NCBI RefSeq assembly: GCF_017352195.1 | Contig: NZ_CP071445.1 | Span: 2,852,001-2,916,000 of the forward strand | Reading direction: 5' to 3' | DNA from: Sedimentibacter sp. zth1 | Lineage (GTDB): Bacteria > Bacillota > Clostridia > Tissierellales > Sedimentibacteraceae | DNA: 64,000 bases | In this document: positions 1 through 64,000 of the stretch, one piece after another | Layout of the letters: the number at the start of each line of letters is the position of its first letter | How positions within the stretch are numbered: position 1 is the stretch's first letter | Notes under the pieces: generated by a model | Seen by the model: the letters and a program-made list of their open reading frames with translations, nothing else | What the model was told of the DNA's origin: nothing | The model's database searches: none | Position numbers and translations under genes: made by a program

Positions 1-2
1 GT

Positions 3-3000
3 GCATTTTTACAAGATATAGATACTTTTGATTATAGGTTTTTTAAAATAACTCCAAGAGAAGCGATGATGATGGACCCAGCACAACGGAAATTTTTGGA
101 GACTGCTTATCATGCATTGGAGGATGCCGGCTATTCTACACAAAGTGTTAAAGGAAGTAAAACAGGTGTTTATGTAGGGTATGCAACTTTTGTGCAAAGC
201 AATTATGGACTAATGGCATATTCAGTGGATAAGTCTTTAATGTCAGATGGAATGGTTGGGAATATATCAGCATTAATGCCATCAAGGATATCATATTTTT
301 TAGATTTGAAAGGGCCTAATATTTTAATTGACACTGCATGCTCATCTTCATTAACTGCTCTTAATCAAGCTTGTGAAGGGTTGAAAAATGACGATTGTGA
401 TATGGCATTAGTTGGAGGTGTAAGATTAAATCTTTTGCCTGTTGAAAATGATTATATAAGTATTGGAGTACAATCCTCTGATAATATAACAAGAGCTTTT
501 GATGAAACTTCTGACGGCACGGGTTTAGGTGAGGGAATTGGTGTTTTGGTAATAAAGCGTCTGTCAAAGGCAATAAAGGATAAAAATAGAATTCATGCTG
601 TGATAAAATCAATAGCAATAAATCATGATGGAAATTCAATTGGAATTACTGCACCTAATGCAAATGCACAAACTGATGTTTTAGTTAATGCTTGGGAAAA
701 GGCTGGGATAAATCCTGAAACGTTAGGGTTTATTCAGACACATGGTACTGGCACAAAACTTGGAGATACGTTAGAATTGCAAGGTATTTATAATGCTTTT
801 AAAAAGTATACTGATAAAAAGCAAATTTGTGCTATTAGTAATGTTAAATCTAATATGGGACATTTATTTGAGGCGTCAGGTATGGTAAGTATTATTTCAA
901 GCATTTTGTCATTGAAATACGGATGTTTGCTTCCAACAATTAATGTCAATAAACCAAGTAAGCAAATTGATTTTATAAATTCGCCGGTATATATAAATAC
1001 AAAGCTACGCAAATGGGAAACCAAGTTAGAAAGAAGATGTGGAGTAAGCTCATTTGGACTTGGTGGAACTAACTGTCATATTGTGTTAGAAGAACAGCCT
1101 AAAATAGTTGATGAAAATATATTAAGTGAAGATTTATATATGTTAGTTATATCAGCAAAATCTAAGGCTTCATTGGAGCGGCTTGTAAAACAATACATAG
1201 TTCGATTTTTTGAATTAAGTGAAGATGTGGCAAGATTATGTTATTCATCTCAAGTTGGGAGAACCCACTATAATTATAGATTAGCAGTTTTAGGTTCAAA
1301 TAAAAAGGATATTTATAATCAGCTGATAAAATATTCTAAGGGCGAAAAATCTGATAATATATTATACGGGGAACACAAAATTGTACCTGCTAATAAATCT
1401 GTAAGACAAGATAGTGAAATTACTCGTGAAGACATTATAAAAATGAATGAATTAGCTTTAAAATATATTCTTATTTATAAAAAATTATCTTCTGAAAAGA
1501 AAATACAAATATTCTATGAAATTGCAAAATCATATTCTAAAGGTGCTGATATTAGATTTGAAGATATGTATAACAGTAAATATGTAAAAACTTATTTACC
1601 ATTATATGAATTTGAGAACGAACATCTTTGGTTCCCAATGAAGGCTTCTAATTGTTACTCGCTAAAATGGGAAAAAGTTGATGGAATTATTTTTGCAAAC
1701 GATAGTTATTTATCTAATTATGTATATTTATATGTTGATAATAGTAAATGTAAAGAAGCAGTTGTGTCAGAAATTCTAAAAACTAAAGCAAATGTAATTG
1801 AGCAAAAAATATTAAATAAAAGTATAGATATTTTAAATGAAGATGTTAATGAGCTTGGATTTATTATTGATATAACGGGTATGAATAGCATAATTGATTG
1901 CAATACAGATAATATAAATAATTTCTATAATCAAATTAATAGTGTTTATTCTGTATTACAAAAGCTATGTAAAGAAACTTTTAATGGTAAAAAAATACAT
2001 ATATTTATCATTGGGGATAATTGTAATCATATATTAGATAATGATAAAACTAATCCATATCAATGTGCTGTTTTAGATTTTAGTAAGTCAATTGAAAAGG
2101 ATTGTAATTCAATAACAATAAGCAGCATCGATATTGATAAAAATAGTAAATCGATTAATCTGATTAGTAATTTCTTGGTGAAGAACAATTCTGAAAAATA
2201 TATTGCAATAAGAGAAGGTAATATTTATCGTCAGTTATTTGGTGAAAATGAATCTAATAAAAATCAAATGATAAAATTGAAAAAAGAAGGAGCATATGTT
2301 TTTACTGGTGGATTAGGTGGAATTGCTTTAACTATTGCCGACTATTTTTGTAATTTAGAAAAGATAAACATAGTAATTATAACGAGAAGAAATATTTTAA
2401 AAGATAAGGATTTAGATACATTAACTAATGATGCTTCTATTCAAGATAGTTTAAAAGAAAAAATAAGAGATTTAATTCTGTTAAAAGGGAAATGTGGAAG
2501 TTTAGAAATCATTTCGTGTGATATTTCTGATGGTAAAAAGGTTAATGAAGTAATAAATAATACAAGGAAAAAATATGGCGAAATTAATGGAATAGTTCAT
2601 GCAGCAGGTGTCGCAAAAGATATAAGTATTCTTGAACGACAAAATACTTTGTTAATAGATGATATTGTTAAACCAAAAATTCATGGCACAATTAATATTC
2701 ATAATGCAACACTTAAAGATAATTTGCAATTTTTTATTATGTGTTCATCTATTGCTACAGTATTTAGTTCTATTGGTCAAACAGACTACATTCTTGCAAA
2801 TGCATTTATGGATGAATTTTCTTGTTATAGAAGAGAGTGCGGTTTGCCATCTTTGACAATTAATTGGTGTACATGGAAAGAAAAAGGAATGGCACATGAT
2901 GCTGGTTTTACCATTGATACTATTTTCAAGGCAATGACTTGTAAAGATGCAATAAATGGTTTTGAAAATGCATTGAAGCTGAATTGTGCAAGAGTAACTG

Positions 3001-6000
3001 TTGGATATATAAATGAAAATGGTGGATTGCGTTTATTAAATAAATCTCAAGTTTTATTATATGGAAGATTAAAAAGAAAGCTCACAAATAATAATATAAA
3101 AAATATTGAAAAGCAGCAAAAAAAGCAAGATTCTCAAAACTCATCTTTAATATTAAAAGGAAAGTCGGATGATAGTTACACAATCACAGAGAAAAAAGCA
3201 AGTGAGGTTTTTGCAAATATTTTAGGGTATTTAGAAATTGATGTTTATGATAATTTTTTTGAAATGGGTATGGACTCTATTTCTGGAATAAAAATTGCGC
3301 AGGCTTTATCAGAAAAACTTAATTTAGAATTAGGTGTTGTTGATATTTTAAAGTACAATTGTATATGTGATTACTGCAAATATATTGAGGGACTTTCACA
3401 AAGTGACGAAGTTGATAATCAAATAACTGTTTTAGAAACAAATAATTTCCCAGAAAAATTTTTATTATCACCATCTCAAAGAGGAATTTATTTGCTTAAT
3501 AAAGTACAAAATAAGAGTACTAATTATAATGTGTCAAACGTTGTTGTGCTGTCAAAAAAAATTGAAATTGATAAAGCAACCACTGCTTTGCAGGAGCTTA
3601 TTAACAGGCATGAAATGTTAAGAACATCATTTTATGATAGCGATGGTGAGTTGTATCAAATAACACATAACGAGGTTAATGCACAAATCGAATATGAAGA
3701 GCGAACTGAAGGAGAGATTAAAGATAACTTTTCTGAAATATTTGATAAGTTTATAAGACCATTTGATTTATCTAAAGCGCCATTAATTAGAATAAAAATT
3801 TTAAATACAGATAGTAAAAAGAGTATTGTTATGTATGATATTCACCATATTGTTACTGACGGTATTTCCAATGAGATAATTATTAGAGATTTTCTTTCTT
3901 TATATAAGGGCGAAAAATTACAGCCGATTACATGTTCATATAAAGAATACGCTAAGTGGTATGAGGATGGATTTGAAAACAATGCATTTAGTAAACAACA
4001 GGAATTTTGGCTTGATAAATTTAGTGGACAGCTTCCATTAATTGATTTGCCAACAAAAAATGGTCGTAATAATAGATTAACATATGCTGGTTCACACATA
4101 AAGTTTGAAATATCAAAAGATACAATGCAAGCGATTAAAAAAATGTGTAGTTCTGAGCAGACAACGTTGTTTGTGATGCTATTAGCAGTTTTCAATCTAA
4201 CGTTATATAAATATTCCAATCAAAAAGATATAATTATAGGTAGTCCTATTGTTGGAAGAAATAATAACAAATATAAAGATGTTGTAGGTATGTTTGTTAA
4301 CACTGTTGCAATAAGAAATATTCTAAATACTAAATTGACTTTTAAAGAATTCTTAATGAGCATAAAGCAAAATGTACTTGAAGCATTTAATTATCAGGAA
4401 TATCCATTTAGCTATATTGTTGAGAAGTTAGATGTAAGAAGAGATCTTGGAAGAAATCCTATATTTGATATTATGTTTGTTCTTCAAAATTATGGCATCA
4501 ATAAAAGCGGAGGAGATTATTTTGATGTTATTGATCAAGTAGAAAATGGTGTATTTAATAAAGCGTCTAAGTTTGATATTTCATTAAGTGCTGTTGAAGA
4601 AGAAAATAGAATAATTTTTGATGTAGAATATAGCACACAATTATATTCGGAACAAATACTACAATGTTTGGTTAATGATTATTTAGCAATCATTGAAGAG
4701 GTATTAGAATTTCCTAATAAGTCAATTGACAATATGAGTTTAATTTCTCAGGAATCTAAGCAGTTGATTTTAGAAGATTTTACAAATAAAGATTATGAGT
4801 ATGATAAAAAAATGACTGTTAATGATTATTTTGATAAATCAGTTAAAACATATTCTGATAAGACGGCAATTGTTTATAAGGACAATAGTTATACATATAA
4901 AGAACTTGGAGAAAGAGTTAATAAGTTAGCTGGTTACTTGAGAAGCCAAAACATTGGTAATGATGATTGTGTTGCTATATATCAAAAAAGAAATATTGAT
5001 ACAATTGTTTCAATTTTGGCAGTATTAAAAAGCGGAGCTGCTTTTGTTCCGATTGACATGTCGTATCCAGATAGTAGAATTGAGTATATTCTTGAGGACA
5101 GTAATGTAAAGGCTGTAATTGTTAATAGTGAGGATAATGGTGCTATTCCAAGTAATGTTAACAGTATCAATATTAATTCAATCGATTTTGATAGTTTATC
5201 AAACGATGTTATTAAAACTAATTCTGCTAATGATTTGGCGTATATTATGTACACATCTGGCTCAACGGGAATGCCAAAAGGAGTTATGATTGAGCATAGG
5301 AATATAATCGCATTTGTAAATGGTTTTTTCAGTGAATTTGGATATAGCGAAGAAAGAATTATGCTTCAACAATATTCATATGCATTTGATGGATACAATG
5401 AGGAAGTTTATACAACATTATTTTCTGGTTCAAAACTGGTTATAGTTGATAAAGAAGATGTTTTGGATATGAAAAAGCTTGATAATATTATAACTACACA
5501 TTCTATAAATATTATAAGCGTTTCCGCTGTACTGTTTGCTCAGATTGGGAAATATATAAATAATCGGTGTCTGAAAACTGTTATATCTGGTGGAGATGTG
5601 ATGAAATGTAGTTATATAGACTCTTATGATGCATCATTACAACTATATAATAGTTATGGACCGACAGAAGCGACATGTTGTGCTACATATTATAAAATTG
5701 ACAGAGATAATATTACAAATAGTGTTCCGATTGGGAAAAATTTAGCTAATTATAAAGTTTATATTATGGATGATAATTTAAACTTTAATCCAATGGGTGT
5801 TGTTGGTGAAATATGTATAAGCGGGAATGGTGTAGCAAGAGGATATTTGAACAAAGATAATTTAACAAAGATTAGCTTTGTTTATAGTCCATTTATTAAT
5901 GAAGTAGTTTATAAAACAGGGGATTTAGGAAAATTCGATGAAAGTGGTGAAATAATATTCTGTGGCAGAAAGGACAGGCAGTTAAAAATTAGAGGTTTTA

Positions 6001-7814
6001 GGATAGAAGTATCTGAAATTGAAAAGTATTTAATGAGCTATCTAAAGCCGGATGGGATTTATATAGGACCTGTTGAAATAGTTGAAGGTAGTAAAACTTT
6101 ATGTTGTTATTTAGTAATGAAAGAAGAGCCTGTAATAAAGGAAATTAAAAAATATCTAAAGAAACATCTACCAGAATATATGATTCCAACATATTTTGTA
6201 AATCTTGATAAATTGCCATATAACCAAAATGGAAAAGTTGATATAAAGTATTTACCTTTACCTACTCAGGAAGATTGTACTAAAACTGTTTATGTTGCAC
6301 CAAGAAATGAAATAGAGAGAATGCTCATAGAAATTTATTGTGAGGTTCTTATACTTGAGCGGGTAGGAGTAGAGGATAATTTTTTTGATATAGGTGGAAA
6401 TTCAATAAAAGCAATTGAAATATTATCAAAAATTATTGAGCAAGGTTTTCTAATTGATATAAATATGTTATTTGAATATCAAGATATAGAAAGCTTAGCT
6501 AAGGAAATGAGTACCATGAGCAGCGAGTATATGACTAATAGACTTGATTATTTAAAGACATCTGCTATTGAAGATGGAATTAAACTTAAAAAAGAATTTG
6601 AAGATGATAAAGAAATGCTTGATAAGATATCTAAATATAATAATCAAGTTGGAAAAATTGCAGGGAATAGCATTAAGGGGTCTGTTAATTATAAGAATGT
6701 TCTTTTGTTGGGAGCTACTGGTTATTTAGGAGGATATTTATTGCATAATTTTTTGAAACAAAATTATAAAAATATTTATTTAATTGTAAGGTCAATAGAT
6801 GTAGAAAAAGCATTTGAAAAATTAAGAAAGAACTATAATTACTATTTTGAAGATTTTCTTTTTGACGATAATATTGATAAGATACATGTTTTTTGTGGAG
6901 ATGTTTCCCTTAAGAAATTTGGGGTAACGGAAGAAGAATATTCTGAAATGCTTGAAAATGTTGACTGTATAATTAACTCTGCGGCGTTAGTAAAGCATTA
7001 CGGTGAGTATGAAGAATTTCTTAAAGTAAATGTTGATACGGTAAGTAATTGTATTGAAATTATTGAAAAATCTCCTAAAGTAGCATTTCATCATATTTCA
7101 ACAGTAAGTGTTGGTTCAGGATATATTGAAAAGAAAAAGTATGACGTGTTCACTGAATATGATGTGGATATAAACCAAGTTGGTGATAACAATTATGTAA
7201 ATAGTAAGATTGAAGCAGAACGTCTTATTGAGAAGAAGCGTCAGGAAGGTCGGATAATTACTGTATATCGTGTTGGAAATTTAGTCTTTAATAGTAAGAA
7301 TGGTAAATTCCAAAAGAATATTAATACAAGTGCATTTTATAATTTGTTAAAAACAGTTATTGAGATCGGCAAAGTTCCGGACATTAATGATATTAATGTT
7401 GATTTTTCATATATTGATTATGTTGCAAATGGCATTATTAGTTTATTTGATAAGAAAGAATTAATAGGACAAAATTGGCACGTTTTTAATCAGTATTCTA
7501 TTGGATTAGTTGATTTAGTCAAGATTATCAATAAAAAGCTAGGGAAAGACAAAAAAATAGAAATATTGCAGTTAAATGAATTTATTGAATTTATAGAAAA
7601 CAATTTAAATAGTGAAAAATATGGTTCTATAATAAGAGATTTGATTATCAAGACTGGAATCATGAATGATGTAGATAGTGTAACTGATATTCGTGTATTA
7701 CAACAGAAATCTATAAATGTACTAAAAGCTTTAGGTTTTAAGTGGGAAAAAATTGATAGCGAAAAAATAAGTAAGATGTTAGATTATTGTAAAAGCATCG
7801 GATTTATTGAATAA
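3..7814 (+). CDS. trans-AT hybrid PKS-NRPS synthase (KS-KR-ACP-C-A-PCP-R), 5' end outside window
   Basis: The reading frame is open from base 3, and the bases before the first ATG (66) still encode ketosynthase sequence, so the gene starts outside the window. Seen in order: KS with active-site Cys in DTACSSS (codon 339-341) and both histidines (HGTGT at 741, GHLFEASG at 861); then a linker ending LPLYEFENEHLWFP (about 1597-1638) where an AT would sit, but no AT; KR with TGGLGG (about 2290-2330) and catalytic Ser/Tyr (about 2745, 2787); ACP with Ser 3276-3278 in GMDSIS; condensation domain with HHIVTDG (3843-3863); adenylation domain (about 4800-6270) with YTSGSTGMPKG and Lys 6234; PCP with Ser 6402 in GGNSIKA; terminal reductase with GATGYLGG (about 6711) and YVNSK (7194). 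It should extend a chain with one ketide, reduce it, add one amino acid and release the product by NAD(P)H reduction. Aligned by eye with GrsA, the A-domain pocket reads roughly D-G-E-S-I-G-S-C-C-K; I cannot assign the amino acid. Confidence 0.93.
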   Translation, partial: AFLQDIDTFDYRFFKITPREAMMMDPAQRKFLETAYHALEDAGYSTQSVKGSKTGVYVGYATFVQSNYGLMAYSVDKSLMSDGMVGNISALMPSRISYFLDLKGPNILIDTACSSSLTALNQACEGLKNDDCDMALVGGVRLNLLPVENDYISIGVQSSDNITRAFDETSDGTGLGEGIGVLVIKRLSKAIKDKNRIHAVIKSIAINHDGNSIGITAPNANAQTDVLVNAWEKAGINPETLGFIQTHGTGTKLGDTLELQGIYNAFKKYTDKKQICAISNVKSNMGHLFEASGMVSIISSILSLKYGCLLPTINVNKPSKQIDFINSPVYINTKLRKWETKLERRCGVSSFGLGGTNCHIVLEEQPKIVDENILSEDLYMLVISAKSKASLERLVKQYIVRFFELSEDVARLCYSSQVGRTHYNYRLAVLGSNKKDIYNQLIKYSKGEKSDNILYGEHKIVPANKSVRQDSEITREDIIKMNELALKYILIYKKLSSEKKIQIFYEIAKSYSKGADIRFEDMYNSKYVKTYLPLYEFENEHLWFPMKASNCYSLKWEKVDGIIFANDSYLSNYVYLYVDNSKCKEAVVSEILKTKANVIEQKILNKSIDILNEDVNELGFIIDITGMNSIIDCNTDNINNFYNQINSVYSVLQKLCKETFNGKKIHIFIIGDNCNHILDNDKTNPYQCAVLDFSKSIEKDCNSITISSIDIDKNSKSINLISNFLVKNNSEKYIAIREGNIYRQLFGENESNKNQMIKLKKEGAYVFTGGLGGIALTIADYFCNLEKINIVIITRRNILKDKDLDTLTNDASIQDSLKEKIRDLILLKGKCGSLEIISCDISDGKKVNEVINNTRKKYGEINGIVHAAGVAKDISILERQNTLLIDDIVKPKIHGTINIHNATLKDNLQFFIMCSSIATVFSSIGQTDYILANAFMDEFSCYRRECGLPSLTINWCTWKEKGMAHDAGFTIDTIFKAMTCKDAINGFENALKLNCARVTVGYINENGGLRLLNKSQVLLYGRLKRKLTNNNIKNIEKQQKKQDSQNSSLILKGKSDDSYTITEKKASEVFANILGYLEIDVYDNFFEMGMDSISGIKIAQALSEKLNLELGVVDILKYNCICDYCKYIEGLSQSDEVDNQITVLETNNFPEKFLLSPSQRGIYLLNKVQNKSTNYNVSNVVVLSKKIEIDKATTALQELINRHEMLRTSFYDSDGELYQITHNEVNAQIEYEERTEGEIKDNFSEIFDKFIRPFDLSKAPLIRIKILNTDSKKSIVMYDIHHIVTDGISNEIIIRDFLSLYKGEKLQPITCSYKEYAKWYEDGFENNAFSKQQEFWLDKFSGQLPLIDLPTKNGRNNRLTYAGSHIKFEISKDTMQAIKKMCSSEQTTLFVMLLAVFNLTLYKYSNQKDIIIGSPIVGRNNNKYKDVVGMFVNTVAIRNILNTKLTFKEFLMSIKQNVLEAFNYQEYPFSYIVEKLDVRRDLGRNPIFDIMFVLQNYGINKSGGDYFDVIDQVENGVFNKASKFDISLSAVEEENRIIFDVEYSTQLYSEQILQCLVNDYLAIIEEVLEFPNKSIDNMSLISQESKQLILEDFTNKDYEYDKKMTVNDYFDKSVKTYSDKTAIVYKDNSYTYKELGERVNKLAGYLRSQNIGNDDCVAIYQKRNIDTIVSILAVLKSGAAFVPIDMSYPDSRIEYILEDSNVKAVIVNSEDNGAIPSNVNSININSIDFDSLSNDVIKTNSANDLAYIMYTSGSTGMPKGVMIEHRNIIAFVNGFFSEFGYSEERIMLQQYSYAFDGYNEEVYTTLFSGSKLVIVDKEDVLDMKKLDNIITTHSINIISVSAVLFAQIGKYINNRCLKTVISGGDVMKCSYIDSYDASLQLYNSYGPTEATCCATYYKIDRDNITNSVPIGKNLANYKVYIMDDNLNFNPMGVVGEICISGNGVARGYLNKDNLTKISFVYSPFINEVVYKTGDLGKFDESGEIIFCGRKDRQLKIRGFRIEVSEIEKYLMSYLKPDGIYIGPVEIVEGSKTLCCYLVMKEEPVIKEIKKYLKKHLPEYMIPTYFVNLDKLPYNQNGKVDIKYLPLPTQEDCTKTVYVAPRNEIERMLIEIYCEVLILERVGVEDNFFDIGGNSIKAIEILSKIIEQGFLIDINMLFEYQDIESLAKEMSTMSSEYMTNRLDYLKTSAIEDGIKLKKEFEDDKEMLDKISKYNNQVGKIAGNSIKGSVNYKNVLLLGATGYLGGYLLHNFLKQNYKNIYLIVRSIDVEKAFEKLRKNYNYYFEDFLFDDNIDKIHVFCGDVSLKKFGVTEEEYSEMLENVDCIINSAALVKHYGEYEEFLKVNVDTVSNCIEIIEKSPKVAFHHISTVSVGSGYIEKKKYDVFTEYDVDINQVGDNNYVNSKIEAERLIEKKRQEGRIITVYRVGNLVFNSKNGKFQKNINTSAFYNLLKTVIEIGKVPDINDINVDFSYIDYVANGIISLFDKKELIGQNWHVFNQYSIGLVDLVKIINKKLGKDKKIEILQLNEFIEFIENNLNSEKYGSIIRDLIIKTGIMNDVDSVTDIRVLQQKSINVLKALGFKWEKIDSEKISKMLDYCKSIGFIE

Positions 7815-7832
7815 AAATTAGGAGGTAAGCTT

Positions 7833-8678
7833 ATGAAAATTGGTATTATTGGTGCAGGTGTTATGGGAAGTGGTGTCGCAGAACGCTTTTCAAAATATGG
7901 ACATGAGATTAAGATTGTAGACATTAATGAATCAACATTCGATAACTCGAGAACAATTATCAAAAATAGTGTTAGAATGACAAATATGTTTAGCAAAGGT
8001 CAGGAAAAAGTTGATTACAAAGCTTTGTTGGATAATATAACATATTCAACAGAATATGTTATATTATCTGATGTTGACATCGTAATTGAAAATGTTGTAG
8101 AGAAAGTTGATGTAAAAAAAGGTGTGTATGAAAAGTTAGAAAAGGTTTGTAAAGAGGAGTGTATCTATCTTGTTAACACATCATGTATTTCAATAACAAA
8201 GATTGGTAGCTTTACAAATAGAGCGGATAGAGTAATTGGTACTCATTTTATGAATCCAGTTCCTATGAAAAAAGCGTGTGAGGTTATTTTAGGACATTAT
8301 ACCTCTGAAAAAACTATAGACCATCTTAAAGAAGTTTTGAAAAATGTTGATATTAAACCTATTATTGTAAATGATTATCCTGGATTTGTTTCAAACAGAA
8401 TATCTCATTTGTTAATGAACGAAGCTGCATGTGTTGTGCAAGATAATGTGGCAACACCAGAAAATGTTGATGCAATCTTTAAGTTATGTTTTGGGCATAA
8501 AATGGGGCCTTTAGAAACAGCTGATTTAATTGGTATTGATACAGTTGTTGATTCCTTAGATGTTTTGTATGAAAATTATCATGACCCTAAATTTAGAGTT
8601 GCACCAATATTAAGAAAAATGGTTGATGCAAAACTATTTGGTAGAAAAAGTGGGGAAGGTTTCTTCAAATATAAGTAA
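7833..8678 (+). CDS. 3-hydroxyacyl-CoA/ACP dehydrogenase family (FkbK/ZmaG-like)
   Basis: A 281-residue NAD-dependent dehydrogenase of the 3-hydroxybutyryl-CoA dehydrogenase family. The N-terminal Rossmann motif GIIGAGVMGSG occupies residues 4-14. The catalytic set is present: Ser in NTSCIS (about 117-120), His138 in GTHFMNP, Glu150 and Asn188 in PGFVSNR. Length is normal for the family. It starts 18 bases after the synthase stop, behind a strong AGGAGG. With an ACP and an FkbH protein immediately downstream, the likely job is oxidation of glyceryl-ACP to 2-hydroxy-3-oxopropionyl-ACP, as proposed for FkbK in FK520 and ZmaG in zwittermicin biosynthesis, rather than butyrate metabolism. The role is inferred from context; the fold and cofactor site are clear. 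Confidence 0.85.
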   Translation: MKIGIIGAGVMGSGVAERFSKYGHEIKIVDINESTFDNSRTIIKNSVRMTNMFSKGQEKVDYKALLDNITYSTEYVILSDVDIVIENVVEKVDVKKGVYEKLEKVCKEECIYLVNTSCISITKIGSFTNRADRVIGTHFMNPVPMKKACEVILGHYTSEKTIDHLKEVLKNVDIKPIIVNDYPGFVSNRISHLLMNEAACVVQDNVATPENVDAIFKLCFGHKMGPLETADLIGIDTVVDSLDVLYENYHDPKFRVAPILRKMVDAKLFGRKSGEGFFKYK

Positions 8679-8746
8679 GTGAATATTAAAGTTGTTAATT
8701 TTAAGTATATAGTTAATACATAAAATAATATTAAAGGAGAATTATT

Positions 8747-9001
8747 ATGGAAGTTAAAAGAAAAATTAGAATGTTTATGAAGAGATTTTTTAGAAATGAG
8801 GAATTTACTGATGATGATAATATTTTTGAAAATGCAGTAAATTCATTGTTTGCAATGCAATTAGTATTATTTATTGAGAACGAGTTTGATATTGAGGTCG
8901 ATAACGATGAATTAGATTTGGAAAACTTTAGTTCTGTTAATGCTATTGTAAAGTATGTTGAATCAAAAGTTGTTGATTTGAAGGAGGAAAGTGTGATTTA
9001 G
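8747..9001 (+). CDS. Discrete acyl carrier protein
   Basis: An acidic 84-residue carrier protein with the phosphopantetheine serine at residue 33, in NSLFAMQLV. The usual Asp before that serine is Asn here (NSL rather than DSL). The helix II region LFIENEFDIEV is typical. A GGAG site lies just upstream of the ATG. It sits between the dehydrogenase and FkbH-like genes, so it is probably the dedicated carrier for the glycerate-derived unit (FkbJ/ZmaD role). The stop codon TAG (8999-9001) is in the same frame as the next gene, only 18 bases before that gene's first ATG. Confidence 0.88.
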   Translation: MEVKRKIRMFMKRFFRNEEFTDDDNIFENAVNSLFAMQLVLFIENEFDIEVDNDELDLENFSSVNAIVKYVESKVVDLKEESVI

Positions 9002-9019
9002 TTTCTATCTATATCATAC

Positions 9020-10069
9020 ATGAAAAATATGAGAAGTAAAATAAAATGTGTTGTATGGGATCTTGATAATACTTTGTGGGAAGGTATTTTATCTGAAGAT
9101 AGTAATGTACACTTAAGGCAAAATGTTTTTGATATTATTACTGAATTTGATAATAGGGGAATTCTTCAGTCAATATGCAGTAAAAATGATTATGACCAGT
9201 CAATGGATAAATTAAAGGAGTTGAAAATTGACCATTTCTTTGTATATCCTCAGATTTCGTGGAATCCAAAATCAGACGGAATTAAAAATATTAGGGAACT
9301 AATAAATATTGGTATAGACACATTTGCATTTATAGATGATCAGGAATTTGAAAGAGAAGAAGTTAATTATAAATTACCTGAGGTTATGTGTATAGATGCA
9401 ACACAAATTAATGATATTTTATTAAATGAATATTTTAATCCTACTCATCTTACAAATGATTCAAAGAATAGAAGACTTTTATATCAAAATGATATTGTAA
9501 GAAACAATATTAAAGAAGAGTTTAAGGGAACAGAAGAAGATTTTTTAAGAATGCTTGATATGAAATTCACTGTTAGCAAGGTTAAACAGGATGATTTGGC
9601 AAGAGCTGAAGAATTAACTATAAGAACACATCAGCTTAATGCAACAGGTGTTACATATTCATATGATGAACTAGATAGATACAGTAAAGATGATAATTAT
9701 CTTGTATTAATCGCACGGCTTGAAGATAAGTATGGTGATTATGGGGCAATTGGTTTAGCCTTGGTAGAAAAAGAAGAAACAAAGTGGACTTTAAAGCTAT
9801 TATTAATGTCCTGTCGAGTTATGTCAAGGGGTGTGGGCTCTGTTTTGTTAAATTATGTTGCTAATAAAGCAAAGGAGGCTGGTGTTGATTTGTATGCAGA
9901 ATTCATTCCAACAGATAGGAATAGAGTAATGTTTATTACATATAAATTTTCTGGCTTTCGTAAAGAGTATGAGAAAGATGGAATTGATGTTTTAAAGCTT
10001 AATATGGATAAAATAAGTGAAATTGTTGACTATATAAAATTATATGAAGGGGACTTGAAAAATGTATAA
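9020..10069 (+). CDS. FkbH-like HAD-superfamily glyceryl transferase/phosphatase
   Basis: 349 residues. The HAD nucleophile motif DLDNTLW lies at residues 14-20 (Asp14 and Asp16), followed by FkbH-family sequence and a C-terminal GNAT-like half (SCRVMSRGVGSVLL region). FkbH proteins take 1,3-bisphosphoglycerate, dephosphorylate it and load D-glycerate onto a carrier protein; that is family knowledge. The partner carrier is the preceding gene. The only in-frame starts after the ACP stop are ATG 9020 and ATG 9029, and neither has a Shine-Dalgarno site close by. The nearest one (AAGGAGG, 8981-8987) is inside the ACP gene, so translation is probably coupled to it. The last 8 bases overlap the acyltransferase gene. 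Confidence 0.88.
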   Translation: MKNMRSKIKCVVWDLDNTLWEGILSEDSNVHLRQNVFDIITEFDNRGILQSICSKNDYDQSMDKLKELKIDHFFVYPQISWNPKSDGIKNIRELINIGIDTFAFIDDQEFEREEVNYKLPEVMCIDATQINDILLNEYFNPTHLTNDSKNRRLLYQNDIVRNNIKEEFKGTEEDFLRMLDMKFTVSKVKQDDLARAEELTIRTHQLNATGVTYSYDELDRYSKDDNYLVLIARLEDKYGDYGAIGLALVEKEETKWTLKLLLMSCRVMSRGVGSVLLNYVANKAKEAGVDLYAEFIPTDRNRVMFITYKFSGFRKEYEKDGIDVLKLNMDKISEIVDYIKLYEGDLKNV

Positions 10070-11318
10070 GTTATCATTTGTTTTTCCAGGACAAGGCTCA
10101 CAATATGTAGGTATGGGAAAAGGAATTTTTGAGGAATATAAAATAGTTCAAGAAACCTTTGAGGAAGCTTCAGATGTTTCTTCTATTGATGTGAAGAAGT
10201 ATTGCTTTGAAGGCTCACTTGCACAATTATCACGTACAAAAAATGCACATATTTGCATACTAACCTGTGGAATAGCAGCTTTTAGAGTATTTACGCAGGA
10301 AATTGGATATGCACCACAATTTATGGCTGGGCATAGTCTTGGTGAGTACTTAGCATTAACAGCTGCTGGAGTATGGAGTTTTGAAGATGCAATTAAAATT
10401 GTTGGGTTAAGAGCTGATTTGACGAAATTAGCTGTCAAGGAAACTAATGGTGGTATGACTATTATTGAAAATATTTTAACTGAAAAAGTTGAGGATATTG
10501 TTAAAACAATGAGAGATAAGGGCAAAAAAATATATATTTCAAGTTATTCAACTATGGACCAGACAGCTATTTCAGGAAATGTTGATGATATAATGTTATG
10601 TGAAGATGAGCTTTTTAAGGCTGGCGGACAATTAACTCCACTTGTAGGTAGTGCACCTTATCATTCACCACTTATGCAACCGTATGCAGAAGAGCTAAAA
10701 AAAGAGATTGAAAAAATTGAATTACATGATTTTAGATATCCAGTAATATCAAATGTTACAGGAAAGCCTTACAAGGATATTAGTGATGTTTCAGAGGGAC
10801 TTGCTAAGCATTTGACGCATCCTGTTTTATGGAGGCAGACAGTTGATTATTTAGATAATAAGGGAGTTGATTTAGTAGTAGAAATGGGCCCTAAAAATCT
10901 TGTAACAAATATTATAAGAAATCATAGTGAAGATATAAAGGCTGTTTGTCTTGGTAATAAATATGAAAGAAATGAATTGTTTGAGCTATATAAAAATAAT
11001 GAAATGTATAGTAAGCATATTCCAACTATTATAACAAAATGTATGGTTGCAGCAGTATCGACTCCTAATCAGAATTGGGATAACGATGAGTACGAGAAAG
11101 GTGTAGTTGTTCCATATAAAAAAATACAAGAAATTCAGCAGCAATATGAGGATAGTAAAATAGAACTAACATATGAAGTGAAACAAGAAATACTTAATTT
11201 ATTAAAGAGAATATTTGAAACTAAGTTTCTTCCCCAAAAGGAGCAGGATGAATGGATTAGTCAGATTTTAGAAGAAACGGGTAATAACTATTCTTTTAAA
11301 GATTTTGTGGCTCAATAA
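10062..11318 (+). CDS. Discrete (trans-acting) malonyl-CoA:ACP acyltransferase
   Basis: 418 residues. The N-terminal GQGSQYVGMG is typical of acyltransferases, and the nucleophile elbow GHSLGEY carries Ser92. The substrate-selecting segment reads SAPYHSPLM, in the place where malonyl-specific enzymes have an F-H-S type motif. About 115 residues follow the catalytic domain, including NQNWDNDEYEKGV. From memory this resembles the extension of FenF/ItuD-type discrete ATs in lipopeptide clusters. The ATG overlaps the FkbH-like gene by 8 bases. It supplies the AT activity the synthase lacks, the hallmark of trans-AT assembly lines. Whether it also loads the unusual extender unit cannot be read from sequence. 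Confidence 0.9.
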   Translation: MYKLSFVFPGQGSQYVGMGKGIFEEYKIVQETFEEASDVSSIDVKKYCFEGSLAQLSRTKNAHICILTCGIAAFRVFTQEIGYAPQFMAGHSLGEYLALTAAGVWSFEDAIKIVGLRADLTKLAVKETNGGMTIIENILTEKVEDIVKTMRDKGKKIYISSYSTMDQTAISGNVDDIMLCEDELFKAGGQLTPLVGSAPYHSPLMQPYAEELKKEIEKIELHDFRYPVISNVTGKPYKDISDVSEGLAKHLTHPVLWRQTVDYLDNKGVDLVVEMGPKNLVTNIIRNHSEDIKAVCLGNKYERNELFELYKNNEMYSKHIPTIITKCMVAAVSTPNQNWDNDEYEKGVVVPYKKIQEIQQQYEDSKIELTYEVKQEILNLLKRIFETKFLPQKEQDEWISQILEETGNNYSFKDFVAQ

Positions 11319-11559
11319 ATTTAAGTAAAAGAAGAGTGTATTTATCAACTGAAAAATGGTTCGAAAAAATTTAATTAATTGCCTGGACACTCCCAAGAAT
11401 TTTGTGTAAATATAAATTCTTCACAAACAAGCAAATAAAATATTTTGATAGTTTTGCATGACAAAACACAGTATAGTATTTGTCCTTGTTAACAATTAAA
11501 ACCGGAGATGAAATTGGTATGCGTTCCGAAGGAATGCCGGTTTCACCTTCGGGGATCAT

Positions 11560-11930
11560 AACAAAAGGGCAAATCCTTATGCAGTTTGCTCTGAAAACAT
11601 GATGTTTAACTGGTTTAATACAACATCCCAATTGTTTTCCCAACTTTTTACGTAAGATGGATAAGCCTTGCCCCATGTTTCTTTGAAATTAACAAGATTA
11701 TTAAGTGTTTCATCTTCGGTAACAGCTTGATAAACAAGCTTTAGATCAGCCATTAGTGCCTTGATATCCTTGTAACTTACATAGCGTGTCGAGTAACAGA
11801 TTTGATGAATTATGCAACGTTGAATTGTGCTTTTGGATAAGCTGTGTTTATAGCTTTCTTAAAGCCTTTTAAACCATCAATACAGAACAGGTAAACCTTC
11901 TTCAAGCCCCTTCATTTCCAGAAGTTTAGC
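11560..11930 (-). pseudogene. IS256 (mutator)-family transposase relic
   Basis: No intact gene. Translating the minus strand across frames gives the family motif FCIDGLKGF (about 11865-11890), then after a frameshift RCIIHQI and YVSYKDIKALMADLK, then KAYPSYVKSWENNWDVV. These match the central part of IS256-type transposases in order. The N-terminus is missing and the sequence decays after SWENNW, with in-frame stops. It separates the biosynthetic cluster from the next accessory genes and abuts the truncated start of the RAYT gene, so its insertion probably removed that gene's 5' end. Confidence 0.8.
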
Positions 11931-12023
11931 TTCAAAACCCGAAACCAATATATTTTATCGGCATTTCATCCATATAAAAAATGTCGCAAATTCGGTAAGC
12001 GTCAAAGCAAGCACACCTTTTAA

Positions 12024-12536
12024 GCAATAAATAAAGAGAAAATATTTATGAGTTCTATACACAAAAACAAAGTATTAGAAATAGTGAAAGAAATAAGAGA
12101 AGAGTTAGAATTTTATGTTATTGCCTATTGTATTATGGATAACCATATGCATTTGTTAATCAAAATTGATGAAGAAAAATTGGGAACATTAATGAAAAAA
12201 ATTAATGTAAAGTATGCTATGTATTATAATAAAGTTGAAAAAAGATATGGACATGTATTTCAAGATGGATTTAAAAGTGAAGCAGTGGAGGACGTTAATT
12301 ATTTAATAGGTGTTTTGAGATATATACATAATAACCCTGTTAAAGCAGGCATAGTAAAAAATATAGAAGAATATAAGTGGAACAGTGTAAGTGAGTATAT
12401 AAAAAAGGAAGAGTTAGCTGAAATATTATTAAAATTAGATATAATTTCTTACAGAGATATAGCAAATATATGTAATTTATCTTATTATAAAGTTGCTGAC
12501 ATAGGGAAAGGAATAAAAAGTGATTGTATCAATTAG
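12024..12536 (+). pseudogene. REP-associated tyrosine transposase (RAYT/Y1_Tnp), 5'-truncated
   Basis: The first ATG is at 12048 (162 residues), but family-like sequence (INKEKIF) runs in frame back to 12024, where a stop and foreign DNA begin. About 30 N-terminal residues usual for the family are missing. The HUH metal-binding motif is clear in YCIMDNHMHLLI. The typical GHVFQDGFKSE and YIHNNPVKAGIV segments follow, with an HTH-like tail (SYRDIANICNL). RAYTs are single-strand DNA transposases associated with REP palindromes. The REP-like AAGAACCGTCCC lies immediately after the stop, at 12538-12549. It is probably inactive. Confidence 0.8.
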
Positions 12537-12537
12537 A

Positions 12538-12549
12538 AAGAACCGTCCC
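12538..12549. repeat. REP-like repeat, copy 1
   Basis: AAGAACCGTCCC sits 2 bases after the RAYT stop codon. Its exact reverse complement occurs at 13220-13231, and shorter copies at 13769-13777 and 52283-52290. Two of these follow other RAYT 3' ends. Confidence 0.75.
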
Positions 12550-12622
12550 TTAAGAATCTAGTAAATAATATATTTATGATATAAATATATTTATAAAAAT
12601 ATTAAAAATAAGGTAGGTAATT

Positions 12623-13219
12623 ATGTTGAAAGAATTTAATCCTTTTTATAATGATTTGCAAGATTTAGAAAATTGGTTAAATTCCTATGCTCAAAAAGGA
12701 TATAGGATTGTGAATGTTAATAAGTCGAACTATGAATTGTGTGAATGTCCATCAGCTGAATATAGCTACTATGTAGGACTGGTAAAGAGTAGTGAATTTG
12801 ATAACCTAAAAGAAAAATATGAATCTGAGTTAATAAAAGCCTTTAAAACAAATTTATTTATTAAAAGTACAACTTCTAAGAAAAAAATTTCATTAGATAT
12901 TAGAGGTCAGCTATGGACATCGCCTGAAGTACTAAATAATTGGGAAATTGTAATTTTAGAGACTAAAAACAATACGCAAATTAACAATGAAAATTTAATA
13001 AAAGATTTAAAAGAATATAAAAGTTTAGTAAGTAAAGCTATAATCAAATTTAAAATATTATTATCGATTATTTTATTTTCAAGTATTGTGTTATTTACGA
13101 TTTGTTCGTTTATTTTACAACAAAAGATAATATTTATACTAATTGATATTATTATGATAATATTAACAATATATGTATTTGTTTATTGTAATAGGATTAA
13201 AGCAAACGTAGAACTTTAG
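12623..13219 (+). CDS. DUF2812-like membrane protein
   Basis: 198 residues with a good ribosome site (AAGGTAGGT) before the ATG. The soluble N-terminal half has a DUF2812-like pattern (DLENWLNSYAQKGYRIVNV, with spaced aromatic and acidic residues). Two strongly hydrophobic segments lie at about 143-165 and 168-190. DUF2812 proteins usually pair with PadR regulators, as at 35504-36629 in this window, but none is adjacent here. The gene stands alone between inverted REP-like repeats, and its stop codon touches the right one. Function unknown. Confidence 0.65.
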   Translation: MLKEFNPFYNDLQDLENWLNSYAQKGYRIVNVNKSNYELCECPSAEYSYYVGLVKSSEFDNLKEKYESELIKAFKTNLFIKSTTSKKKISLDIRGQLWTSPEVLNNWEIVILETKNNTQINNENLIKDLKEYKSLVSKAIIKFKILLSIILFSSIVLFTICSFILQQKIIFILIDIIMIILTIYVFVYCNRIKANVEL

Positions 13220-13231
13220 GGGACGGTTCTT
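13219..13231. repeat. REP-like repeat, copy 2 (inverted)
   Basis: GGGGACGGTTCTT is the reverse complement of the 12538 repeat plus one base. It lies at the left of the second RAYT relic, with AACCGTCCC at 13769-13777 on that relic's other side, the normal inverted layout around a RAYT. Confidence 0.75.
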
Positions 13232-13252
13232 TTTGCTTGACAGATAAACAAA

Positions 13253-13747
13253 AGGAATAAATAAAGAGAAAATATTTCAGAAAGAAATATATAAAAACAA
13301 AGTAATAGAATAATCAAAAATATAAAAGGAGAAATGGGCATGTGCTTTAAGACAGATGTAGAAGCGAAGCAGTAGAAGATGATACTTATATGCTAGGTGT
13401 GCTGATATATATACATAATAATCCCATGAAAGCAAAAAGTGAAATATTGGATTTATTTAAAAATAAAAAAGATTTTAAAAAATTTCATAATAGTAGTGAC
13501 GATAATATATATATTGATACAAAAGAAGAAAAGCAAGATAATATTGAAAATATAGTAAATAATACAATTGAAAATTTTGCAAATGAAAATCAAATTACAG
13601 ATCAAGTTCAATTTTCACAGATAAAAAAAAGAAGAATTAGTAGCAAGACTTTTAGAATTAAATGCTATAACATACAGCGATATAGCAGACTTATGTAATT
13701 TAAGTATATATAGAGTATTTGAAATAAAGAAACAAAAAGATGAATAA
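13253..13747 (+). pseudogene. RAYT transposase relic
   Basis: Pieces of the same family as 12024-12536, in order but in several frames: GINKEKIF at 13253, SEAVEDDTYMLGVL and YIHNNPMKA around 13370-13435, and the C-terminal HTH-like ITYSDIADLCNLSIYRV ending at stop 13745-13747. The central HUH region is deleted and an A-rich run near 13622-13630 marks a frameshift. The open frame 13390-13698 is only part of this relic and then runs out of frame. REP-like sequence follows at 13769-13777. Confidence 0.75.
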
Positions 13748-13944
13748 AGTCGAATTTCAGACAAAAATAACCGTCCCAAAAATAGTAATTCTACAAATAC
13801 ATCATCTGTCTGACTGTCATCCAATGGTCAGGAGATATTTAATTTCATGGCTTTGTTAATGACACGATTGATAGTTTCTTGAAAATGCTGATCCATGGAG
13901 TTGAAATTTTTTTACAAAAATGTTGAGAAATATTTGGAAATATG
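13748..13944. other. Gene-free stretch with REP-like repeat
   Basis: It holds AACCGTCCC at 13769-13777. On the minus strand, around 13850-13900, a short transposase-like start (MDQHFQETINRVINKA) is visible without a continuing frame. Nothing else can be supported. Confidence 0.5.
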
Positions 13945-13991
13945 TTGACAAATGTAAAAATATGTAGTATAAAGAATATAGACCGGCGGTC
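13945..13991 (+). promoter_or_regulatory. Promoter and palindromic operator of the TetR/MFS/ABC operon
   Basis: TTGACA (13945-13950), a 17-base spacer and TATAAA (13968-13973) form a strong sigma-A promoter. At the expected start of transcription lies GACCGGCGGTC (13981-13991), two perfect 5-bp arms around one base and GC-rich in AT-rich surroundings. It is the natural site for autorepression by the TetR protein encoded 60 bases downstream. Confidence 0.8.
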
Positions 13992-14051
13992 GAGAGAAGA
14001 AAAAAATGATTAAAGTATTTTTGATCTTCTATAGAGAAAGAGGTAAGACGT

Positions 14052-14678
14052 ATGAAGGTTAGTAAGGAATTTAATGAAAGAAGAAGCGAGATAATTGATG
14101 TTGCACGAAGATTATTTTTAACTAAAGGTTATGACAAATGTACGGTAAATGACATTCTTGATGCCGTAGGAATAGCAAAGGGAACATTTTATTATTATTT
14201 TAAGTCCAAGGAAGAAGTGCTTGATGCAATCATTGGCAGGGTTACTGAAACAGTTGTTGAAAGGGCTGTGGAGGCTGCATCTAATCCAGAACTTTCACCT
14301 GTAATCAAGATGCTTAATATAATGCTTTCCATGAGAGTTGAAAGCCAAGTAGATGATGATCTTATGGAAGAACTTCACAAACCACAAAATGCACTAATGC
14401 ATCAAAAATCCTTAAGCTTAATGGTAACAAGAGTTGCTCCAATACTTACCAAAGTTGTGGATGATGGAATCAGTCAGGGAATATTTAAATCGGATTTTCC
14501 TATGCAGTACATGCAGATTTTCTTAACATCATCAATCACACTTTTAGATGATGGAATATTTCAGGTTAAGCCGGAAGAACAGCAGATGACTTTAAGAGCA
14601 CTGATAGCATTACTTGAAAAAATGCTTGGAGTTGCAGATGATTCTTTCTGGAATGTGGCAAAGCAGTATTGGGGATAA
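14052..14678 (+). CDS. TetR/AcrR-family transcriptional repressor
   Basis: 208 residues. The N-terminal helix-turn-helix is clear: a stretch from VNDILDAVGIAKGTF into YYYFKSKEEVL at about residues 33-60. The helical C-terminal ligand domain has no recognisable ligand signature. AGAAAGAGGT precedes the ATG. It is the first gene of an operon with an MFS transporter, an FtsX-type permease and an ABC ATPase, so it probably derepresses export on sensing a toxic compound. The operator at 13981-13991 suggests that it represses itself. Confidence 0.9.
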   Translation: MKVSKEFNERRSEIIDVARRLFLTKGYDKCTVNDILDAVGIAKGTFYYYFKSKEEVLDAIIGRVTETVVERAVEAASNPELSPVIKMLNIMLSMRVESQVDDDLMEELHKPQNALMHQKSLSLMVTRVAPILTKVVDDGISQGIFKSDFPMQYMQIFLTSSITLLDDGIFQVKPEEQQMTLRALIALLEKMLGVADDSFWNVAKQYWG

Positions 14679-14759
14679 TATTTTAGGTTAAGAACACATT
14701 TGATTAAAAAGTAGTCAGAGGCAGTTAAGAAACAATAATAATGATAGGAGAGTATGACT

Positions 14760-16052
14760 ATGAAAAAATTTATGACAATATGGGCAGGAGAATTAATATC
14801 AAATATTGGAAGTGGAATGACAGCTTTTGCCTTATTGGTATACGTTTATCAGCTCACAGGTAGTGTTACCTGGGTATCAATTGTTACACTACTTGCATAT
14901 CTTCCAACAATTCTTCTAAATCCAATTGGTGGAATCCTCGCAGACAGATTTGATAGACGGTTTATGATGATTTGTGGTGACCTTTTATCCGCACTTGGCT
15001 TATTATACATACTTATAAGCATTCAGACGGGTCACATAGGCATTGTTCCAATAGTTATTGGTGTAACAATTAATTCAGTATTTGTTTCGATGCTTGATCC
15101 TTCTTATAGGGCAACAGTAACAGACTTACTTACTGAAGAAGAGTATGCTAAGGCAAGCGGACTTGTGCAGATGGCATGTAATGCTAAATATCTTATATCA
15201 CCAGCCATTGCAGGAGTTATTCTTGGATTTTCAGATATAAGAGTGATTCTTATAATAGACATTTCAACGTTTTTTGTAACAGTTTTCGCAGTTGCTTCAG
15301 TTAGAAGAAATATTCAAAAGGTTAAACCAAGACAGGGCAAATTCAATTTCTTCAAGGAATTCAAGGAAGGCATGCAGTATATTGTTAAGGATAAGGGAGT
15401 TACGGATCTTGTAATTTTAATGGCTTTCATGTGCTTTTTTATTGGATGTGTTCAGACATTAATGATTCCCATGGTATTACCAATTGGTAGCGTAAAAACA
15501 GTAGGCTTTGTGGAATCCATAAGTGCAATTGGAATGGTTATTGGTAGTGTAGTAATCAGTATTAATGGTATTAAGAAACAATATTCTAAAATCCTTGTGG
15601 TGGGTTTAATTGTTTGTGGATGCTTTATGGCATTAATTGGAACAAGCACTAACATGTCATTCATAGTAATAACATGCATATTATTCTTTACATCGCTTCC
15701 CTTTGTTAACACATGTGCTGACGTGCTTGTAAGAGTAAGTATCCCTAATGAAGTACAGGGAAGAGTTTGGGGACTTATTAGTCTTCTCACTCAGATTGGA
15801 TGTGTTATAGCATATGCAACATGTGGAATATTTGCAGATAATGTATTTGAACCAATGATGCAGGGAAAGGGTGTTCTCGCTGACAGCATTGGAAAAGTAA
15901 TTGGAACAGGTGAAGGTAGGGGAATCGGGCTGATGCTTATCATTGCAGGAGTATTGATGGTAGTAGTTGCATTGGTTCTTGGCAATAAAAAGAGTATAAG
16001 AGAAATCGAGGTGATTAATTGTGAACATGAATATAAAAATGTTAAAGAATGA
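14760..16052 (+). CDS. MFS drug/solute exporter
   Basis: About 430 residues with roughly 12 hydrophobic segments. GGILADRFDRR, the conserved loop 2-3 motif of major facilitator transporters, is present. The family resembles the MFS_3 exporters (EntS/macrolide-efflux type). ATG 14760 is preferred over ATG 14754 because AGGAG (14746-14750) lies 9 bases from the former and only 3 from the latter. The 3' end overlaps the FtsX-type gene by 32 bases. Regulated with the TetR gene upstream. Substrate unknown. Confidence 0.87.
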   Translation: MKKFMTIWAGELISNIGSGMTAFALLVYVYQLTGSVTWVSIVTLLAYLPTILLNPIGGILADRFDRRFMMICGDLLSALGLLYILISIQTGHIGIVPIVIGVTINSVFVSMLDPSYRATVTDLLTEEEYAKASGLVQMACNAKYLISPAIAGVILGFSDIRVILIIDISTFFVTVFAVASVRRNIQKVKPRQGKFNFFKEFKEGMQYIVKDKGVTDLVILMAFMCFFIGCVQTLMIPMVLPIGSVKTVGFVESISAIGMVIGSVVISINGIKKQYSKILVVGLIVCGCFMALIGTSTNMSFIVITCILFFTSLPFVNTCADVLVRVSIPNEVQGRVWGLISLLTQIGCVIAYATCGIFADNVFEPMMQGKGVLADSIGKVIGTGEGRGIGLMLIIAGVLMVVVALVLGNKKSIREIEVINCEHEYKNVKE

Positions 16053-18375
16053 TTTTAAAAGAAATCGTGCTGGTAATGTATCATTGCTTTTGTTTATGAC
16101 ACTTGCAGCATGTCTTGTGGTGGTAGCAACTATAGTTGTAACACAACTTATAACTTCTATGATTGGAATGTATAATACAGCAAAGCCACCACATTTTCTT
16201 CAGATGCATAAGGGAGAGGTGAATTTGAAGGCAATTGATGAATTTAATTCATCCTATGATGGTGTTACAGCCTGGCAGACCCTTGCAATGGTAGATGTTT
16301 ACGGAGATGACATTAAGGTTTATGGGGATGATGAATTTAGTTTATCAGACTGCAGACTGGATATAAGTCTTGTTAAGCAGAATAAAGAGTATGATCTTTT
16401 GCTTGATGAAAACAGAAATGTAATAAATGTTAATAAAGGTGAAATTGGTATTCCTGTAATTCTTTTGGATTCCTATAACATAAACCTTGGAGATACAATT
16501 GTGTTAACAAGTAACAGTATAACCAAGGAATTTAAAGTAACAGCTTTTGTGCATGATGCACAGATGAATTCCACACTTTGTTCTTCAACAAGAATGCTTA
16601 TAAGCGATAGGGATTTTGAAGAACTTTTTGGAAATGTAGGAGAAAATGAATATCTTATCGAAGTATATTTTACGGATTCATCTATGGCTTCAGATTTCAA
16701 GTCAGCTTATGAAAAAGCAGGTCTTCCACAGGATGGACAGGCAGTTACTTATACAGTTATATTTCTTTTAAGTGCTTTTAGAGATATTGCTATGGCAATG
16801 GTTTTAATTTTTGTAAGTATGTTACTTGTTATTGTTGCCCTAATGTGCATTAAGTACACTGTGATGGCTGCCTTGGAAGAAGAAATTGGTGAAATCGGTA
16901 CCATGAAAGCCATAGGAATGTCTTATAAAGATATAAGAAATCTGTATCTTGTAAAGTATAAAATGATGGTGACAGCAGGAATAGTCATAGGTTATGTGCT
17001 TGCTCTTATCATGTCAAACGTGTTTACTGGACATGTAAGTAGCACATTTGGTAAACAGCCAGTTTCAATTCTTACTATTGGTCTTCCTGTTGCAGTATGT
17101 GCGCTTGTGTATTTTATAACTAACCATTACTGTAAAAAGATTCTTAAGAAACTTAAGAAAGTAACTGTTGTTGATGCATTGGTAAGGGAAAAAGGTTTTG
17201 GTAAAAAGCAACGTGTTAAGGACGGACTTCATAAGTCAAAGACGATGTCAGTTAATTTGCTTGTAAGCATAAGGGAGACACTTAATAATTTTGGTGGATT
17301 TGTTATAGTTTTTGTGGTAATGTTCATCGTCTCAGGGATAATAATTGTTCCTATAAACCTTTTAAATACTATGAAATCAAAGGATTTTATTTCCTATATG
17401 GGAAGTTCTATGGATGATATATTGATTGAGATTGATTCAGGGGAAAACCTCGAGAACAAGTACGAAGTCATTAAAGTGCTTCTAAATGAGGATGTTGATA
17501 TTGAAAAATATAAGGAGTTCAGAAGAGTACGTGTTGAGACAATTAATTCTGAAGATGAATGGATGAATCTTCACGTTGACTGTGGAAATTATGCAGGAAA
17601 AGAACTTAAATATCTTGATGGAAAGGCACCTTTGATGGAAAATGAAATCGCACTTTCAAAACTTAACGCGGATGAGATGGGCAAAAACACAGGTGATATG
17701 ATAATAATAAGATTTAACCACATGCAGAAGGAGTTCGTTATTTCTGGAATTTATCAGGATGTGACAAGTGGAGGATACACGGCAAAGGCTATATATAGCT
17801 TTGCAGGAGTAGATACACAAAAATATCAATTTACAATAAATATTACTGACGGAGTAGATGCGGCAGAAAAAGCTTCGCAGTGGAGTGACAAGATAGGAGG
17901 AGGTTATGACATAGAACCAATGGAGGAATTCATAAGCCAAACATTGGGCGGTGTTTCAAGACAGGTTGAAGTTGCTACAACTGCAGTAGTGGTGATAGGA
18001 ATGTTGCTTGCAGCATTGATAGTAGTTTTATTTATGAAACTACGACTTGCCAAGGATGTTGCACAAATTGCAGCAATGAAGGCCATAGGTTTTACAAATT
18101 CTGATGTGAGAAAACAGTATCTTTACAAGATTGGAATGGTTTCAATTGCAGGGATATTTGCAGGAACACTTATTTCAAACATACTTGGTGAAAGCATTGT
18201 AAGCGTGACTTTCGGTATGATGGGACTTGGTATATCAAAAATAACATTTATTATAAATCCATGGATAGCATTTGTAATATTACCGTTGGTGATTTTTGTA
18301 GTGGTAGCAGGAATGATATGGATTAGTACTAAACAGATACGGGAATATAATATTATTTCATTGATTAATGAATAG
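16021..18375 (+). CDS. FtsX-type ABC transporter permease
   Basis: 784 residues starting at GTG 16021 behind GAGGTGAT. There is one membrane segment near the N-terminus, a large extracytoplasmic domain, then FtsX domains around residues 245-370 and 660-780, each with GTMKAIGMSYKDI-like or AAMKAIGFTNSDV-like coupling-helix motifs. This is the duplicated MacB/LolCE-like layout of permeases that expel peptides or antibiotics or remodel lipids. Its ATPase follows after 11 bases. The substrate is unknown; the TetR/MFS context suggests a toxic small molecule or peptide. Confidence 0.87.
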   Translation: MNMNIKMLKNDFKRNRAGNVSLLLFMTLAACLVVVATIVVTQLITSMIGMYNTAKPPHFLQMHKGEVNLKAIDEFNSSYDGVTAWQTLAMVDVYGDDIKVYGDDEFSLSDCRLDISLVKQNKEYDLLLDENRNVINVNKGEIGIPVILLDSYNINLGDTIVLTSNSITKEFKVTAFVHDAQMNSTLCSSTRMLISDRDFEELFGNVGENEYLIEVYFTDSSMASDFKSAYEKAGLPQDGQAVTYTVIFLLSAFRDIAMAMVLIFVSMLLVIVALMCIKYTVMAALEEEIGEIGTMKAIGMSYKDIRNLYLVKYKMMVTAGIVIGYVLALIMSNVFTGHVSSTFGKQPVSILTIGLPVAVCALVYFITNHYCKKILKKLKKVTVVDALVREKGFGKKQRVKDGLHKSKTMSVNLLVSIRETLNNFGGFVIVFVVMFIVSGIIIVPINLLNTMKSKDFISYMGSSMDDILIEIDSGENLENKYEVIKVLLNEDVDIEKYKEFRRVRVETINSEDEWMNLHVDCGNYAGKELKYLDGKAPLMENEIALSKLNADEMGKNTGDMIIIRFNHMQKEFVISGIYQDVTSGGYTAKAIYSFAGVDTQKYQFTINITDGVDAAEKASQWSDKIGGGYDIEPMEEFISQTLGGVSRQVEVATTAVVVIGMLLAALIVVLFMKLRLAKDVAQIAAMKAIGFTNSDVRKQYLYKIGMVSIAGIFAGTLISNILGESIVSVTFGMMGLGISKITFIINPWIAFVILPLVIFVVVAGMIWISTKQIREYNIISLINE

Positions 18376-18386
18376 GAGATGTAATT

Positions 18387-19133
18387 ATGAAGACTATTTT
18401 ACAGGCAAAAGGATTATGGAAGGAATTTGATGGAACAAAGATTTTAAAGGGAATCGACGTTACAGTTAACGAAGGAGAATTCGTGGCAATCATGGGACAG
18501 TCAGGTTCAGGAAAATCAACGCTTTTATATAACATAAGCGGCATGGACCGAGCAACCAATGGTGAAATAAGTTTTGATGGAGAAGACATTTCAAACATTG
18601 ATGATGAGAAGATGAGTAACATACGACTTGAAAAGATGGGATTTATATTCCAACAGTCACATTTGCTTAAGACGCTATCAATACGTGACAATATTGTACT
18701 CCCAGGATTCAAGGCAAAGAGTGATAGCAGAGAAAATGTAAATGCATATGCAGAAGAACTAATGAAACGAACAGGAATTGATCATATTGCAGATCATGAT
18801 ATTAAGAAGGTTTCCGGGGGACAGCTTCAGCGTGCGGCAATATGCCGTGCATTAATAAACCATCCGGATATTATATTTGGTGATGAACTTACAGGAGCTC
18901 TTAATTCAGCTGCAACAAATGAAATTATGGATATCATTAATGAGGTTAATGCTGAAGGAACCACAGTAATGCTGGTTACACATGATGCAAAAGTTGCAAC
19001 CAGGGCAGATCGTGTGATTTTTTTATCTGATGGAAATATTACTGATGAAATTTTTCTGGGGAAATATCAAGAAAAAAGCTTTTCTGAAAGAGAAAGTAAA
19101 ATGACTCAATGGATTGGAAGTCAAGGATTTTAA
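18387..19133 (+). CDS. ABC transporter ATPase (MacB/LolD-type)
   Basis: 248 residues. Walker A is GQSGSGKST (about 35-43), the signature is SGGQLQRAAICRAL, and Walker B ends in FGDE where most relatives have ADEP, so the Pro after the catalytic Glu is Leu here. The H-loop is VTHD. The RBS AGGAGATG lies upstream. It is the partner of the preceding FtsX permease and the last gene of the TetR operon; a hairpin terminator follows. Confidence 0.9.
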   Translation: MKTILQAKGLWKEFDGTKILKGIDVTVNEGEFVAIMGQSGSGKSTLLYNISGMDRATNGEISFDGEDISNIDDEKMSNIRLEKMGFIFQQSHLLKTLSIRDNIVLPGFKAKSDSRENVNAYAEELMKRTGIDHIADHDIKKVSGGQLQRAAICRALINHPDIIFGDELTGALNSAATNEIMDIINEVNAEGTTVMLVTHDAKVATRADRVIFLSDGNITDEIFLGKYQEKSFSERESKMTQWIGSQGF

Positions 19134-19211
19134 GAGTACTTGTTTATAAAGAAGTATAGATTTTCAAAAATAATATTTATAAGTTTGTTGACTATACTTT
19201 CAAAATAAAAT

Positions 19212-19256
19212 ACAAGGATGTGTAACTTTTTAAGCTTCACATCCTTGTCACAAAAA
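19212..19256. terminator. Terminator between convergent genes
   Basis: ACAAGGATGTG pairs with CACATCCTTGT (11 bp) around a T-rich loop, between two convergent genes. The downstream tail is A-rich, so the hairpin may also serve the minus-strand side. Confidence 0.7.
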
Positions 19257-19344
19257 AGTAAATTCTACAATAGATTTAAATATACTTGTATACATTATAT
19301 TTGTTACTATAAAACATATTATAAAGAAAGTAGGATTTATGATA

Positions 19345-20802
19345 TTATATAAAGTAATCTAATCCAACTTCTTCCACATCTTTATAATATCCTTTTTTTG
19401 TTCTGTTATTAAGAATTTCAGTTGCTTTTGCTAGAGTGATTTTAGGGAAACTTATTAAATCATAGAGCGAAGCTGTATTAAGATTTACCTTTAGTGGTAT
19501 CATTTCTTCATTAAGCCAAAAATATTTAGGAATTTTTACATGTGTGTTTTCAATCCATATTTCCTTACCTATATTTTCATCTATAGCAATATCACCATTT
19601 TCTATCATTTTACATAAATTGTCAAAAGTTTTTTTGTATTCATTAATAGCTTCAATAAGTACTTGCATATTTCCTATCATTCCATTATATGCAGCCTTTT
19701 CATATATATCAGAAAGATCATTGGATATGGTTTTTCCTACTGTTGTAGATATGAATAATTTAAGTAGTTCTTGTTTATCTTGTGGAAAGCATTCACACCA
19801 CATTTTTATAAATTCTATAAAAGGAATGGAGTTTTCATTTAGGCTATCTTTAATTTTATACCATATCCAGAAAGTTTTTAGAATAATGTTTTCAAAAGGG
19901 GTAAATAGTTCTTTTATGTTAGACCTATCGTTTATGTTTGAAATTAAAAAGTTGTTGTAGAAATCTTCTGATAGATAGTTGTTTTGTAAAATCTTATTTG
20001 TACTTATTCTATAAAAAAGAGTTGCTATAACTCCTTCACAGGATAACATTTCTTGTGCACTTTTAAGTTTTGTTTTATCAAAAATAGTTGAGGTGTGTTC
20101 GAGTATTATAGTATCTGATATATTCAATTTTAATTTATCAGTTGTTGGAAGTAATTTATTATGAATATATATATTATCGATAACACCATTTAGTCTTAAT
20201 TCACAATCTGATTCACATTGCCATAGTCTGCATATATCTCTATCATAATTATACTTTAAATTATGTATTTCTTTATAATGTGTAATAAAATCATAGGTTA
20301 ACCTTTCGAAATGGACTGCCCAACCTTCGTTAAAAGCCATAAAATAATCAGTTATTCCCATACTGAGATGTTGCTTTGATGAATTACTGGAAGGAAAGTT
20401 TTTTAATATATTTGCCATCATTACATGACCTAACTCATGGCTAAAAATTTCAAGACTACCATCATTCAATAATTCTTCATCAATAAATAAATCTACATAG
20501 TTTAAATGTGGATAATCAATAGACTTGGTTTCTTCTATTAAGTTAAGTCCACATTTTGCAAATCCACCTGCATTATTTGAGAGAAATAATACATTAGGAC
20601 CAAAAGTATCTTTCATTAAGTTTCTTGTACATTGACTCAATTTAATAACTGATTGATGAAAAGGGAATTCTAACTCTGAAATTATTTTTTTATAAAGTGG
20701 AGAGGATTTGGATAATTTCTCGCCTATGTGAATATTGTCAATGGGGTCTTTACATTTTACGATGCATATTTTTTCATTTGGATTTGGAAAAATATAATCC
20801 AT
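19345..20802 (-). CDS. Zinc metalloprotease-like protein with C-terminal HhH tail
   Basis: 485 residues behind an AGGAGG site. A gluzincin zinc motif is visible: HELGH in EIFSHELGHVMMANIL (about 125-140). A second conserved-looking acidic cluster, FNEGWAVHFERL (about 158-169), lies about 30 residues later, as expected for the third zinc ligand. The last 45 residues (LNTASLYDLISFPKI onward to NNRTKKGYY) are a ComEA-type helix-hairpin-helix, normally a DNA- or protein-contact module. No signal peptide or membrane segment is seen, so it probably acts in the cytoplasm. It is co-transcribed with the winged-helix regulator upstream (49-base gap). No named family was recognised; cleavage of the regulator or of another protein is only a hypothesis. 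Confidence 0.7.
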   Translation of the reverse strand: MDYIFPNPNEKICIVKCKDPIDNIHIGEKLSKSSPLYKKIISELEFPFHQSVIKLSQCTRNLMKDTFGPNVLFLSNNAGGFAKCGLNLIEETKSIDYPHLNYVDLFIDEELLNDGSLEIFSHELGHVMMANILKNFPSSNSSKQHLSMGITDYFMAFNEGWAVHFERLTYDFITHYKEIHNLKYNYDRDICRLWQCESDCELRLNGVIDNIYIHNKLLPTTDKLKLNISDTIILEHTSTIFDKTKLKSAQEMLSCEGVIATLFYRISTNKILQNNYLSEDFYNNFLISNINDRSNIKELFTPFENIILKTFWIWYKIKDSLNENSIPFIEFIKMWCECFPQDKQELLKLFISTTVGKTISNDLSDIYEKAAYNGMIGNMQVLIEAINEYKKTFDNLCKMIENGDIAIDENIGKEIWIENTHVKIPKYFWLNEEMIPLKVNLNTASLYDLISFPKITLAKATEILNNRTKKGYYKDVEEVGLDYFI

Positions 20803-20851
20803 ATTAATACCTCCTAAATTAGGAATTTGTTATAGATTTAGACACCTTATA

Positions 20852-21412
20852 TTATTTATTTTTAATTAAATTAATCCTATCAGCATATTTAAGTCTTCTA
20901 TTTAATGCTCCTATTGTAAGATATACATTTAACCCGTGATTGGTTGCAGTATATTTTCCATTTTCATTTTTACATATAAATTTATTTAATAGTAATTCCT
21001 TTAAGTGATGATGTAGATGTCCTCCAGCCATTTTTGTTAATTCAACTAATTCGCCGCTGCTGTACTCGTTTTTAGTTAAATGTCTTAATATACATATTCT
21101 TTGTTTAGAAGATAAAACATTACATAATGTTTCTATATCTTCATCCGATTCTTCTTCATCTAAAACGAATAGTGAAGTTAAATGATAATCTCCTTTTGTA
21201 TTGTTGTTATGAAGTACTACTTGGAAGATGATGCTATCTTCCTCTTTGAAATTTGCTTTTAAGCTTTTAAGCTTTTCATTTACCTCCTTTACTGTGTTAT
21301 TAAAGTTATCGGATAGAGGAAGGACTGTATCTTGGTGTTCAATAGTTTTTTTCTCAAAAACAGCATTTTCAAGTTTTTCAATTCTTTTTATTAAATTATT
21401 TATTTGATCCAT
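20852..21412 (-). CDS. ArsR-like winged-helix regulator
   Basis: 186 residues. An N-terminal coiled coil (about 1-28, IKRIEKLENAVFEKK) is followed by a middle domain of unknown type (about 30-85) and an ArsR-type winged helix (about 88-160) with LSSKQRICILRHLT, SSGELVELTKMAGGHLHHHLKEL and NKFICKNENGKYTAT. No metal-binding cysteine pair is evident. The start codon lies 12 bases from a perfect 44-bp palindrome containing its own promoter, so it very probably represses itself and the downstream metalloprotease. Confidence 0.82.
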   Translation of the reverse strand: MDQINNLIKRIEKLENAVFEKKTIEHQDTVLPLSDNFNNTVKEVNEKLKSLKANFKEEDSIIFQVVLHNNNTKGDYHLTSLFVLDEEESDEDIETLCNVLSSKQRICILRHLTKNEYSSGELVELTKMAGGHLHHHLKELLLNKFICKNENGKYTATNHGLNVYLTIGALNRRLKYADRINLIKNK

Positions 21413-21423
21413 TAATTAACCTC

Positions 21424-21473
21424 TTTATATTATAAATTTATATAATTATATAAATTTATAATATAAATGTAAA
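21424..21473 (-). promoter_or_regulatory. Promoter inside a perfect 44-bp palindrome
   Basis: Bases 21424-21467 equal their own reverse complement with no spacer. On the minus strand TTTACA (21468-21473) and TATAAT (21445-21450) are exactly 17 bases apart, with the -10 at the centre of the palindrome. The Shine-Dalgarno AAAGAGG of the regulator gene (about 21419-21425) begins at its edge. This is a textbook arrangement for a dimer (or two dimers) blocking RNA polymerase. Confidence 0.85.
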
Positions 21474-21552
21474 CATAAAAATGCAGAGATATTGTATTGT
21501 AATCTTTTCTAAGATTTTAGTATTTGTTAGTGAAACTTATAAGTACTTATTA

Positions 21553-21580
21553 TTGAAATATTTTTATAAAATGATATAAT
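21553..21580 (+). promoter_or_regulatory. Promoter for CPBP protease gene
   Basis: TTGAAA (21553-21558), a 16-base spacer and TATAAT (21575-21580). It implies a leader of about 155 bases before the gene at 21747; no known riboswitch is recognised in it. Confidence 0.6.
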
Positions 21581-21746
21581 ATACAATGTATCTAATATAT
21601 GGAATACAATAAAGTGAATTTTAGGTTGAGTATGGTGTAGCTATAGGTTGTATTTACGATTATATGGATGAGGTATATAGCTATATTTGATAACCTTTTT
21701 CTTTTTAATTTATTGTGTTCGCTATTTTTAAAAAAGGGGGAATAGT

Positions 21747-22355
21747 ATGAATTTATTAATTAGCGCTATTACACAAATTATTTTCTTGTTAATTATACCG
21801 TTTGTTTGGTGGGCAATAACTGATAGGAAACAATCAAGCTTTTTTAATTGGATAGGTTTAAAAAAAATTAGAATTAAGAGTAAGCGAAAGTATATAATTT
21901 CATTTTCACTTATGATATTACTTTCACTAATTCCGGTATTTATTGTTTTCCCATTATTTGTTAATGCCAATGCTACTGATATAGCAACTTCACAGTTTGA
22001 GGGACAGGGTGTGCATGCGTTAATTCCTGCGTTAATTTGGTCATTTTTGCAGACAGGATTATCAGAGGAACTATTCTTTAGAGGTTTTTTGACGAAAAGA
22101 CTTATAAATAAATTTGGATTTCAAATTGGTAATGGAATTCAAGGTTTATTGTTTGGATTAATGCATGGAATCTTTTTTATTGAAATAGTTGGAGTAGTGG
22201 AAACAATAATAATTATCTTATTAACTGGTATATCAGGATGGCTGATGGGATGGATAAATGAAAAGCAATCAAATGGTTCTATTATATCAAGTTGGATATT
22301 ACATGGTTGTGGTAATATCATTGCTTCTATTGCAGTAATGTTTAATCTTATCTAG
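21747..22355 (+). CDS. CPBP-family intramembrane glutamic endopeptidase
   Basis: 202 residues, mostly membrane segments. The CPBP/Abi catalytic motif EELFFRG is followed by HGIFF and a terminal HGCGN, the usual order (Glu-Glu...Arg, His, His/Asn). These are relatives of CAAX prenyl proteases; many bacterial ones give self-immunity to bacteriocins or tune regulators. AAAAGGGGG lies upstream of the ATG. Substrate unknown. Confidence 0.88.
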   Translation: MNLLISAITQIIFLLIIPFVWWAITDRKQSSFFNWIGLKKIRIKSKRKYIISFSLMILLSLIPVFIVFPLFVNANATDIATSQFEGQGVHALIPALIWSFLQTGLSEELFFRGFLTKRLINKFGFQIGNGIQGLLFGLMHGIFFIEIVGVVETIIIILLTGISGWLMGWINEKQSNGSIISSWILHGCGNIIASIAVMFNLI

Positions 22356-22412
22356 CTATTGTATAAAACAAGTTAAATATCAAATTGAATATAAAATGGG
22401 GTGAGAAGTACT

Positions 22413-22778
22413 ATGAAAAACAATATTTCTAAGTATGATAGAAAACTAAAAATTGTACGCTGGATTGCTCGTGTAATAGGTTCGTTATCAACAGCATTTT
22501 TTCTTTTTATGATTATTGGAGATCTAATGTTTATTTCTGAACCTTATACATTAGAAGGAGTAATGGTAGTAGGTTTTGCAATTGTATTGACGGTGGGTGT
22601 TTTAATTGCCTGGTGGAAAGAAGGTATAGGAGGAGTTATTTTAACAATTAGTGCTATAGCATTTGCAATGTTTATTTACTTTACTGCAGGAAGATACAAG
22701 GTCTTAGCATCGGTGTTAATAAGTTCACCTTTTTTGATATCTGGGGTGTTATTTCTGATAACTAGACATAAAAAATAA
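22413..22778 (+). CDS. Small integral membrane protein (DUF7670-like)
   Basis: About 121 residues with four hydrophobic segments (approximately 14-36, 43-62, 68-88 and 92-112) and an RWIARV start reminiscent of DUF7670-type proteins. ATG 22413 is chosen because GGGGTGAG lies at a good distance; GTG 22401 would overlap that site. It follows the CPBP gene by about 60 bases and is probably co-transcribed. Function unknown. Confidence 0.65.
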   Translation: MKNNISKYDRKLKIVRWIARVIGSLSTAFFLFMIIGDLMFISEPYTLEGVMVVGFAIVLTVGVLIAWWKEGIGGVILTISAIAFAMFIYFTAGRYKVLASVLISSPFLISGVLFLITRHKK

Positions 22779-23148
22779 GGTGACGGTATGGACAATACAG
22801 ACAAAACAAATCGTAATAAAATTTTTAATATTTTCAATTTTCATCCCTTTTAAATTTAATAAATTATTGGTAGAATTAGATAGCACTTATATCAAAACTC
22901 CTTTCTGTTTGGTTTAGTCAACTAACATTATAGCAGTTTTGAATCATAAGTGCCTTTTTTTATATACTAGGAAAGTTCTACTTCTAGTATATAAAAAACG
23001 AGGATTGCAAAGGACGGGACGTCCTTGTCTTTAAGAGGGGTGCTCAATAAAAATGCTTATGAAGTAGGCATTTTTACGGCGAAGAGGGACATAGGTCCCC
23101 ATAGCGGAGTTGCGTAGCAACTTTTTTAATAAATACAATAAATAGTTA
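22779..23148. other. Gene-free stretch with serial hairpins
   Basis: No supportable ORF. Four hairpins are visible: TATATACTAG/CTAGTATATA (22961-22993), AAGGAC/GTCCTT (23010-23026), AAAATGC/GCATTTT (about 23050-23076), and AGTTGC-GTA-GCAACT followed by TTTTTT (about 23108-23128), a terminator-like stem. Together they look like a small decayed mobile element or a structured RNA. No transposase is attached. Confidence 0.55.
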
Positions 23149-23204
23149 TTGACATATGTCAAAAACCTTGTATAATGAAATTATAAATAACATATGTCAA
23201 AAAC
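23149..23204 (+). promoter_or_regulatory. Promoter with twin palindromic operators
   Basis: TTGACA (23149-23154), a 16-base spacer and TATAAT (23171-23176). The -35 box is part of a perfect palindrome TTGACATATGTCAA (23149-23162). The core ACATATGTCAAAAAC is repeated at 23190-23204, downstream of the -10. Two copies 41 bp apart imply repression by a dimeric regulator that is not encoded next door. Confidence 0.75.
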
Positions 23205-23222
23205 TATTGGGAGGTGATATAT

Positions 23223-23450
23223 ATGCCAAGAGGTGATGGAACCGGTCCTGCAGGTACAGGCAGAGGTAGCGGTTTAAGCCGAAAAAGTGCAACTGGGACT
23301 GGAAGAGGAAGAATGGGAGGTCCTGTAAGTGCAGGTCCCCAAGGATATTGTGTGTGTCCAAACTGTGGTGAAAAAGTAAAACACCTACGCGCGGAGCCTT
23401 GTACAAGTTTGAAGTGCCCGAAATGTGGTGCGTTAATGGTTAGAAAGTGA
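23223..23450 (+). CDS. Small glycine-rich zinc-ribbon protein
   Basis: 75 residues. The N-terminus MPRGDGTGPAGTGRGSG is low-complexity Gly/Arg. The C-terminus has a zinc ribbon of two Cys pairs (CPNCGEK and CPKCGALM). The start is set by GGGAGGTGAT. The MPRxDGTGPxG opening is shared with the next protein and with DUF5320-type proteins, which in anaerobes often neighbour NifX/NifB-like metal-cofactor genes. No such genes are here; the radical SAM gene at 23937 is the nearest Fe-S protein. Confidence 0.75.
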   Translation: MPRGDGTGPAGTGRGSGLSRKSATGTGRGRMGGPVSAGPQGYCVCPNCGEKVKHLRAEPCTSLKCPKCGALMVRK

Positions 23451-23473
23451 TTAAAGATAAGGAGAATATTATT

Positions 23474-23797
23474 ATGCCAAGAAGAGATGGAACGGGTCCT
23501 ATGGGACAAGGAGCAATAACAGGAAGAGGTTTAGGATTTTGTACTGGAGTTAATGTTGGTAGATACGGTGTAAGAGGTTTTGGTCGTGGATATAAACGAG
23601 GAATAGGGCTTGGTATGGGATTAGGGCTTGGTATGGGATTAGGCATTGGATGCAGAAGAGGTTTTGGAAGATATTTTAGAGGTCAATTCTCCGGCTCGAC
23701 TGACAAAGAAATACTGTCAGAACATAAAGAACTGCTTCAAAATAGACTGAATATAATCAGTGAACAGCTAGACAACCTGTCAGAGGATGATAAATAA
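23474..23797 (+). CDS. DUF5320-like glycine-rich protein
   Basis: 107 residues. It opens MPRRDGTGPMGQGAITGRG, has a Gly/Leu/Met repeat (encoded by a 20-base direct repeat around 23606-23645), then RRGFGRYF and a coiled-coil tail with alternating Leu and charged residues (about 76-105). The start is at ATG 23474, behind AAGGAG. It is co-transcribed with the zinc-ribbon gene (23-base gap). Function unknown. Confidence 0.75.
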   Translation: MPRRDGTGPMGQGAITGRGLGFCTGVNVGRYGVRGFGRGYKRGIGLGMGLGLGMGLGIGCRRGFGRYFRGQFSGSTDKEILSEHKELLQNRLNIISEQLDNLSEDDK

Positions 23798-23824
23798 TAG
23801 GGGATTATCCCCTATTATTTTCAT
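23792..23824 (+). terminator. Terminator of the glycine-rich gene pair
   Basis: AATAATAGGGGA pairs perfectly with TCCCCTATTATT around a 3-base loop and is followed by TTTTC. It overlaps the upstream stop codon. Confidence 0.85.
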
Positions 23825-23936
23825 TATGCAAGAATTTATTAAGAGGTTGACATTCTGAAACTGGTTGGTATAAACTAATTTATTATATGTTGAAGCAATT
23901 TCTGCCTTGAGCGAAACGAAAGGAAAGGTTATAATT

Positions 23937-24767
23937 ATGTACAAAAATGATACGGTTTTTTATCCACAAGATGAAATGACCACTTTTTTATTACCGGTAA
24001 CATTAGGATGTCCATATAACAAATGCGCATTTTGTTCTATGTATAAAGACTATAAATACGGTGAGGTTCCATTTTCGGATATAGAAATGCAATTACTAAA
24101 TGGATATATCTATACTGAAAAAGTATTTTTGATAGGTGCAGATCCTATGTCAATAGGATTTGACAAAATGAAGCGATTATTAGATATGATACACCAGCAT
24201 TTGCCGTATTGTGCGTGCGTGGCTTCATATGCGTCCATTAAGAGCATTGCCAAATATTCGGTTGAGAAACTATCCATTCTTCATGATGCGGGGCTTAGAT
24301 TGCTTTATATCGGTTTTGAAACAGGTAGAGATGATATTCTAAAATTGATGAATAAAGGTCATACAGTAAATGAAGCAATTAAACAAGCAAAGAAACTTAA
24401 TGAAGCAAAACTACCATTTAATTCTATTATTATGTATGGAATAGCTGGTGAAGGCGAATCTGTAAATAACGCAGTTGCAACTGCTAAAATGATTAATCAT
24501 TTTATAACAAATAAAGTTATTACCATGAACCTAACAGTCTTTCACGGAACGGAGCTAAATAGCATGGTAAAAAGAGGTGATTTTATTTCTCCAAATCAAA
24601 AAGAACGATTAGTAGAAATAAGAACACTTTTAGAAAATCTCAAACCTAAGCAACCAATGATATTTGATACAACACATCCAACAAATATAATTAAGATAAA
24701 AGGTACATTGTCACAAGATAAAGAAAGATTAATAGATGAAGTAACAAATTATATAAAAGTTTTGTAA
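23937..24767 (+). CDS. Radical SAM protein
   Basis: 276 residues. The cluster motif CPYNKCAFCSMYKD (about 23-36; Cys spacing 4 then 2) is that of the COG1032-like/Elp3-fold radical SAM group. FETGRDDILKLMNKGHT follows in the barrel. ATG 23937 is preferred over an earlier in-frame codon at 23907 because homology begins near the ATG. No B12 domain or auxiliary cluster is evident. Substrate unknown. A terminator follows. Confidence 0.83.
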   Translation: MYKNDTVFYPQDEMTTFLLPVTLGCPYNKCAFCSMYKDYKYGEVPFSDIEMQLLNGYIYTEKVFLIGADPMSIGFDKMKRLLDMIHQHLPYCACVASYASIKSIAKYSVEKLSILHDAGLRLLYIGFETGRDDILKLMNKGHTVNEAIKQAKKLNEAKLPFNSIIMYGIAGEGESVNNAVATAKMINHFITNKVITMNLTVFHGTELNSMVKRGDFISPNQKERLVEIRTLLENLKPKQPMIFDTTHPTNIIKIKGTLSQDKERLIDEVTNYIKVL

Positions 24768-24776
24768 TAAATGATA

Positions 24777-24811
24777 AAAAGCTTGGCATAAATTTATGCT
24801 GAGCTTTTTTT
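24777..24811 (+). terminator. Terminator of radical SAM gene
   Basis: AAAAGCT pairs with AGCTTTT, with an inner GCATA/TATGC stem, followed by a T run. Confidence 0.8.
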
Positions 24812-24814
24812 GTG

Positions 24815-24840
24815 GCTCTTTGTCAATAGTTGACAAACTT
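24815..24840. repeat. Transposon-end-like repeat, copy 1
   Basis: GCTCTTTGTCAATAGTTG, partly palindromic (TTGTCAA-TAG-TTGACAA, 24820-24836). The core CTCTTTGTCAATAGTTG recurs in the same orientation at 34602-34618. It resembles ends of ISL3-type elements from memory; no transposase is nearby. Confidence 0.5.
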
Positions 24841-24914
24841 CTACAAAAATTGTAAAGTTAAACAATAAAGTGAATAATTTATTAATGAATAATGTATGAA
24901 TTAAGGTGAATGTT

Positions 24915-26486
24915 ATGCAGAATACAAAAAGTTGTATAAAGATATTTTGTAAGAAATCTTCAAAGAATCTCATTTTAGGAATAATAATTAATATAATTGG
25001 CTTGTTTTTTACTATTACACAAGCAACGATTTTGAAAAAGATAATATCAATGGCTACCGATGGAAACCCAAATGATATAATATTTGATTCTTGTATATTA
25101 ATTTCAATTGTTTTAGTATGCAGGATAATAATCTATTTTCTTGATATCAAGAAGAAACAGCTTATTGAGTGTAATAAACAAGAATGTAGAAACCTAACAG
25201 TTGAAAAGTTTCTTATGCAACCTTTAAAAAATCTCTATACCTTTAAACAAAGTGATTCAAAAGAAAAGTTAGATGATGATTTCAGAAATGTTTATGCTAA
25301 ACTCAACAATCATCTGCCTAATATGATATCTGGTATATTGGCAATTTTGGTTTATGCTATATTAATAGCAAGATTAAATGTAAGTCTAGTATTAATTATG
25401 ATTATAATAGCTGTTACTCAAGTTATACCACCCTTATTTAGCAAGTATTTTGCAGCAAAGTTCTATATAGAAGATAGGGAAGCTGAAGCAGAACTCTCAG
25501 AATGTGTTATTGCAGCATATAAGGGTAATGCAACAATAAAGCTATATAATCTTTATGAATGGTTTAAGAAAAAAATTAGCACTGCCAATAAAAAATCGGA
25601 AATGGTCGGAAGGCGTTCTACTACTGCCTTTCAGGCGGATAAAGCAGTACAGAAACTCATTAATAACATACTTAATATTGTCACTTATATGGTCGTGGGC
25701 TTTTATATTCTACATAAACATATTAGCATAGATGAAGGTGTGTACGTTATAGCATTAGCTACAAGCTTCTATATTGAATTTAATAAAGTATTCAATTTAA
25801 TACCTGAGTTTTCAGTATTGAAAAAAGCTGCACAGCGTATAGATGAATGGTTTTTAACTGAACCTAATAGTGTTGATATGGCATCATTTAATAAAGTAAA
25901 TGTTATAAATGTTAGTAAAAATTATGGTGAAAAGCAAGTTTTTAAAGATGTTTCATTCAACCTGTCTTCTGACAAAATTTCATTTATTTGCGGTGAAAAT
26001 GGATGTGGAAAATCTACCTTGTTAAAAATGATGGTCGGATTGATTAATTGCTCAAAAGGTAAGATATCCTATGATGGGTTTGACCCCTGCTTTGTATCAG
26101 AACAATCATTGCTAAAACACATCAATTATCTTAAACAAAGTGATCCTGTTTTAACTATAACATCATATGAAATGTTCAAGATGATTGATGAAGTAAGAAT
26201 AGATAATACGATGGAAATAGCTAGAAAATTTGGTCTAAATGATGATGAAATCAAAAATCAGATGATAACGGAGTTATCGGGTGGTCAAAAGAAAAAAGTT
26301 TATCTTTCAATTGTTCTTAGTAATGATGATAAGTTTTTGTTATTAGATGAACCGACGAATTCCTTAGATAAAGATGGAATTGAAGTTCTAAAAGAATTAT
26401 TAAAGAAACGTAAAAAAGGGGCTATCATTGTTACCCATGATGACGATATGATGAACTTAGCTGATAAAGTAGTTTCCATGGATTAG
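24915..26486 (+). CDS. ABC exporter half-transporter (TMD-NBD), subunit 1
   Basis: About 523 residues. The membrane domain (about 15-290) is followed by an ATPase with Walker A GENGCGKST, signature LSGGQKKKV and Walker B FLLLDEPTNSLD. ATG 24915 is chosen behind AAGGTGAA. The second half-transporter begins 15 bases after the stop, so the pair probably forms a heterodimer of the peptide/drug exporter type. Substrate unknown. Confidence 0.88.
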   Translation: MQNTKSCIKIFCKKSSKNLILGIIINIIGLFFTITQATILKKIISMATDGNPNDIIFDSCILISIVLVCRIIIYFLDIKKKQLIECNKQECRNLTVEKFLMQPLKNLYTFKQSDSKEKLDDDFRNVYAKLNNHLPNMISGILAILVYAILIARLNVSLVLIMIIIAVTQVIPPLFSKYFAAKFYIEDREAEAELSECVIAAYKGNATIKLYNLYEWFKKKISTANKKSEMVGRRSTTAFQADKAVQKLINNILNIVTYMVVGFYILHKHISIDEGVYVIALATSFYIEFNKVFNLIPEFSVLKKAAQRIDEWFLTEPNSVDMASFNKVNVINVSKNYGEKQVFKDVSFNLSSDKISFICGENGCGKSTLLKMMVGLINCSKGKISYDGFDPCFVSEQSLLKHINYLKQSDPVLTITSYEMFKMIDEVRIDNTMEIARKFGLNDDEIKNQMITELSGGQKKKVYLSIVLSNDDKFLLLDEPTNSLDKDGIEVLKELLKKRKKGAIIVTHDDDMMNLADKVVSMD

Positions 26487-26501
26487 ATAGGAGTCGTGAA
26501 T

Positions 26502-28124
26502 ATGAAGAAAACAATAAATAAAGATGTTTTTAGATGGATGATTATACCGATTATATCAGATATAATCAGTAATGTTAGTGTTAGCGTTATAGCAGTTAAA
26601 ATAGCTGAGTATCTAGGTTCAATGACTGATGCAGTTTTTATGCTTGATTTTTCTACGTTTAATAATGGAATTAAGAAACTTATATTTTACATGGTTCTTA
26701 ATTTATTGTTAATTCCGCTAATTAGTATCATTAATGATTTCATTTTCATTAGATTTGGTACAAAAAGCGATGATGAAATGTGTACTAAAATCCCTTGTTG
26801 GGAGTATCATAAACTCATGCAAATTCCTGAAGGTGAGATATCATATAGGCTTGAGGAAGAGTTGTGTGAATTTAGGGTAAGATATGCTGCTACTATATCA
26901 AACATAATTTCAATCCCTATAATTGCGATATACTTATTCAATTGTTCGGAGCAGCTCGGATGGCTTTATACATTAATTGCACTTGTAGTTTCTGCATTAA
27001 AATTAATAATTCCGTTTGCGACTAAAAATGTTTCTGTAGCTTATGATAAGAGCAGTCGTGAATATGGAAGCAAGGTCAAAAATGAATTAATTGAAATATC
27101 AGAGAATGCATGTGATATCAAATTACTTGGTATTGAAAAAGCATATTTTAAAAAACTGAATAAATTATTTAAGGATTATTTTAATAAAGTACAAAAGAAG
27201 GACATTAAATTAAAATCAGCTTCGGATGGAGGAAAGGCACTACTAGCCATACTTTCGAAATTGATTGTTATCCTTGTAGGGTGCTACCTAGTAGCTAATG
27301 GAAATATTACGGCAGGCTGTATTGTAATAATGATGAATTATCAAAGCATTTATGATGATTTAATGAACAAATTAAGTTCTGTTATTACTGGGATTCCTTC
27401 TTTAAAAATGCAATCTAAAAGACTTGGTATTTTCTATGATGAAGCAGAAAGTATGGATGGAGATAATATTGGAAAAGAATTTAAGATAATTGCGGATCAA
27501 CTTAGCTTTGACTATGATGGAAAAGTAGTTTTTAATAATCTTTCTTTTAATATCAAATCTAAAGATAAAATTGCCATATGTGGAAAAAACGGAAGTGGAA
27601 AATCAACTTTATTTAAAATTATATGTGGATTGGAAAAAAACTATAAAGGAAGCATAAAGGTCAATAATGTTGAAATGCAAGATGCAAATATTGTAGATTG
27701 GAGAAATAGAATATCAGTAGTTTTTCAGGAACCATATTTATTTAGTGGTACAGTAGATGAAAACATAGGATTAGGAAACTTAAATGCTTCTGAAACTGAA
27801 ATAGAGGATGTCATGGAGAAAACTGGCATTAGATATCTGTGTGGGAAAGAAATTAAATATGATACAGAAGAGCTATCTGGTGGTGAAAAACAAAGGATTT
27901 CCATTGCAAGAGCATTATTAAAAAATACAGATATACTTCTGTTAGATGAGCCAAGCAATAATCTTGATTGTAAGGCAATAGAATGGTTGAGTAATTTTAT
28001 AGCTCAAACGAAAAAAACCATAATTTTTATAACGCATGATACCAATTTAATGAAAATTTCTAATTATTGTATAAATATGAACGAGAATTTGGAAGATTCT
28101 GAACAAACAATAAAGACAGTGTAA
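26502..28124 (+). CDS. ABC exporter half-transporter (TMD-NBD), subunit 2
   Basis: About 540 residues. Walker A is GKNGSGKST, the signature LSGGEKQRISIARALL and Walker B ILLLDEPSNNLD. AGGAG at 26489-26493 favours ATG 26502 over GTG 26496. Both subunits keep a catalytic Glu after Walker B, so the dimer is not of the degenerate-site type. Partner of the preceding gene. Confidence 0.88.
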   Translation: MKKTINKDVFRWMIIPIISDIISNVSVSVIAVKIAEYLGSMTDAVFMLDFSTFNNGIKKLIFYMVLNLLLIPLISIINDFIFIRFGTKSDDEMCTKIPCWEYHKLMQIPEGEISYRLEEELCEFRVRYAATISNIISIPIIAIYLFNCSEQLGWLYTLIALVVSALKLIIPFATKNVSVAYDKSSREYGSKVKNELIEISENACDIKLLGIEKAYFKKLNKLFKDYFNKVQKKDIKLKSASDGGKALLAILSKLIVILVGCYLVANGNITAGCIVIMMNYQSIYDDLMNKLSSVITGIPSLKMQSKRLGIFYDEAESMDGDNIGKEFKIIADQLSFDYDGKVVFNNLSFNIKSKDKIAICGKNGSGKSTLFKIICGLEKNYKGSIKVNNVEMQDANIVDWRNRISVVFQEPYLFSGTVDENIGLGNLNASETEIEDVMEKTGIRYLCGKEIKYDTEELSGGEKQRISIARALLKNTDILLLDEPSNNLDCKAIEWLSNFIAQTKKTIIFITHDTNLMKISNYCINMNENLEDSEQTIKTV

Positions 28125-28156
28125 AATAAAAATATATATTTTAGGAGAGTAAGAAA

Positions 28157-28813
28157 ATGTGTAATAAAGAAAATAAAAAATTCGTAAATATTGATGTAGA
28201 GAGATTAAATATTGTTGAGAAAGATGGAACTGTAAAAATGTCTTTGTTTAATAGTGAAAATATGCCACCATTAATTTTTGAAGGAGAAGATATTCTACCA
28301 GGACATAGGCAAGGCGATAATAATTCAGGGATTATGTTTTATAATGGTGAGGGTATGGAATGTGGTGGTCTAATTTTTGGAAGTAAAAAGAAAGCAAACG
28401 GTGAATATGAATCTGGATTATCATTAACTTTTGATCAATACAATCAAGATCAAGTAGTTCAAATGTCTGTTATTGACCATAACGGTCAACAAAATTATGG
28501 ACTAACTGTTTTTGATAGACCTCAAAAAACTATTAAAGAATCAATTGATCTAATGAATGAAATAAAGGAAATGAAAAATGGAGCTGAAAAGCAAAAATTA
28601 ATTAAAGAATTATACAAAGATAATTATCAAAGAATATGTATGGGCAAGAGTTCCAAGGGAGAAGTATCAGTTAAATTGAATGATAGCAAAGGTAATGAAC
28701 GCATAAGAATGATAATTGATAAAGATGATATTCCAAAGCTTGAATTTTTAAATGAGAAGGGTGAGGTAATATATAGCTTACCACCAGAACAAAAAAGTGA
28801 GCAAAATCTTTAG
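28157..28813 (+). CDS. Conserved protein of unknown function
   Basis: 218 soluble residues behind AGGAGAG. Opening NIDVERLNIVEKDGTVKM, then ECGGLIFGS and LTFDQYNQDQVV, repeat a short pattern in which a beta strand is followed by a G/N/D turn. I have seen this type in other Firmicutes and Bacteroidetes as an uncharacterised protein. No catalytic motif, signal peptide or membrane segment is visible. It directly follows the ABC pair (32-base gap) and may be co-transcribed. Confidence 0.65.
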   Translation: MCNKENKKFVNIDVERLNIVEKDGTVKMSLFNSENMPPLIFEGEDILPGHRQGDNNSGIMFYNGEGMECGGLIFGSKKKANGEYESGLSLTFDQYNQDQVVQMSVIDHNGQQNYGLTVFDRPQKTIKESIDLMNEIKEMKNGAEKQKLIKELYKDNYQRICMGKSSKGEVSVKLNDSKGNERIRMIIDKDDIPKLEFLNEKGEVIYSLPPEQKSEQNL

Positions 28814-28947
28814 TTTTACTTAAGATGCCAAGGAAAGTAAGAATTAAAAATAATGCTAGAATATAAATGGAGTAGCACAATTGATAACACAGATAATAAT
28901 TAACAACATTTAGTAAATTAATTTTATATTATATGAGGTGAATAGAT

Positions 28948-29700
28948 TTGGCAAGATTATATGATAAAGCAGATATTTATGACTTGGGGTTTGACGAGCG
29001 TAAGTGGAACATTGTAAAAGAACACTGGAAAATGATGCTTGAGGGTACAAAAATTAAGACAATTCTAGATTGTAGCATAGGTACCGGAAATCTTTCGTTG
29101 GAGCTAGCAGAATTAGGATATGTATTATCAGGCTCTGATTTAAGTGATAAAATGCTTAAGAAATGCCTTGATAAGGCAGAAGAAAAATCAATTAATGTTT
29201 CGTTATTTGAATCAGATTTTAGAAATATTAACATTACTGCACCACAAAAATATGATTGTGTTATGAGTACTGGTAATTCCTTACCATATGTATCAAATGA
29301 TGAGGTAGCATTAACTCTAAAAAACATGGATAAACTTGTAAATACAGGTGGATATATATATTTAGATACAAGAAATTGGGATAAGATTTTAAAGGACCAC
29401 CAGCGTTTCTATTTTTGCCCCCCAAAATATATGGATGATACAAGAATGGATGTTACTCAATTTTGGGATTACAATTCTAACGGAAGTATTACTTTTAATA
29501 TTGTATATTCCTTCGAGAAGGAGCAAAAAGTATATAAACGTGAGATATTTGAAGAAACCTATAATCCTATTAAGAAAAATTTCATTATAACCACTTTAAA
29601 TGAAATGGGATATAGAATTGTTGCTAATAAAAACTTTCCTGCACAGTTTCCAATGCCTGTTGAGGATTTTGAATGGTATTGCATTCTTGCACAAAAATAA
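28948..29700 (+). CDS. Class I SAM-dependent methyltransferase, copy A
   Basis: 250 residues. The SAM-binding loop is DCSIGTGNLSLELAE (about 42-56), followed by GSDLSDKML, with CVMSTGNSLPYV as motif IV. The start is TTG 28948 behind GAGGTGA; copy B at 31249 has ATG in the same place, which supports this choice. About nine in ten residues match copy B. Substrate unknown. Confidence 0.85.
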   Translation: MARLYDKADIYDLGFDERKWNIVKEHWKMMLEGTKIKTILDCSIGTGNLSLELAELGYVLSGSDLSDKMLKKCLDKAEEKSINVSLFESDFRNINITAPQKYDCVMSTGNSLPYVSNDEVALTLKNMDKLVNTGGYIYLDTRNWDKILKDHQRFYFCPPKYMDDTRMDVTQFWDYNSNGSITFNIVYSFEKEQKVYKREIFEETYNPIKKNFIITTLNEMGYRIVANKNFPAQFPMPVEDFEWYCILAQK

Positions 29701-29740
29701 GCAAAACAAATTCTAAGCATATCCTTTAGCAAACAGATAA

Positions 29741-29776
29741 AAGAATCAAGAAATAAAAATCTTGATGCTTTTTTAT
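29741..29776 (+). terminator. Terminator after methyltransferase A
   Basis: ATCAAGA pairs with TCTTGAT, followed by GCTTTTTT. It is one of four near-identical terminators in the window (see also 32025, 37334 and 60944). Confidence 0.75.
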
Positions 29777-29917
29777 ATAGTAAAATTTAATATTGAAATC
29801 AAGAAACTAAGTTTATAATGGTTTTTGATTTAGTTAATTCTAAAGTTAAACAATTAAATTGGAATAGTATTTAACAAAATGATATAAAGAATAGTTTGTC
29901 TAAAAGGAGGAATTTAA

Positions 29918-30240
29918 ATGAGTGCAGATGTAAAAGAGTTAATTGGATTAGAAGAGTTAGGAAAAATCGATATACGTGTAGGAACAATAGAGACAGTTGA
30001 AAAAATGTTAAAAATTTAAATAAGCTAGTTAAACTACAAGTAAATTTCGGAGAATTTAAGCGTCAAATTCTAGTAGGTATGCAAGGAGAACGTGAAAATC
30101 CAAAAGAGATAGAAGGAAAACAGGCATTATTTGTTGTTAATCTTGCACCAAAGAAAATGGCAGGAGAATTATCAGATGGAATTACTCCAGTCTTAGCTCA
30201 ACCAGAAAATCAAGTTCCAGATGGAACAAGAGTTGGTTAA
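29918..30240 (+). pseudogene. tRNA-binding (CsaA/Trbp111-like) protein, frameshifted
   Basis: Starts at ATG 29918 behind a perfect AAAAGGAGG. Frame 1 gives LGKIDIRVGTIETVEKM, then a stop at 30017. The sequence continues in another frame from about 30008 (LNKLVKLQVNFGEFKRQILVGM) through ALFVVNLAPKKMAGELS to the natural end DGTRVG. Together they form one full OB-fold tRNA-binding domain of about 107 residues, as in CsaA or the C-terminus of methionyl-tRNA synthetase. A single indel in the A/T run at 30001-30016 breaks it. All else is intact, so the lesion is recent or a sequencing error. Confidence 0.82.
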
Positions 30241-30279
30241 AATATTTATACTTATGAGGAAAGCTAGGAAGGTGATAAA

Positions 30280-31044
30280 ATGGAAAATTGGTTTACAGTT
30301 GAAAATATAGATAAAGATACATTTGCTATTAGTGAGTATAAACATTGGGAAGAAACACATTGTTATTTGCTTCTTGGCAAAACAAAAGCACTTTTGATTG
30401 ACACAGGTTTAGGTGTTTCAAATATCAGAGAAGTTGTAGAACACATTACTTCTTTGCCGATTGAAGTTGCTACTACACATATACATTGGGATCATATCGG
30501 AGGGCATAAGTATTTCAAGAACATTTTAGTATACGAAGCCGAACAGGAGTGGCTGTCAGTCAAATTTCCTATTCCTCTGGCTGTTGTAAAAGCAAATTTG
30601 TCAAGTAAACCTTGTGATTTTCCATCAGAGTTTAACATTGAAAATTATCAAATTTATCAAGGCGAACCAAGCGCGGTATTGCATGATGGGGATACCATTG
30701 ATTTGGGTAATAGACAAGTGCAAGTCATTCATACACCCGGTCATTCTCCCGGTCATATTTGCTTTTATGAAAAGGAGAGGCAATACTTGTATTCCGGAGA
30801 TTTGATTTATGCGGGATGTTTGGATGCCTTTTATCCTACAACAAATCCTGTGGAGTTTATGAAATCTGTGAAAAAAGTAAAGGTATTACCTGTGCAAAAA
30901 ATATTACCTGCTCATCATAAATTAAATGTTCCAGTTAATCTTATAAATGAAATTGACAGTGCATTTATTGAAATTTTCTCTGCTGGAAAGTTGACACAAG
31001 GTAATGGAATATTTGAGTTTACAGACTTCCAAATTCATATCTGA
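30280..31044 (+). CDS. Metallo-beta-lactamase-fold hydrolase
   Basis: 254 residues. The metal motif THIHWDHIGGH (about 65-75) carries the family HxHxDH, with further ligands in HTPGHSPGH, SGDLIY and a late AHH. It resembles glyoxalase II/RNase-Z-like generic MBL hydrolases. GGAAGGTGAT lies before the ATG. It starts 39 bases after the broken CsaA-like gene. Substrate unknown. Confidence 0.88.
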   Translation: MENWFTVENIDKDTFAISEYKHWEETHCYLLLGKTKALLIDTGLGVSNIREVVEHITSLPIEVATTHIHWDHIGGHKYFKNILVYEAEQEWLSVKFPIPLAVVKANLSSKPCDFPSEFNIENYQIYQGEPSAVLHDGDTIDLGNRQVQVIHTPGHSPGHICFYEKERQYLYSGDLIYAGCLDAFYPTTNPVEFMKSVKKVKVLPVQKILPAHHKLNVPVNLINEIDSAFIEIFSAGKLTQGNGIFEFTDFQIHI

Positions 31045-31057
31045 TTATCAATTTTAT

Positions 31058-31113
31058 ACCTATACAAATATAATAAATTGTTTGATTATATTTGTATAGG
31101 TGTCTTTTATTTG
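31058..31113. terminator. Terminator after MBL-fold gene
   Basis: ACCTATACAAATATA pairs perfectly with TATATTTGTATAGGT (15 bp) and is followed by GTCTTTTATTTG. Confidence 0.85.
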
Positions 31114-31248
31114 ACGTTTACAACTACATAGTAATTTTAAAAATTGTTGAAACATGGCAAAAAATGTAATATAATATATACAATACTATAAATAGAAATT
31201 GTTAGTTAGATTTATTAGTAAATTATATATTATACGAGGTGGATAGAT

Positions 31249-32001
31249 ATGGCAAATTTATATGATAAAGCAGATATTTACGACTTGATGTTTGACGAGC
31301 GTATGGGGAACATTGTAAAAGAACACTGGAAAATAATGCTTGACGATACAAAAATTAAGACAATTTTAGATTGTAGCATAGGCACCGGAAATCTTTCTTT
31401 GGTGCTAGCAGAATCAGGATATGTATTATCGGGTTCTGATTTAAGTGATAAAATGCTTAAGAGATGTCTTAATAAGGCAGAAGAAAAATCACTTAATGTT
31501 TCGTTATTTAAATCAGATTTTAGAAATATTAATATTACTGCACCACAAAAATATGATTGTGTTATGAGTACTGGTAATGCTTTACCATATGTATCAAATG
31601 AAGAAGTAGCATTAACTCTAAAAAACATGGACAAACTTGTAAATACAGGTGGATATATTTATTTGGATGTAAGAAATTGGGATAAAATTTTAAAGAACCG
31701 TCCACGTTTCTATTTTTATAAGCCTAAATATATTGACGATACAAGAATGGATGTCATTCAATTTTGGGACTACAATTCTAATGGGAGTATTACTTTTAAT
31801 ATTGTATATTCCTTCGAGAAGGAACAAAAAGTTTATAAACGTGAGATATTTGAAGAAACCTATAATCCTATTAAGAAAAATTTCATTATAACCACTTTAA
31901 ATGAAATGGGATATAGAATTGTTGCTAATAAAAACTTTCCTGCACAGCTTCCAACGCCTGTTGAGGATTATGATTGGTATTGTATTCTTGCACAAAAATA
32001 A
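31249..32001 (+). CDS. Class I SAM-dependent methyltransferase, copy B
   Basis: 250 residues, a near-identical paralogue of 28948-29700 with the same SAM motif (DCSIGTGNLSLVLAE). ATG start behind GAGGTGG. The duplication includes the 5' leader and about 90 bases of 3' flank with the terminator and TATATAGTAAAATTTAAT. Differences cluster in the region near residues 149-160 (RPRFYFYKPKYID against HQRFYFCPPKYMD), possibly a substrate-facing loop. Substrate unknown. Confidence 0.85.
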   Translation: MANLYDKADIYDLMFDERMGNIVKEHWKIMLDDTKIKTILDCSIGTGNLSLVLAESGYVLSGSDLSDKMLKRCLNKAEEKSLNVSLFKSDFRNINITAPQKYDCVMSTGNALPYVSNEEVALTLKNMDKLVNTGGYIYLDVRNWDKILKNRPRFYFYKPKYIDDTRMDVIQFWDYNSNGSITFNIVYSFEKEQKVYKREIFEETYNPIKKNFIITTLNEMGYRIVANKNFPAQLPTPVEDYDWYCILAQK

Positions 32002-32024
32002 GCATACCCTTTAGAAAACAGCTG

Positions 32025-32057
32025 AAAGCATCAAGATATAAAAATCTTGGTGCTTTT
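32025..32057 (+). terminator. Terminator after methyltransferase B
   Basis: AAAGCATCAAGA pairs with TCTTGGTGCTTTT, with one GU pair; a T run follows. Confidence 0.8.
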
Positions 32058-32168
32058 TTATATAGTAAAATTTAATATTGAAATAGAAATGTTTTAGTAT
32101 TTTCAAAAGAAAACTTAGGATATGAGATATAAAAAATGCATAAAATCATCAGATTATATCAATAATAT

Positions 32169-32220
32169 ATATTAGGTTTGTCTAAACCAATGCTTGTATA
32201 ACTCTACAAGCGACTAATAT
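32169..32220 (+). promoter_or_regulatory. Three-way-junction 5' leader of the OPT transporter gene
   Basis: ATATTAG (32169-32175) pairs with CTAATAT (32214-32220). They enclose GTTT-GTCT-AAAC (32176-32187) and GCTTGTA/TACAAGC with a 6-base loop (32192-32211). The element ends 12 bases before the ribosome site. It looks like a compact RNA regulator, but it matches no riboswitch class I know (not purine, SAM, TPP, preQ1 or T-box). Confidence 0.5.
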
Positions 32221-32248
32221 TTATAAAATATAAAAGGAGAGATGTCTT

Positions 32249-34168
32249 TTGGATAATAAATTATCTAAAGCTGCATATGGTAGTGTAGATGGCAAGGACT
32301 ACGTCCCTTATGTTTCCAGTGGTTCTAAATCGGGTGGAAATGTTGCCGTATTAACAATTGGTATTGTTATGGCTGTGTTATTTGCAGCATCTACTGCCTA
32401 TTCAGGTATGAAATCAGGACTTACAGTTGCAGCAGGTATACCTGGTTCGATAATAGGTTCAGCATTTATAGCTGTATTTGCTAAACAAAAAGGTATCCTT
32501 GGCAAAAACATACTTCAAGGTATGTCAAGTGGTGGAGAATCCGTTGCTAGCGGTATGATCTTTGTTTTACCAGCAGTTTTTTTAATAGGCTCAAAATTTT
32601 CTTTTTTAGAAGGCTTTGCAGTTGGTGTAGGTGGAGTTTTATTCGGCATAGGAATAGCCTCTCTTGTTTACAAATACTTAATAGTTGTAGAACACGGTAA
32701 GTTAATGTACCCTGAGTCAATGGCTATATCTGAAACTCTTGTTGCTTCACAAGGTGCTGGAGAATCAATGAAGTATATGGGAATTGGATTCGGAGTAGGT
32801 GGTGTTATAACTGTTATAACTGGTGCATTTCTAAACGTAGCTAATAACGTTATAAGCTATATAAATGAGTCCTTCTACAAGTGGAAATTTGAAATTGAAG
32901 TTAACCCGCTATTATTAGGTATAGGATTTATAGTTGGTTTAGAGGTATCTTTAACTATGTTTGCTGGATCTATATTTGCTAACTTTGGTATTATGCCATT
33001 AATTGGTTACTTTTCATCTCTTGCAAAAGAAGGCGAAGCTGTATGGAATAATCCTAATGTTGCTTTGAACGCTATGCAAGTTAATCACATAGCTGGTAGT
33101 TATGTAAAATATATTGGTGCTGGTATGATGCTTTCTGGTGGTTTAATAGGTGCTATAAAGCTTATACCTACTATCATATTGTCTGTAAAAGAAACTATTA
33201 ATGCTAAGTCTACAAATAGTTCTGGGAATTCATCTTCTGCAAATTTAATATTAATTGGTGGTGTAATAGTAGGTTTTATTGCAGCTTTTCTGGTAACCGG
33301 TGGTAATATATTAATGGCAATAATTGTTTCTATTTTATCGTTTTTTTTATCATTACTATTTGTTATAGTTTCTGGTCGTTTAACTGGTACTATAGGAACT
33401 TCAAACCTGCCTGTATCTGGTATGACTATAGCTTCTTTAGTTATTGTAACATTATTATTCGTTGTAATGGGATGGACAAATCCTGAAAACAACAAATCGT
33501 TACTTTTATTTGGGACATTTATTGTTATTGCTATATCTATAGCGGGTGGTTACTGCCAATCACAAAAAGTTACTTTTGTTATAGGTGGGGACAAAAGTGA
33601 AATGGATAGATACTTTGTTATAGCGAGTATAATTGGTGTTGCAGTAGTTGTTGGTGTTATATTATTACTCTCTAGCCAACTTGCGATGACAGGAGATAAC
33701 GTTCCATTTGCACTACCTCAAGCTAACTTGATTTCAACATTAACTGCTGGTATAATGTCAGGTCAATTACCTTGGCATATGATAATTGTTGGTGTTGTTA
33801 TGGGAGTTGTTTTATTCTTTTTAAATCTTCCTATAATGACAGTTGCTATAGGATTCTATTTACCAATATCTACAACTTCTATAATATTAATAGGTGCATT
33901 AGTTCGTTTATTTATTGAAAGAAGTTCTAAAACTGAACAAGAAAAAGAAGTTAAAGTTGGTAATGGTATAAGTTTATCTTCTGGACTTGTAGCTGGTGGT
34001 TCTATAATAGGGCTTGTAGGTATTATTCTTCAAGTATTAGGCGTTATAAAAGGAAGTGGTCCAAGTGGATTTACTGCTTCTAATGGAATGGCATTTGTAC
34101 TACTATTAGTTCTAATAATATCTACTATAATACCGCTACTAAATAGTAAGGTGAACAATGCTAAATAA
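32249..34168 (+). CDS. OPT-family oligopeptide/metal-chelate transporter
   Basis: 639 residues with about 14-16 membrane segments. The OPT signature SETLVASQGAGESMKYMG lies at about 162-178, with SGGESVASGM earlier. It starts at TTG 32249, 8 bases after AAAGGAGA. OPT proteins import peptides or metal chelates with protons. The next gene, encoding a PqqD-like protein, overlaps its end by 11 bases, so the two are translationally coupled. Confidence 0.9.
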   Translation: MDNKLSKAAYGSVDGKDYVPYVSSGSKSGGNVAVLTIGIVMAVLFAASTAYSGMKSGLTVAAGIPGSIIGSAFIAVFAKQKGILGKNILQGMSSGGESVASGMIFVLPAVFLIGSKFSFLEGFAVGVGGVLFGIGIASLVYKYLIVVEHGKLMYPESMAISETLVASQGAGESMKYMGIGFGVGGVITVITGAFLNVANNVISYINESFYKWKFEIEVNPLLLGIGFIVGLEVSLTMFAGSIFANFGIMPLIGYFSSLAKEGEAVWNNPNVALNAMQVNHIAGSYVKYIGAGMMLSGGLIGAIKLIPTIILSVKETINAKSTNSSGNSSSANLILIGGVIVGFIAAFLVTGGNILMAIIVSILSFFLSLLFVIVSGRLTGTIGTSNLPVSGMTIASLVIVTLLFVVMGWTNPENNKSLLLFGTFIVIAISIAGGYCQSQKVTFVIGGDKSEMDRYFVIASIIGVAVVVGVILLLSSQLAMTGDNVPFALPQANLISTLTAGIMSGQLPWHMIIVGVVMGVVLFFLNLPIMTVAIGFYLPISTTSIILIGALVRLFIERSSKTEQEKEVKVGNGISLSSGLVAGGSIIGLVGIILQVLGVIKGSGPSGFTASNGMAFVLLLVLIISTIIPLLNSKVNNAK

Positions 34169-34508
34169 CAACGAAGAGATTTTAAATATAATATATAAAA
34201 TCTCTGATAAATTAGAATATGAAGTAGATAAAGACAGTATTGTGACTATAATTAAAAAACAAGATTATAAGATACAAAAGTTATTTAGAAAACTTAAATT
34301 CAAAATCCCACAATATACAAAAATTTCTATGGACCAATATGGAAGTTACACATTTTTACAAATAGATGGCCAGAAAACTGTAAATGATATTGGAGAAAAT
34401 TTAGTAGCAAAATATGGTGATGAAGTGTGCCCACTTTATCAAAGATTACTTTTATTTTTGAACCATATAGATGTTAATTGCCACTATATAGAGAAAATAA
34501 ATTTTTAA
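34158..34508 (+). CDS. PqqD-like protein
   Basis: 116 residues. The central DQYGSYTFLQIDGQKTVNDI and LVAKYGDEV match the PqqD fold (RiPP recognition-element type), which normally binds peptide substrates for modification. There is no radical SAM maturase or precursor peptide adjacent. Overlap with the OPT gene suggests it works with the transporter, perhaps binding imported or exported peptide. That role is inference. Confidence 0.75.
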   Translation: MLNNNEEILNIIYKISDKLEYEVDKDSIVTIIKKQDYKIQKLFRKLKFKIPQYTKISMDQYGSYTFLQIDGQKTVNDIGENLVAKYGDEVCPLYQRLLLFLNHIDVNCHYIEKINF

Positions 34509-34516
34509 TTCAAAAG

Positions 34517-34546
34517 ATGGCAGTGTATTGTAGTTGCCATTTTTAT
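34517..34546 (+). terminator. Terminator after OPT/PqqD operon
   Basis: ATGGCA pairs with TGCCAT, followed by TTTTTATTT. A second weaker hairpin (34561-34597, AATACTCC/GGGGTATT plus T run) follows. Confidence 0.7.
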
Positions 34547-34601
34547 TTGTTAGATGAAATAAAATACTCCTTGGCTTAATGTTAAGGGGTATTTTTTGAC
34601 T

Positions 34602-34618
34602 CTTTGTCAATAGTTGGA
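34602..34618. repeat. Transposon-end-like repeat, copy 2
   Basis: CTCTTTGTCAATAGTTG, same strand as the copy within 24815-24840. The bases on to 34800 hold no supportable gene, only AT-rich sequence and weak hairpins. Confidence 0.5.
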
Positions 34619-34805
34619 GTGAGAATTAAATAAATTCTTGTTCTAACAAGGTAAAGGGTTATTTAGTACCATAAAAGTGTAAGTGTAGAGCACATAATTA
34701 GTGTTTTAACATTTGCGCTTATTTTTTAATGTTTAAATATAAAAGTAAGTAATTTAGGTACACAAAAAAAGCTACATGATAATTGAAGTTAGAATATTTA
34801 GTTAA

Positions 34806-35336
34806 AGCAGAGAAGAAGGTAGAGTAGATTTTAATTTAAATTTTGGGAATTGTAGCATTGGTTTGATTCCTGATTTTGTTGGATACATCTATCTTATTAA
34901 GGGATTGGATGAAATGATAAACGAAAGTGAGCTGTTTAACAAGCCCCGACCTTTTGCCGTTGGTATGTGCATCTACACCAGTATTATGTATGTTGGTAGT
35001 CTGTTTGGTATCGTAGCACATCTTGGATGGATAGGTGTGATATTGGCTATCGTAAGCACAATTATTTCTCTTTATATTTCTTATATTGTTGTCAGCGGAG
35101 TGAGAGATATTGAAACTAAGCGTAACGCAGAACTGAACGGTGAGAAACTACAGTCTACATGGAATTCGATGGCAATTTTTCAGATTGCAACATATATTTC
35201 GTTGTTGATTCCCGTGTTGGGAGTTATTTGCGTAATTGTGTCTTTTATTATAGCAATTGTATTTCTAGTTGCATTCAATACCAATAAGAATCTTTATGAA
35301 GGTCTACCTCCTTGTAACGACTTTAAGCTTGATTAG
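34806..35336 (+). pseudogene. Membrane protein, probably 5'-truncated
   Basis: Open from just after a stop at 34803. The upstream codons encode FNLNFGNCSIGLIPDFVGY, which reads as the continuation of a membrane protein with an N-terminal hydrophobic strand. No ATG or GTG start with a ribosome site exists; the only in-frame candidate is TTG 34863 without one. From about 35000 there are four membrane segments. Probably the remains of a four- or five-helix membrane protein whose 5' end was lost. Function unknown. Confidence 0.55.
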
Positions 35337-35503
35337 AATGATTAATTTTGACAAAACATTTATATATAAAATATAGGTGCTTTTATTGCAATAACTTCTG
35401 AACAACTTGTTCAGAAGTTAAACTTGGCAATTCCACTTCAGTTCTCCTTTTCACTAATTCTTTAAGGCTTTTGAATCTTTTATACGTAGCGTTAAAATGT
35501 TTT

Positions 35504-36328
35504 TTATTTCTTCCCTTGTAGAGCTGCAAAAGCAGCGATTACGCATCCCATTACAACCCATGGTGCCGCCGCAACACAAAATTGCATAATAGCATGGTTT
35601 AATATGGCGAAAACACTAATTGATGTTATTAGAGCTAAAAGTAAAATGAAAATAATAAAATTCTGCTTTTTATTTTTTCCATTTAGTCTAGTTTTATTTT
35701 TTTCCGTAGCTTCCATTGATAAACGATTTACGGTATTGTTTTGGATTCTGTATTTAAATACTAACACTCTGCCTATCATATAAACCATAAATAGTAAAGC
35801 AATTAAATATAGAATCAACACAGCTGTGCCCGCAATACCAACAAAAGAATTCATTTTTTCCTTTATCACTGTATCCAATAAATGTGGAAACAAAAGAAGT
35901 ATAAGTATAAGGCTTATTGATGACCATAAAGTAACTTTAGCCCATACCTTTTCTGCCAACTGTAGTTTAGATTCTAAATCAGTATATAATCGAGAATCTT
36001 TTTCTACATATTTTCTCCTAAAGTAGTACCAACCATTTGTGTTTTCATCTCCTACAACTTTTTCCCAACCTGCATCTTCATAAAGCAACAGTTTTTCTTC
36101 TAACTCGTCGCTTGAAATAGAATTTCCTAAGTTATCCAATATATAATCCAGTTGATAGGAAATGTTTTCTGGTTTACATTGCTCAAAGTGATAACTGGAT
36201 TTTAAAAATCCAAATTCAACTCTTACAAATTTCCACCCTTGACTATGCATAGTTGTTAAAAATTCTGCTTCCTTTTCATATTGATCAAATCCAAAATGCT
36301 TTTTTACAATTTTACTTCTACTTTCCAT
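35504..36328 (-). CDS. DUF2812 membrane protein
   Basis: 274 residues. The DUF2812 region (about 12-125) has FGFDQYEKEAEFLTTMHSQG and the WKFVRV/YHFEQ pattern. Four membrane segments follow (about 134-155, 163-187, 224-246 and 250-270). The start overlaps the PadR gene by 11 bases, the usual padR-DUF2812 pair. Presumed sensor or effector at the membrane; function unknown. Confidence 0.82.
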   Translation of the reverse strand: MESRSKIVKKHFGFDQYEKEAEFLTTMHSQGWKFVRVEFGFLKSSYHFEQCKPENISYQLDYILDNLGNSISSDELEEKLLLYEDAGWEKVVGDENTNGWYYFRRKYVEKDSRLYTDLESKLQLAEKVWAKVTLWSSISLILILLLFPHLLDTVIKEKMNSFVGIAGTAVLILYLIALLFMVYMIGRVLVFKYRIQNNTVNRLSMEATEKNKTRLNGKNKKQNFIIFILLLALITSISVFAILNHAIMQFCVAAAPWVVMGCVIAAFAALQGKK

Positions 36329-36629
36329 CTATAATCTCCTTTCCGTTATGATAAAGTTCACAAATCCTTTGTATCTCGTATTCAAGTAATTCTTTACCAG
36401 TATTAGTAATCAGGTAATACTTCCTTTTTTCCTCTTTTTTTGTAATTTCAATCAACTCAGCTTTTTCCAATTTACCAAGTGTTCCATAGATCGTTCCAGC
36501 ACCAAGGTTAATTCGTCCGTTCGTAATAGTAGAAACGAATTGCATAATTCCATATCCATGTCGTTCTTGCATTAAAGACAGTAAGATATAGTAGGCTGTT
36601 TCACTAAGTGGACTAAATGCATTCTTCAT
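36318..36629 (-). CDS. PadR-family transcriptional regulator
   Basis: 103 residues: winged helix with LSETAYYILLSLMQERHGYGIM, LGAGTIYGTLGKLEKAELIE and KYYLITNTGKELLEYE, the PadR hallmark sequence. AGGAGGA precedes the ATG. Two 19-bp palindromes 55 and 79 bases upstream are probable operators, so the padR-DUF2812 operon is likely self-repressed. Confidence 0.9.
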   Translation of the reverse strand: MKNAFSPLSETAYYILLSLMQERHGYGIMQFVSTITNGRINLGAGTIYGTLGKLEKAELIEITKKEEKRKYYLITNTGKELLEYEIQRICELYHNGKEIIDGK

Positions 36630-36683
36630 GTTTTATCCTCCTTTTTACTTTATATGTAATAACTTCTGTATATCACAGCAATA

Positions 36684-36726
36684 TATATCGCGACGTGATA
36701 TATGCATTATATCGCAATGCGATATA
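36684..36726 (-). promoter_or_regulatory. Two tandem 19-bp PadR operators
   Basis: TATATCGCAATGCGATATA (36708-36726) is a perfect palindrome around one base. TATATCGCGACGTGATATA (36684-36702) is the same site with one mismatched pair. Centres are 24 bp apart. They lie upstream of the PadR gene and nowhere else in the window. Confidence 0.8.
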
Positions 36727-36891
36727 TATGTCAATAATAAATTCCATTTTTTTACGTTGCAAGAATAGCAAGAAGTAAAGTAATACTGGATATGTAATAT
36801 GCAATGTATTATAATAAATTAGAAGATAGAAATGTGAATGTGGTTCAAGACAAGTTTAGCAGAGAAAATTTATATTTTACGGAGGTAAAAA

Positions 36892-37335
36892 TTGTTTTTT
36901 GATACAACAGATTTGAAGAATAAAGAGATCTATTTGAGTTTATATAAAACATCTGATGAAAACATCGAGAAAGGATATGTTCCTGCATATTATTTCAAAA
37001 TTGTTAGAAGTGTTGATGATATCGAAGTAGGTCAGTGCGATTTGCGCATTGGTCATAATAATAACACAAAATATGGCGGAAATATAGGATATGAAATTCA
37101 TAAATTTTTCAGGGGAAATTATTACGCTTCAAAAGCCTGTAAGTTGTTATCCCTGTTAGCAAAGAAGCATAAGATGAATGAAGTTATTATTACATGTTCA
37201 CCGGACAATATTGCATCCCAAAAGACCTGTGAATACTGTGGTGCTGAATTAGTAGGTATTATTGATGTGCCAACTTGGCATGATATGTATAAAAACGGGC
37301 AAAAAAAGACCTGCCAATATAGGGTAAGATTATAA
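36892..37335 (+). CDS. GNAT acetyltransferase (RimJ/RimL-like)
   Basis: 147 residues starting at TTG 36892 behind GGAGGT. GNAT features: HKFFRGNYYASKACKLL (acetyl-CoA loop region), then ITCSPDNIASQKTCEYCGAEL, the strand-5 signature of the RimJ/RimL group. Substrate unknown. A hairpin shared with the convergent gene follows at its stop. Confidence 0.82.
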   Translation: MFFDTTDLKNKEIYLSLYKTSDENIEKGYVPAYYFKIVRSVDDIEVGQCDLRIGHNNNTKYGGNIGYEIHKFFRGNYYASKACKLLSLLAKKHKMNEVIITCSPDNIASQKTCEYCGAELVGIIDVPTWHDMYKNGQKKTCQYRVRL

Positions 37336-37366
37336 GCATCAAGACATGAAATCTTGGTGCTTTTTA
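37334..37366. terminator. Bidirectional terminator inside a coding end
   Basis: AAGCATCAAGA pairs with TCTTGGTGCTT, then TTTT. It overlaps the last base of the GNAT stop on the plus strand and encodes the last residues (KKHQDFMS) of the minus-strand acetyltransferase. Confidence 0.8.
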
Positions 37367-37836
37367 GTAGATGTAAAATTATATACCATTATAGGATCAT
37401 TGCCATCAAGCTCATCTATAAATTTAAATCCGAAATTTTGATATAAGTTTATAGCAACATTATTTTTCTTATTAACACTTAAGCAAATTAAATTGTTGCC
37501 AAATTCATTTTGTATAGCGTTTATCAATAATCCTAATGCGATTTTACCATAACCATGCCCTTGAAACTTTTCATCAATCATAAAACGATCTAACCATACG
37601 TGATTTTCAATATTTATTCCATACATAGCAAATCCAATTAATATTTTATTATTATAAATACCTACAGGGTGCCAATTTATATCATAAGAATGTATATATA
37701 CTTCATCCATACATTGCGAAACAGTTTCAATAAAATCAGCTTGAGATTTTCCAACTTTTAATTTTAAAATTTCAGTTAAGTTGTTGTCTGTTACGTCAAC
37801 AATATTAATATTAAGTTCATTATTTTTTTGACACAT
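37339..37836 (-). CDS. Diamine/spermidine N-acetyltransferase-like GNAT
   Basis: 165 residues. Motif A is FQGHGYGKIAL, and the late NKKNNVAINLYQNFGFKF is typical. VYIHSYDINWHPVGIYNN resembles BltD/SpeG-like polyamine acetyltransferases. The closing residues are encoded by the terminator hairpin at 37334-37366. A dispersed repeat with promoter-like sequence lies upstream (37858-37985). Substrate inferred from similarity only. Confidence 0.8.
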   Translation of the reverse strand: MCQKNNELNINIVDVTDNNLTEILKLKVGKSQADFIETVSQCMDEVYIHSYDINWHPVGIYNNKILIGFAMYGINIENHVWLDRFMIDEKFQGHGYGKIALGLLINAIQNEFGNNLICLSVNKKNNVAINLYQNFGFKFIDELDGNDPIMVYNFTSTKKHQDFMS

Positions 37837-37857
37837 ATTAAAGCCTCACTTAATTTT

Positions 37858-37985
37858 TAATTAATTTAATACTATATAAATTTTACTGCTTATACTGCCT
37901 AACTTTAAATTTTTAGGGTAAATAAGATTTCATGTATTAATGAAAATAGTATATCACAATGATATACGTTATTCCACTGTCAAGT
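37858..37985. repeat. Dispersed imperfect repeat, copy 1
   Basis: Contains ATAAATTTTACTG and TGTATTAATGAAAATAGTAT(A)CACAATGA-type sequence. Closely similar sequence is at 42775-42890, and a weaker version (GATTTTATGTATTATAAGAA) at 63465-63545. Each lies upstream of a gene transcribed leftward or beside an IS remnant. Confidence 0.55.
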
Positions 37986-38034
37986 TATGAACACAGTAGA
38001 TGAAGAAGTAGGAGGAGTAGAAGAAAAAAATCTC

Positions 38035-38088
38035 TTGACAATCCAGTCTATAAAATGTAAACTATAGTTAGTCTAAAAAACGTAGACT
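38035..38088 (+). promoter_or_regulatory. Promoter and BlaI-type operator
   Basis: TTGACA (38035-38040), a 17-base spacer and TAAACT (38058-38063). Just downstream AGTCTA-7-TAGACT (38070-38088) is an inverted repeat; a further AGTCTA half-site lies inside the promoter at 38045-38050. The position suits repression by the BlaI-like protein encoded next. Confidence 0.75.
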
Positions 38089-38104
38089 GAAAGGAGCTAA
38101 TAAA

Positions 38105-38467
38105 ATGAGAGAATATAAGTTAACAGATGCAGAAAGTAAACTTGCAGATATAATTTGGCAAAAAGAACCTATTTCATCACCTGATTTGGTCAGACTTTGC
38201 GATGCAAAACTTGAATGGAAGAAATCAACTACCTATACAATGTTAAAAAAATTAGAAATAAAAGAACTTTTTAAAAATGATAAAGGGGTAGTGAAATCTT
38301 TGCTTTCAAAAGAAGATTTTTTTGCAGAGCAAACAGGGCAAATTGTTAAAAATGGATTTGATGGTTCATTTCCTAAATTCTTAGCTGCATTTGCCCGACG
38401 TAAAAAACTAAGTAATAAAGAAATTCTGGAAATCCAAAAGCTTATAGATGAGCATAAGGAGGTATAA
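38105..38467 (+). CDS. BlaI/MecI-family repressor
   Basis: 120 residues, winged helix opening YKLTDAESKLADIIWQKEP, then WKKSTTYTMLKKLEIKELF, diagnostic of BlaI/MecI/CopY. The C-terminal dimerisation helices are present. BlaI proteins are inactivated by cleavage when the paired membrane sensor protease is activated. That sensor begins 3 bases after this stop. Confidence 0.9.
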   Translation: MREYKLTDAESKLADIIWQKEPISSPDLVRLCDAKLEWKKSTTYTMLKKLEIKELFKNDKGVVKSLLSKEDFFAEQTGQIVKNGFDGSFPKFLAAFARRKKLSNKEILEIQKLIDEHKEV

Positions 38468-38470
38468 GAC

Positions 38471-40213
38471 ATGAAATATTTATTTTTACAAATTATCCAT
38501 ATGAGTGTTATTTCTTGCTATGTCATTATCTTTGTAATGGCAGTCCGATTGCTGCTCAAAAAGTGTCCAAAGATTTTTTCTTATGCTTTGTGGGCAGTAG
38601 TATTGTTTAGGTTGGTATGTCCGTTTTCTTTTGAAAGTATATTTAGTTTAATACCAGTCAATACACAGGCAATAAAGCCAGATATTATTTATTCCCAAGG
38701 CTCACAAATTAATACTGGAATTAGTGTAATAGATAATGTTGTAAACCAGCCGTTACCAGTACCAATAGAAACGGGAGTAAGTGTTAATCGTATGAAGATA
38801 TGGTTTGAAATAGGTGAGATTGTTTGGATAGTAGGAATTATTTTACTTATTTCATATAGCATATTTTCAATTGTTAAGTTATATAAGAAACTTAAATTTG
38901 CAAGGCATATTTCAGGAAACATTTATACAATGGAGGGAATTTCTTCACCATTTGTTTTTGGTATCATAACTCCTAAAATTTACCTGCCAATAAATCTTTC
39001 AAAGAGGGAACAGGAGTATATCTTGTTGCATGAACAAAAGCACATACAAAGGCTTGACCATATTATAAAACCATTAGCATTTTTAGTTTTGAGTTTACAT
39101 TGGTTTAATCCTTTAGCTTGGATAGCATTTTTCTTAATGGGTGAAGATATGGAACTATCTTGCGATGAAAGTGTTATCAAACAGTTAGGTAATGGTATTA
39201 AGAAGGAATACTCAAGTTCACTACTTTCTTTATCCATTGGAAGAAGAATTGTTGGAGGATGTCCGCTTGCTTTTGGAGATAACAATACAAAAGGAAGGAT
39301 AAAAAATGTATTAAACTATAAAAAGCCAGGATTTTGGGTAATTGTAATTACAGTAATTGCAGTTGTTATTATTGGGTTGGGACTTATGACAAATCCAAAA
39401 GATAAAGAAGTAGATTTATCTTTTTTAAATCCGGATAATTTCGCTAATGCAATTATTCAAAATAGAGATGGATCCGTAAAAATAGCTATTTATGATCAAT
39501 GGGGACTTACTAAACTTTCTTCAGCAAAGGTTGCAGATTGGATAAACCAAACAGAGTGGAAAGAGAAAAAAGTATCCTCACCATATGAACTTTCTCCAAC
39601 TTATGCCATACTAAATATTCATTCCAATGATGTTAAAAGTGAAATCCGATTATATGAGAGCGAACCTACTCTTGCAATGGTCGTATATGATGATAGTTGG
39701 AGATACTACACGATTAATGAGGGGGCTTATGATAATTTAAAATTTCAGTTAGCAGCAAGTTCATACTTTGAATCATTTGAAATAGGTGATAATTTCTATT
39801 TGATAAAAGATAGCGATGGGAAAATGAAGTTAGCAATAGATGTTAATGATATTATTACTAAAAATTTTAATGAGATGATGAGTGAACCACTGACATCCTC
39901 TAGTCCTTATGATTATGTTAAAGCGAATCAATCAATATTTAATGAAATTGTCTCTTGCGAAAATAGTGCATTAAGATATTGTTTTGATTTATTTGAACAA
40001 GGTGGGCAAACAGATTTAAAAGGTCATTTAATGATGTATGTTTGTCGAGCTATTCAACCTGAAGCAGAAGATGATATAGGTTATAGTACAGGTCAAATGT
40101 GGTATGATGCATTCAAACAAAGAGCATTTGAACTTAAAGAAATTTATACAATGGATGAAATTGAGGACAATTATCCAACATATTATTTTTTGCTTAATTT
40201 ACTTACTGAATGA
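38471..40213 (+). CDS. BlaR1/MecR1-type M56 membrane protease sensor
   Basis: 580 residues. Membrane segments come at about 8-30, 35-55, 115-140 and 298-316. The zinc motif LLHEQKHIQRLDH (about 188-200) lies in the third loop, and GEDMELSCDESV supplies the third ligand. Unlike classical BlaR1, the roughly 260-residue extracellular C-terminus has no penicillin-binding SxxK/SxN/KTG set that I can find, so the signal is probably not a beta-lactam. No beta-lactamase gene is nearby. Confidence 0.87.
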   Translation: MKYLFLQIIHMSVISCYVIIFVMAVRLLLKKCPKIFSYALWAVVLFRLVCPFSFESIFSLIPVNTQAIKPDIIYSQGSQINTGISVIDNVVNQPLPVPIETGVSVNRMKIWFEIGEIVWIVGIILLISYSIFSIVKLYKKLKFARHISGNIYTMEGISSPFVFGIITPKIYLPINLSKREQEYILLHEQKHIQRLDHIIKPLAFLVLSLHWFNPLAWIAFFLMGEDMELSCDESVIKQLGNGIKKEYSSSLLSLSIGRRIVGGCPLAFGDNNTKGRIKNVLNYKKPGFWVIVITVIAVVIIGLGLMTNPKDKEVDLSFLNPDNFANAIIQNRDGSVKIAIYDQWGLTKLSSAKVADWINQTEWKEKKVSSPYELSPTYAILNIHSNDVKSEIRLYESEPTLAMVVYDDSWRYYTINEGAYDNLKFQLAASSYFESFEIGDNFYLIKDSDGKMKLAIDVNDIITKNFNEMMSEPLTSSSPYDYVKANQSIFNEIVSCENSALRYCFDLFEQGGQTDLKGHLMMYVCRAIQPEAEDDIGYSTGQMWYDAFKQRAFELKEIYTMDEIEDNYPTYYFLLNLLTE

Positions 40214-40227
40214 TTTTGATACTGTTA

Positions 40228-40256
40228 TTGAAATTAATGGAAAAATATGATATAAT
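40228..40256 (+). promoter_or_regulatory. Promoter of the attenuated methyltransferase gene
   Basis: TTGAAA (40228-40233), a 17-base spacer and TATAAT (40251-40256). Transcription should begin near 40262, immediately before the leader-peptide ribosome site. Confidence 0.8.
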
Positions 40257-40273
40257 GTATATAAGGACATTGA

Positions 40274-40351
40274 ATGTCTACGGAAGATATACCTACTTGG
40301 TATATCTTTATTTTATTTATCAAAGAAAAGCCTATCATTTTAAAGTGGTAG
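40274..40351 (+). CDS. 25-residue leader peptide (attenuator)
   Basis: ATG 40274 follows AAGGA (40263-40267) at good spacing. The peptide begins MSTEDIPTWYIFILF and ends IILKW, with TAG at 40349-40351. It covers the first hairpin completely and stops inside the right arm of the second, so ribosome position on it would decide which stem can form. That is the layout of drug-inducible leaders ahead of erm, tet and ABC-F genes. Peptide identity with a known leader is not claimed. Confidence 0.72.
   Translation: MSTEDIPTWYIFILFIKEKPIILKW
40284..40318 (+). terminator. Leader hairpin 1
   Basis: AAGATATACC pairs with GGTATATCTT and is followed by TATTTTATTT. It lies within the leader peptide. Confidence 0.7.
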
Positions 40352-40363
40352 GCTCTTTTAATT
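40329..40363 (+). terminator. Leader hairpin 2 (attenuator terminator)
   Basis: AGCCTATCA pairs with TGGTAGGCT (one GU) and is followed by CTTTTAATTTT, 18 bases before the methyltransferase ATG. The leader-peptide stop lies in its right arm. Confidence 0.75.
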
Positions 40364-40380
40364 TTGAGAGGAGTGTTTAA

Positions 40381-41220
40381 ATGACTTTAGAAATGGTTAA
40401 AAGAAATAAAAGGTTAGAAGGGGTATTCAACAGAGTAGCAGCGAATTTTGATAGTGTTGGACCAAAGTATTTTACTTATTTCGGGAAAAAATTAGTTGAG
40501 TACGCAAAAGTCAATGAAGGAGCAACTTTACTCGATGTAGCATGTGGTAAAGGGTCTTCATTATTCCCAGCTATTCATAGTGTTGGGAAAAACGGGCAAG
40601 TCATAGGAATAGACTTTTCACAAGAAATGGTCAAAGAAACACAGTCACTTATTTGTGAACAGGATTTGTGTAATGCTAAACTTATACAAATGGATGCTGG
40701 AAAGTTAGATTTCCTTGACAATAGTTTTGATAATGTCATATGTGGATTATCAACATCGTTTTTTCCCAACTCTTTAAGGGCTATCGATGAAATGTATAGA
40801 GTATTGAAAGGTGGAGGTAGGCTTGGATTAAGTACATGGAAAAAGAGGGAGAAGAAAGGAGTGATAAATAAAGTTTATACCAAACTCTTTCTTCAAAATG
40901 AGCACAGAAACTTAAGTAATATTGCTTATAGACCAGATTTCGGATCAGTTGATGGAATTGAAAAAATTTTAAAGAATGTAGGATTAAAAAATATTGAGAT
41001 ATTTGTTGAAGAGAAAACTTTTTATTATAAGGATGAAGAAGAGTGGTGGCAAGAGCAATGGACAAATGCTACTCGTGGGTTATTTGAACATATAGAAAGT
41101 ATTGGTACAGAAGCTCTTAACAAATTTAAAGAGGAAGCCTTTATTGAAATTATGAAATATAAGGATGAACGTGGCATACGATTTGATGCAGAGGTTTTAT
41201 TTAGTTTTGGACATAAATAA
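40381..41220 (+). CDS. Class I SAM-dependent methyltransferase
   Basis: 279 residues. The SAM loop LLDVACGKGSSLFPA (about 49-63), GIDFSQEMV (about 77-85) and the UbiE-like YRVLKGGGRLGLSTW are clear. The C-terminal helical cap is rich in Trp/Glu (EEEWWQEQWTNATRG). GAGAGGAG lies before the ATG. The attenuator upstream suggests induction by a translation inhibitor, hence possibly rRNA or drug methylation; that is inference. UbiE-like small-molecule methylation is the alternative. Confidence 0.85.
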   Translation: MTLEMVKRNKRLEGVFNRVAANFDSVGPKYFTYFGKKLVEYAKVNEGATLLDVACGKGSSLFPAIHSVGKNGQVIGIDFSQEMVKETQSLICEQDLCNAKLIQMDAGKLDFLDNSFDNVICGLSTSFFPNSLRAIDEMYRVLKGGGRLGLSTWKKREKKGVINKVYTKLFLQNEHRNLSNIAYRPDFGSVDGIEKILKNVGLKNIEIFVEEKTFYYKDEEEWWQEQWTNATRGLFEHIESIGTEALNKFKEEAFIEIMKYKDERGIRFDAEVLFSFGHK

Positions 41221-41243
41221 AGCAAAAAAATTGTACACTTTTT

Positions 41244-41290
41244 AAAAGGGATGCTTGACTGTTATAATACAGCTAGGCATCCCTTTTATT
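41244..41290. terminator. Bidirectional terminator
   Basis: AAAAGGGATGC pairs with GCATCCCTTTT, with an inner ACTGT/ACAG stem, between convergent genes. Confidence 0.85.
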
Positions 41291-41330
41291 ATTAAGGTTA
41301 GTATGATGTTGAATTAAGCAAGGTGAATTA

Positions 41331-42257
41331 TTAGTATGTAATTTTTTCAATATGAAGTTTTTTATATTTTACAATTAATAAACATGTAAATATAAGTAAA
41401 ACAAAAGTTGTTATAACACTTGCTTCAATTCCGTATGAACCCCCATTAAGAATATTATTACTACCTGTGCTAAAATCAAATATTGCTGTTGGCTTTTCAC
41501 CAGATCCGCTTAAATTCAATCCAAATATGTTAAACAAAAAGAAATTCCAAAAAGTGTGCATACCACAAGCTATCCATATGTTTTTTCCATTTATAATGAG
41601 TAGCGAAAATATGGTTGAAACTAAAAGTAAATTGATTATTCCTATTAAGCTAAAAATAAAATCCCCATTAAAAAGTGTAGAAAAATGAGGTGCTGCAAAT
41701 GCTAATGAACTAACTAAAATTGCAATTGGAATTGAAACTTTTTTTGAAAGCGATGTCATCAGAAATCCTCTGCCTAATGTCTCTTCCATTGCTCCCTGAA
41801 TAATAAACCCACCTAAAAATGCAAAAATAATTGGGAAATCAATATTTTGCAAAATACCGTTATATGTTATGTTTCCTGTTAGCATTATTAAACCAATAGA
41901 TATAGATAACAACACAACGCCAATTAACATGCCTTCTAAGTACCCCGAAATTTTGTTATTAAATCCCATTGATCTTATCGAACGCTTTTCAATTAGTTTG
42001 CAATAAAGCATAGCAATTATCATAAATATTACATAGCCATAATATTTCATCAATGTCATTGTTTGAATATCTAACATTTCACCACGCAATACATTGTATC
42101 CCATAATTAAATGAAAAATAATAGCTAAACCTTCTGCTAAAATCATGGATACAAAAAAAATAAGTATAAATGCCAATATTTTCTTGATTACAAATAAAAT
42201 AGTTGGTACATTTTCTTTTGCGTTAAACGGACTAATCATTTTTAATATTTCTTTCAT
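41331..42257 (-). CDS. CPBP-family intramembrane endopeptidase
   Basis: 308 residues with about eight membrane segments. The CPBP motif is EETLGRGFL, followed by PHFSTL and the terminal HTFWNFF. The start is ATG 42257 (MKEILKM), set by GAGGAGA at 42263-42269; the longer open frame back to 42302 overlaps the XRE gene and lacks a ribosome site. Operon with the XRE regulator. Substrate unknown. Confidence 0.85.
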   Translation of the reverse strand: MKEILKMISPFNAKENVPTILFVIKKILAFILIFFVSMILAEGLAIIFHLIMGYNVLRGEMLDIQTMTLMKYYGYVIFMIIAMLYCKLIEKRSIRSMGFNNKISGYLEGMLIGVVLLSISIGLIMLTGNITYNGILQNIDFPIIFAFLGGFIIQGAMEETLGRGFLMTSLSKKVSIPIAILVSSLAFAAPHFSTLFNGDFIFSLIGIINLLLVSTIFSLLIINGKNIWIACGMHTFWNFFLFNIFGLNLSGSGEKPTAIFDFSTGSNNILNGGSYGIEASVITTFVLLIFTCLLIVKYKKLHIEKITY

Positions 42258-42273
42258 TTTAATCTCCTCAGAA

Positions 42274-42651
42274 TTATAATGATGGAAAACCGTTTGTTGC
42301 AAAATATATTATCATTACGATTATATCAACAAGCAATATTATACCAAATATTATGCCGACAACTTTTAATGCAAGAAAAATAATATCACGAGTGGTTTTT
42401 TTTGCTTTTGTAACTTTAATTTCAAATGTATCTTTTTCTTCTTTTGGCTCAGGCTTTTGACCTTTAATTAGTTCATCAATTGATACATTAAAGAACTCAG
42501 ACAACAATATTAACTTTTCCATTTCAGGAGTTGTTTCATTAAGTTCCCATTTTGATATAGTTTGTCTTGAAACATTTAGTTGTCTACCGAGTTCATCTTG
42601 AGATATATTTTTCCCTTTTCGTAATCCTAATAAATTTTCTCCAAAACTCAT
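42274..42651 (-). CDS. XRE-family regulator with membrane anchor
   Basis: 125 residues. The Cro/CI-type HTH spans about 5-60 (KNISQDELGRQLNVSRQTISKWE, as two overlapping motifs). A single membrane segment lies at about 93-117. Membrane-tethered XRE regulators next to CPBP proteases are a recurring pairing; the protease may release or sense the regulator, which is inference. AGGTGAGAAG precedes the ATG. Confidence 0.87.
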   Translation of the reverse strand: MSFGENLLGLRKGKNISQDELGRQLNVSRQTISKWELNETTPEMEKLILLSEFFNVSIDELIKGQKPEPKEEKDTFEIKVTKAKKTTRDIIFLALKVVGIIFGIILLVDIIVMIIYFATNGFPSL

Positions 42652-42774
42652 CTTCTCACCTCGATTTTATTGTATCATTATATAATAATTACCTCTACCA
42701 ATTGCACTTTGAACGTTGTCAATTAAACTTAACATTTGTGTTAAAACGGCTTTGCAATTGTATTTTCCTTGTAT

Positions 42775-42890
42775 GGATTATATAAATTTTACCGATTATT
42801 CCACTCAAGACTATAATTTGGGTAACTGGGATTTTATGTATTAATGAAAATAGTATACCACAATGACACTCTTTGTTCCATTATCAAATT
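42775..42890. repeat. Dispersed imperfect repeat, copy 2
   Basis: Shares TATAAATTTTACCG and TGTATTAATGAAAATAGTAT with 37858-37985 and runs to the end of the IS3 relic. Confidence 0.55.
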
Positions 42891-43456
42891 AAGCTATCTG
42901 ACAAGTTTTTGTTGCCTAATTGTTGAACGATAGGCTGATTTAGTGAAAACTGAGGTATATTTAATTGAGGGTATGCACTGTGCCGCTTGCTCTGCTGCAG
43001 TGGAGAGAGTTGTGGTCTTTCATTATTGTAATAATAAATGTATTTTTCAATATAATCTTTTAGGTCAGAAAAATTATTCAAATATTTAATGTTTACTTCT
43101 TGCTTAAGAGTTCCAAAAAAAGATTCAATAGGAGCATTATCCCAGCAGTTAGCTTTTTTCGACATCGATTGAATAGCACCAAAACCTTTGAGTTTATTTT
43201 GGTATTTAGTGGTTGTATATTGGGAACCTTGATCGGAATGTATAATAACATTACGTTGTTTCCTAAAATAGGGATCATCTTTAAGATTGTCTATGGTTTT
43301 CAGCACGATATCCATGTCTAAATGTTTTCCTATTTCAAAAGAAATAATCTCATTAGTTTCAGCATCTTTTATTGCTGATAAGTAGGCTCTCTTCTTATGA
43401 TTATTATAGAATAGATGTCTTCTTAGCAATTCTCTTAATAAGTTTGAATTTTCCAC
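42884..43456 (-). pseudogene. IS3-family transposase (orfB) fragment
   Basis: 190 open residues. The integrase core continues from YYNNHKKRAYLSAI through HSDQGSQYT (second Asp) and WDNAPIESFFGTLKQE (catalytic Glu), then YIYYYNNERPQ. The N-terminal part with the first catalytic Asp and the DNA-binding region is gone; the first 18 residues are unrelated, out-of-frame sequence. No orfA is present. Inactive remnant. Confidence 0.88.
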
Positions 43457-43769
43457 TCAGATTTAACATCTGTAAATAAGATTTTAAAAGAGATGGGCGA
43501 TGAATTAATTTGTATTAGTAAGTAACGATAGAAGCTTACTAACATCTTGATATTTGTTAATATATGGTATATAATTTGATTGGAAACAAAATTTTTTAAA
43601 GAGGATCAAAAATAAATTATAGATGTTGCATAAGAAAAAGGAATATTATTATACAAAGTGGAGCAACAATCAAATAATTTAGCTAAGACCAGTTTAAATT
43701 TAGTAATACTCATAGTATTCATATTTTAATACTTAATAAAAGACTCATGGCTAAGAATGACTTAAATTT
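43457..43769. other. Gene-free stretch
   Basis: AT-rich, with a short inverted repeat (GTAAG...CTTAC near 43521-43541). No gene or clear promoter can be supported. Confidence 0.4.
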
Positions 43770-44408
43770 GTGTTTGTTTTAGCCATTATTGCTGGGATTG
43801 TTGCAACTTTCTTTAGTATTTGTATTTATATGATATGGAATAAATTTTTATTAGTTATTGAAAACAAACCACATAAAAATAAATATAAAATACTAATGGG
43901 GATATTTGGTTTTGCTGCTACCTTAGTAATTATAGTGTTTTTGTCGAAATATTTTATTCCTGAAAAAAGATTGGCTATACAATTCACTATTATGATTACT
44001 ATGTTTTCGATGGTTATATATGTGTTAATATATTGTTTTCAAATGGATGTTGATAATAAAGGAATCCTAAAGAATATACTTATTATTATTTCTATATTAT
44101 TGTTTTTGATAACACCAATATGTATGAAAATGGAGTATGATAATGCAAAAAACCAAAATGTATTTTCTATTATTGAAGAAAATTTTGATGAATGCAAACA
44201 GTTCTATGTTGTTATTAGTGAAGGTAAGGAAAAATATTCAGCTTACCTTTGTAAACTAAATAAAGATAATGAAGGCATATTAACTATAATAACGGATGTT
44301 CATAAATCTTTTGATATAAATGATACGAAAACCATAATTGTTGAATTTAATGAAATAAAAAGAGCGAAAACAAAACCTTTAACAGTAAAAGATCTTATAA
44401 TTAAGTGA
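43770..44408 (+). CDS. Four-helix membrane protein of unknown function
   Basis: 212 residues from GTG 43770, with no good ribosome site, so the start is uncertain and the 5' end may be damaged. Four membrane segments (about 2-24, 41-62, 70-89 and 103-122) are followed by a roughly 80-residue soluble domain with mixed beta character. No family recognised. Confidence 0.55.
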   Translation: MFVLAIIAGIVATFFSICIYMIWNKFLLVIENKPHKNKYKILMGIFGFAATLVIIVFLSKYFIPEKRLAIQFTIMITMFSMVIYVLIYCFQMDVDNKGILKNILIIISILLFLITPICMKMEYDNAKNQNVFSIIEENFDECKQFYVVISEGKEKYSAYLCKLNKDNEGILTIITDVHKSFDINDTKTIIVEFNEIKRAKTKPLTVKDLIIK

Positions 44409-44472
44409 AATATACAATAATAATATAAAATATGCTAATCACGCAATTCTTTGAAAACAACTTGAATCACAA

Positions 44473-44526
44473 AAAATGGTAGTAATGGTACTTTGAAAGT
44501 TTGGATGTACTATTACTCTCCATTTT
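44473..44526. repeat. Bulged long hairpin
   Basis: AAAATGG, AGTAAT and GTAC pair in order with GTAC, ATTACT and CCATTTT, with single-base bulges. No proper T tract follows. It may be a terminator remnant or a miniature element. The rest of 44409-44777 holds no supportable gene. Confidence 0.5.
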
Positions 44527-44777
44527 AAGTTGATTATATTGCTTTTGAAGTTCTATTAATTTAGATGTTCTAGAGTGAGGTTATTTTTTTCTTTAAAGAA
44601 GATTAAAATAGTACTTAAAATATTTAAGTATTTTAGGAAAGTGTATAAAAGAAACATTGGGACGAGAAAAGACACTATGAATGTTCCATCATATATCAAT
44701 TATTCATGTATCATTTAAAGTATGTCCCTATTTATACCAAAACTTTCAATTATTTATATAATGAGAAGGAGGCAAAG

Positions 44778-45344
44778 ATGGTAATTTTAATTGGTGGGGT
44801 TAGTTGTACTGGTAAAACAGTGATGGCGCAGAAATTGCTTGAAAAGTATAAGATACCGTATTTGTCAATAGACCATGTAAAAATGGGGTTGATTCGTGGA
44901 AATAAATATTGTGATTTTTCTGCAACTGACAGTGATGATGAGATTACAAAAAAGCTATGGCCACTTGTGAAGGGCATTATAATGACCAATATTGAGAATG
45001 GACAACACATCATTATTGAAGGATGCTATTTACCGCCAAAACATATTTTGGATTTTGAACCTGAATATTTAGAACAAATTATTCCACTATACATAGGTTT
45101 TTCAAAGAATTATCTTGAAAAGCATTTTATTTCAGGAATTATTGAGCATAGAAGTGAGATAGAACAAAAAGATTGTGATGATTATATGAATCGTGATAAT
45201 TTTATTAAGCTCCATACACAGCTCAAAGAACTTTGTAGGATGAATAATGCGAAATTCTTTGAAATCAATGATGATTATGAAGGAGAAATGAACAACGTAT
45301 ACAAGTGGATTGATAAACAGGTAGAAGCAAAGCATATCCTTTAG
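44778..45344 (+). CDS. P-loop kinase (AAA/zeta-toxin-like)
   Basis: 188 residues. Start ATG 44778 behind AAGGAGG; the open frame back to 44706 has no ribosome site. Walker A GGVSCTGKT is at residues 6-14, followed by YLSIDHVKMGLIRG as in small-molecule kinases, HIIIEGCYLPP as the Walker B region, and a late HRSE. Resembles adenylate-kinase-like or zeta-like phosphotransferases. No antitoxin gene is adjacent. Substrate unknown. Confidence 0.75.
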   Translation: MVILIGGVSCTGKTVMAQKLLEKYKIPYLSIDHVKMGLIRGNKYCDFSATDSDDEITKKLWPLVKGIIMTNIENGQHIIIEGCYLPPKHILDFEPEYLEQIIPLYIGFSKNYLEKHFISGIIEHRSEIEQKDCDDYMNRDNFIKLHTQLKELCRMNNAKFFEINDDYEGEMNNVYKWIDKQVEAKHIL

Positions 45345-45489
45345 CTTCGTAAAACAGAAACACAGGTTGTAGATATAATTTTAGCTATATATGTAATTTA
45401 TTACTATATATTTAGAACATTATGGGATAAGCTTCATATTATAAAGTGAGAAGATAATTCTCATATACCATAAATAGAGGAGTATGATT

Positions 45490-46071
45490 ATGCAAGATGG
45501 AAAATATGGCTGTAATTTTTGTATGAACGGCCCAAACCAATATAGAAACGAAGATTCATGTTGTTTTTCAAGGTGTCCAAAACATAAAAATATAATATTA
45601 GAATGTGGATGCAAACCACAGGATGCAATATTTGAAATAGATGATGGGTGTGTTGAAGACGATCAAAAATTTGTATTAAATCGTGTAACAGTTGATACTA
45701 CTTGTCTATCTAAGCCTGTTGTAAAAATTGAGTTTTCTAGTATTATTTTCTTTGAAGCAGAAGATGACAGTGGCAGTGAACATGAAGTCGAAGTCGATTT
45801 GCTATTTAAGTTGATAAGAACTTGCAATGGAGTAGAAGAGTGTATTCAAAGTTGGAGATATTTAAAAGAATTTGAAATAGAGAATAGTATTGATGAGTTA
45901 GAAGTAGAAATTAGCGAACCTTTTACAGTGACTTACTGCGATAATCCATGTCCAGGTTGCTGTGAATATAAAATGAAAGTAAAAGGCAAAGATTTTGATG
46001 GAGACTTTGAGGCAATGAGAGTAATTAAGCCTGATTTAAGTGCTCTTGCCCAAGGTAAGTGTGACTATTGA
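45490..46071 (+). CDS. DUF4489-like cysteine-rich protein
   Basis: About 193 residues. A Cys-rich opening (CNFCMNG, CCFSRCPKH) precedes the conserved core ECGCKPQDAIFEI, VTVDTTCLSKPVVKIEFSS and DLLFKLIRTC, closing with CPGCCEYKM and VIKPDLSALAQ. I recognise it as the clostridial DUF4489 type. ATG 45490 fits the AGAGGAG site better than ATG 45484. Function unknown; a terminator (46146-46188) follows. Confidence 0.8.
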   Translation: MQDGKYGCNFCMNGPNQYRNEDSCCFSRCPKHKNIILECGCKPQDAIFEIDDGCVEDDQKFVLNRVTVDTTCLSKPVVKIEFSSIIFFEAEDDSGSEHEVEVDLLFKLIRTCNGVEECIQSWRYLKEFEIENSIDELEVEISEPFTVTYCDNPCPGCCEYKMKVKGKDFDGDFEAMRVIKPDLSALAQGKCDY

Positions 46072-46145
46072 TTTTCAAATAAATCTTGAACTTTTTCAAA
46101 CTGGCTCAACAACTAATAAAATTTAACTAGTACTCGGGGCTCACC

Positions 46146-46188
46146 AAAAGATGGCACATTACAGATTTTCTTTGTAATGTGCCATTTT
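46146..46188 (+). terminator. Terminator after DUF4489-like gene
   Basis: AAAATGGCACATTAC-type arms: GATGGCACATTACA pairs with TGTAATGTGCCATT, with T-rich tail. Confidence 0.8.
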
Positions 46189-46217
46189 AGTTTGCCTTGC
46201 ATGGGCGTAATTTAATG

Positions 46218-46275
46218 CGTTTTAAGAGATGTTTTTTTTGCATAGTTGTTGAACTATAGGTTGATTTAGGGGTAT
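46218..46275 (-). pseudogene. IS3 transposase C-terminal scrap
   Basis: The minus strand reads PLNQPIVQQLCKKNIS then a stop, matching the C-terminus of the IS3 fragment at 42884 (SLNQPIVQQLGNKNLS), in the same orientation. Nothing upstream of it survives. Confidence 0.7.
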
Positions 46276-46482
46276 AATAGTTGCAAGGCATTTAGTTATG
46301 AACAAAGAAGAATACAAGCCTTCATTAAGTTCACTTATAAACTTTCAGGTTCAAAAGGTGCTTTCATATAAGCTATTAGGTTTAGATAGAGAATACTGGA
46401 CAGAAAAAGGTTAACCCTACTGCCAAGCCATGCTCGTTATAAAATCGCTATTTCTTGCAAAAACAAGTGTACGAATAAAGCA

Positions 46483-46677
46483 ATGAATATTATAGAACGA
46501 ATAGGCAGATACAGTTCGATGTTTTTGATGTTTCTTAACATTGGAATAGCTGAATTTTGTTTCCGTTTCAACGATGCATTTGCAATTTTGCTTGTGGGCA
46601 TGGCTGCTTATAATATTCGGCATCTGCTTTTCTGTTGGACATATCTATGTTGCTATCAAAACAACTTCGCAAAATGA
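46483..46677 (+). pseudogene. Remnant of a membrane protein
   Basis: 64 residues opening MNIIERIGRYSSMFLMFLNIGI, like the second helix of a longer family of small membrane proteins (RIGRY..MFLMI..IG). The frame then leaves the expected hydrophobic pattern. No ribosome site. A 39-residue open frame just upstream (46298-46414, MNKEEYKPSL) may be another scrap. Low confidence. Confidence 0.35.
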
Positions 46678-47038
46678 GCATACCCTTTAAACCAATTAGA
46701 AACTAAATAGAAAGCCAAGAGGCAAAGTTCTTCGTTCGGCTGTAAAGTTATATTATTCAGTTGATGTGTTTACTTTTTTTTGTTATCATGATACACTAAA
46801 ACTAAATAATGGTAGTTAGAAATTTGTATCTGCAAAGTATTAGGATTAATTTAAGCTCTTATCTGAAAGAAATTAACCATTCATATTTTAGCAGAGAATT
46901 GGAATATAATATATTTTAGTGAAAAATTAAATTGATTTTTGGCATAAAAATGTTATAGCAAACTAAAAAGTTATCCGCTTGTGGTATAAGGCAAGACTGA
47001 AACGGAAAATTTCTGAGTTATAACGGAATGGAGAAACT
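46678..47038. other. Gene-free stretch before the two-component operon
   Basis: AT-rich; a weak promoter (TTGATT, 16 bases, TATAGC) is possible at about 46932-46960. No other feature is seen. Confidence 0.4.
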
Positions 47039-47734
47039 ATGTTACAGAAAAATATTCTTATAATTGATGATGATGAGGATTTATCTTCAGTTATAAGTGA
47101 TATGCTTACTTACTATGGATATATGGTCACTTGTGCTGTAGACAGTGAGAATGCATTTTCACTTCTTTCTGATAATAAATATCATCTAATATTGCTTGAT
47201 ATAAATCTTCCTGATAGTACAGGATTTGAAGTATGTAGGGAACTTCGTCGTGTATCAACTGTCCCTGTTATATTTGCAAGTGCAAGAACAAATGAAGATG
47301 ACAGGGTAAGGGGTTTTGATATAGGGGGAGATGATTATCTTCCTAAACCATATTCACTTAAAGAGCTTCTGTCGAGAATCAATGCACTTATTCGGCGTAC
47401 ATATGACTTTGCAGAAGAAGAAAAAATAATTAATTTTGGAAATATATCTATAAACATAATGGCAAGAACAGTTTCAAAACGTGGAAATAAAGTATCACTT
47501 TCGTTAAAGGAATTTGACTTGATTTCATATTTTGCGCAGCATATAAATACAGCAATTTCAAAAGAAAAGCTAATTTCTGAGGTGTGGGGAATGTTCAGTG
47601 AAGTTGAGCCATCAACTCTAACTGTTCATATGCGTTGGTTGAGAGAAAAGCTTGAGGAAAACCCAGCCAATCCGGAGTATTTAAAAACAGTCTGGGGATT
47701 AGGATATATGTTAGAGGTGCATAATGAAAAGTAA
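47039..47734 (+). CDS. OmpR/PhoB-family response regulator
   Basis: 231 residues. Receiver with IIDDDED (acidic pocket), LLDINLP (phosphoacceptor Asp about 54) and KPYSLKEL (Lys about 104); C-terminal winged helix with LKEFDLISYF and RWLREKLEENP. It overlaps the kinase gene by 11 bases. Together with the downstream FtsX-type ABC transporter it forms a Bce/Vir-like detoxification module that senses and expels antimicrobial peptides (by analogy). Confidence 0.92.
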   Translation: MLQKNILIIDDDEDLSSVISDMLTYYGYMVTCAVDSENAFSLLSDNKYHLILLDINLPDSTGFEVCRELRRVSTVPVIFASARTNEDDRVRGFDIGGDDYLPKPYSLKELLSRINALIRRTYDFAEEEKIINFGNISINIMARTVSKRGNKVSLSLKEFDLISYFAQHINTAISKEKLISEVWGMFSEVEPSTLTVHMRWLREKLEENPANPEYLKTVWGLGYMLEVHNEK

Positions 47735-48887
47735 ATTATTTAAGGCTACAGTGCTTTTCGAAATACTTGTTATTCTAATAACATTTTTATTTATCTATAA
47801 TAAAAAGACTGAAAATTTATCAGATGTAAAAGCTGAACAGATAATAGCACTTAATGAAATAAATCAGCTGACACTGATTGCTGTTTCATCAGGTGATGTA
47901 TTGGCAATCAGTGAAATAACTGATAAAATATCTTCTCTTCAGGATAATATACGACTAAAAACAAGTGGCAGACCACAAAAACAGAATTTCTCAATTCTGT
48001 TTTTGTCCGGAACTTGTATGATATTTATATTAATTATATTTATATACATATATTTACAGATAATACGTCCATTTGATAAAATGGAAAAATATATAGATAA
48101 TATTGCAATGGGAAATTTTGATTTACCACTTGATTTTGAACGGTCAAACTATTTTGGCGCATTCACATGGGCTTTTGACAATATGAGAAAAGAAATAACA
48201 AAAGCACGTTCCTGTGAACATGAGGCAATTGAAAACAACAAGACCGTTATAGCAACTCTTTCGCATGATATCAAAACTCCTATATCTTCAATACGTGCTT
48301 ATGCAGAAGGGCTTGAGATGAATTTTGGCGGTACTGCAGAAAAACGCGAGAAATATTTGAGTATAATCATGAAAAAATGTGACGAGGTTGCAAAGCTTAC
48401 CAATGATCTCTTCATACATTCAATTTCTGATCTCAATAAGCTTAAAGTAAATATACAAAAGGTAGAAATATGTGAGCTGATACATGATACAGTAATTGAT
48501 ATCTCAGCAGAGCATGATGATGTTAATTTTGAAAATCCGCTTTTTAAAGTACAGGTAATGGCTGACAGGAAACGTTTTGTACAAGTAACTGAAAACCTTA
48601 TTAACAATTCAAGAAAATATGCAAAAACAAGAATAGATGTATCTGTAAAGCAGAAAAAAGACAATGTATATATAGTTTTCCGTGACTATGGAAAAGGAAT
48701 TTCTGATGAAGATATGCCTTTTGTATTTGATAAGTTCTATCGAGGCAGAAATTGTAAGGATGAGCAGGGCTCAGGTCTTGGATTATATATTGTCAGGTAT
48801 ATAATGCAGCAGATGAAAGGAGAAATATTATTACATAATTACTCTGAAGGACTTGAATCAACACTTGTTCTTCCCATAATAAAGTGA
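47724..48887 (+). CDS. Sensor histidine kinase
   Basis: 387 residues. Two membrane segments (about 7-25 and 90-112) enclose a short 65-residue extracellular loop. HAMP-like region, then the phosphoacceptor His in LSHDIKTPISSI (about 180), N-box ENLINNSRKYA, G1 DYGKGISDED and G2 GSGLGLYIVRY. It is partner of the preceding regulator. Confidence 0.92.
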   Translation: MKSKLFKATVLFEILVILITFLFIYNKKTENLSDVKAEQIIALNEINQLTLIAVSSGDVLAISEITDKISSLQDNIRLKTSGRPQKQNFSILFLSGTCMIFILIIFIYIYLQIIRPFDKMEKYIDNIAMGNFDLPLDFERSNYFGAFTWAFDNMRKEITKARSCEHEAIENNKTVIATLSHDIKTPISSIRAYAEGLEMNFGGTAEKREKYLSIIMKKCDEVAKLTNDLFIHSISDLNKLKVNIQKVEICELIHDTVIDISAEHDDVNFENPLFKVQVMADRKRFVQVTENLINNSRKYAKTRIDVSVKQKKDNVYIVFRDYGKGISDEDMPFVFDKFYRGRNCKDEQGSGLGLYIVRYIMQQMKGEILLHNYSEGLESTLVLPIIK

Positions 48888-48957
48888 TATATCTGTTCTT
48901 AAGGATTTCTTAATAATTAATCTGATAGAATTTAAGCAATACAAACGAAAGGACATT

Positions 48958-49722
48958 ATGTATATGAAAAAAATAATTCTGTCAACAAGAAAACTATGTA
49001 AAAGTTATGCTCATAACGGAGAACAGAACCACATATTAAGTCAAGTGGATATTGATATCTATGATGGTGACTTTACAATAATTATGGGCGCTTCAGGATC
49101 AGGAAAATCTACTTTACTTTATTCTTTAAGCGGAATGGATAGAGTAACGGCAGGAGAAGTTGTCTATAAAGGAGAAAACATTGTTAAGTTCAGTGAAAAT
49201 AAGCTTGCTGCTTTGAGACACAATGATTTTGGATTTGTTTTTCAGCAGATGCACCTTATAAGTAATCTTAGCATTTTTGAAAATATAGCAGTTCCCGGCT
49301 ATCTTAATAAGAAGTCAGCAAATGAAGTGAATAAGCGGGCTGATATGCTTATTCAGAAAATGGGACTTTCAAAAATAAAGACTCATCTTCCGTCACAGAC
49401 TTCAGGTGGAGAACAACAGAGGGCAGCAATATCAAGGGCTGTTATCAATTTGCCAGTGCTGCTCTTTGCTGATGAACCGACTGGTGCACTCAACAGAAAA
49501 AACACAATAGAAGTTTTAAATCTTCTTACGAACATGAATAAAGAGGGTCAGAGTATTCTTATGGTCACACATGATATGCGTGCAGCACTTCGTGCTACTA
49601 GAATACTTTATCTTGAAGATGGGAATATAAGTGGTGAACTTACTTTACCTCCATTTGATGATACTGAAGAAAAAAGCCGTGAAACACAGGTTAATGCATG
49701 GCTTTCTTCAATGGAATGGTAG
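48958..49722 (+). CDS. ABC transporter ATPase (BceA/MacB-type)
   Basis: 254 residues. Walker A GASGSGKST, signature SGGEQQRAAISRAV, Walker B FADEPTGALN, H-loop VTHDMR. AAAGGA at 48948-48953 leaves either ATG 48958 (4 bases) or ATG 48964 (10 bases) as the start. It is the ATPase of the FtsX-type permease that follows. Weakly similar to 18387-19133; both sets are MacB-like. Confidence 0.9.
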   Translation: MYMKKIILSTRKLCKSYAHNGEQNHILSQVDIDIYDGDFTIIMGASGSGKSTLLYSLSGMDRVTAGEVVYKGENIVKFSENKLAALRHNDFGFVFQQMHLISNLSIFENIAVPGYLNKKSANEVNKRADMLIQKMGLSKIKTHLPSQTSGGEQQRAAISRAVINLPVLLFADEPTGALNRKNTIEVLNLLTNMNKEGQSILMVTHDMRAALRATRILYLEDGNISGELTLPPFDDTEEKSRETQVNAWLSSMEW

Positions 49723-49730
49723 GTGTAAGT

Positions 49731-52097
49731 ATGGACATTTTTACTATTCTTAAAGCAAATATAAGATATAAAAAAGGCGCATTCAAAAGCATAATTTTTC
49801 TTATGCTCATTATCTCAATGGCACTTACATCAATCATAAGCCTTAATGATAATATCAGTTCAACGCTTGAAAAAGCATTTAATAAAATCGATACAGGCGA
49901 TATAGTTTCATTTATAAGTGATAAAAATCTGACTGATGATATAAAAGCAAAGGTTACAAATTCACAAGATGTTGACTATGTAAAAGATATTGAATGTATT
50001 GCTGCTGATAATGCGACAGTAAATAACAAGTTAAGTACCAGTGCGATTTTTCTTGTTTCTGGACATGACAGTTTTAAGTATCCTGTTTTTAATAATAAGG
50101 AAACAGGATTTGTCAATAATCCTGAATCTCTTGAATCTGGAGAAATATATGTACCAATAAGTTATAAGACATTATATAATTGTAAAACAGGAAGTAAGAT
50201 AACAATTGAATTGGCGGACAGTAAAATGAATCTTACAGTAAAAGGGTTTATTCAGGATGCATTTATAGGTGCATACGTAATGGGAATCAAACAGGCATTT
50301 ATTTCTGCGGAAGACTATATTAAGTTTAGTAATTTATATTCTGAGAATATAACTAATCCAAATATCTCAATTATAAAATTTCATATATATAACATATATC
50401 AGTCTGATAACAGCAAACTTTCAACGGGTAAATTCAAGACAAATATAAATGCAATTTCAGGTATATGTAATAATTCAATATATACTATGTCAAGTAGAGA
50501 AGCTATGAAATATACTAAAATTTTTACTGATGTGGGAAGTAATATCCTGTATGTATTTATTATCCTGCTACTCTTTATTGTTATGATAATTATGGGACAT
50601 AGTATCTCTACAGGAATAGAAATGGATTATGTCAATCTTGGAGTTTTGAAATCACAGGGATTTACAAAAGGTAAACTACGTAGTATTTTTGTTTTACAGT
50701 ATTTTATTGCTGAATTAATCGGAGCTGTTTGGGGTACGATTATTGCGATACCTGTCACAAGACTGCTTGGAAACATTTTTCAGCCAATTACAGGAATACT
50801 TGCGGTGTCTGATATATCATTACTTAAATCTTTAAGTGCGATTATTGGTATTATGGTTCTAGAAATATTATTTGTATTTTTTAAAACGGCAAAGATATCG
50901 AAAATATCTCCTGTAAAAGCTATATCAGGTGGAAAAGACAGTGTTTATTTTGACAGCTGGATTAATATTCCGATTGGAAAGAAAGCATTGTCTTTAAGAC
51001 TTGCATTAAGACAGTTTATGTCTAATAAACGTCAGCATTTATGTACAGTAGTTGTCGTAGCTATACTTGTATTCTTTATGATGTCGATGACTATTGTTAC
51101 AAATTCAATAACGAGTAAAACTGCTATTGAAAGCCTTGGTGGAATTATATCCGATATTGACTGTAAATCAACTAAAAATATGACAATGGATAAGGCAGAT
51201 GAAATAGAATTTGAAATAAATAAAATAACTCCTGTTGTAAATTCTGTTTATTCTAGAAATGATTATTATGCCTTGGATAATGCGCAATATTATGCAAGTG
51301 TTTATAATAAACCGGAAGCTTTTAAAAGTATATTGAAAGGTCGTATACCATTATATGATAATGAAATAGTTATTACCGAAATATTATCTGATGAAATCGA
51401 AAAGGGCATAGGTGATACCGTTACTGTATCTACTAAAAATAAAGAGAAAAAATATATAATTTCAGGTTTGTTCCAGTATATGAACGATGTCGGAAAATGC
51501 TTTGGAATGACGTTTGCTACTGCAGAAAGAATAACTCAAGAAAAGATTAGACCCGGATATTTTTATTATGTAATTAAAGATAAATCAAAAATACAGAAGG
51601 TCACAGATATGCTTAACGAAAAATTCAGTGATGTTTTATCTGCTACAGTGTATGACATCAAAAAAGATGCAAATGTAAAAACCATTCAGGATTCCCTTGA
51701 TGCTATAACCAGTTTGATTTATATAATTTCAGTTGTAATTGTCCTTGTAATTGTAACAATGGTATGCGCAAAAACATTTCTGAAAGAAAAGATTGATATA
51801 GGAATATATAAGTCGATTGGTTTTACTGACAGGAATATCCGTTTTCATTTTACATTAAGATTTATAGTGGTTTCAGTAGTAGGCTCGGTATTTGGTATTA
51901 TATTATCGTTACTGCTGACAAGTAAAATGATCAATAGCTTATTCAGAATTATTGGAATATCTAGTTTAGCAACTGAATATAGCTTGTTTACAATACTTGC
52001 ACCAACTGTTCTTATATGTGTATGCTTTGTTGTATTTTCATATTTTTCTTCTAGAAAGGTAAAAAAGGTTTCAGTTAATGAACTTATTTTTGAATAA
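49731..52097 (+). CDS. FtsX-type ABC transporter permease
   Basis: 788 residues from ATG 49731, behind GGTAGGTG; an earlier in-frame ATG (49698) lies inside the ATPase gene. One N-terminal membrane segment, an extracytoplasmic domain (about 40-260), an FtsX domain with LGVLKSQGFTKGKL, a second extracytoplasmic part, and a C-terminal FtsX domain with GIYKSIGFTDRNI. About eight membrane segments. Peptide-antibiotic export or resistance is likely from the operon layout. Confidence 0.88.
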   Translation: MDIFTILKANIRYKKGAFKSIIFLMLIISMALTSIISLNDNISSTLEKAFNKIDTGDIVSFISDKNLTDDIKAKVTNSQDVDYVKDIECIAADNATVNNKLSTSAIFLVSGHDSFKYPVFNNKETGFVNNPESLESGEIYVPISYKTLYNCKTGSKITIELADSKMNLTVKGFIQDAFIGAYVMGIKQAFISAEDYIKFSNLYSENITNPNISIIKFHIYNIYQSDNSKLSTGKFKTNINAISGICNNSIYTMSSREAMKYTKIFTDVGSNILYVFIILLLFIVMIIMGHSISTGIEMDYVNLGVLKSQGFTKGKLRSIFVLQYFIAELIGAVWGTIIAIPVTRLLGNIFQPITGILAVSDISLLKSLSAIIGIMVLEILFVFFKTAKISKISPVKAISGGKDSVYFDSWINIPIGKKALSLRLALRQFMSNKRQHLCTVVVVAILVFFMMSMTIVTNSITSKTAIESLGGIISDIDCKSTKNMTMDKADEIEFEINKITPVVNSVYSRNDYYALDNAQYYASVYNKPEAFKSILKGRIPLYDNEIVITEILSDEIEKGIGDTVTVSTKNKEKKYIISGLFQYMNDVGKCFGMTFATAERITQEKIRPGYFYYVIKDKSKIQKVTDMLNEKFSDVLSATVYDIKKDANVKTIQDSLDAITSLIYIISVVIVLVIVTMVCAKTFLKEKIDIGIYKSIGFTDRNIRFHFTLRFIVVSVVGSVFGIILSLLLTSKMINSLFRIIGISSLATEYSLFTILAPTVLICVCFVVFSYFSSRKVKKVSVNELIFE

Positions 52098-52129
52098 TAT
52101 AGAAGCAACTAAAATAATAAAAAATTGGC

Positions 52130-52275
52130 TGGTGTAGAAAACGTAAGTCGAATTCAGAATTTTAAAAAAGAAAAAACAAATAAAGTAATTAAGGAATTAA
52201 AGAATAATGGACTGTCAATAAGACAAATAGAAAGATTAACGAGGATTAGTATTGGTTTAATAAGAAGAATATAGC
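52130..52275 (+). pseudogene. RAYT transposase C-terminal relic
   Basis: Reads KVIKELKNNGLSIRQIERL then TRISIGLIRRI and a stop, the C-terminal HTH-like end of RAYT proteins. The catalytic part is absent. A REP-like AACCGTCT follows at 52283-52290. Confidence 0.75.
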
Positions 52276-52282
52276 ACAGAAT

Positions 52283-52290
52283 AACCGTCT
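52283..52290. repeat. REP-like repeat, copy 4 (degenerate)
   Basis: AACCGTCT immediately after the RAYT relic; compare AACCGTCCC at 12541, 13769. Confidence 0.5.
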
Positions 52291-52293
52291 CCA

Positions 52294-52617
52294 TGTGTTG
52301 TATACATGGAAAATATATCTGGAATGCTAAAGGCATTTGTTGATAGAACTTGCAGTTGGTTTCATAGAATGGAACTATTGTCAAGACTTGGAGTAGTTAA
52401 TCATATTGAAGAATTAAAAGAGCAAGTTGATTTTCTTAGAAATATCTTAGTGGAAAATGACGGAATATTCAAAAATAAGCTAAGTCACTATTACTTTACA
52501 AAATGGGGCACCTATACTGGTTTAGCATTGGAAAAAGATTGGAGATCCAAAAAAAGACGTATGTGTGATTTAACATTTAGAAGCTTATTAATATTGTATA
52601 ATTCAGAAATACATTAA
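52294..52617 (+). pseudogene. NADPH-dependent FMN reductase/flavodoxin-fold protein, 5'-truncated
   Basis: The frame opens with VVYMENISGMLKAFVDRTCSW, matching the middle of flavodoxin-fold reductases just after their usual SPVY motif. The first roughly 70 residues (flavin phosphate loop) are missing and replaced by the RAYT relic. The first ATG (52306) is internal to the fold. It has normal-looking continuing sequence to the stop but cannot bind FMN normally. Confidence 0.72.
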
Positions 52618-52851
52618 GGAATATTATGTATGACACTGAGTTACAAAATGCAGAGAAAATAAACAAACAGAAATTAGTCAATACATACATACGGACACAA
52701 AAATAAGCCTAGAACTATGAACAAAGAGATTTTCATATAGCAACAAAAATTAGAAACAAAGCGATTTTTTGTTGCCACCAAAGATGAAATGAACATGAAG
52801 GAAATTTATATTAGCTGTATCGATAAGTCAATAAAAGGGAGTATATGTCAG

Positions 52852-53445
52852 ATGAAATTAGTTGAGAATATTTCAAAAGAAGAATTAAAGAATATCTCAA
52901 AAATTGTAGGTGAAGCTTTTGTTAATAATGAACTATTTCATGAATTTGGGTCACTTGAAGAACGAAAAGCATTAGTGTTGAGATATATGGAGTCATATGT
53001 AAAATGTACATATAATATGAATGCACTTTATCAGAATGATGAGAGTAATTCTTATATAGGCTTAATTTATAGTGATAGGAAAGCAGTTTTACCACAAATA
53101 AAAATGATGTTTACATTAATTAGAATAATCCCGTTTCGTATAATGAAAAGGTTTTTAAAACATGTTAAAGAGATTGCCGATGGAAATAAAGAATATACTA
53201 AAAATACATATCTAGAAGTTTTAATGGTTTGCGTGGGAAAAGAGAATCAAGGACAAGGAAAGGCAAAAGAATTAGTGAATTTTGCAAAACAAATGGCAGA
53301 TAAACGCAACGTTCCTTTGCTTTTTGACACAGATATGGAGGATTATGCTAAGATGTACCAACATCTCGGTTGTAAATTATACAATATAAAGTCTGCTTCA
53401 AATGGTGTTGCAAGATACAATTTGGTTTGGAAAGCTAATTTATAA
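52852..53445 (+). CDS. GNAT-family acetyltransferase
   Basis: About 197 residues from ATG 52852 (AGGGAG upstream); an in-frame ATG at 52789 lacks a ribosome site. The acetyl-CoA loop is in VCVGKENQGQGKAKELV, followed by LLFDTDMEDYAKMYQHLGC. Resembles GCN5-like acetyltransferases of the Rv0428c/Pat group. Substrate unknown. A terminator follows at 53510-53562. Confidence 0.8.
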   Translation: MKLVENISKEELKNISKIVGEAFVNNELFHEFGSLEERKALVLRYMESYVKCTYNMNALYQNDESNSYIGLIYSDRKAVLPQIKMMFTLIRIIPFRIMKRFLKHVKEIADGNKEYTKNTYLEVLMVCVGKENQGQGKAKELVNFAKQMADKRNVPLLFDTDMEDYAKMYQHLGCKLYNIKSASNGVARYNLVWKANL

Positions 53446-53509
53446 TAAGTTTTTTGTTGCTAGTAAAATGAGCAGAGACCTTATATGAAAAACTTAATAT
53501 TGAAATCAT

Positions 53510-53562
53510 GAAGCTAAGTTTTAGGTCAACTTAAAGTACCTTTATGCTTAGCTTCTTTTTAT
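53510..53562 (+). terminator. Terminator after GNAT gene
   Basis: GAAGCTAAG pairs with CTTAGCTTC, with a T run. The bases from 53563 to 53874 hold no other supportable feature apart from AT-rich leader sequence. Confidence 0.75.
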
Positions 53563-53874
53563 TACTAGATTACTAGGAACGTTCCAGCAGGAAACCAATT
53601 TTGTTTGTAGTAAAATTCTTTAAGGAGTTTTTCCTGAAAGGTAAATTTTATCTCTTGTTTCCTATTAATAAATTAGGAGAAAAGAGTTTTTTTGTTTTTG
53701 TCAGAATATTAGTGATAAAACTATGTATAAAAATATAGGCAAAATTGTACAAAATAATTTTAACATTAATATTTATGTGAAAACGGCATAATAAAGTTGC
53801 GAAAGCAAATACTAAAAGTATTGTGTTGATATAGAAGTATATAACAAAAAAACAGAAAAAGGAAAGAAGATACA

Positions 53875-55350
53875 ATGACAGAGAGAAAAGCAAAAATAGA
53901 AACAGGATGGAATTTAGACAACAGTTATGCTCGTCTGCCTAAATCATTTTTTACAAGTCTTAATCCAACCCCTGTATGTTCACCAAAGTTGATTATTCTA
54001 AATCATTCGTTGGCAACATCTTTGGGATTGAATGTGCAGGCATTGCAAAGCAATGATGGTGTAGCGGTGTTTGCTGGTAACCAAATTCCCGAAGGTGCTT
54101 TGCCTCTTGCTCAGGCTTATTCGGGACATCAATTTGGACATTTTACTATGTTAGGGGACGGTCGGGCTCTACTGCTTGGTGAACAGATTATTCCACAAGG
54201 TAATAGGGTTGATATTCAGCTCAAGGGTTCAGGTAAAACGCCATACTCTCGCGGGGGCGATGGTCGAGCGTCTCTTGGTCCTATGTTACGCGAATATATC
54301 ATCAGCGAAGCAATGCATGCATTGGGGATTGCTACCACCCGAAGCTTAGCTGTGGTCACAACTGGGGAGTCAATAATTCGTGAAACCTACTTGCCTGGTG
54401 CAATTTTGACAAGGGTGGCTACTAGTCATCTAAGAGTAGGAACTTTTGAATATGTTTCAAACTGGGGTACTTTGAAGGAACTAAAGGCTTTGGCTGATTA
54501 TACATTGGAAAGACATTTTCCAGACGTTGATGTTGTTGAGAACCGTTATCTTTTCTTACTTAAGGAAGTGATTAAGCGTCAAGCATTGTTGATTGCCAAA
54601 TGGCAACTTGTTGGCTTTATCCATGGTGTTATGAATACTGATAATATGACTATTAGTGGAGAAACCATTGATTATGGCCCTTGTGCTTTTATGGATGCTT
54701 ATGACCCTAAAACGGTATTCAGTTCCATTGATACTTATGGACGTTATGCCTATGGCAATCAACCGCATATTGCCGCGTGGAATTTGGGTAGATTTGCTGA
54801 AAGCCTATTGCCTCTGTTGCATGTTAATAAGACACAGGCTATTAAATTGGCTCAGGATGAGATTTCGAGTTTTAATGAGTTGTATCACTGTAATTGGCTT
54901 ACGGGAATGAGGGCAAAACTAGGAATATTTAACGAAGAGTTGCAGGATGAATCCATTATTCAAGGTCTACTCAATATAATGCAGAAGTATGGTGCGGACT
55001 ATACCAATACCTTTCTAGCATTAACTTTTGATAAGCTAGAGGATATGTCCATGTTTGGTACTAAGGAATTTAGTCAGTGGAATGAGCTATGGCAGGCGAG
55101 ATTAAGTAGGCAGCAGGAGTCAAAAGCTTCTTCGCATGAGTTGATGCGAAATAGCAATCCCGCGTTAATTCCTCGCAATCACCGAGTAGAAGAAGCACTA
55201 GAAGCGGCGGTGAAACATGGAGATTACAATGTGATGGAACGGTTTCTTGATGTTCTTTCGAACCCTTATGCGCATTCTTCTAAACAGGCTGATTACTCCA
55301 CATTGCCTGCACCATCAAACAGTCCTTACCGAACTTTTTGTGGTACCTAA
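53875..55350 (+). CDS. selO: SelO protein adenylyltransferase (pseudokinase)
   Basis: 491 residues, full length for the family. Typical stretches: [47 protein letters not shown] (nucleotide site), [12 protein letters not shown] and DYGPCAFMD (metal-binding Asn/Asp), and the C-terminal YRTFCGT. SelO/YdiU transfers AMP to protein Ser/Thr/Tyr residues and acts in redox homeostasis. The penultimate-type Cys near the end is kept as Cys. The gene is visibly richer in G+C than its neighbours (CGCGGGGGCGATGG-like stretches near 54250), suggesting recent transfer. AAAGGAAAG lies upstream. A likely terminator follows at 55379-55420. Confidence 0.92.
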
Positions 55351-55378
55351 TATTTAAAAAGTATGTCATAAAATTTTT

Positions 55379-55420
55379 AGAATCTTTCTATCATTGAAGA
55401 TAATGGAAGGTTCTTTTTAT
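55379..55420 (+). terminator. Terminator after selO
   Basis: Imperfect hairpin, AGAATCTTTC against GGAAGGTTCT, with T run. Confidence 0.6.
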
Positions 55421-55549
55421 TTTAAAAAAATTTATAAATATATTGTAAAAAAATATGAAACATGTTACTATAATATCAGTGATATATCACGGGTATATTT
55501 TTAATATACAAAAGATATTATTACAAATAATTAAATGAGAGGATAAAAT

Positions 55550-56836
55550 ATGAAGGAAAAAGAAAGTATTTTAAACGGTTTAAGAGATTTACCAAAGCAC
55601 TTGAATTCAAAAACAATAAGTTCTGGTATAATTTCAGGAATTTTTGGTTGGTGTACAGCATTAATATTGTATGCAAATGGTAATGCTTGTGGATGGTCTG
55701 CTCAAGAAACAGTTTCATGGATTTTTGCTTGTTGGGTATTTGGTCCAATACTAGGTATTATTATTTCTTTAAAATATAAGAAACCGATTCCAGGTGCATG
55801 GTCAATATCAGGTGCTGCTATAGTTGTTTCTGGTGCTGCAGCAGGATATTCGCTACAGCAAATGTGTGCTGGTTTTTTAATTGCTGGTATTTTGGTATTT
55901 ATATTAGGAATAATTGGACTTATTAATAAGGTCATGAAGTATTTGCCTATGCCAATTGTTATGGGGATGACAGCTGGTTGCTTATTTAAATTTGTTACAA
56001 ATATTGTTAATTATTTTTATACATGGTCAACAGACATATCAAATCCTAATAATACAAAATATTTTATAATAGCAATACTAGCAGTGGTTACATGGTTAGT
56101 ATTTTCAAAGCTTAAAGCTAAAATTAAAGTTATACCTCCTATTCTAGCTGCTTTAGTAGTAGTTATAATTTGTGTATTTACATTTGGATTGTATGATCCG
56201 AGTGCTTTAGCTGGATTGACTTTTTATGGACCTAAATTTATTGGTTTTTCGTTTGAAAACATTTTAGGAGTAATTGTATCAGTTTCGTTACCATTAACAT
56301 TTTTAGTTATTGGGGCAGAAAATGCTCAAGCTATTGGTGTTTTAAAAAGCCAAGGTTATGTACCTCCGGTAAAAGCTATGACAGTATGGTCTGGTATTGG
56401 TGGAATGGTTACATCATTATTTGGAGGACATAATGCAAATATTGCTGGACCAATGACTGCAATAGTTGCATCTGATGAGTCAGGTAAAAATAAAGATGAT
56501 AGATATGCTTCAGCAGTTGTTTGTGGATTGTTTTGCTCAATAATTGGTGTGTTTTCTAGTATTTTGGTTCCTTTCCTTAATACTATGCCAATTAAATTAA
56601 TATATTTAATTGCTGGATTAGCAATGATTGGTGTAATTTTATCATCATTACAAAGCGCTTTTAAAGTTGGTAAATTCCAAATGTCTGCGTTCTTTGCATT
56701 TTTCGTTGCATTAGCACAAAAGTCATTCTTGGGAATTGGTTCAGCATTTTGGGCTTTATTAATCGGTGTAGTTGTTGCAGGTATATTAGAAACTAAAGAT
56801 TTCAAAGATGTAATTAATGAAACTAAGGGTGTTTAA
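55550..56836 (+). CDS. BenE-family benzoate/aromatic acid transporter
   Basis: 428 residues with about 12 membrane segments. GAWSISGAAIVVSG and MPIVMGMTAGCLFKF, then VIGAENAQAIGVL, are typical of the BenE family (nucleobase-cation-symporter fold), which imports benzoate with protons. Start ATG 55550, GAGAGGAT upstream. It leads a likely operon with the FAD oxidoreductase (54-base gap). The substrate could be a different aromatic acid. Confidence 0.87.
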   Translation: MKEKESILNGLRDLPKHLNSKTISSGIISGIFGWCTALILYANGNACGWSAQETVSWIFACWVFGPILGIIISLKYKKPIPGAWSISGAAIVVSGAAAGYSLQQMCAGFLIAGILVFILGIIGLINKVMKYLPMPIVMGMTAGCLFKFVTNIVNYFYTWSTDISNPNNTKYFIIAILAVVTWLVFSKLKAKIKVIPPILAALVVVIICVFTFGLYDPSALAGLTFYGPKFIGFSFENILGVIVSVSLPLTFLVIGAENAQAIGVLKSQGYVPPVKAMTVWSGIGGMVTSLFGGHNANIAGPMTAIVASDESGKNKDDRYASAVVCGLFCSIIGVFSSILVPFLNTMPIKLIYLIAGLAMIGVILSSLQSAFKVGKFQMSAFFAFFVALAQKSFLGIGSAFWALLIGVVVAGILETKDFKDVINETKGV

Positions 56837-56890
56837 AAAATTACTAATTAAATTCATAAAAAATATTACTTATAAGAGGAAGGTGTAAAA

Positions 56891-58249
56891 TTGAAAACAT
56901 ATAAGTCTATAATTACTTTTGATTCTAGTTGTGATTTACCTATTTATGATGAAGTAGACGTTTTAGTGTGTGGAGGAGGACCTGCTGGTGTTGCTGCAGC
57001 TGAAACTTCAGCTAGACATGGAAATAAAACATTATTGGTTGAAAGATTAGGTTTTTTAGGTGGCGCTGCAGTTGCTGGATATTCAGGCACAATTTGTGGT
57101 ATGTATTATGGTTGTGATAATCCACTTGATGAAGAACCTAAACAATGTGTTTATGGATGGACAGATAAATTTTATCAAGAAATGAAAAAGTGTAACGCTG
57201 TAACCAAACCTCAACCATACGGGAAAACATTTTTAGTCCCTTTTGATCCTCAAATGTGGAAAGAAGTTGCTGAAAACATGGTAGTTGGTGCTGGAGCTAA
57301 AATACTTTATCACACAAATATAATAGGTGTAATAAAAGATGAAGATGTCTTTAAAGGCATTGTAATTGATACAAAAAGTGGAATGGCACAAATTAGAAGT
57401 AAAATTATAATTGATTCTACGGGTGATGCTGATATTATATATCGTGCTGGTTATGATTATACTATGGGAAATAACGGAAGTATTCAAAATCCTACTATGA
57501 TATTTAGATTAGGTGGAGTGGACACTAAAAAGTTCTTTGATTATTGGGGTGAAGACCGTATTTCGCCAGACAAAGTCTCAGAAGCAATGAAAGAAGCAAT
57601 TTCTAAGGGTGCGAATCTACCAAGATTAAAAGTTTGGGTTTATGATACAACAAGACCTAATGAATTGTTTATGAATGTAACTTTAATAACAGGAAGAGAT
57701 GGACATGAGCTAAATGTATGTGACCCTGATGACCATACAGAAGCAGAGGAAGTTGCTAGAAAACAAGTTAGAGAGTATGCTGAATTTTTCAAACAATATA
57801 TACCTGGATGTGAGAATTCATTTATTAATGATTTATCTTGCGAAATTGGAGTTCGCCAGACTAGAAGTATTGTTGGTATTGATAAAATAACAAATGATGA
57901 TGTAGCTAAAGCAAAAAAACGTCCAGATGGTATAGTTAGATGTCCATGGCCAATTGAATTGCATAGTGGTGAAAAACCATATTTATTTTGGTTAATAAAT
58001 GATTATTATGAAATTCCGTATGGTGCTTTAGTACCTGCCATAGGAGAAAATTTAATAGTAGCCGGTAGAAATTTATGCGCTGAACATCAAGCATTAGCTA
58101 GTTGTAGAGTAACAGCTCAATGTTTTGGATATGGTCATGCTGCTGGATTGGCTGCAGACAAAGCTATTAAAGATAATAAACGTTTACGTGATCTAAAAGG
58201 TGAATATATAAGAAAATTATTAAATGAAGAGAATGCTAAATTGGATTAA
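56891..58249 (+). CDS. FAD-dependent oxidoreductase (PF12831-type)
   Basis: 452 residues starting at TTG 56891 behind AGGAAGGTG. The FAD dinucleotide motif VCGGGPAGVAAAE is near residue 28, followed by ERLGFLGGAAVAGYS. The terminal FAD motif lies in VAGRNLCAEHQALASCR. No heme or signal peptide is seen, so it is cytoplasmic. It is probably a reductase or dehydrogenase acting on the compound imported by the BenE-like permease; the substrate is unknown. A large terminator follows. Confidence 0.85.
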   Translation: MKTYKSIITFDSSCDLPIYDEVDVLVCGGGPAGVAAAETSARHGNKTLLVERLGFLGGAAVAGYSGTICGMYYGCDNPLDEEPKQCVYGWTDKFYQEMKKCNAVTKPQPYGKTFLVPFDPQMWKEVAENMVVGAGAKILYHTNIIGVIKDEDVFKGIVIDTKSGMAQIRSKIIIDSTGDADIIYRAGYDYTMGNNGSIQNPTMIFRLGGVDTKKFFDYWGEDRISPDKVSEAMKEAISKGANLPRLKVWVYDTTRPNELFMNVTLITGRDGHELNVCDPDDHTEAEEVARKQVREYAEFFKQYIPGCENSFINDLSCEIGVRQTRSIVGIDKITNDDVAKAKKRPDGIVRCPWPIELHSGEKPYLFWLINDYYEIPYGALVPAIGENLIVAGRNLCAEHQALASCRVTAQCFGYGHAAGLAADKAIKDNKRLRDLKGEYIRKLLNEENAKLD

Positions 58250-58277
58250 TCGTTGTAAAATAATGCAGATGATTTGA

Positions 58278-58340
58278 TATACTCCGTTTATTGTAGACAG
58301 TTAAAATAGAACTGTCTACAATAATGGAGTATTTTTATTT
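58278..58340 (+). terminator. Long terminator after the FAD oxidoreductase
   Basis: ATACTCC, then TTATTGTAGACAGTT, pair with AACTGTCTACAATAA and GGAGTAT, followed by TTTTTATTTT. Confidence 0.88.
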
Positions 58341-58446
58341 TAATGTATATATGTGTTGTTTAGAAGATTTTTACTAGATTGTATTATAATTTACAAAATA
58401 GATTTAAATATGATATAATATAATTAATAAAGATAGGGTGGGTTTT

Positions 58447-59139
58447 ATGAAAAATAAAGTATTTGAGAAAAAAAGTTCAGATTTACTTGTAAATAATGCA
58501 TATAAAAAAATGGAAGAAATGATAGTAACTGCTGAACTTAAACCAGGAGATATCGTATCAGAAAATGAATTAAGTGAATTTCTAGGAATTGGTAGAACAC
58601 CAGTTAGAGAAGCATTGAAAAAATTAGAAGCTACGCATACGATTGAAATATTACCGCGAAAAGGAATTTTAATTAGATTAGTTTATGTAGATGAATTACT
58701 ACAACAAATGGAACCAAGAAAGGCTTTGGAAATATTAGTAGTTCAACGTGCTGCTAAATATGCATTTCCAGAAGAGAGAAAGCGTCTGTTAGAATTAGCT
58801 ACTGAATACAGAAAGATAACAGAAGAGTGGGCACCTGCAGTTGAAGCTTTAAGAATTGATGATGAGTTTAATCATTTAATATGTAAAGCTAGTAAAAATC
58901 CATTTATCGGAGAAATGTTATTGCCACAACATGCTTTAGCAAGAAGACAATATTATTTAAATTATTTTATTGATAAAGAATTGACAGCAAATGTTAATTT
59001 GTCTCATGTAAAATTGATGGAGGCAATTGCAGAAGGCGATGGAGAAAAGGCTGTAATAGAATTAGAAGAGCTTTTTGTAAATTTAAGAAAGTTTAACACT
59101 ATAAGTCTTTCAACATGGTTGCCACTCAATGAAAATTAA
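58447..59139 (+). CDS. GntR-family (FadR/FCD) regulator
   Basis: About 230 residues. Winged helix with LKPGDIVSENELSEFLGIG then RTPVREALKKLE; the C-terminal FCD all-helical domain has DDEFNHLICKAS and late SHVKLMEAIAEGD with the metal-ligand histidines. ATG 58447 suits GGGTGGG better than GTG 58438. Likely sensor of the compound handled by the BenE/FAD operon. Confidence 0.88.
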   Translation: MKNKVFEKKSSDLLVNNAYKKMEEMIVTAELKPGDIVSENELSEFLGIGRTPVREALKKLEATHTIEILPRKGILIRLVYVDELLQQMEPRKALEILVVQRAAKYAFPEERKRLLELATEYRKITEEWAPAVEALRIDDEFNHLICKASKNPFIGEMLLPQHALARRQYYLNYFIDKELTANVNLSHVKLMEAIAEGDGEKAVIELEELFVNLRKFNTISLSTWLPLNEN

Positions 59140-59163
59140 AACTAGAGAGGAATTAATGTTATT

Positions 59164-59982
59164 ATGAATAAAAAAATTAATACGATGTATTTTAGTGCAA
59201 CAGATACAACTAAAAAAATAGTATCTGGAATAGCAAAGAAAATTTCAGAGAATAATCATAGCGATATAGCTATAAATAATATTGATTTTACAATACCGAA
59301 AGTTAGAGAAGAACAAGTGTCTTTTACAGAAAATGATGTTGTCATTATAGGAGTGCCAGTTTATGGAGGAAGAGTTCCCAATGTACTATTAGAATATTTA
59401 AATTCTATTAAAGGTAATGGTGCATTAGCAATTTCAGTAGTTGTTTATGGAAATAGAGATTTTGATGATGCTTTAGTAGAATTAAAAGATATTCTTGAAT
59501 CAGATGGTTTTAAAGTTATTGCGGAAGGAGCGTTTATAGGTGAACACTCATTTTCTAATACTGTTGCCCAAAACAGACCTGATGAAAAAGATATGCTTGT
59601 AGTAAATGACTTTGCTAATCAAATATATACAAAAATAACAACTGAAGATAAAATCACAACTCCAGCTGTAAGAGGAAATAAGAGTTATATAAAACATTCT
59701 AAGCCTCAGAAAAAAGATGGTAAAAATGTTGATATAAAACAAGTTACTCCAAAAACAAACAGCAATTGTACTGATTGCAAACTTTGTGTAGATTTTTGCC
59801 CGATGGGTTCAATTGATTTTAATGATGTATCCAAAGTAAGTGGAATTTGTATTAAATGTGGTGCATGTATTAAAAAATGTCCTGTTAATGCAAAGTATTT
59901 TGATGATGAAAATTATTTAAAAAGCAAACATAAATTAGAAACTAATTATGTTTCTCGTAGAGAACCAGAAATATTTATATAG
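59164..59982 (+). CDS. EFR1-type flavodoxin-ferredoxin fusion, copy A
   Basis: 272 residues. N-terminal flavodoxin fold with YFSATDTTKKIV as the FMN phosphate loop; IGVPVYGGRVPNVLLEYL; C-terminal two [4Fe-4S] clusters: CTDCKLCVDFCPMGS and CIKCGACIKKCPVNA (CxxCxxCxxxCP pattern twice). It transfers electrons in anaerobes. A minimal upstream ORF (ATG 59156) covers its start; see findings. Likely electron donor for the FAD enzyme of the locus (inference). Confidence 0.88.
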   Translation: MNKKINTMYFSATDTTKKIVSGIAKKISENNHSDIAINNIDFTIPKVREEQVSFTENDVVIIGVPVYGGRVPNVLLEYLNSIKGNGALAISVVVYGNRDFDDALVELKDILESDGFKVIAEGAFIGEHSFSNTVAQNRPDEKDMLVVNDFANQIYTKITTEDKITTPAVRGNKSYIKHSKPQKKDGKNVDIKQVTPKTNSNCTDCKLCVDFCPMGSIDFNDVSKVSGICIKCGACIKKCPVNAKYFDDENYLKSKHKLETNYVSRREPEIFI

Positions 59983-60075
59983 ATACTTTTTATAATTGTA
60001 GTACATTTGATTTGACAGATATGTTATTTTAACAACCTAGTGCGAAATTAAACATTGAGAGGAATTAATGTTATT

Positions 60076-60894
60076 ATGAATAAAAGAATTAATACGATGT
60101 ATTTTAGTGCAACAGATACAACTAAAAAAATAGTATCTGGAATAGCAAAGAAAATTTCAGAGAATATACATAGCGATATAGATATAAATAATATTGATTT
60201 TACATTACCGAAAATTAGAAAAGAACCAGTGCTTTTTACAGAAAATGATGTTGTCATTATAGGAGTACCAGTTTATGCAGGAAGAGTTCCTAATGTATTA
60301 TTAAAATATTTAAATTCTATTGAAGGTAATGGTGCATTAGCAATTTCAGTAGTTGTTTATGGAAACAGAAATTATGATGATGCTCTAATAGAATTAAAAG
60401 ATATTCTTGAATTAGATGGCTTTAAAGTTATTGCAGGAGGGGCGTTTATAGGTGAACACTCGTTTTCTAAAACTCTTGCCAAAAATAGACCTGATGAAAA
60501 AGATATGTCTGTAGTAAATGACTTTCCTAATCAAATATATTCAAAATTAACAACTCAAGATAAAATTACAACTCCAGCTATAAAAGGAAATAAGCATTAC
60601 ATAAAATATTATAAACCTAAGAGTAAAGATGGTAAAGATGTTGATATTAGAAAAGTTACTCCAAAAACAAATAGCAATTGCACTGATTGTAAACTTTGTG
60701 TAGAACTTTGTCCTATGGGTTCAATTGATTTTAATGATGTATCCAAATTAAATGGAATTTGTATTAAATGTGGTGCATGTATTAAAAAATGCCCTAACAA
60801 TGCAAAGTATTTTGATGATGAAAATTATTTAAGACATAAACACGAATTAGAGATTAATTTTGCTTCTCGTAGAGAACCAGAAATATTTATATAG
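60076..60894 (+). CDS. EFR1-type flavodoxin-ferredoxin fusion, copy B
   Basis: 272 residues, tandem duplicate of 59164-59982, with near-identical leader. Both cluster motifs intact (CTDCKLCVELCPMGS, CIKCGACIKKCPNNA). Start at ATG 60076; an in-frame TTG at 60055 overlaps the ribosome site and is not used. Differences are scattered, suggesting both copies are under selection. A terminator follows at 60944-60978. Confidence 0.87.
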   Translation: MNKRINTMYFSATDTTKKIVSGIAKKISENIHSDIDINNIDFTLPKIRKEPVLFTENDVVIIGVPVYAGRVPNVLLKYLNSIEGNGALAISVVVYGNRNYDDALIELKDILELDGFKVIAGGAFIGEHSFSKTLAKNRPDEKDMSVVNDFPNQIYSKLTTQDKITTPAIKGNKHYIKYYKPKSKDGKDVDIRKVTPKTNSNCTDCKLCVELCPMGSIDFNDVSKLNGICIKCGACIKKCPNNAKYFDDENYLRHKHELEINFASRREPEIFI

Positions 60895-60943
60895 ATACTT
60901 TTTATGGGATAGGTATTATGAGTATATTTTTATTAAATAGTTG

Positions 60944-60978
60944 AAAAGCACCAAGACATAAAATCTTGGTGCTTTTTT
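60944..60978. terminator. Terminator of the redox locus
   Basis: AAAAGCACCAAGA pairs with TCTTGGTGCTTTT, then T run. It is near-identical to those at 32025 and 37334. Confidence 0.85.
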
Positions 60979-60990
60979 GGTGATTCAAAA

Positions 60991-61398
60991 TTATATATTA
61001 TACTTCCACCAGAATATGACTCCAGCTAAAGCGAGTGCGAATCCAAGTCCTGTATAGAACACAGCTATAAATACAATTGGTACCAACCCTGAATATCGAA
61101 GCCATATCCCTCCACTCATCATAAAAATCATAATACAATAGGATTTTATATCAAAAAAATTCCAGAATGGTTTTTTTTCTTCTTGGTAACTCATAATTCT
61201 TTTGGTATGTTTGATAGCCATTTTGTAAAACATTGCTCCAAACAAGCAGAATACAATTGTGGATAGGCAACCATTCCAAAGGTTGATTGCCTTACTTTCA
61301 GCATAAGCAATCACGCCAAGCCTTGCCACATTGAATCCTGCAATTAGCCACACAGTTCCCGCAATGGCTAAAAGCACTTTTTTCTTTACCTGAAACAT
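60991..61398 (-). CDS. Small membrane protein
   Basis: 135 residues with four membrane segments (about 8-28, 43-60, 88-105 and 110-130). AAGGAGAAG lies before the ATG. It follows a larger membrane protein on the same strand, in a TetR-controlled unit. G+C is higher than the window average. Function unknown. Confidence 0.7.
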   Translation of the reverse strand: MFQVKKKVLLAIAGTVWLIAGFNVARLGVIAYAESKAINLWNGCLSTIVFCLFGAMFYKMAIKHTKRIMSYQEEKKPFWNFFDIKSYCIMIFMMSGGIWLRYSGLVPIVFIAVFYTGLGFALALAGVIFWWKYNI

Positions 61399-61453
61399 AT
61401 GATGCTTCTCCTTTTTTGATGTTGCAAAATCTCAGTAATTTCTGTCATTTTAA

Positions 61454-62131
61454 TCAATTCTTTCGTGATTGTTTCAATCTTTTCATTTCATTGTAGCCAA
61501 TCAGAACACTCCAGACATAGGCGCAGGTTTTAGGAATCATCAACGCTCCGATTATAGGAATGGTGTTGGCAAACAGTACCACTGGAATGTAGAAGGCAAA
61601 GCTGAGAACAATCGTTAACCACATATATTGGAATGGCTTGTCAGTGGCTTTCTTGGTACTTTGATAAAACAGCATGATTACAATTATGCCCATGGCGGCA
61701 AAAGGAATATTACGGTAGATTCCCCAGGACAGCGGTGACTCAATGCTGATCCAAGCGTTTTGCGGCATCAGGCAAAGCACAATCCGAAGTATGGCTAGTG
61801 CATATACAGAGATGGTGAGACCTTGTTTGTCTTCCACCTTATAACGCAGACGCCACACATAATAAAGTAAGATGTAAAAGATGGTCATGGTAATGGAAGT
61901 GATGAATTTACCAATTCCCAGTGCAACCGTGTAGTTTTCTAGTCCAGTGGTGCAAAGTGCTAGAGCTCTGGGTATCAGATGAAAGGAATCTCCCAATCCA
62001 AGAATGACAGCCATAATACCGAATAGACGATATTGCGCATTACCTTTGCTTTTCTTTATCATTAGTATACCGATAGTGATTACGGTCGTCAGATAGACGA
62101 CATCAAATATAGTTTCCATAATTGCTTGCAT
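61454..62131 (-). CDS. Seven-helix membrane protein
   Basis: 225 residues, six to seven membrane segments, with GDSFHLIPRAL between helices 2 and 3 and a basic C-terminus (NEMKRLKQSRKN). AAAAGGAGA lies upstream of the ATG. Family not recognised. A TetR-type operator TGAACTTTGTTCA (62152-62164) is just upstream, so the adjacent TetR protein probably controls it. Confidence 0.72.
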   Translation of the reverse strand: MQAIMETIFDVVYLTTVITIGILMIKKSKGNAQYRLFGIMAVILGLGDSFHLIPRALALCTTGLENYTVALGIGKFITSITMTIFYILLYYVWRLRYKVEDKQGLTISVYALAILRIVLCLMPQNAWISIESPLSWGIYRNIPFAAMGIIVIMLFYQSTKKATDKPFQYMWLTIVLSFAFYIPVVLFANTIPIIGALMIPKTCAYVWSVLIGYNEMKRLKQSRKN

Positions 62132-62151
62132 AAAAAATCTCCTTTTCTAAT

Positions 62152-62164
62152 TGAACTTTGTTCA
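62152..62164 (-). promoter_or_regulatory. TetR-type operator upstream of membrane genes
   Basis: TGAACTTTGTTCA: perfect 5-bp arms around three bases, the same arms as at 62787-62799. Confidence 0.65.
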
Positions 62165-62209
62165 TTTTAAATTTTATGAAAACCCGCCGTTTTGACGGGT
62201 AATTATATC

Positions 62210-62800
62210 TCAATAAATAGTGCGTTTAATTATTTCTGTCAGCATAGCGCAAGAGCTTTCTTGCTTCATAAGTAGCGAAAGCAAATTTGAAAATACAAAA
62301 TCCACAAAGTCAGATTCTGTAAAATTCTTGGAAAACGCTGACGGTGTTACTTTGGCGTCACTCTGTAAAGCTTTAAGCAACCCTGTTTTCATGTGGATGA
62401 AGTACCCTTCCATCACCTGACGGGCTTTTCCTTTTTCAGTGCTAGCAAAGCTAATGGAATGAGCGGTAAAAAAATTTGGGTATTCTGCCACTCCAGATTG
62501 AACACTCTCAAAAATCCACGATACATAATCTGGAAAAGAAGCTACCTTCTTGCAGATTTTATCCATATGGAAAATATGCTGCCATACGTCCTGTATGGTG
62601 GCGACAATTAAATCCGCTTTAGAGGGAAAATAATTGTAGACTGAGCCGACTGAAACATTGCATTTTTTCGCTACGGTGCGCATATTGAGGGACTGCAAGC
62701 CATTTTCTGCTGCAAGCACTCTGCACACTGTGATGATTGCTTCTTTAGATGTAACAATTGTATTTATTATCTTCACCTCCTCATACTGAACATTGTTCAT
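62210..62800 (-). CDS. TetR/AcrR-family regulator
   Basis: About 197 residues. HTH with LNMRTVAKKCNVSVGSVYNYF, then PSKADLIVATI. The start is uncertain: ATG 62800 lies inside the operator palindrome, and a strong GAGGAGGTG (about 62772-62780) sits 20-30 bases inside that frame. Starts that suit this site are GTG 62776 (overlapping) or a non-ATG codon near 62758-62770, close to where family homology begins (TSKEAI). It likely controls itself and the two membrane genes. Confidence 0.85.
   Translation of the reverse strand: MNNVQYEEVKIINTIVTSKEAIITVCRVLAAENGLQSLNMRTVAKKCNVSVGSVYNYFPSKADLIVATIQDVWQHIFHMDKICKKVASFPDYVSWIFESVQSGVAEYPNFFTAHSISFASTEKGKARQVMEGYFIHMKTGLLKALQSDAKVTPSAFSKNFTESDFVDFVFSNLLSLLMKQESSCAMLTEIIKRTIY
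62787..62799 (-). promoter_or_regulatory. TetR operator at its own gene
   Basis: TGAACATTGTTCA is a perfect palindrome around one base. A further half-site TTGTTCA lies at 62833-62839. Confidence 0.75.
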
Positions 62801-62853
62801 TGTAGCACACACTTTTTTATGTGTCAACGAAATTGTTCATTATTATCTTACGC

Positions 62854-63435
62854 CTAAACGATTTCGAAATTTAATACGCAAGGATATTTACCATCACTGT
62901 CTAGAGGAGAAGACACAACTTCTCTTAGCTTTAGCTTAATGTCAAGCATTTTTTGATAATGATATCTAAAATGTCCACAACAACAAAGACAATAAGTTTT
63001 TGAAACAGAATAATCACGCTTTAGTTTGTTAAAATTAGTACATGCACATGCATACTTTCCATTTTCCAAATATTCAACTGCAAGTATTGTAATTGTTCCA
63101 TCACCGTTAAGAACAGGCTTGCCCATATAAGGAACATTCTTGACTTTCTCAAGCTTTTCTTTAAGTGGAATTCCACTGTTTTCTTTTGCGAAAGCTTTTG
63201 ATGCTTTATCTCTTGAACCACTTTTACAACAGGCATTCCAGTCTAGAATTTCACGCTTTTTATCAAAATCAAGCTTTTCATCAAAAACATCCATAGCATG
63301 TTTGAAATAAGCGGCTCTAATTTTTTTAGGTGTACTGCTTACTATGTCGTCATATCCACTGTTTATTGAGTGAATTATACTATCACTAACCTCAAATTTT
63401 ACAAGTGATTCTTTAAATTTTTCTGGACACGGCAT
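62854..63435 (-). CDS. Cysteine-rich protein (DUF6144-like)
   Basis: 193 residues. Cysteines lie in MPCPEKF, LDWNACCKSGSRDKA, CACTNFNKL, and TYCLCCCGHFRYHYQ, then YPCVLNFEIV. The pattern suggests metal binding, with the SKTYCLCCCGHFRYHYQ segment closest to a known clostridial family (DUF6144, from memory). No membrane segment. Function unknown. Confidence 0.7.
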   Translation of the reverse strand: MPCPEKFKESLVKFEVSDSIIHSINSGYDDIVSSTPKKIRAAYFKHAMDVFDEKLDFDKKREILDWNACCKSGSRDKASKAFAKENSGIPLKEKLEKVKNVPYMGKPVLNGDGTITILAVEYLENGKYACACTNFNKLKRDYSVSKTYCLCCCGHFRYHYQKMLDIKLKLREVVSSPLDSDGKYPCVLNFEIV

Positions 63436-63464
63436 ATAATACTCTCCTTTCGTACAATATAAAT

Positions 63465-63545
63465 TTTTCTTTTACCTCATTAAATTGCATACTTTTAAGC
63501 AATTGAGATTTTATGTATTATAAGAAATATTATACTATAAAAAGT
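63465..63545. repeat. Dispersed imperfect repeat, copy 3 (weak)
   Basis: GAGATTTTATGTATTATAAG and AAATATTATACTATAAAAAG resemble the repeat at 37858 and 42775. Confidence 0.35.
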
Positions 63546-63664
63546 AAATTTATTCAACTTCGAATTGTGAACAATAATGTTTTATATCTTTGCTATTAAA
63601 CAAAATCAATTTTACTTGAAGTTTGTTGTGCTACCCATTATATAGGATATATCTTCTCTTACTT

Positions 63665-63885
63665 TTCAGCTATAATTATAGTGGTATTTTCCATTCTCCA
63701 AACTTTGTATACATTTTGAAAACCTGATTTTGTTAGCATATCAATTTGATTATCCACACGTATACGTTTGTTTTATTTTATCATCATGACTAAAATGATG
63801 CATAGTCTGAAAAGATATAACTGCATCATATTTTCCAATGCCAAACTCATAATCAAAATAGTTTGCATTTATAAGCATAAAAGGG
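63665..63885 (-). pseudogene. Methyltransferase relic
   Basis: The minus strand encodes YDAVISFQTMHHFSHDDK (a SAM-methyltransferase motif IV region, about 63785-63840), then after a frameshift QIDMLTKSGFQNVYKV and the end TTIIIAEK (about 63668-63750). The N-terminal SAM loop is missing. Not the same protein as 28948 or 40381. Confidence 0.65.
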
Positions 63886-63969
63886 GTATAGAAATATATT
63901 CTTTATTTGTAACAAAGGTATAAACTGAGACAAAATATAACACAAATTTACAAATTATGCAAGGCGTGA

Positions 63970-63998
63970 TTGAAACGCATGAAAATATATGATATAAT
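63970..63998 (+). promoter_or_regulatory. Strong promoter running out of the window
   Basis: TTGAAA (63970-63975), a 17-base spacer and TATAAT (63993-63998). The gene it serves is beyond the right edge. Confidence 0.75.
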
Positions 63999-64000
63999 GG

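Follow-up and report, generated by a model that had tools for sequence, protein, structure and literature searches.

In the zwittermicin pathway to a glycerate-derived extender unit, the published order of intermediates is glyceryl-ACP, aldehyde, and acid for ZmaN, ZmaG, and ZmaE, with the acyl-CoA dehydrogenase homolog (ACAD) acting last; the cited sections also propose an enediol for the ZmaE step (PMC4207774). The serine-derived aminomalonyl-ACP of zwittermicin has its own ACAD (ZmaI), and the cited section predicts that a single dehydrogenase serves both units (PMC6395733). According to the cited portion of a 2017 paper, hydroxymalonyl-ACP is restricted to certain members of Bacillus, Xenorhabdus, Paenibacillus, and Streptomyces, and no O-methyltransferase lies near the butyrolactol A cluster (PMC5355916). 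In the anaerobe Vallitalea, the cited text reads an ACAD-Etf set near a dehydrogenase as beta-oxidation and mentions a zwittermicin-like dehydrogenase in a PKS cluster (PMC6163223). The locus described here would work like the known pathway yet is not a plain member of this group, and it is filed apart because it lacks one defining feature, the FkbI-type ACAD.

The window, which is the whole 64,000-nucleotide stretch analysed (G000:C1:2852001-2916000), is part of a single-contig 3.13-Mb genome and holds only the end of the cluster, its left edge falling inside the last megasynthase. The full cluster consists of 15 co-directional genes (contig 2823934-2863318; 39,385 bases, 39.4 kb) with gaps of at most 79 bp, in the order ACAD, EtfB, EtfA, FtsX-type permease, ABC ATPase, HlyD-type protein, ABC exporter, thioesterase, three megasynthases, dehydrogenase, ACP, FkbH, and acyltransferase (AT). 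In the first megasynthase, a single KS accompanies two C, four carrier, and three AMP-binding domains. The first AMP-binding domain is read as a putative fatty acyl-AMP ligase, and the A-domain codes DILQFGMVW and DILQFGVVW of this megasynthase are presumably glycine-like. In the second, KS, KR, and carrier domains each occur twice. The last (contig 2851718-2859814) starts 283 bases before the window, occupies positions 3..7814 of its forward strand, and is organized as KS-KR-ACP-C-A-PCP-thioester reductase (Pfam domains over cut-off) with no AT domain. The third A-domain code is D-G-E-?-I-G-S-C-C, with one position ambiguous.

The genes that follow, all on the forward strand, encode an FkbK/ZmaG-like 3-hydroxyacyl dehydrogenase of 281 aa (7833..8678; 3HCDH_N and 3HCDH over Pfam cut-offs), a free ACP of 84 aa similar to FkbJ/ZmaD (8747..9001; PP-binding, 29.8 bits against a cut-off of 20.8), and an FkbH of 349 aa (9020..10069; TIGR01686, 283.7 bits against 146.65). 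The first-pass annotation had matched these three to the FkbK-FkbJ-FkbH part of the methoxymalonyl/hydroxymalonyl-ACP pathway, an assignment that holds, with the families over their cut-offs and the FkbH of the extender-unit kind. This FkbH is 47-57% identical to five cassette FkbHs in an alignment and up to 66% in a wider scan, and it falls among cassette FkbHs in a tree; the matches found in most genomes of one search, at 22-34% identity, are unlike it. Identity of the dehydrogenase to its counterparts in FkbH loci is 43-70%, and other 3-hydroxyacyl dehydrogenases are at most 44% identical to it (61 genomes, own included; the second copy in its own genome, 39%). These ranges touch, so the FkbK-type call rests also on gene order. 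The annotation was also right that an O-methyltransferase (FkbG) is absent: a scan of the 15 cluster proteins at E 0.001 (for the last megasynthase, of the 2603 of 2698 residues inside the window) gave no methyltransferase domain. The unit would thus stay hydroxymalonyl.

A discrete AT (10062..11318, forward strand; Acyl_transf_1 over Pfam cut-off) overlaps FkbH by 8 bp and may have a role in the pathway; no other AT gene was seen in the cluster. For ZmaA-AT, the cited section ties the motif GHSxG to CoA-bound units and GYSxG to ACP-bound ones (PMC4207774). The GHSLG motif of the cluster AT does not sit neatly with an ACP-bound unit; the same motif occurs in the discrete AT next to FkbH in several clusters of the FkbI type (e.g., L030, L034-L036, and L110), and the AT of L151 has GYSLG.

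The cassette had been called incomplete, which is true of the window and not of the locus, and stems from where the window begins. The first three genes of the cluster, ACAD (contig 2823934-2825106), EtfB (2825116-2825916), and EtfA (2825919-2826899), all on the forward strand, lie outside the window, 28 kb ahead of it; export genes adjoin them, and 34.7 kb separates them from the dehydrogenase. The suggestion that the missing oxidase might lie upstream was right in that a candidate, an ACAD, heads the same cluster; this ACAD is not of the FkbI type and belongs to a separate clade. The outcome that the annotation had named as refuting its reading, FkbI/FkbG homologs just upstream, was thus seen in altered form, with an ACAD of another type present and no FkbG found. 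The ACAD family (PF00441) occurs at two places in the genome and nowhere inside the window. The other copy, 38% identical to the cluster ACAD, lies near 1.68 Mb beside the second of two EtfA genes. An FkbI-type ACAD elsewhere in this genome was considered and rejected, the better of the two places being 37% identical to the FkbI-type reference.

The pairing of FkbH with the two kinds of ACAD was surveyed in named genomes scanned with an alignment of six FkbHs. The best 80 of at least 546 relatives were kept, a sample that leans toward relatives of this FkbH, and flanking ORFs were labelled by BLAST; about 10 kb was available on both sides in only 48 of 80 loci, L037 and L073 being short contigs. 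An FkbI-type ACAD is found in the flank of 64 of 80 loci, with EtfA or EtfB nearby in none of the 64. An ACAD like the one in this cluster (65-75% identical) is found in nine of 80, all nine of which have EtfB and EtfA together with FkbH in a single gene run; in L048 and L059 the ACAD spans two separate ORFs. The Fisher test for 9/9 versus 0/64 gives 1e-11, for genomes that are related and thus not independent and flanks that differ in length. In eight of the nine, FkbH is followed directly by ACAD-EtfB-EtfA, and seven have the dehydrogenase in the flank. The order in Ruminococcus flavefaciens ATCC 19208 is ACAD-EtfB-EtfA-dehydrogenase-(ACP)-FkbH, while Alkalihalophilus and G162 have dehydrogenase-ACP-FkbI-FkbH-AT, which is the order seen here plus FkbI. 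Seven further loci from plasmids and genomes outside the named set (L025-L031) are all FkbI-type without ETF. The remaining seven of the 80 have no flank ACAD, and their genomes all hold one type or the other: on the contig of L109, about 25 kb separates FkbH from ACAD-EtfB-EtfA, L032's genome has a 71% identical ACAD fragment at a contig end with no ETF visible there, L090's contig carries an FkbI-type ACAD at a distance of about 31 kb, and the genomes of L080, L089, L099, and L108 have ACADs 48-52% identical to the FkbI-type reference (typed by identity only).

No flank among the 80 contains both ACAD types. This exclusion is per flank, and a rule of one type per genome was discarded, as genomes G689 and G874 hold both. 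Equating the ETF type with anaerobes was likewise abandoned: FkbI-type loci occur in Pseudobacteroides and Desulfobacteraceae, which we take from their names to be anaerobes, and oxygen alone therefore does not explain the swap. A single origin of the swap was rejected too, since the FkbH tree needs at least two type changes on well supported branches. L109 sits among FkbI-type Bacillota in this tree, in which outgroup rows are long-branched and some joins are flagged.

ETF-linked sets also occur without an adjacent FkbH. An E value of 1e-100 is passed by three of 391 class genomes, namely, this one, G689 (74% identical), and G563 (54%). In 398 phylum genomes, some ACAD match is present in 209; among the matches listed, those after our own are at most 43% identical, as are the closest ACADs outside dehydrogenase/FkbH-type sets. 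G689 has the order dehydrogenase-ACP-ACAD-EtfB-EtfA-PKS, with FkbHs on other contigs and ACADs nearer the FkbI type as well. G874 has one contig with the ETF-linked set, dehydrogenase, and FkbH, and 11 kb from that set an ACP and an ACAD 46% identical to the FkbI type, which an apparent further A domain adjoins. In G563, where no FkbH match was found, ACAD-EtfB-EtfA-ACP-dehydrogenase is followed by an A domain with the code DVWHVSLID, presumably serine-type. ACAD-EtfBA thus accompanies the dehydrogenase and ACP even when another unit is loaded, as expected if it performs the last oxidation.

The two ACAD types are distinct in phylogeny and active-site residues. A tree of 95 ACADs (root for drawing only) comprised 39 FkbI-type sequences thinned from 72, 45 others, and 11 ETF-linked ones, the latter being ours, seven of the nine flank ones (split ones omitted), and those of L109's genome, G689, and G563. 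The 11 form one clade (support 100/99), the 39 share a fork (98/96) with a single ACAD from a Streptomyces plasmid, and ordinary phylum ACADs sit between the two groups. In an alignment of 128, the position that we take to be the usual ACAD catalytic base is Glu in all 11 ETF-linked sequences and Gln in 67 of 72 FkbI-type ones (Glu in five), while the alternative base position is Glu in 11/11 and Gly in 72/72, respectively. As the catalytic position is Glu in the ETF-linked type and usually Gln in the other, the two cannot be assumed to share the same chemistry.

Among ACADs with solved structures, those closest to the cluster enzyme in sequence profile and fold act on carrier-protein substrates, which supports reading it as an acyl-ACP dehydrogenase. 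AnaB, a prolyl-ACP dehydrogenase, tops the list (392 bits) when a profile built from ten ETF-linked ACADs is searched. The fold search with the predicted model (mean pLDDT 83.2) also puts AnaB first (Z 46.1, 372 aligned, 2.0 Å), ahead of PigA at Z 45.4 (376 aligned, 2.3 Å); many further ACADs follow closely, with Z 40 still at row 50. Scores fall below the NCBIfam equivalog cut-offs for PigA (339.4 of 500 bits), RedW (305.1 of 650), AcrC (287.3 of 640), AcrB (99 of 475), and AcrA (160.5 of 600). The FkbI structure 1r2j scores 215 bits (rank 12) with a Streptomyces cassette ACAD and 160 with that of Alkalihalophilus, and it is absent from the best 60 and best 50 matches listed for the cluster ACAD.

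The nearest structures to EtfA are 5ol2, 6fah, and 7qh2, and those to EtfB are 7qh2, 6fah, and 4kpu; the closest ETFs of known structure belong to the Bcd, Car, and Lct systems. This kinship makes coupling to NAD or ferredoxin possible. The most similar ETFs partly serve enzymes that run as reductases (Bcd and Car).

We consider it likely that the cluster encodes a complete extender-unit pathway in which an ETF-linked acyl-ACP dehydrogenase takes the place of the FkbI/ZmaE-type oxidase and yields hydroxymalonyl-ACP. FkbH would load glyceryl from 1,3-bisphosphoglycerate onto the free ACP, and the FkbK-like dehydrogenase would oxidize the primary alcohol of glyceryl-ACP to the aldehyde with NAD. 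The ACAD could then act on the hydrated aldehyde, removing the alpha proton and the beta hydride to give an enediol and, from it, 2-hydroxymalonyl-ACP. An ACAD paired with an ETF would suit this step, since an ETF can accept the electrons when oxygen is absent. Its FAD would be reoxidized by the dedicated EtfBA, not by oxygen, and the pathway is probably an oxygen-independent, ETF-linked variant of the known one. Two dehydrogenation steps separate a primary alcohol from an acid, which fits the presence of two dehydrogenases. The hydroxymalonyl unit would enter a lipopeptide-polyketide, a product that may be released reductively.

It is unlikely, by our estimate, that ACAD-EtfBA instead acts on another acyl group, for example by desaturating or reducing a fatty acyl starter, and that the cassette stops at glyceryl- or 2-hydroxy-3-oxopropionyl-ACP, used directly by the synthase. 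ACAD and EtfBA do lie at the end of the cluster opposite the FkbH cassette, and the first megasynthase opens with the putative fatty acyl-AMP ligase; a precedent exists in haliangicin, in which the ACAD HliR desaturates the starter (PMC4768178, in the section cited). However, haliangicin has HliI besides HliR (same section), and here the only other ACAD is the 38% identical copy near 1.68 Mb. The ACAD-EtfBA set, moreover, runs directly with FkbH in 9/9 other loci having such an ACAD in the flank and goes with the dehydrogenase and ACP in G563 and G689. Direct use of the glyceryl- or oxopropionyl unit, which the first-pass annotation had raised as possible new chemistry, loses its main support because an ACAD of either type was found for each of the 80 FkbH loci (73 in the flank, seven elsewhere in the genome).

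The order of the two oxidations could also be reversed, with the ACAD acting first on glyceryl-ACP (alpha,beta-dehydrogenation to an enediol and then the aldehyde) and the hydrated aldehyde then being oxidized by the 3-hydroxyacyl dehydrogenase, again giving hydroxymalonyl-ACP. Glu at both candidate base positions of the ETF-linked ACADs, as opposed to Gln in most and Gly in all FkbI-type ones, means that the two types need not perform the same half-reaction. The dehydrogenase, however, is common to both cassette types, which suggests one step in both, and the published scheme for ZmaG and ZmaE runs from alcohol through aldehyde to acid, with the ACAD as the final enzyme (PMC4207774, sections cited); we regard the reversed order as very improbable. 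We give hardly any credence to ACAD-EtfBA being a reductase like Bcd or acryloyl-CoA reductase in a cassette for lactyl-ACP or a similar reduced C3 unit. The NCBIfam acryloyl-CoA reductase model is the third best (287 bits, cut-off 640), and the ETFs are nearest those of 5ol2, 6fah, and 7qh2, but the cluster scans showed no dehydratase, the 3-hydroxyacyl dehydrogenase would be left without a role, and the ACAD-EtfBA set of G563 stands with a serine-type loader.

No description of an ETF-linked FkbH cassette was found in the titles and abstract openings searched, which included few subscription journals. If the preferred pathway, ending in ETF-linked oxidation to hydroxymalonyl-ACP, is correct, a second, ETF-linked oxidase provides a route to such units in other bacteria, Ruminococcus flavefaciens among them, and ACAD-EtfB-EtfA with FkbH or a serine-type A domain is a gene signature to mine. 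It also sharpens the question of the electron acceptor of FkbI/ZmaE and of why the usual catalytic glutamate is missing in most. More speculatively, and with doubt somewhat outweighing belief, an ETF-coupled, oxygen-independent acyl-ACP dehydrogenase may have evolved separately from FkbI in some bacteria, probably anaerobes, to make hydroxymalonyl-ACP where FkbH is the loader and aminomalonyl-ACP where serine is loaded, passing low-potential electrons of the aldehyde-to-acid step to a bifurcating-type ETF and on to NAD or ferredoxin. Such an ETF, if present, would tie extender-unit supply to anaerobic energy metabolism.

Compared with known systems, the cluster shares FkbH, a free ACP, and a 3-hydroxyacyl dehydrogenase with the zwittermicin (ZmaN, ZmaD, ZmaG, and ZmaE) and butyrolactol A cassettes; in contrast to both, its oxidase belongs to a different ACAD clade, has its own EtfBA, and shows another catalytic residue pattern. 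The methoxymalonyl-ACP cassette (FkbG-FkbK) has its FkbH, FkbJ, and FkbK counterparts here, where no FkbG and no FkbI-type ACAD were found. The zwittermicin aminomalonyl-ACP cassette (ZmaJ, ZmaH, ZmaI, and the shared ZmaG) is paralleled by the set with the serine-type A domain in G563, which, unlike it, is ETF-linked; the loader in our genome is FkbH. In sequence profile and fold, the structurally characterized ACADs that come closest are the prolyl carrier-protein dehydrogenases AnaB, PigA, and RedW (about 34-37% identical in the fold alignments), but the cluster ACAD comes with EtfBA. A dedicated EtfBA beside the flavoenzyme is likewise a trait of Bcd-EtfAB, caffeyl-CoA reductase CarCDE, Lct, and acryloyl-CoA reductase, whose substrates in energy metabolism are CoA thioesters or lactate.

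The discrete acyltransferase (AT) that directly follows FkbH (window 10062-11318) carries a GHSxG motif, and a motif comparison found the same in the discrete ATs adjoining FkbH in many Bacillota clusters. The genes around these ATs should supply an ACP-bound unit, and the rule that assigns GHSxG to CoA-bound and GYSxG to ACP-bound units may fail for such ATs beside FkbH in Bacillota.

Upstream of the cluster, a phosphopantetheinyl transferase gene (G000:C1:2821294-2822022) is separated from it by an oppositely oriented ORF (2822257-2823576). This ORF, which has a helix-turn-helix and weakly matches an integrase core, probably encodes a transposase. Immediately downstream of the cluster lie two IS200-like transposase pieces, an ORF (window 12048-12536) with Y1_Tnp above cut-off and a fragment recognized by eye (13390-13698).

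In the alignment, 67 of the 72 FkbI-type acyl-CoA dehydrogenases (ACADs) have Gln at the position where ACADs usually have the catalytic Glu, with Glu kept in the other five (loci L087, L094, L101, L106, and L151). L151 (genome G689, 3-8543; 30%) and G237:C1:670990-672021 (22%) each present an FkbH-like stretch in a very long open frame; these are probably loading domains of megasynthases.

Locus L147 (G563:C27, 5187-11189) comprises ACAD-EtfB-EtfA-ACP-dehydrogenase genes and an adjoining stand-alone A domain, whose code is serine-type. A search of genome G563 gave no match to FkbH, and the set is a candidate ETF-linked aminomalonyl-ACP cassette. One contig of genome G874 (L153, G874:C233) carries both an ETF-linked FkbH set and an ACP paired with an ACAD nearer the FkbI type (3436-6344); the pair adjoins an ORF resembling an A domain, with a code that on visual reading seems glycine-like, and these genes possibly provide a second ACP-bound unit.

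For the anaerobe Vallitalea guaymasensis L81, a published account (PMC6163223) reports an ACAD-Etf near a dehydrogenase and interprets it as beta-oxidation; its gene number, 1149, is close to those of PKS genes 1164 and 1168, and it might represent an unrecognized ETF-linked cassette.
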